This document shows, in pieces, positions 1 through 17,409 of a DNA stretch of 17,409 nucleotides (positions are counted from its first letter, which is position 1; each line of letters begins with the position of its first letter). Below the pieces are notes generated by a model that was not told the origin of the DNA, searched no databases, and was given only the letters and a program-made list of their open reading frames with translations. Position numbers and translations under genes: made by a program. The stretch lies in NCBI GenBank assembly GCA_029259835.1, contig JAJDEL010000812.1:1-17409 (forward strand), written 5' to 3'. Origin of the DNA: Planctomicrobium sp. (lineage in GTDB: Bacteria; Planctomycetota; Planctomycetia; Planctomycetales; Planctomycetaceae).

Positions 1-255
1 CGGCTGGCAAGTTACCTCGGTCCTGTGATCACAGAGAAGTCGGCAACGGCGGAAGCGTTGATCGGTCAACTTCTCGCAAAAACAAACGGTCCCGTCTTTT
101 GGGATGTCCCTGGTCCAAACGCTGCCGCCGTTCAACTTGCGGAGCAATTCGGATTTCACCAGGTACGACCGTTGACGAGAATGTGGCGAGGAAAGAAACT
201 CGTCTCCGGACAAGTCGAGCAGCAATACGCGCTGGCATCACCAGCAACCGGTTAG
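1..255 (+). CDS. GNAT-family N-acetyltransferase, C-terminal fragment
   Basis: This is the 3' end of a gene entering from the left edge. The reading frame is open from base 1 to a TAG at 253-255 and gives 84 residues, so the true start is outside the window. The tail contains FWDVPGPNAAAVQLAEQFGF followed by RPLTRMWRG. This pattern (an asparagine-containing loop, an amphipathic helix, 'GF', then an R-M pair) is typical of the C-terminal acetyltransferase domain of YitH-like GNAT proteins. Such proteins transfer an acetyl group from acetyl-CoA to an amine; the substrate cannot be told from this fragment. It is followed after about 90 bases by the epimerase-like gene on the same strand. Family assignment is fairly sure; the GTG at 25 is an internal codon, not a start. 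Confidence 0.72.
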   Translation, partial: RLASYLGPVITEKSATAEALIGQLLAKTNGPVFWDVPGPNAAAVQLAEQFGFHQVRPLTRMWRGKKLVSGQVEQQYALASPATG

Positions 256-347
256 CGACTTAGATGCGCGCAGAGTAGAATCGTTTTGGACTCTCTTTCA
301 CTCTCCTTGTGGTCGCAAAAACTAGCACATACAGACAGGCTTGAAGA

Positions 348-1388
348 ATGACGAATGTATTACCCGAATCGATTCGGGATGTAGAACAGCTTGAGGAATT
401 TCTCAGCGAGCCGACTGATGGTGCTGTTGAAGCTCTCAAAAAAGTCGAGGGAGACATCATCCTGCTCGGAGCAGGCGGCAAGATGGGACCATCATTGGCG
501 AGAATGGTTCGCCGCGCTGCTGATGCAGCCGGTACCGAGCGTCGCGTCATCGCCGTCAGTCGATTTTCCGATGCGTCACTACCCCAGCAGCTCAACGAAT
601 CCGGGATCGATACGATTGCCGGCGACTTGCTCGATGAGGAATTCATTGATTCGCTGCCTGGTGCCCCGAATGTCATTTTCATGACTGGTGCAAAGTTCGG
701 AACGTCCGGCGATGCTTCGCTCACCTGGGCGATGAACGTCTGGCTGCCGTCGGTCGTCTGTCGAAAGTATCGTAACAGCCGCATTACTGCGTTCTCGACC
801 GGAAACGTTTACCCACTGGTGCCGATTGATTCCGGAGGTTCGGTCGAAAGTGATCGATTGGAGCCGGTCGGAGAATACGCAAACACCGCCGTCGGTCGTG
901 AGCGGATGTTCGAATACTTCTGCAATCGTCACGGGAACCCAACCAGCCTGGTCCGCTTAAATTACGCTGTGGAACTTCGCTACGGAGTTCTAGTCGATCT
1001 CGCGAAACAAGTATTTGCTGGGACTCCCATTGACCTTTCCATGGGATACGCAAACGTCATCTGGCAGGCCGACGCGAACGCGATGACGATTCAATCCTTG
1101 GCAGATGCCTCAACACCGGCATTTGTTGTGAACGTTTCTGGTCCGGAAGTTTTCTCTACGAAAGAAGTCTGCGAACGATTCGCCGAACTGTTTGAGACCA
1201 CCGTAGACTTCACCGGTGAACCGGCAGCAACGGCGTTGCTCAACAATGGATCAAACGGACATCGGCGCTACGGAAACCCAAGAGTGAGTCTCGATCAACT
1301 TCAAATTTGGATCGCAGACTGGCTAAAACGCGATCAGCCAACACTTGGTAAACCGACGCACTTCGAAGTCCGAGACGGAAAATTTTAG
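348..1388 (+). CDS. NAD(P)-dependent epimerase/dehydratase-like Rossmann-fold protein
   Basis: The product is 346 residues, a usual length for extended short-chain dehydrogenase/epimerase proteins. After a roughly 35-residue lead-in, the first beta strand and glycine loop read IILLGAGGKMGPS (G41, G43, G44, G47), the dinucleotide-binding motif. AGDLLDEE (D93) and NVIFMTG follow, then FSTGNVYP (S150-Y155) at the place of the catalytic Ser/Thr strand. The expected YxxxK signature falls at GEYANTAVGRE: Y177 is present but the position four residues on is alanine (A181). The usual catalytic lysine therefore seems absent, and a redox or epimerase reaction is not assured. ATG 348 follows a weak purine run (GAAGA). 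The next gene begins 67 bases downstream and encodes a DapA-type aldolase/lyase, suggesting a shared sugar-acid or related carbonyl pathway (inference). Confidence 0.85.
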   Translation: MTNVLPESIRDVEQLEEFLSEPTDGAVEALKKVEGDIILLGAGGKMGPSLARMVRRAADAAGTERRVIAVSRFSDASLPQQLNESGIDTIAGDLLDEEFIDSLPGAPNVIFMTGAKFGTSGDASLTWAMNVWLPSVVCRKYRNSRITAFSTGNVYPLVPIDSGGSVESDRLEPVGEYANTAVGRERMFEYFCNRHGNPTSLVRLNYAVELRYGVLVDLAKQVFAGTPIDLSMGYANVIWQADANAMTIQSLADASTPAFVVNVSGPEVFSTKEVCERFAELFETTVDFTGEPAATALLNNGSNGHRRYGNPRVSLDQLQIWIADWLKRDQPTLGKPTHFEVRDGKF

Positions 1389-1455
1389 AGCCGATTCATC
1401 GACTCGACAGCATTTTCAAACATGCTGCAAAAGCTACACTCAGCAAAGCAATTTC

Positions 1456-2502
1456 ATGACGACAGAAGAACTCCGAAACATCCTGCTCGACGGGATCGCC
1501 ATCCCGGCGCATCCGATGGCACTCGACACGAATCGCAAACTGGACGAGCGACGGCAGCGGGCGCTCAGCCGCTACTATCTTGCCGCGGGTGCTGGTGGTT
1601 TGGCTGTGGGCGTTCATACAACTCAGTTTGCAATCCATGATTCGAGCGTAGGTCTCTACGAACCGGTTCTCGCAATCGCTGCTGAAGAGATGGATCGAGC
1701 GACGGACCGTCCCATTGTCCGCGTGGCTGGAATTATCGGTAAAACGCAGCAAGCCGTTCGCGAAGCGGAACTCGCCCGCGACCTTGGTTACCACACCGGC
1801 TTACTCGGCCTCGCTGCGATGAAAGGCTCAAGCGAAAACGAAATCATCGCTCATTGCCGAGCGGTCGCAGAGGTCATCCCGGTATTCGGGTTCTATCTGC
1901 AGGAAGGCGCTGGCGGAGTCGACTTGCCATATTCATTCTGGAAGAAGTTCGTCGAGATCGAAAACGTTATCGCAATAAAAATCGCTGCGTTTGATCGATA
2001 TAAGACCATCGATGTTGTTCGAGCGTTAGCAGAATCTGGGCGCGAGGACATCGCCCTGTACACCGGCAATGACGACAACATCGTTCAGGATTTGATGACG
2101 ACCTATCGTTTTATGGTCAATGGAAATCCGGTTGAGAAACAATTCTCAGGTGGCTTGCTCGGGCATTGGGCAGTCTGGACGGAGAAGTCGATTGAGCTTT
2201 TGCAGCAAGCGAAGCAAGAAAAAGAAAATGGGCCGATCTCACCGGAAATGATGATTTGTAATAACGAAGTGACCGACTGCAACGCCGTCTTATTTGATGC
2301 ACCAAATCAGTTCCGCGGCTGTATCCCTGGCTTGCTGGAAGTTCTTCGTCGGCAAGGACTCCTCGAAGGCATCTGGTGCCTGGACGAAAACGAAGTTCTC
2401 AGCCCAGGTCAATTCGGAGAAATCGACCGCCTCTATCAAGACTACGCACACTTGGCAGACGACGAGTTCGTCAAAGAAAACCTCGATGCCTGGCTCGCAT
2501 AA
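1456..2502 (+). CDS. Dihydrodipicolinate synthase/N-acetylneuraminate lyase family protein
   Basis: This is a 348-residue (beta/alpha)8 class I aldolase-type protein of the DapA/NanA superfamily. Members form a Schiff base between a lysine and an alpha-keto acid such as pyruvate, then condense or cleave. The strand-6 lysine is visible in VIAIKIAAF (K175) and the paired tyrosine in VFGFYLQE (Y147). The GVHTTQF segment (T55, T56) sits where DapA has its paired threonines. The protein is longer than classic DapA (about 290 residues), with a C-terminal helical extension, so it is a divergent subfamily and should not be called dapA. The frame is open back to 1345, but that would overlap the upstream stop. 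ATG 1456 gives the normal family N-terminus (TTEELRNILLDGIAIPAHP) and is preferred, although no clear Shine-Dalgarno precedes it. The phosphoesterase gene follows 25 bases on. Confidence 0.88.
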   Translation: MTTEELRNILLDGIAIPAHPMALDTNRKLDERRQRALSRYYLAAGAGGLAVGVHTTQFAIHDSSVGLYEPVLAIAAEEMDRATDRPIVRVAGIIGKTQQAVREAELARDLGYHTGLLGLAAMKGSSENEIIAHCRAVAEVIPVFGFYLQEGAGGVDLPYSFWKKFVEIENVIAIKIAAFDRYKTIDVVRALAESGREDIALYTGNDDNIVQDLMTTYRFMVNGNPVEKQFSGGLLGHWAVWTEKSIELLQQAKQEKENGPISPEMMICNNEVTDCNAVLFDAPNQFRGCIPGLLEVLRRQGLLEGIWCLDENEVLSPGQFGEIDRLYQDYAHLADDEFVKENLDAWLA

Positions 2503-2527
2503 CACTGTTCTACTCAAGGCATGATTG

Positions 2528-3433
2528 ATGAACGAAAACAACTTGCACCGCCGTGAATGGATACAAACAACAGCCGGTCTAGCGGTTGGCAGCCTTTTTA
2601 CTTCTTTTGCATTGGCACAGACCCAGGGTCACTCGCCGATTCAATTCACTGTCATTACGGATACTCACCTGGGTCGTAAAGACAATGACTCAGCGAAGCG
2701 GCAGTGGGAAAAGACCGCTGCTGATCTGGCGACGACGAAATCGGCGTTCGTTCTTCATCTCGGAGATGTCGTCGATGGTGGGCGAGTGAATCAGTACCCG
2801 ATCTACAAAGAAATCCGTAAGCAGATTCCAGTTCCGGTCTACGAAATCCCAGGCAATCATGATCCAGATGAAGCCTTTGCAAAACACCTTCGCAAGGAGA
2901 TCGATACCATCGTGCAACACGACTGGTTAAGCGTCGTACTGATGGGGAACGCGCACAGCGATTCACACGATGGATTCTTTACCACCGCTCAACTTGACTG
3001 GCTCGAAAAGCAGTGTTCGGAGGCCGTAAAAAATAACAAACTCGTGCTCATTTGCTGCCACGTGCCGGTGCACTCGAATCGACACCCCGACCGTGGTTGG
3101 TATGTCAAGCCGGATCAGGGACAGAAGCGCTTCTACGAAATCGTTACCCAATACAAAGACCGCCTACTCGGAACATTCCACGGACACTTCCACAACGGTC
3201 TACGAGGCTGGGACGACCGGAAACCGTTCCACGAAATCTGCTTCCCTTCGGCACTCTACAATCTCAAACGCGGTCTCGAAGAAAAAAAAGCCCCCGGCTA
3301 CAACCCAGACGAGTTCCGACCAGGCTACGCCAACGTCACCATCGGAAACGGAAAGATGACAATTGCTTACCAGGCAACCAGTGCGGAAAGTAAGATTGAG
3401 AAAATTTTAGATAGTGTTTCACAACACAGTTAA
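2528..3433 (+). CDS. Exported calcineurin-like metallophosphoesterase
   Basis: The product is 301 residues with the complete five-block metallophosphoesterase signature: DTHLG (D45, H47), GDVVDGG (D80, D83), GNHD (N110, H111), CCHVP (H178) and GHFH (H220, H222). These bind the dinuclear metal centre of phosphodi- or monoesterases. The N-terminus (HRREW, then a hydrophobic stretch ending near ALAQT) looks like a twin-arginine leader with a weakened consensus, so export to the periplasm is likely, perhaps as a folded metalloprotein. AAGG at 2516-2519 lies 8 bases before ATG 2528, favouring it over the TTG three bases earlier. It sits between the DapA-like gene and the LVIVD gene on the same strand. 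The substrate is unknown; cyclic nucleotides, phospholipids or sugar phosphates are all possible. Confidence 0.88.
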   Translation: MNENNLHRREWIQTTAGLAVGSLFTSFALAQTQGHSPIQFTVITDTHLGRKDNDSAKRQWEKTAADLATTKSAFVLHLGDVVDGGRVNQYPIYKEIRKQIPVPVYEIPGNHDPDEAFAKHLRKEIDTIVQHDWLSVVLMGNAHSDSHDGFFTTAQLDWLEKQCSEAVKNNKLVLICCHVPVHSNRHPDRGWYVKPDQGQKRFYEIVTQYKDRLLGTFHGHFHNGLRGWDDRKPFHEICFPSALYNLKRGLEEKKAPGYNPDEFRPGYANVTIGNGKMTIAYQATSAESKIEKILDSVSQHS

Positions 3434-3445
3434 AAGATATTTGCA

Positions 3446-3461
3446 AGGCAGAATTCTGCCT
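3446..3461. repeat. Perfect 16-nt palindrome between phosphoesterase and LVIVD genes
   Basis: AGGCAGAATTCTGCCT is its own reverse complement. As RNA it would form a 6-bp GC-rich stem with an AATT loop. It lies 12 bases after the phosphoesterase stop and about 57 bases before the next start. There is no T-run after it, so it is not an obvious intrinsic terminator. It could be an RNA-stability hairpin, an operator or a short dispersed repeat. Confidence 0.55.
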
Positions 3462-3518
3462 GCCGTTGGTCTTCCTCGCCGCTTCACCGCGCAAGGATTG
3501 AGTGGAAGGAATAGAGAG

Positions 3519-6500
3519 ATGCGTTTTTCCTCTACGGTATTCTGTAGCTTGTTAATGCTAGCCACGAACGTGGCGTCCGCAGCTGATGCGCCATTTTCAG
3601 CCGGCGAACTCAAGAAGCAGACTTTCGCATTAGCTGAGAAGTACTTCGAGCAGTTTCAGCATCCGCAAACGTATGTGTTGTACGGGGCGAAGCTGTCAAC
3701 GAAAGAGAGTTGGACAACTCCAGCGGAGATCAAATCTCGCCAACCGAAACCATGGGGGTATGGGTCGCGGGTCGCCGACACCTCGCTTCACTGCGGTCAT
3801 GTGCTGGTCGCATTGCTCGACGCAAACGATGCAGCGCCTGATCCGTATCTGCGGGGTAAGGCTGAGGAATTGTACGCCGCATTAAAGTTCATCGGAGGCA
3901 TCTGTCCGGTCGAAGGACTCGTACCGCGCGGGCCACATCCGGATGATGCTGCAGCGTACTATGATGACTCGTCGATGGACCAGCACACGACGTACATCAT
4001 CGCACTGGCTCGCTACGCCAGCAGCGACCTGGCGACAGCAGAGGACAAGGAATGGATCGCGAAAAAGCTGAGCGAGATCGGGCAGAGGTTGGAGAAGTAC
4101 AACTTCTCAATCAAGGCCGCCGATGGCGTGACCGAATCGCACGTCGGCTTCTCCTGGAAGGGCTTTCGCAATAACCATGTGTCGATCCTGATCCCCACAC
4201 TTTACGCGCTCTATCAAGGAACGGGAGACGATCACTGGCTGAAACTGCACAATCAATTTCTCTCTGAACGTGATGGATTACGTTGGAAACGGTTACACAC
4301 CGGCGACCATGTCGAACTGAACGGGCACCCGATTTATGCTAACCAGAATGGATTCCGACTCAACGCCTACCTGCACTTCCTCGATGATCCAGCAAAGCGC
4401 ACGGTGATCAGCGATCTGCTTGCACAGAGCGCGCAGATGCAGCTTGATCGAGATTTCCCTGGTCCGTTCTACCGAAAGTTTCACAGCGATGAAGCTTGGA
4501 CGACGATGGAACGCAAGCACAACTGGGGTGATTCCGAGTTACGAGGTGCAGAGTCGGCATGGAATTTGTTCCGACCGGAAATGCTCGATGAAAGAGGCGG
4601 CCTCGCCACGTTGGCTCACGTGCGTTTCCCGCTCGGTGGCTATCATCTTGTCTTGATGAGCGATCGCGCTGAATTGATTCGCCGTGACATGCCAACAATC
4701 TGGAAGATGCTGACGACAGTGGATCTGCAAAAGATTTCCGCTGCGGAAACGCACTATCTGTTCACGACTGTCGCACTGCACGCTTATGCGTATTACCACA
4801 GAAACCCGGATCTGTTCGCCGATCAATCCAGTTTCGGTCCTCGACTTACCAACCCGTTCAACGTTGGAATCGGCCCGACGATTGACGTCACAATTGAAGG
4901 TGAGTACGCCTACGCGATTGGCAACCGTACTTTGCAAGTACTGGATATCAGACAACCTGAGCAGCCTCGACCAGTCGGAAAACTCGATGGACTCGGCAAT
5001 GTCCGACAGATTGTCGTCGAATCCGGGATCGCATACATCACCTCGCGTGAAGATGGCTTGTTCATCATTGATGTGAGCGACCCGACAAGTCCCAAGCTGA
5101 TCTCGCGTCACGACACAATCGAGTTCGCAACTGGCGTTTGCAAATCCGGGGATGTCCTGTTCGTCGCGTGCCGATCATTTGGAGTGGAGTTGATTGACGT
5201 CTCCGACTCAGCTAGGCCACGTCACCTAAGCATCGTACGGACCGGTGAGGCACAGTCGGTTATCGAGCGGAACGGCTACTTATACGCTGGAGTATGGGGG
5301 TCATCGGAAGTTGTCACGGTCGATGTGCGTAATCCCTGGAAACCTCGAATCACATCACGAGCACCTCTTGACGGATACGGAGACGGTGTTGCATGTCACG
5401 GAGACTCTCTCTACGTCGCCACAGGGCATCACTCACGTCAACAACCGCGAAAAAAAACTGGCGATCCCGGTTTTGGACATGGCCACGGTCTGGAGGTGTT
5501 TAGCATTGCAGACCCTGAGCAGCCGAAGCCGGTCGCTCGTGTGAAGTTCCCGCCGAGTTACAACATTCGTAATGATCTGTGGAGCGTGGCAATTGCCAAC
5601 GACCACGCGTTCGTCGCCGATACTCACAATGGTGTCTTCGTACTGAATGTTCAGAACCCGCAACAACCGAAATTTGTTGGACACTGGAAACTTCCACAGA
5701 AAGATGGCGAGAAGCTCGCCGGCTACGTCGGTGGATTGGTTCCCGCCGAAGATGTGATCTACGTTGCTGGTGGTCAAAGTGATCTCCACGTCCTCGCTGC
5801 TCCCGATATCGCGCGAGTCCCGGTTGTCGAAGCTACTGCTGTTGTGAAAATTCCAGATGTAAGGCCCACTGAATCCGATGCCCCTTACCGCGCGTATCGC
5901 ACGGATGGTCAGGTTTACGCAGTGGACTTCGCCGGTGACACGGCAATTGTGGCATGCGGAATTGCAGGCGTGCATATGCTTAACCTCACTCCACAATTCA
6001 AGAGCCTGTCGCGACTCAATACGGCAGGCAAGGCGACGGATCTCTGTGTTTTCAGTGACCGTATTTACATCGCCGAAGGAAACGCGGGGCTGGGCATTTA
6101 CCGCCTTGACTCGGGTAGTGTGCTTCAAGAGATCGGGCGATACACCGTCCCGAACAAGTCGATCAAACAAGTCGAAGTTCCTGGCGATGGTGCGTTTGCG
6201 TTGTTGCAAATCGGCGTTCACAAGATCCAGATCATTGATCTTTCCGATCCAACCAACCCACGCAAAGTCCTGGAAGACCAACACCCTGGTCTTTTGTACG
6301 GAGATCAGTTGATGCGTGGCCTCGTCGACGACCGCTATGCCTGTGCGTTTTGGCACGTTTCAGGTTTGCACTGGTACGACCTGAAGGCAGAAGGCGGGCC
6401 GCGATACACGGAGGACAACTTTCGTGGGCGGATTGGCTCAGGCAACGGTCTGATTGCCTACAATGGCAAGACTTTGGCGATGACTCGCGGTGGGTATCTT

Positions 6501-6779
6501 CTGCTTGATCGTGACGAACGCCGCGAACTTAGTGACGTGCAGCTCTACAGAATCGGCAAGCAACGTCGGCACCTTGGTAAGCCCACAATCGCTGGCGACC
6601 GCCTGTACGCTGTTGACCGACAATTCGGATTCGTCACCATCGCTGACATTGCTGATTCGAAGAACCCCAAACTGATTGATCAGTTTGAGTTGCCCGGCAA
6701 TCCATCCAGAGCCGTTGTTCATGCTGAAACCCTGATTATCCCTGACGGCTACCACGGCCTGCTGGTGTTCGACCGCTAA
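3519..6779 (+). CDS. Large exported protein with helical N-domain and LVIVD-repeat propeller region
   Basis: The product is 1086 residues. Residues 1-21 form a Sec signal peptide (MRFSST..., hydrophobic core, ASA|AD cleavage). Residues about 30-440 are helix-rich with many Trp, Tyr and His and motifs such as SMDQHTTYIIALARYA and GFSWKGFRNNHVSILIP; this resembles an alpha/alpha-toroid, but I cannot name a family. From about residue 450 to the end there are at least ten units of roughly 40 residues of the form 'V..I.VEGGYAYV....GL.IIDVSDP..P', the LVIVD repeat, which folds as beta-propeller blades. ATG 3519 has AGGA 8-12 bases upstream and starts the signal peptide. The frame is open back to a GTG at 3414, but that would overlap the previous gene and bury the leader. 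The sequence suggests a periplasmic or surface binding or enzymatic role, perhaps on polysaccharide; substrate unknown. It is the last gene of the run. Confidence 0.85.
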   Translation: MRFSSTVFCSLLMLATNVASAADAPFSAGELKKQTFALAEKYFEQFQHPQTYVLYGAKLSTKESWTTPAEIKSRQPKPWGYGSRVADTSLHCGHVLVALLDANDAAPDPYLRGKAEELYAALKFIGGICPVEGLVPRGPHPDDAAAYYDDSSMDQHTTYIIALARYASSDLATAEDKEWIAKKLSEIGQRLEKYNFSIKAADGVTESHVGFSWKGFRNNHVSILIPTLYALYQGTGDDHWLKLHNQFLSERDGLRWKRLHTGDHVELNGHPIYANQNGFRLNAYLHFLDDPAKRTVISDLLAQSAQMQLDRDFPGPFYRKFHSDEAWTTMERKHNWGDSELRGAESAWNLFRPEMLDERGGLATLAHVRFPLGGYHLVLMSDRAELIRRDMPTIWKMLTTVDLQKISAAETHYLFTTVALHAYAYYHRNPDLFADQSSFGPRLTNPFNVGIGPTIDVTIEGEYAYAIGNRTLQVLDIRQPEQPRPVGKLDGLGNVRQIVVESGIAYITSREDGLFIIDVSDPTSPKLISRHDTIEFATGVCKSGDVLFVACRSFGVELIDVSDSARPRHLSIVRTGEAQSVIERNGYLYAGVWGSSEVVTVDVRNPWKPRITSRAPLDGYGDGVACHGDSLYVATGHHSRQQPRKKTGDPGFGHGHGLEVFSIADPEQPKPVARVKFPPSYNIRNDLWSVAIANDHAFVADTHNGVFVLNVQNPQQPKFVGHWKLPQKDGEKLAGYVGGLVPAEDVIYVAGGQSDLHVLAAPDIARVPVVEATAVVKIPDVRPTESDAPYRAYRTDGQVYAVDFAGDTAIVACGIAGVHMLNLTPQFKSLSRLNTAGKATDLCVFSDRIYIAEGNAGLGIYRLDSGSVLQEIGRYTVPNKSIKQVEVPGDGAFALLQIGVHKIQIIDLSDPTNPRKVLEDQHPGLLYGDQLMRGLVDDRYACAFWHVSGLHWYDLKAEGGPRYTEDNFRGRIGSGNGLIAYNGKTLAMTRGGYLLLDRDERRELSDVQLYRIGKQRRHLGKPTIAGDRLYAVDRQFGFVTIADIADSKNPKLIDQFELPGNPSRAVVHAETLIIPDGYHGLLVFDR

Positions 6780-7114
6780 AGAATTGGCCTGAATCCGTCA
6801 GCAATTTTCTTTCAACAACCACCGCGAATCGCAACAAGTGCTTGTTTGGCAGGGAAGTTGGGATACACTCGATGTAGTCGGGCTGGGGGTTGTGACGGCT
6901 GTTTTTGCGATATTACGTAAATATAATGATCCAATTTTGGACATCATGCGTTTTCAGAAGCAGAGTGGTCGTTGTATCGACATGAGAGATGAGCATCAGG
7001 CTCCATACACTCCATAAAATCACTTCATTCGAAATGCTTCTTTGCTGGCTGATGTTGTATTGTTGCTGAATCACAGTTTGCTGAAACAAAGCGAACCACC
7101 GGGAGAGTTCAAAA
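6780..7114. other. 335-bp intergenic region upstream of the SPFH pair
   Basis: I see no convincing gene here. The only small frame noted (ATG 6946, 23 codons) has no ribosome site. A good -10-like TATAAT lies at 6922-6927, inside an AT-rich patch (6908-6930). No matching -35 at 16-18 bases is evident (TTGTGA at 6890 is 26 bases away), so a promoter for the SPFH genes is possible but weakly supported. GGGAG at 7101-7105 is the Shine-Dalgarno of the first SPFH gene. A short AACAAG/CTTGTT inverted repeat at 6833-6846 could mark the end of the upstream transcript. Confidence 0.35.
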
Positions 7115-8686
7115 ATGTCAAACGAATCCTATCGATCCAAAAATTATCCCTCGCAACGGGCCGCTATGGGGGCCGCCAAAGTTGCAGGGACGATCGTCTT
7201 TCTGATCGTGATGTCGTGGGGAACGTACTCTCAGTTCCGCATCGAAGTGCCGTCGAAGCATATGGCGGTTCTGATCAAGAAGACCGGAAAGAACATCACA
7301 AACGGCGACGAAATTGCTCCTGGTCCGGAGTTCAAAGGTGTGCAAAAAAATGTGCTCACCGAAGGTCGTTACTTCTACAATCCGTACAACTGGGAATGGG
7401 ATGTCATCCCGCAAATTGAGATCGCAGAGGACAAGCTCGGCGTGATGATCAGCCTCACCGGCGAGGATCTTCCGTACGGAGAATTTCTCGCAAAAAATGA
7501 CGATCAGGGAAACCCGATCACGAAAGGAATCGTTGAACAAGTTCTCAAGCCTGGTCGCTATCCGATCAATCCCTATCTGTTCAAAATTGAAGACCAGCAC
7601 ACACCGAAAGTCATCGAAGCCGGGTATCAGGGAGTCGTCACGAATCTTGCTGCCCCGCTTCCGAAAACTGCAAACACGTTGCTCGTCGAAGAAAACGAAC
7701 GAGGCGTTCAACAACCGACTCTTGAACCAGGGACGTATTACATCAACCCCTACGTGACACGAATCAGCCTGGTCGATTGTCGCAGTCAGCGATTTGACCT
7801 TGCGAAGAACAAGGACATGGGATTTCCTTCGCGAGATGGTTTCTGGATCAGCCTGGATGGACGTGTTGAATTCCGCGTTGACCCGGAGAAAGCAGCCGAA
7901 GTCTTTGTGACTTACAATGACGAGACAAACGGCGACCGCATTGACGAAGAAATTATTCTCAAAGTGATCACACCAAACGCGCGCAGCTTCTGTCGCCTGG
8001 AAGGGTCAAACAGTTCAGGCCGTGAGTTTATCTCCGGGGAAACCAAAGTCGAGTTTCAAAATCGATTTAAAAAAGCAATGCAGGAAGCCTGCGAACCTCT
8101 GGGTATCGAAATTATTCAGGCGTTGATTACGGACATCAAACCTCCAGAAAAAATTCGCGAGCCTGTTCGTGAAAAAGAGCTCGCGATTCAGCAGGAGAAG
8201 GAATACCGACAGCAGATCAGCGAACAAGTCGAACAACAGAAACAGGCGACAGAAGAAGAAATGGTCAAGCAAAAGCAGGCTCTTGTCAAAGCTGAGCTAG
8301 ACGTCGTTAAGGTCACGATTGAGGCGGAGCGTCAGCAGGAAGTGGACCTCACCAAAGCGAGCGAACGCAAATCTGTCGCTGAGTACAAGCTGCAAGCAGC
8401 CAAGGATGAAGCTTCCGCGATTATGTCACTCGGAAAAGCGGAGGCCGACGTGATCGGTTTTCAGAACGAAGCCGATGCCGCCGGGTGGAAACGATCTGTC
8501 GAAGCCTTCAGCGGAGATGGAAATCAGTTCGCACGCTACGTTCTGTTCCAGAAGTTGTCGTCCTCGTATCGGAAAATCATGGTGAATACGGCAGATAGTC
8601 CGATTATGAAAATCTTCGAGTCCTTCTCAGCAGAACCTGCTCCGCCGACAACAACCCCTGTGAAGACAGAGATTGCGGCACCGTGA
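7115..8686 (+). CDS. Membrane-anchored SPFH/band 7 protein with three GRY-NP repeats (paralogue 1)
   Basis: The product is 523 residues. A transmembrane helix lies at about 21-38 (KVAGTIVFLIVMSWGTY). Three spaced copies of one motif follow: GVQKNVLTEGRYFYNPYNW (75-), GIVEQVLKPGRYPINPYLF (138-) and GVQQPTLEPGTYYINPYVT (197-), about 60 residues apart. The SPFH core is at about 220-345 (WISLDGRVEFRVDPEKAAEV, then the ITDIKPPEKIREPV exit). Next is a charged coiled coil of about 345-460 rich in Q, E and K, an A-x-VEAF segment and a Pro/Thr tail. SPFH proteins (stomatin, flotillin, HflK/C) oligomerise into membrane-bound cages or scaffolds. GGGAG stands 9 bases before the ATG. The paralogue starts 74 bases after the stop, so an operon encoding a hetero-oligomer is likely. 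Start and family are sure; the function is not. Confidence 0.87.
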   Translation: MSNESYRSKNYPSQRAAMGAAKVAGTIVFLIVMSWGTYSQFRIEVPSKHMAVLIKKTGKNITNGDEIAPGPEFKGVQKNVLTEGRYFYNPYNWEWDVIPQIEIAEDKLGVMISLTGEDLPYGEFLAKNDDQGNPITKGIVEQVLKPGRYPINPYLFKIEDQHTPKVIEAGYQGVVTNLAAPLPKTANTLLVEENERGVQQPTLEPGTYYINPYVTRISLVDCRSQRFDLAKNKDMGFPSRDGFWISLDGRVEFRVDPEKAAEVFVTYNDETNGDRIDEEIILKVITPNARSFCRLEGSNSSGREFISGETKVEFQNRFKKAMQEACEPLGIEIIQALITDIKPPEKIREPVREKELAIQQEKEYRQQISEQVEQQKQATEEEMVKQKQALVKAELDVVKVTIEAERQQEVDLTKASERKSVAEYKLQAAKDEASAIMSLGKAEADVIGFQNEADAAGWKRSVEAFSGDGNQFARYVLFQKLSSSYRKIMVNTADSPIMKIFESFSAEPAPPTTTPVKTEIAAP

Positions 8687-8760
8687 GGTTCACCGTCATC
8701 GCAGGAATTGTTTAGAAACAGCCTCAGTCGAACACAGTCTTAACTTGCTGGAGTGCTCTC

Positions 8761-10413
8761 ATGGCTTTTGAAATTCGGAAGTATTCTTCAATCTATAAAA
8801 TCGTCGCGGTTTTCGGCGTACTACTTGTGACTGGCTGGACGCTCTTTGAGTGGACAATCAACCGCATCTACGTCGAACAAGGGTACAGCCTGCTCTTACG
8901 GTACAAGGGGAAACCTCTCCCGTTCCTGCCAGGGATCTCGAAAGCTGCGCAGCCAGGGCAGTTCGCTGAAGTGAACGCCAATGGCTACCCGGTAGAATTG
9001 GGAGTCATTGAAGAAATGCGTGGACCAGGCCGGCACTTTTATTGCCCAATCTGGTGGGAACGAATCATTGTTGAGGATCAATTGGTCGAACCAGGCCATG
9101 TCGGAATTGCCACAAGTAAAATGGGGAAATCTCTGGGGCAAAGTGAGTATCTTGTTGACGGAGACCTTGGATCAACAGAGTACAAAGGGATCGTGCGGAA
9201 AGTCTTCGGCCCTGGACGATACCGCGTCAACACGTATGCGTACGAATTCACGCAAGTCGAATTGGTCAAACTCACTTCTGGTAGCCAGATCAAGCACTCC
9301 GGGTGGGTCGATATTCCAACTGGTTATGTCGGAGTCGTCACAAACCTGGCAGGAAATCCGGCAAAGAAAACGAAACCTGGTATTCAGGAAGAAGTGATGC
9401 CGCCGGGGCTTTATCCCATCAATCCCAAAGAACAGCAGATCGATATTGTCGAGATTGGTTACCGCGAGGTGAGCATCATCGCCAATCTTCAACTCGATCA
9501 AGAAGGAAATCTTGTCCTGGACGAAAGTGGCGAACCAGTCCTCGCCGACGACGAGAGTGGGATCACTTTTCCATCGAATGACGCCTACCAAATCAACATG
9601 GATTTCACTGCGATTTGGGGCATCATGCCCGATCAGGCATCCGGAGTGATCCGTAAATTTGGAAACGTCGATGCCGTGGAAAACAAAGTCGTGGTTCCGC
9701 AAATTGAAAGTATCTGTCGCAACAGGGGTTCGACACTAGGAGCGGTCGAACTTCTCGAAGGAGTCTCTCGGCAGAAATTCCAGGATGACACGTCAACAGC
9801 GTTCCAAACCGTTCTGAGTGACAAAGGGATTACTTTGCTGGAAGGAGTTGTACGGCACATCTACATCCCCCAAGACATCCGCTTGCCGATCCAGAATGCG
9901 TACATCGCCGACGAGAAAAAACTCGCCTTGGAACAAAAGCAAATCACGACGCGAACTGAAGCCGAACTCGAAGAAGCGCGAGCGAAGGTAGATCTGGAAA
10001 CGGAAATCGTTCGTGTCGATACAGAAAAGAAAGTCGCCAAGTTACTCGCCGAAGGTGAGAAAACAGCGGAAGAAACAAATGCCGAAACAATTCAATTGGC
10101 TGCTGCTATCGACAAAGAGACAGCAGAACTCGACGCTCAGGCAAAAGTGATTATCGGTGAAGCCGAATCGAATGCAAAGAAGATGCTCGAAGAAGCCAAA
10201 GCTGACAAGTTTCGCCTGGCAGTCGAAGCCTTCGGAGCCGGTGATGCCTACAATCAGTGGGTTTTTGCAAACGGCCTGCCTGAAGATATCCAACTCGACT
10301 TGCTCTACGCCGGCGAAGGAACTTTCTGGACCGACCTGAAAGGTTTTTCTGAAACACTGCTCGGTCGCGAGGCTCAACAATCGATGCCAAAGAAGTCGAA
10401 CTCTCGACCATAA
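8761..10413 (+). CDS. Membrane-anchored SPFH/band 7 protein with three GRY-NP repeats (paralogue 2)
   Basis: The product is 550 residues with the same layout as its upstream neighbour. A membrane helix lies at about 13-30 (KIVAVFGVLLVTGWTLF). The three motif copies are GVIEEMRGPGRHFYCP (81-), GIVRKVFGPGRYRVNTY (143-) and GIQEEVMPPGLYPINP (207-), spaced 62 and 64 residues. GYVGVVTNLAG before the third copy matches GYQGVVTNLAA in paralogue 1. The SPFH core is at about 270-375, ending HIYIPQDIRLPIQ; an Ala/Glu/Lys coiled coil covers about 380-480; then RLAVEAFGAGDAYNQW and a YAGEGTFWTDL tail that paralogue 1 lacks. GGAG lies 7 bases before ATG 8761. Overall identity between the two proteins is low outside these motifs, so the duplication is old. 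A paired cage like HflK-HflC is the natural model (inference). Confidence 0.87.
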   Translation: MAFEIRKYSSIYKIVAVFGVLLVTGWTLFEWTINRIYVEQGYSLLLRYKGKPLPFLPGISKAAQPGQFAEVNANGYPVELGVIEEMRGPGRHFYCPIWWERIIVEDQLVEPGHVGIATSKMGKSLGQSEYLVDGDLGSTEYKGIVRKVFGPGRYRVNTYAYEFTQVELVKLTSGSQIKHSGWVDIPTGYVGVVTNLAGNPAKKTKPGIQEEVMPPGLYPINPKEQQIDIVEIGYREVSIIANLQLDQEGNLVLDESGEPVLADDESGITFPSNDAYQINMDFTAIWGIMPDQASGVIRKFGNVDAVENKVVVPQIESICRNRGSTLGAVELLEGVSRQKFQDDTSTAFQTVLSDKGITLLEGVVRHIYIPQDIRLPIQNAYIADEKKLALEQKQITTRTEAELEEARAKVDLETEIVRVDTEKKVAKLLAEGEKTAEETNAETIQLAAAIDKETAELDAQAKVIIGEAESNAKKMLEEAKADKFRLAVEAFGAGDAYNQWVFANGLPEDIQLDLLYAGEGTFWTDLKGFSETLLGREAQQSMPKKSNSRP

Positions 10414-10893
10414 ACGCGGGTTGCCTCGAACGATTCTTATAGGAGTCGTCCCAGAGTAAATAACCGAATTGATTGAGTCTGAATCAACCGTTTGGGCGCT
10501 AGCCCCGGTTCTGAGCGTGAACCGAAATCCGATCCGGAGCTAGCGCCCAAACGGCTGATATCGGGAATCCCTGACCAGTCTGCGCAGCCATAATAGGCTG
10601 CAAGTGGGTCGATGCATTACTCACAAACTCCCTCGGCTCATCACCCAAAATTTCACTGTCCCACCCGGCGACACTTTCTCTCTTCTATCTAGTGAAGACA
10701 TCCTCTGGTAGAATTTGGACTGTGGTTCGTCAACGTCGAAGATTAGGGTTGATGAACGTTCTGATAGCGACAACGGAGCGGTATCCTTGAGTACCGACTC
10801 CAAGTTTCAAGCCTGACAAGGCACCGAATTCATATTTCATTGACCCAGTCAGACATCGTTCCAGATGTCTTTTAGATACCGGAGAACGGCTCA
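10414..10893. other. 480-bp intergenic region with a REP-like palindrome
   Basis: The left part holds two inverted repeats: TTGATT/AATCAA at 10469-10487, followed directly by the long palindrome 10484-10558 (listed separately). The right part (10560-10880) shows no reading frame with a credible ribosome site; a 60-codon minus-strand frame at 10621-10803 has no family features. TTGACC at 10840-10845 could be a -35 element, but no suitably spaced -10 is seen. GGAGAA at 10881-10886 is the ribosome site of the next small gene. Confidence 0.5.
10484..10558. repeat. REP-like long interrupted palindrome
   Basis: The arms CCGTTTGGGCGCTAGC (10488-10503) and GCTAGCGCCCAAACGG (10539-10554) are perfect reverse complements over 16 bases. 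They extend to about 25 bases each (10484-10508 and 10534-10558) with two mismatches. The 25-base spacer carries a further CGGTTC/GAACCG pair overlapping the left arm. It lies about 70 bases after the second SPFH gene. GC-rich arms, intergenic position and nested symmetry suggest a dispersed REP/MITE-like element that may also stop or protect the transcript. No second copy is in this window. Confidence 0.7.
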
Positions 10894-11115
10894 ATGGCCA
10901 AAAAAAAGCAGAAGAAAGAGAAAGAGCGTCAGAAGCGAGTTGCCAAGAAAAAACTCGAAGCGGCTGCGAAACGACGTGAAGACGACAAAAACAACAAGGA
11001 AACCAAAAACACAACAACCAAGAAGTCGGCCTACACAAAAACCGCGAACGCCAAGGCATCTCAGGTCGCTGGCACCAGCCAAAAATCCTTCACCCAACGC
11101 CGCAGCGGCGGCTAA
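10894..11115 (+). CDS. Small lysine-rich protein of unknown function
   Basis: The product is 73 residues with 19 Lys and 6 Arg, opening MAKKKQKKEKERQKRVAKKK. Residues 1-30 look like a charged helix and the remainder is Lys/Thr/Asn/Ser-rich and probably disordered. There is no signal peptide, membrane segment or metal motif. GGAGAA at 10881-10886 lies 7 bases before the ATG, which supports a real gene despite its size. Composition suggests binding to nucleic acid or another polyanion, but that is inference from charge alone; a low-complexity spurious frame remains possible. It stands alone between two large intergenic regions. Confidence 0.62.
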   Translation: MAKKKQKKEKERQKRVAKKKLEAAAKRREDDKNNKETKNTTTKKSAYTKTANAKASQVAGTSQKSFTQRRSGG

Positions 11116-11470
11116 GTTGAGCTGTAGTCGCCTCATTGGTTCAGAGGAAGTTAGCAGATTTTCACAGTCGAGTGGCACGCCCAACACGTAACGAAGTGGA
11201 GTAATGGGCGTGGCGAGCGTTGAGTCGACGTTGGTATGCTCTGATGACAAAGATGAAAATGATGGACAGTACATTACCAACGATGGAAGAATGAAAGTCA
11301 ACACTGGAATCCGCCACACCCATCCTTCCGCTGCGCTACACTCTGAGCGTGCCACCCGTCCGCCACACCCCACTCTGAGCGTGCCCCGTGGCTTGCGGCT
11401 AAAATTCTCGGGTTAATTTTCTCTCACTATCAGTTACAATTCATGCTTCTTCACTCCATGGGGGAAATTC
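11116..11470. other. 355-bp intergenic region upstream of the thioredoxin-like gene
   Basis: It contains a CACGCCC/GGGCGTG inverted repeat at 11176-11182 and 11206-11212, and a direct-repeat pair at 11311-11385 (listed separately). No gene is supported; the frame at 11204-11416 spans the repeats and has no family features. TACAAT at 11435-11440, preceded 16 bases earlier by TTAATT (11413-11418), is a weak promoter candidate. A strong Shine-Dalgarno, GGGGG at 11460-11464, precedes ATG 11471. Confidence 0.4.
11311..11385. repeat. Two-part direct repeat in intergenic DNA
   Basis: CCGCCACACCC occurs at 11311-11321 and again at 11360-11370. CACTCTGAGCGTGCC occurs at 11339-11353 and 11371-11385. 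The two elements are in the same order, 17 bases apart in the first unit and abutting in the second. This looks like a decayed tandem duplication or two copies of a dispersed intergenic element. CCGTGGCTTGCGGCT follows immediately. Confidence 0.6.
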
Positions 11471-12742
11471 ATGATTTGCACTCTGCGTATTCGAGATGTG
11501 TTTGTGGTCCTGGCGGTCTACTACCAGAGCCTCATTCTAATGGCTCAGGCGCCGGTCGAAGAAGTGATCATTCCTAAACAGCTTCAATCACTCGACGCCG
11601 ACATTCAGAAGCAACGAAACGTTTGGAAAGCCGCTCTCACCACAGCGCTTTCAGATGAAGGGAAACAGACTCCGGAATGGTGGACAGTTGATGAACGATT
11701 CGATCCATTGTCGGTCAATGGTCAGTCTTTACTAAACTATGCTCGAAAACACCCTGGGACTCCAGAGTCGCTGATTTGCTTGGCGTACATCGTCGATTGG
11801 GGAGAGGGACAGCCGTCCCATATCTTTCGTGCGGCAGCCGATGAAATCATCGCCCATCATAAGAATGATCCCGCGCTGTCATGGATTTGCTCTCGTTGTG
11901 CAAATCCAATGAACTCCGATGAGATGTGGACATTTCTGACGCGACTACGACGCGCGTCCACGAATCCAGTAGTTCAAGCCGCAGCAACATTTCATCTCGC
12001 GCGACTTCATGATGTTTCATTTCAGATTCAATTTCGAATTCCTGATCACCTCGAAAGTTTTGAAACCGCTGGTGCATTTGAGGCACGTCCTGATATCCGC
12101 AGTCGCCTGCAGGCTCTCATCGATATGGATCCAGGCGAACTTGCCAGCGAACGCGACAGATTACTCAGCGAATTCAGCGTGCGTTTCGCGGATGCAAAAC
12201 CGTGGCTTGCAACGAGAACTTGGGGACGATTGAATTATGAATTTCACGAAGACGACAATGGGCAGACGTTTAAGCAACTTGCGGATGAGCTTTCCTACGA
12301 AACCACAAACCTTCGAGTCGGTTGCATTGCGCCAGATTTCACTGGAACACGTACAGATGGTCAACCGTTCCGACTTCAAAACCGTCGCGGCAAACCAACG
12401 CTACTCATGTTTTCATTTAAGGGCTGTGGTCCGTGCGAAGCAATGTATCCATCGTTGAGAACAATTCAGAAAAAGTATGCAAAATCAGGATTCTCTGTCA
12501 TCGGGATCATGGTCGACGAAGAGAAAAAGACCGTTACGACGTCTCAAAAATCTGGTGTCATCTCATGGCCATGCATCTGGGAAGGACGCTCCGGACCCAT
12601 CGCAGAAACTTACAAAGTCCGCCACTACCCAACAGTGTTGCTTCTTGATAACGAAGGGCAAATTGTCGCAACAGACATACGAAAAAAAGACCATCTGATT
12701 GCTTATCTTGAGGAGATTTTGAAGAGCATTTCAAACCCATGA
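11471..12742 (+). CDS. Exported TlpA-like thioredoxin-fold protein
   Basis: The product is 423 residues. A short hydrophobic leader (about 9-26, ending LMAQA) suggests export. Residues about 30-280 form a helical, Trp-rich region of no family I recognise. Residues about 284-420 are an AhpC/TSA-TlpA redoxin domain: GCIAPDFTGTRTDGQPF, then the active site FKGCGPCEAMYP (C319, C322), then the cis-proline strand HYPTVLLLD (P387). Such proteins reduce disulfides or supply electrons outside the cytoplasm. The CGPC pair is intact, so the domain is probably active. GGGGG at 11460-11464 precedes the ATG by 6 bases. Planctomycetes often carry such large N-extended redoxins, and the extension may bind the partner (inference). 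It ends convergently toward the minus-strand block. Confidence 0.86.
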   Translation: MICTLRIRDVFVVLAVYYQSLILMAQAPVEEVIIPKQLQSLDADIQKQRNVWKAALTTALSDEGKQTPEWWTVDERFDPLSVNGQSLLNYARKHPGTPESLICLAYIVDWGEGQPSHIFRAAADEIIAHHKNDPALSWICSRCANPMNSDEMWTFLTRLRRASTNPVVQAAATFHLARLHDVSFQIQFRIPDHLESFETAGAFEARPDIRSRLQALIDMDPGELASERDRLLSEFSVRFADAKPWLATRTWGRLNYEFHEDDNGQTFKQLADELSYETTNLRVGCIAPDFTGTRTDGQPFRLQNRRGKPTLLMFSFKGCGPCEAMYPSLRTIQKKYAKSGFSVIGIMVDEEKKTVTTSQKSGVISWPCIWEGRSGPIAETYKVRHYPTVLLLDNEGQIVATDIRKKDHLIAYLEEILKSISNP

Positions 12743-12807
12743 ACTCTGATAGAACAGGGGCGTCATTATTCTCGGGCCACGGGGCGGCTCAACCGGCAAG
12801 TCTGTTT

Positions 12808-12822
12808 GGCCACCCTGTGGCC
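12808..12822. terminator. Possible bidirectional hairpin after the thioredoxin-like gene
   Basis: GGCCAC CCT GTGGCC forms a perfect 6-bp stem with a 3-base loop. GGCTC (12786-12790) and GAGCC (12829-12833) give an outer stem. It sits between the convergent redoxin gene and aminotransferase remnant. There is no T-run on either strand, so it is not a classic intrinsic terminator. Confidence 0.35.
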
Positions 12823-12849
12823 TGCGAAGAGCCTGACTTATCTATCTAT

Positions 12850-13188
12850 TCACTCCATTACAGCTTTCACCGCCTCCGCAAGACGCTTCATCCCGTCCTT
12901 GATGCCGTCTGGGGTTTGGACTCCGTAGCTGAGTCGCATTTGGTGAAACGGTCGATCTTCGACCGGACCGGCGTAGCAGAGTTCGCCGGGGACGTACATG
13001 ACGCCGTTCTGAACGGCCTGTTTGAAGAGTGGGCTTTCGAAGCCGGTGGCGAGTGATTCCGGGAGGGACATCCAGACGTACAGGCCGCCGTGTGGAGTGA
13101 CCCAGGTAACGCCTTCGATGCCGCTAAAGTAACTGTCGGCGGCAGCGAGCATGGCGTCTCGTTTTTCTTGATACCCAGCGCGGACTTT
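12850..13188 (-). pseudogene. Detached C-terminal fragment of a PLP aminotransferase
   Basis: The minus strand encodes 112 residues from KVRAGYQEKRDAM to AVME and a TGA. It matches residues 317-428 of the intact aminotransferase at 14838-16124. Both segments are exactly 339 bases with no indel; by hand I count about 50 base differences (85 % identity) and 13 residue differences (88 %). An in-frame TAA at 13189-13191 closes the frame just upstream, and the PLP-binding part is missing, so no working enzyme can be made. The reading frame is undamaged, so an internal start (ATG at 13152) cannot be excluded but would give a fold-less stub. Substitutions at nearly neutral spacing suggest an old copy rather than a recent tandem duplication. 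Confidence 0.88.
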
Positions 13189-13191
13189 TTA

Positions 13192-13321
13192 GATGAATTT
13201 CGTAAACACCACTCGTACCAACTCTTCTCCCGCAAACTTCACCCACCCTTCAGCCACTTCTTCCAATCGGCGACGCGATTTCGACTCGATCCAGTTGTTC
13301 TCTGCGTTCGCCGGGAAAAAC
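13192..13321 (-). other. Unassigned scrap between two gene remnants
   Basis: On the minus strand one frame is open through this stretch and ends at TAA 13189-13191. Its peptide, including WIESKSRRRLEEVAEGW and VKFAGEELVRVVFTKFI, looks like the natural C-terminus of a protein rather than random sequence, but I recognise no family. The last 25 bases also resemble, poorly, the intact aminotransferase just upstream of its shared segment (SGVY-like reading in another frame), so the exact junction is unclear. Confidence 0.35.
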
Positions 13322-13372
13322 TCACAGAACGAGGATCGATCCGATCCAACTCAGTGGCCGTAATTTGATCAT
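13322..13372 (-). pseudogene. Severed start of a second EF-hand/SGNH-type gene
   Basis: The minus strand has AGGAG at 13383-13379, a 6-base spacer, then ATG 13372 and the peptide MIKLRPLSWIGSILVL before TGA. The intact EF-hand gene begins MIQLKHLSWIGCILTL; 11 of 16 residues and 35 of 48 bases agree by hand count, including AGTTGGATCGGA in a row. It begins 23 bases after the stop of the intact gene. A tandem paralogue whose body has been lost is the simplest reading. Confidence 0.6.
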
Positions 13373-13395
13373 CACATTCTCCTGTATTCTGGATT

Positions 13396-14616
13396 TTAAT
13401 CACCGATCCCGTCGCCGTTGGCGTCCTCCACGCCGGACAAGGGGTTCGCCAGAACGGCCTGCCAGGCGATCTCGCGGAACTTGTCATGAAGCGCCCGACT
13501 CGGGAAGCCGTCCCCTTTTTCGCCCACCCGACTTTTGATGAGGGCTGGCGATTTTTTGTAAAGAGTTGCATAGAAGACGTATCCCTCCAGCCATTCGAGG
13601 CCTGGCCCGAGATGCCCGAGCGGGTCGCGCCAGAGAGCGTTTTCCTCCGCCTTGCCGACGGCCCTATGGATGCCCTCGATGCCGGGCAGTTCGCCGCGGT
13701 GGTAGGCCTCGACCGCGAGAGTCAGGGCCTCGCTCGTCGGGAGGACGAAGATTCGATCACCGTGGGTCTCACGGAGTTCACCGATGAGTTCTTCGAAGAC
13801 CGCGTCTTTCTGTTCATCGATGCCTCGGATGAGTTCGCCGGTAAGTTCGTCCTCCGAGGCTGGGGGTTTCTCCATGTGTCGGATCGAGGGCCAGGCATCC
13901 GAAAGGTAGAACTTCATTCCTGGCGAATGCTGGTCACAGAACTCGATCCAGCAACCGTAAAAACGAGCGCGGTCAGCAATGTAGGGTCCCCACATCATCG
14001 CGTCCCATTTGGCGTTCGCGATAGAGGCGAGGAGCTTCGGTGTAGGCTTTCCATCGAACTGGAAGATTCCGTTTTCCTGCTCCCACTTGTAGCGGGCGCT
14101 GCCGGTGACGCCCCCGCTTGTGTGAAGGTGGAGCGGTTGCTCGGCGAAGCCGGCCGCCCGAACGATCCCGGGGAGACTTCTATAGCCAGGGGCCATGAAG
14201 CTATGACCAGTGCCCACGATCCGCAGGGCACCGTCGGCTGGTTTGTCGAAGGAGGCGATCTTCGGAAAGAGAGCCTTCAGTTCATCGGGAGTCTTGTAGC
14301 AGGCCGCGTGATCAGGGAAACGCGTCTCCATCCAGCCCGGATCGAATTTCGGCGCGGTTTTTTTCCCGCCTCGCTTGGGCTTTTTCTGCAAGCGACGGGC
14401 CTCGTCGCGGTAATCGAGCGCCTCTTGGACTGTGAGTTTTCCGTCGCCATTCTCATCGGCCTCCGGAAACTGTTTCAGCCAGCGGGCCAGCTGTTCGGGT
14501 GTGACCTTCCGATTGGGCTTCTGTGCGAGGAGAGGCGGCGTCATCACGGCGCTCAGGGTGAGGATACATCCGATCCAACTGAGGTGTTTTAATTGAATCA
14601 TCATCTTCATGTTCAT
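13396..14616 (-). CDS. Exported EF-hand protein with SGNH-hydrolase-like domain
   Basis: The product is 406 residues from ATG 14616. A signal peptide (LSWIGCILTLSAVMTPPLLAQ) covers about 12-32. A canonical EF-hand calcium loop follows: D54-E-N56-G-D58-G-K60 to E65. After a Lys-rich linker, the main domain starts LRIVGTGHSFMAPG, where S139 fits the nucleophile position of an SGNH hydrolase. DPLGHLG (D331, H335) could supply the acid/histidine pair. The SGNH call is inference; the domain is more distant than textbook esterases. The protein ends DANGDGIGD (398-406), a second calcium-loop start cut by the stop, so the C-terminus may be naturally short or truncated. Several in-frame ATGs (14616, 14610, 14604, 14601) lie close together and none has a good ribosome site; homology to the downstream fragment favours 14601 or just above. 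GC is somewhat higher than in most neighbours. Confidence 0.75.
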   Translation of the reverse strand: MNMKMMIQLKHLSWIGCILTLSAVMTPPLLAQKPNRKVTPEQLARWLKQFPEADENGDGKLTVQEALDYRDEARRLQKKPKRGGKKTAPKFDPGWMETRFPDHAACYKTPDELKALFPKIASFDKPADGALRIVGTGHSFMAPGYRSLPGIVRAAGFAEQPLHLHTSGGVTGSARYKWEQENGIFQFDGKPTPKLLASIANAKWDAMMWGPYIADRARFYGCWIEFCDQHSPGMKFYLSDAWPSIRHMEKPPASEDELTGELIRGIDEQKDAVFEELIGELRETHGDRIFVLPTSEALTLAVEAYHRGELPGIEGIHRAVGKAEENALWRDPLGHLGPGLEWLEGYVFYATLYKKSPALIKSRVGEKGDGFPSRALHDKFREIAWQAVLANPLSGVEDANGDGIGD

Positions 14617-14766
14617 TTGCTGGTTAGCATCACTCGTCCCCGGAGGGGACAGCGCCAATGTGCTTTTCATTAGAGGAACTGTTTATGGGGCGTCGGCGAC
14701 TTGAAAATGGTGTCGCTGAAGCCCTGCTAACATCCTTAATTTCTAACTGTGAGAACATCGTCTCAC

Positions 14767-14788
14767 AAAAACACTGGCAGAGCCAGTG
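14767..14788 (-). terminator. Intrinsic terminator of the aminotransferase gene
   Basis: Read on the minus strand, CACTGGC-TCT-GCCAGTG (14788 to 14772) is a perfect 7-bp stem with a 3-base loop and is followed at once by TTTTT (14771-14767). It lies about 50 bases after the aminotransferase stop. A second hairpin (TGTGAGA/TCTCACA, 14748-14767) follows it. Together they should separate aminotransferase transcription from the EF-hand gene. Confidence 0.78.
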
Positions 14789-14837
14789 GAACACTCAATT
14801 CAACCGTAATTTTGTCAGTGCCACCCGTCGAAACGCT

Positions 14838-16124
14838 TCACCTCACTACACTTTTCACAGCCTCAGCAAGTCGTTCCATTCCTTTGTTGATCCCGTCCGG
14901 GGTTTGGACTCCATAGCTGAGACGCATTTGGTGGGATGGGCGGTCTTCGGCAGGGCCGGCGTAACAGAGTTCGCCGGGGACGTACATGACGCCGTTCTTC
15001 ACGGCCTGTTTGAAGAGTGGGCTTTCGAAGCCGGTCGCGATGCTTTCCGGGAGTGACATCCAAACGTACAAGCCGCCGTGCGGAGTCACCCAGGTAACGC
15101 CATCTATGTCGCTGAAGTATCGGTCGGCCGCGGCGAGCATGGCGTCTCGTTTTTCCTGATAGCCTGCGCGGACTTTTTGCAGATGGGTTTTGTACACGCC
15201 GCTACGGAGGGTTTCGGCGATCAGGTGTTGGTTGAAGTTTGCAGAGCCGAAGTCTTCGTTCCCTTTGCGATCACAAATCGGTCCAACAAGATCACTCGGC
15301 AACACTCCAAAACCAACACGAATTCCAGGCGAGAATGTTTTGGAAAACGTTTGCGTGTAGATGACTTGATCGCGCGAGTCGTCGAAAGACCACAAGCTGG
15401 AGTGGACAGGTCCGTCGTATTGCAATTCTCGGTAGGCTGCATCTTCGAGGACAAGAATCCGATGATCGCGCGACCACTTCTTTGCGATATCGACAATTTC
15501 TTTTCGGCGCTCAGTTGAAACACAAACCCCGCTGGGGTTGTCGTAGTAACTAACAACATAGATGAGTTTCACTCGATGCAACTCCTGCATCGCTGCGATT
15601 TGTTCCAGAGCGTGATCGAGTGCAGCCGGCTGCATACCGTCATCATCGGCAGCAATTGTGACTGTTCTCGCATCGACGCCGGCCAAGTTCCCAGCAAAGA
15701 CGAAGTACGTTGGCCCGGCAACGAGGCAGATATCGCCTGGATCGAATAATGTTTCACAAACAAGCGAAAGCAACTGTTGAGAGCCGGTCGTTGCGATCAA
15801 CTGAGTTTCATCGATCCCCAACGAGGCGACATCGCTCCCTTCAAGAGATGCGAAATGCTTGAGTAACTCTTCTCGAAGCTCTGCACTCCCTTGAGTTGTC
15901 CCGTACTGCAATGCCAGACGCCCAGATTCTTCCGTCTCCAAGACCCTTGAAGCAGCTTGAAGTGCATCACCCACTGGCAACGTCATCGGATCGACCAATC
16001 CGGCTGCGAGTGAAATGCAATTAGGATTTTCAACGCCTTGCTGCATCAGAAAGCTGATTGCGAGATCCCGCGTCTGGTGACTTCGCTGACTGTAGAGGAT
16101 CGGGAGCTTCATTTTGGAATTCAT
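14838..16124 (-). CDS. Fold-type I PLP-dependent aminotransferase (LysN/MocR-domain type)
   Basis: The product is 428 residues. It moves amino groups between amino and keto acids using pyridoxal phosphate. Landmarks: the GLVDPMTLP loop, ALQYGTTQGSAELREEL (72-87), YYDNPSG (N197), EDAAYREL (D228, Y231), the Schiff-base lysine in TFSKTFSPGIRVGF (K262), and RLSYG (R401) for the substrate carboxylate. This set is the class I/II pattern of 2-aminoadipate- or valine-pyruvate-type transaminases and of the aminotransferase half of MocR regulators; there is no DNA-binding domain here. The substrate is undetermined. ATG 16124 is chosen because the family N-terminus starts there; the frame is open to 16217 but would run through the palindrome. 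No Shine-Dalgarno is clear. The last 339 bases are repeated at 12850-13188. It is divergent from gatC. Confidence 0.9.
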   Translation of the reverse strand: MNSKMKLPILYSQRSHQTRDLAISFLMQQGVENPNCISLAAGLVDPMTLPVGDALQAASRVLETEESGRLALQYGTTQGSAELREELLKHFASLEGSDVASLGIDETQLIATTGSQQLLSLVCETLFDPGDICLVAGPTYFVFAGNLAGVDARTVTIAADDDGMQPAALDHALEQIAAMQELHRVKLIYVVSYYDNPSGVCVSTERRKEIVDIAKKWSRDHRILVLEDAAYRELQYDGPVHSSLWSFDDSRDQVIYTQTFSKTFSPGIRVGFGVLPSDLVGPICDRKGNEDFGSANFNQHLIAETLRSGVYKTHLQKVRAGYQEKRDAMLAAADRYFSDIDGVTWVTPHGGLYVWMSLPESIATGFESPLFKQAVKNGVMYVPGELCYAGPAEDRPSHQMRLSYGVQTPDGINKGMERLAEAVKSVVR

Positions 16125-16146
16125 GTTGCTAGCGTAATAATGATTT

Positions 16147-16169
16147 GCCGTACACTTAAAGTGTACGGC
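16147..16169. promoter_or_regulatory. Perfect 23-nt interrupted palindrome upstream of the aminotransferase
   Basis: The arms GCCGTACACTT (16147-16157) and AAGTGTACGGC (16159-16169) are exact reverse complements around a single A. It lies 22 bases upstream of the aminotransferase start and about 150 bases upstream of gatC. Two-fold symmetry with a GTAC core suggests an operator for a dimeric repressor, or a 5'-leader hairpin. The regulator is not in the window. Confidence 0.6.
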
Positions 16170-16318
16170 GAAACGCTCGGTTTGTCTCTTGCGACATTTT
16201 CGTTCCCAGCATCTCAAAATCGTCGGGCTTTTCGCAGAGCAACCAGCAACTTATAGTGACTGCGTTAAAGATGAATTCATCTTCAACTCGAAAGCTCCTT
16301 CAAACAAAGCGACGACAG

Positions 16319-16612
16319 ATGACACTCAGTATTGATGACGTTCAGAAGGTCGCCAAGTTGGCTCGCCTCAAACTGACACCGGAAGAAGAACAACAATTTG
16401 CCAGCCAGCTTGGGCAAATCCTGGACTATGTGGAAATGCTCGGTGAAGTTGATACCGAGAAGGTCGAGCCAATGGCTCACGCAGCGGATGTCGCCAATGT
16501 GTTCCGTGCCGATGATGTTCAGGCATCGATTGACCGAGAGAAAACGCTGCTGAACGCTCCCAAGACTGATGGGAAGTATTTCCTCGTTCCGCAAATTCTC
16601 GAAGGAGCGTAA
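16319..16612 (+). CDS. gatC: Aspartyl/glutamyl-tRNA amidotransferase subunit C
   Basis: The product is 97 residues, the normal length for GatC, starting MTLSIDDVQKVAKLARLKL. It carries the family's linker motifs VEPMAHAADVANVFRADDV and APKTDGKYFLVPQIL. GatC is the small belt subunit that wraps GatA and holds it to GatB in the complex converting Glu-tRNA(Gln) to Gln-tRNA(Gln), and Asp-tRNA(Asn) to Asn-tRNA(Asn). The frame is open back to 16256, but only ATG 16319 gives the conserved N-terminus. The ribosome site is weak. TATAGT at 16252-16257 is a possible -10 with no good -35. gatA starts 3 bases after the stop, with its ribosome site inside the gatC end, so translation is probably coupled. 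Confidence 0.94.
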   Translation: MTLSIDDVQKVAKLARLKLTPEEEQQFASQLGQILDYVEMLGEVDTEKVEPMAHAADVANVFRADDVQASIDREKTLLNAPKTDGKYFLVPQILEGA

Positions 16613-16615
16613 TCA

Positions 16616-17409
16616 GTGATCCATTACGAAACAGCGACAAAACAACTTTCTCGATTGCAACAGGGCGAAACGACGAGTCAACAGCTTGTGCAGGCTCACC
16701 TCGATCGAATCAATACGACTGATGGTCAGGTCAATGCGTTTCTGGAAGTCTGTACAGAATCAGCAATCAAACGGGCTGCGGAGATCGACGGACGTCGCGA
16801 GGCGGGCGAGGCACTCGGACCGCTCGCCGGGCTTCCGGTTGCGATAAAAGACAACGTTTGCGTCGAAGGTTGGCGTACTTCTTGTGCAAGCAAAATGCTG
16901 GAGGAGTTCACTTCGGTCTACGATGCGCATGTGATTGAAAAGCTGAAAGCGGCTGATGCGGTTTTGATCGGTCGCGTGAACATGGATGAGTTCGCGATGG
17001 GTTCCTCATGCGAGAATTCAGCGTTTCAGAAAACCAGCAACCCCTGGGATTTCGAATGCGCTCCCGGCGGTTCCAGTGGTGGTTCGGCAGCCGCGGTCGC
17101 AGCTGGAATGGTGCCGCTGGCGATTGGTTCGGATACCGGCGGATCAATTCGGCAACCAGCGGCATTCTGTGGTGTTGTCGGGATGAAGCCGACATACGGT
17201 CGCGTTTCAAGATATGGACTGGTCGCCTTTGCGAGTTCACTCGATCAAATCGGTCCATTTGCCCGCTCAGTTTCTGATGCAGCTTTGCTTCTGGAAACGT
17301 TATGGGGGCACGACCGCCGCGATTCAACGTCCGTTGATGTTCCTGTTCCATCTCTCACTGATCAACTCGATGAACCATTGTCCGGACTGAAAATCGGCAT
17401 CGTGCCTGA
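16616..17409 (+). CDS. gatA: Glutamyl-tRNA(Gln) amidotransferase subunit A, N-terminal part
   Basis: The gene starts at GTG 16616 with AAGGAG (16602-16607) 8 bases before it and stays open to the window end, giving 264 codons of an enzyme usually near 490 residues. It is an amidase-signature protein that releases ammonia from glutamine and passes it to GatB. The Ser-cisSer-Lys triad is complete: K78 in LPVAIKDN, S153 in APGGSSGGS, and S177 in [16 protein letters not shown]. These agree, one residue off, with the numbering known for Staphylococcus Gat[21 protein letters not shown] is also typical. The GTG start and the absence of a stop in the window make it easy to miss. The remainder of the gene lies to the right, and gatB is not in view. 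Confidence 0.95.

Follow-up and report, generated by a model that had tools for sequence, protein, structure and literature searches.

Adjacent planctomycete SPFH paralogues with three tandem entry modules are candidate subunits of a membrane-anchored ring or cage

HflK/HflC of E. coli and prohibitin 1/2 are paired SPFH paralogues in which an N-terminal anchor precedes an SPFH domain and then a helix, and they have one SPFH entry module. The major vault protein (MVP) shows another arrangement, in which nine tandem beta repeats, an SPFH-like shoulder and a long cap helix follow one another in a single protein that has no membrane anchor. Few particles in eukaryotic cells are larger than vaults, whose origin is unsettled. 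Planctomycetes, in turn, possess unusual internal membranes. The window analysed here, a 17,409-nucleotide stretch of Planctomicrobium sp. DNA taken as a whole, carries two adjacent genes (A and B) encoding SPFH (Band_7) paralogues. These share with HflK/HflC and the prohibitins the paired organization, the N-terminal anchor and the order of SPFH domain and helix, but they have two more entry modules. The MVP order recurs in their predicted fold; in contrast to MVP, A and B carry an N-terminal membrane helix, contain three modules instead of nine, form two paralogues instead of one and lack a sequence match to it. On balance, A and B are likely to represent an ancient SPFH pair that builds a membrane-anchored, probably extracytoplasmic ring or cage of the HflK/HflC type with a raised wall.

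Gene A (7115..8686) encodes an SPFH protein of 523 aa, and gene B (8761..10413) encodes its paralogue of 550 aa; both lie on the forward strand, as do all features described below, and were delineated from the open reading frames, the Band_7 matches (E 1.9e-30 and 5.9e-22, respectively) and the structure models. Both proteins are built in the same order: an N-terminal membrane helix, three tandem units, each approximately 60 residues long, then an SPFH domain, a helix of approximately 120 residues and a conserved tail. The Pfam Band_7 scores (106.6 bits for A and 79 bits for B, against a gathering score of 23.6) place both in the SPFH/Band_7 superfamily, both have the SPFH fold, and Band_7 was matched in all 48 members of the A alignment (E up to 1). 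The SPFH domain named in the initial annotation spans residues 166-371 of A (7610..8227; similar in fold to prohibitin, stomatin and HflK/C) and 185-401 of B (9313..9963; likewise with fold matches). The long helical stretch that the annotation placed behind the SPFH domain was also recovered, as a predicted cap-like helix at residues 345-464 of A (8147..8506) and 371-491 of B (9871..10233). The ten-residue pLDDT means were at least 75 from approximately residue 21 to 410 in both models, except for B 51-60 (61); confidence dropped from approximately residue 420 and was below 65 from approximately residue 431, leaving the helix ends and tails with low confidence. Family alignments revealed a conserved C-terminal segment in A (VEAF ... 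NTADSP ... IF, residues 462-503, 8498..8623) and a C-terminal motif in B (YAGEGTFWTDL, residues 516-526, 10306..10338), in which G518, G520, T521, W523 and T524 were invariant among 43 aligned sequences and which had no regular structure in the model.

The family statistics refer to 75 A and 68 B proteins, including the window proteins and near-duplicates (70 and 61 are distinct by their last 380 residues), after removal of frames cut by contig ends, frames shorter than 450 aa and the chimera L046. The structure alignments held 47 of the 49 listed A relatives (all except L070 and L074) and all 42 B relatives. The models and family hydropathy agreed on a helix holding the predicted membrane segment at residues 12-41 of A (7148..7237) and on a predicted membrane helix at residues 10-32 of B (8788..8856). 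A strong N-terminal hydrophobic segment, defined as 19 residues with a mean hydropathy of at least 1.6, was present in 68/75 A and 63/68 B proteins, and a second one was found in a single A and no B protein, in keeping with the one N-terminal membrane helix per protein that had been proposed. The net positive charge was higher before the membrane helix than after it in 62/75 A and 56/68 B proteins, equal in 10 A and 10 B, and lower in 3 A and 2 B. This bias points to an N-in, body-out orientation, and the body of both proteins is probably extracytoplasmic.

The three modules of A occupy residues 41-100 (R1, 7235..7414; unit profile match 41-99), 101-163 (R2, 7415..7603; match 100-159) and 164-224 (R3, 7604..7786; match 166-232). 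Predicted strands supported the first two, at residues 42-45, 49-55, 75-81, 84-87 and 93-99 in R1 and at 101-103, 108-113, 138-144, 147-149 and 156-162 in R2. The modules of B lie at residues 37-104 (R1, 8869..9072; match 35-105), 105-170 (R2, 9073..9270; match 108-168), both again with predicted strands, and 181-243 (R3, 9301..9489; match 181-242). The Band_7 match takes in the third unit (from residue 166 in A and 185 in B), and R3 is the usual first module of the SPFH domain. Consequently, of the wall of three extra repeats that had been envisaged, the tandem units stand, but only two of them are additional. The motif starts reported earlier (A 75/138/197 and B 81/143/207) were correct; the literal pattern G[IV]xxxVxxPGRYxxNP, however, matched at A138 only. 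A loosened motif was matched at A75, A138, B81, B143 and B207, and A197 (GVQQPTLEPGTYYINP) deviated at one position.

For the window sequences alone, nine of the 15 unit pairs scored better than all 2000 shuffles, and the repetition is thus not due to chance. In the other six pairs, shuffles scored as well in 1 (A1-B1), 1 (A1-B3), 2 (B2-B3), 18 (B1-B2), 111 (A3-B1) and 420 (B1-B3) of 2000 cases, and these weak scores make the first B unit hard to place from a single sequence. At the family level, hhalign linked all 15 unit pairs with probabilities of 89.7-99.7%. A profile made from the B units alone found three units in 75/75 A proteins, and one made from the A units found three in 67/68 B proteins. 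As judged from these profiles, the units of A and B are homologous. The best hhalign partner of each unit was its counterpart in the other protein (AR2-BR2, E 9e-27; AR3-BR3, 5e-24; AR1-BR1, 7e-21, barely better than 1.8e-20 for AR1-AR2), which argues that the triple unit is older than the A/B split. Exactly three unit matches were obtained in 73/75 A and 68/68 B proteins, the remaining two A proteins having a split third unit; four were found in some stop-to-stop frames outside these sets (G006 B, G149 B, G178 B and G161). As a control, the unit profile was run in its most sensitive mode against 4000 shuffled proteins, of which 135 passed E 0.01, so that weak single matches mean little; the window unit matches were far stronger than this threshold (6e-14 to 3e-25). 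In the predicted structures of both A and B, the three units were equivalent beta units, and the outcome that would have counted against the proposal, motifs that are not equivalent folded units, was absent. Tandem modules are not unique to the pair: a slipin of the same genome (L003) also has them before its SPFH core. Among L003 and five homologues, L003 contains three such entry modules, with one more visible by eye in L124 and L125. The slipin core, in contrast to A/B, is of the stomatin type, and the slipin module profiles matched the A/B modules weakly (hhalign probability 3-56%).

Fold comparison of A and B returned prohibitin, erlin, HflK/C, stomatin, QmcA, flotillin and MVP, all of which are members of rings or cages, with the prohibitins ranking best by Z (15.4 for A and 15.6 for B). 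QmcA, stomatin, flotillin and erlin share the SPFH domain and helix with A/B, but the full-length chains of these and other SPFH ring proteins align to A only from approximately residue 162 and do not have the extra modules. The vault cage chains, on the other hand, align to A from residues 18-50, most often from residue 42 paired with MVP 323; in 9r86, A 42-467 aligns to MVP 323-769. The suggested vault-like succession of repeats, SPFH domain and cap-like helix was thus recovered in the predicted fold, A giving the more convincing match of the two.

According to the models, A and B are vault-like in predicted fold. A less likely possibility is that the pair comes from, or shares a near ancestor with, the vault lineage, in which case the vault wall would consist of multiplied SPFH entry modules and A/B would be a membrane-anchored three-module state. 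We regard as rather unlikely the further step that A/B are the missing link leading from membrane SPFH cages to vaults, namely an anchored two-component particle with a wall of tandem SPFH entry modules; if true, the vault wall would have arisen by multiplication of this module together with loss of the membrane anchor. Sequence comparison speaks against such kinship. Pfam reported Band_7 alone for A/B and no vault family at E up to 10; among solved chains, no vault chain was listed for the whole A and B profiles (E up to 1) or for the module and tail profiles (E up to 10), so that the profile comparison with MVP that had been proposed for the repeats gave no vault match. The best solved match of the module profile was prohibitin 1 (residues 40-68, E 0.13), which is too weak alone. 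The vault alignments of B have an rmsd of 28-40 and that of 9z4w on A an rmsd of 18, and the 3gnf match extends into the SPFH domain of A, which 3gnf lacks by its entry title, indicating that part of the match is generic. Moreover, independent duplication of the same module would give the same picture, and the slipin is an example of such duplication having recurred. A supposed likeness between the A tail and the cap region of vaults found no support in profile searches. The vault family PF01505 was detected in none of the 21 related genomes, but 14 controls were silent as well, so that this absence carries no weight. A bacterial membrane-anchored pair with the vault domain order nevertheless provides a concrete system for testing whether the walls of vaults arose from SPFH proteins.

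It is quite improbable that A and B are ordinary HflK/HflC orthologues with an N-terminal insertion that serve FtsH. The adjacent paralogues, N-terminal anchors and SPFH domains fit orthology, as do weak matches of HflK to A and HflC to B, but the NCBIfam equivalog scores (12 and 10.4 bits) fall far short of the cut-offs (159.4 and 134.4). HflK above the cut-off occurred in 1/45 genomes with A/B versus 52/249 without (Fisher p 0.0012, related genomes not being independent in these tests), which could mean replacement; the exclusion was weaker in near-complete genomes (1/13 versus 36/141, p 0.19, tables read by hand) and when all HflK matches at E 1e-30 were counted (7/45 versus 74/249, p 0.07). 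In the tree, HflK, HflC, QmcA and slipin came together at support 86, and the branch separating A/B from the other seven received only approximately 14. B formed one group (support 100), and A was not resolved as one. An unlikely arrangement is one of separate homomeric rings for A and for B, or of open, roofless rings, in which the extra modules are binding surfaces and not a wall. In its favour, the roof region has low confidence, and a single gene can evidently be enough, as lone three-module homologues (G144, G159 and G243) and a one-contig genome whose sole copy is an A-B chimera imply. The usual adjacency, the short gaps, module numbers that hardly differ and the correspondence of the units one by one, however, favour a common particle. 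B followed A on the same strand in 49/52 loci and in 36/45 genomes (the two surveys overlap), so the rare adjacency that would have spoken against a pair was not what the neighbourhood survey returned. Records titled Rubripirellula obstinata, Neorhodopirellula pilleata and Rhodopirellula europaea are among those that carry the pair. The gap, counted from the first possible start codon, ranged from -20 to 147 bases (median 40) in 41 complete pairs, nine of them overlapping. The other 9/45 genomes with A-like matches were without adjacent B: besides the lone homologues, G181 has an A-B chimera in place of the pair, G286 no B across the 4.6 kb of sequence retrieved past A, G260 a B on another contig and none within 1.9 kb beyond A, and G161 a single frame scoring high to both A and B, with no B within 1 kb to the contig end; G280 and G173 are accounted for by contig ends.

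The computation establishes the order of the domains, the homology of the repeats, the predicted fold, the usual adjacency and the topology bias; hetero-assembly, closure and function of the proposed HflK/HflC-type particle are inferred, as follows. Each subunit would be held by its single N-terminal membrane helix with the body outside the cytoplasm, and the SPFH entry module, stacked in three copies of which the third is part of the SPFH domain proper, would form a beta wall. Above it would lie the SPFH ring, from which the long helices would gather into a roof closed by the conserved tails. The ring is most likely a mixed one in which A alternates with B and R1 lies beside R1, R2 beside R2 and R3 beside R3, and the two extra modules would raise the ring and roof off the membrane, making the enclosed space larger. 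Working like HflK/HflC or prohibitin 1/2, the particle would probably fence a membrane patch or a client complex in the service of quality control, the client being, for instance, a protease or misfolded membrane proteins. A/B are a conserved gene pair in planctomycetes and suggest that module addition may make SPFH enclosures taller.

No neighbour pointed clearly to a function, and no gene recurred widely around the A/B loci. Neither A nor B had a PADLOC match (E up to 0.1), which lends no support to a defence system, and a plasmid search with A gave none at E 1e-15. One genome (G058) is a candidate for holding canonical hflKC and A/B together. Of the 45 loci with a downstream gene, 5 have an MsrP-like group in that position; its name comes from L078 alone. 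An NAD(P) transhydrogenase group, named from L083 alone, was found upstream at 10 of the 44 loci with an upstream gene under loose clustering, and at 7 of 44, one at 34% identity, in a stricter listing.

Gene A (7115-8686) and gene B (8761-10413) are open reading frames on the forward strand, separated by 74 bases. Relatives mark the window as planctomycete DNA, and the closest named relative of A, found in a scan of named genome contigs, was a Planctomicrobium metagenome record with 94% identity. Both proteins scored far over the cut-off of the Pfam family Band_7, and the Pfam search at E values up to 10 returned no other family for either of them. The HflK and HflC models reached 12 and 10.4 bits, well under their cut-offs. 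In a sequence search among solved structures, A matched prohibitin 1 (E = 7e-5), and the sole match of B was a thioesterase (E = 0.012).

The three tandem repeats reported for each protein in the initial annotation were correctly observed and exceed chance, as judged from shuffles, unit profiles and a cross-family profile test. The units, each of about 60 residues, were cut at residues 41-100, 101-163 and 164-224 of A and at residues 37-104, 105-170 and 181-243 of B. With the window sequences alone, nine of the 15 unit pairs aligned better than all 2000 shuffles, and the first unit of B was poorly linked to the third unit of A and to the second and third units of B. When family sets of 75 A sequences (70 distinct) and 68 B sequences (61 distinct) were used, all 15 pairs of unit profiles aligned, with probabilities of 89.7-99.7%. 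The top partner of every unit was its counterpart in the other protein, as expected if the triple unit predates the A/B split; for the first unit of A, the first unit of B was narrowly ahead of the second unit of A. The cross-family profiles, which are independent of the target family, identified three units in all 75 A proteins (B-only profile) and in 67 of the 68 B proteins, with two in the remaining one (A-only profile). The joint unit profile, trained on the same proteins, gave exactly three matches in 73 of the 75 A and in all 68 B proteins; in the other two A homologues (L117, 277-2265, and L118, 9313-11292), the third unit was split by an insert of ~110 residues. Outside these sets, four unit matches were present in a small number of stop-to-stop frames, namely the B frames of genomes G006, G149 and G178 and a frame of G161.

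The third unit overlaps the beginning of the Band_7 match. The best solved match of the module profile was weak (E = 0.13) and covered residues 40-68 of prohibitin 1, near the start of the SPFH domain, and E. coli HflC gave a single partial unit match (residues 47-75, 7.6 bits). HflK, QmcA and four further SPFH proteins of the window's genome scored at most 2.6 bits. Based on the Band_7 overlap and the partial matches in prohibitin 1 and HflC, the unit would most simply be the SPFH entry module, preceded in each protein by two additional copies. The predicted fold backs this reading and the added wall proposed initially, which would consist of two extra modules, not three. Six Band_7 matches, including A and B, were found in the window's own genome. 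One of the six (L003, 909-2042) is a slipin that carries three SPFH entry modules in tandem. Pairwise profiles built from six sequences placed two additional copies of its own entry module within the N-terminal 150 residues (probability 97-99%), and one further copy was recognized by eye in the homologues L124 and L125. The slipin modules matched those of A and B weakly (probability 3-56%). The presence of such modules in the slipins argues that tandem entry modules have more than one origin among SPFH proteins, or a very early one.

In the 294-genome draw of the phylum, A-like matches were found in 45 genomes and B-like matches in 40 (E 1e-20). The draw included three further members of the window's genus, all without such matches, and the presence is thus patchy. 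A single scan of named genome contigs yielded 52 loci, 49 with planctomycete names according to our reading, and the others, all metagenome bins, were named 'bacterium' (L079), Candidatus Muiribacteriota (L113) and delta proteobacterium (L107). The two genes were usually adjacent in both surveys, which overlap, as several contigs have equal lengths in the two: B follows A in 49 of the 52 loci and adjoins it in 36 of the 45 genomes, where the frames of every locus other than the window were scored with both family profiles. Among the 49 loci, some B genes are cut by a contig end, and that of L091 is split over two frames. The three loci in which B does not follow A were L099, whose contig stops 92 bases past A, L112, with A truncated by the contig end, and L109, a rearranged locus with five module matches within one open frame (3-2126). 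For the 41 complete pairs, the gap ranged from -20 to 147 bases (median of 40, nine overlapping), using the first possible start codon, a choice that favours overlap.

Nine of the 45 genomes had no adjacent B (G144, G159, G243, G181, G286, G260, G161, G280 and G173). A lone three-module homologue was identified in G144, G159 and G243; the lone homologues (L129, L130 and L131, all in family f12) might resemble the pre-duplication state. The one-contig genome G181 carries a single gene (L132, 3164-4852; L046) that corresponds to A up to approximately residue 260 and to B thereafter, with the junction at the shared FPSKDGF motif, which shows that the wall and the ring-plus-roof are exchangeable. 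The four-unit frame of G161 (L134, 1036-2745, reverse strand) scored high with either family profile (561 and 440 bits), had no separate B nearby and is possibly a second chimera. A quick tree was built from 41 SPFH regions of A/B and seven other sequences, and B formed a single group in it (support of 100). A was not resolved as a single group, many forks of the tree were open, and some A clades (L117-L118, L071-L077 and L086-L103) reappeared within B. HflK, HflC, QmcA and the slipin grouped together with a support of 86; the split between A/B and the others received only ~14, and long branches argue against relying on the deep placement.

Canonical HflK scored over the cut-off in 53 of the 294 genomes and co-occurred with A/B in G058 alone (Fisher p = 0.0012). 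At E 1e-30, HflK matches were found in 7 of the 45 A/B genomes versus 74 of the 249 others (p = 0.07). Among near-complete genomes, the figures were 1 of 13 versus 36 of 141 (p = 0.19, hand-read tables). Since the genomes are mutually related, these figures are at most a hint that A/B replaces HflK.

In the candidate cage, A and B would pack side by side, an arrangement favoured by their near-equal numbers of modules, the correspondence of these module by module and the tight coupling of the two genes. Positive charges ahead of the membrane helix suggest that the A/B body faces outward, as the HflK/C bodies do. The tails, strongly conserved in the family alignments (NTADSP in A, GEGTFWTDL in B), would sit at the distal end of the helix, the expected site of roof closure or of a partner. 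Our guess for the role, chosen as the nearest to the known roles of SPFH proteins, is that the pair takes part in quality control, acting on membrane or extracytoplasmic proteins. A gene of the MsrP group (protein-methionine-sulfoxide reductase) downstream of the pair in five loci fits this role, although the evidence is thin. A link of A/B to vaults is credible but unproven.

Downstream of B, a small, very basic 73-aa open reading frame (10894-11112) gave no match in the NCBIfam search. Further along, a 100-aa frame on the reverse strand (12850-13152) is, by eye, a near-copy of the C-terminal end of the aminotransferase encoded at 14838-16217 (reverse strand) and looks like the remnant of a partial duplication. 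Directly past gene B lies an imperfect inverted repeat (10483-10559), the core of which, CCGTTTGGGCGCTAGC, occurs 39 times in the genome with up to one mismatch, versus once for the reversed control, and which is therefore probably a dispersed REP-like element.
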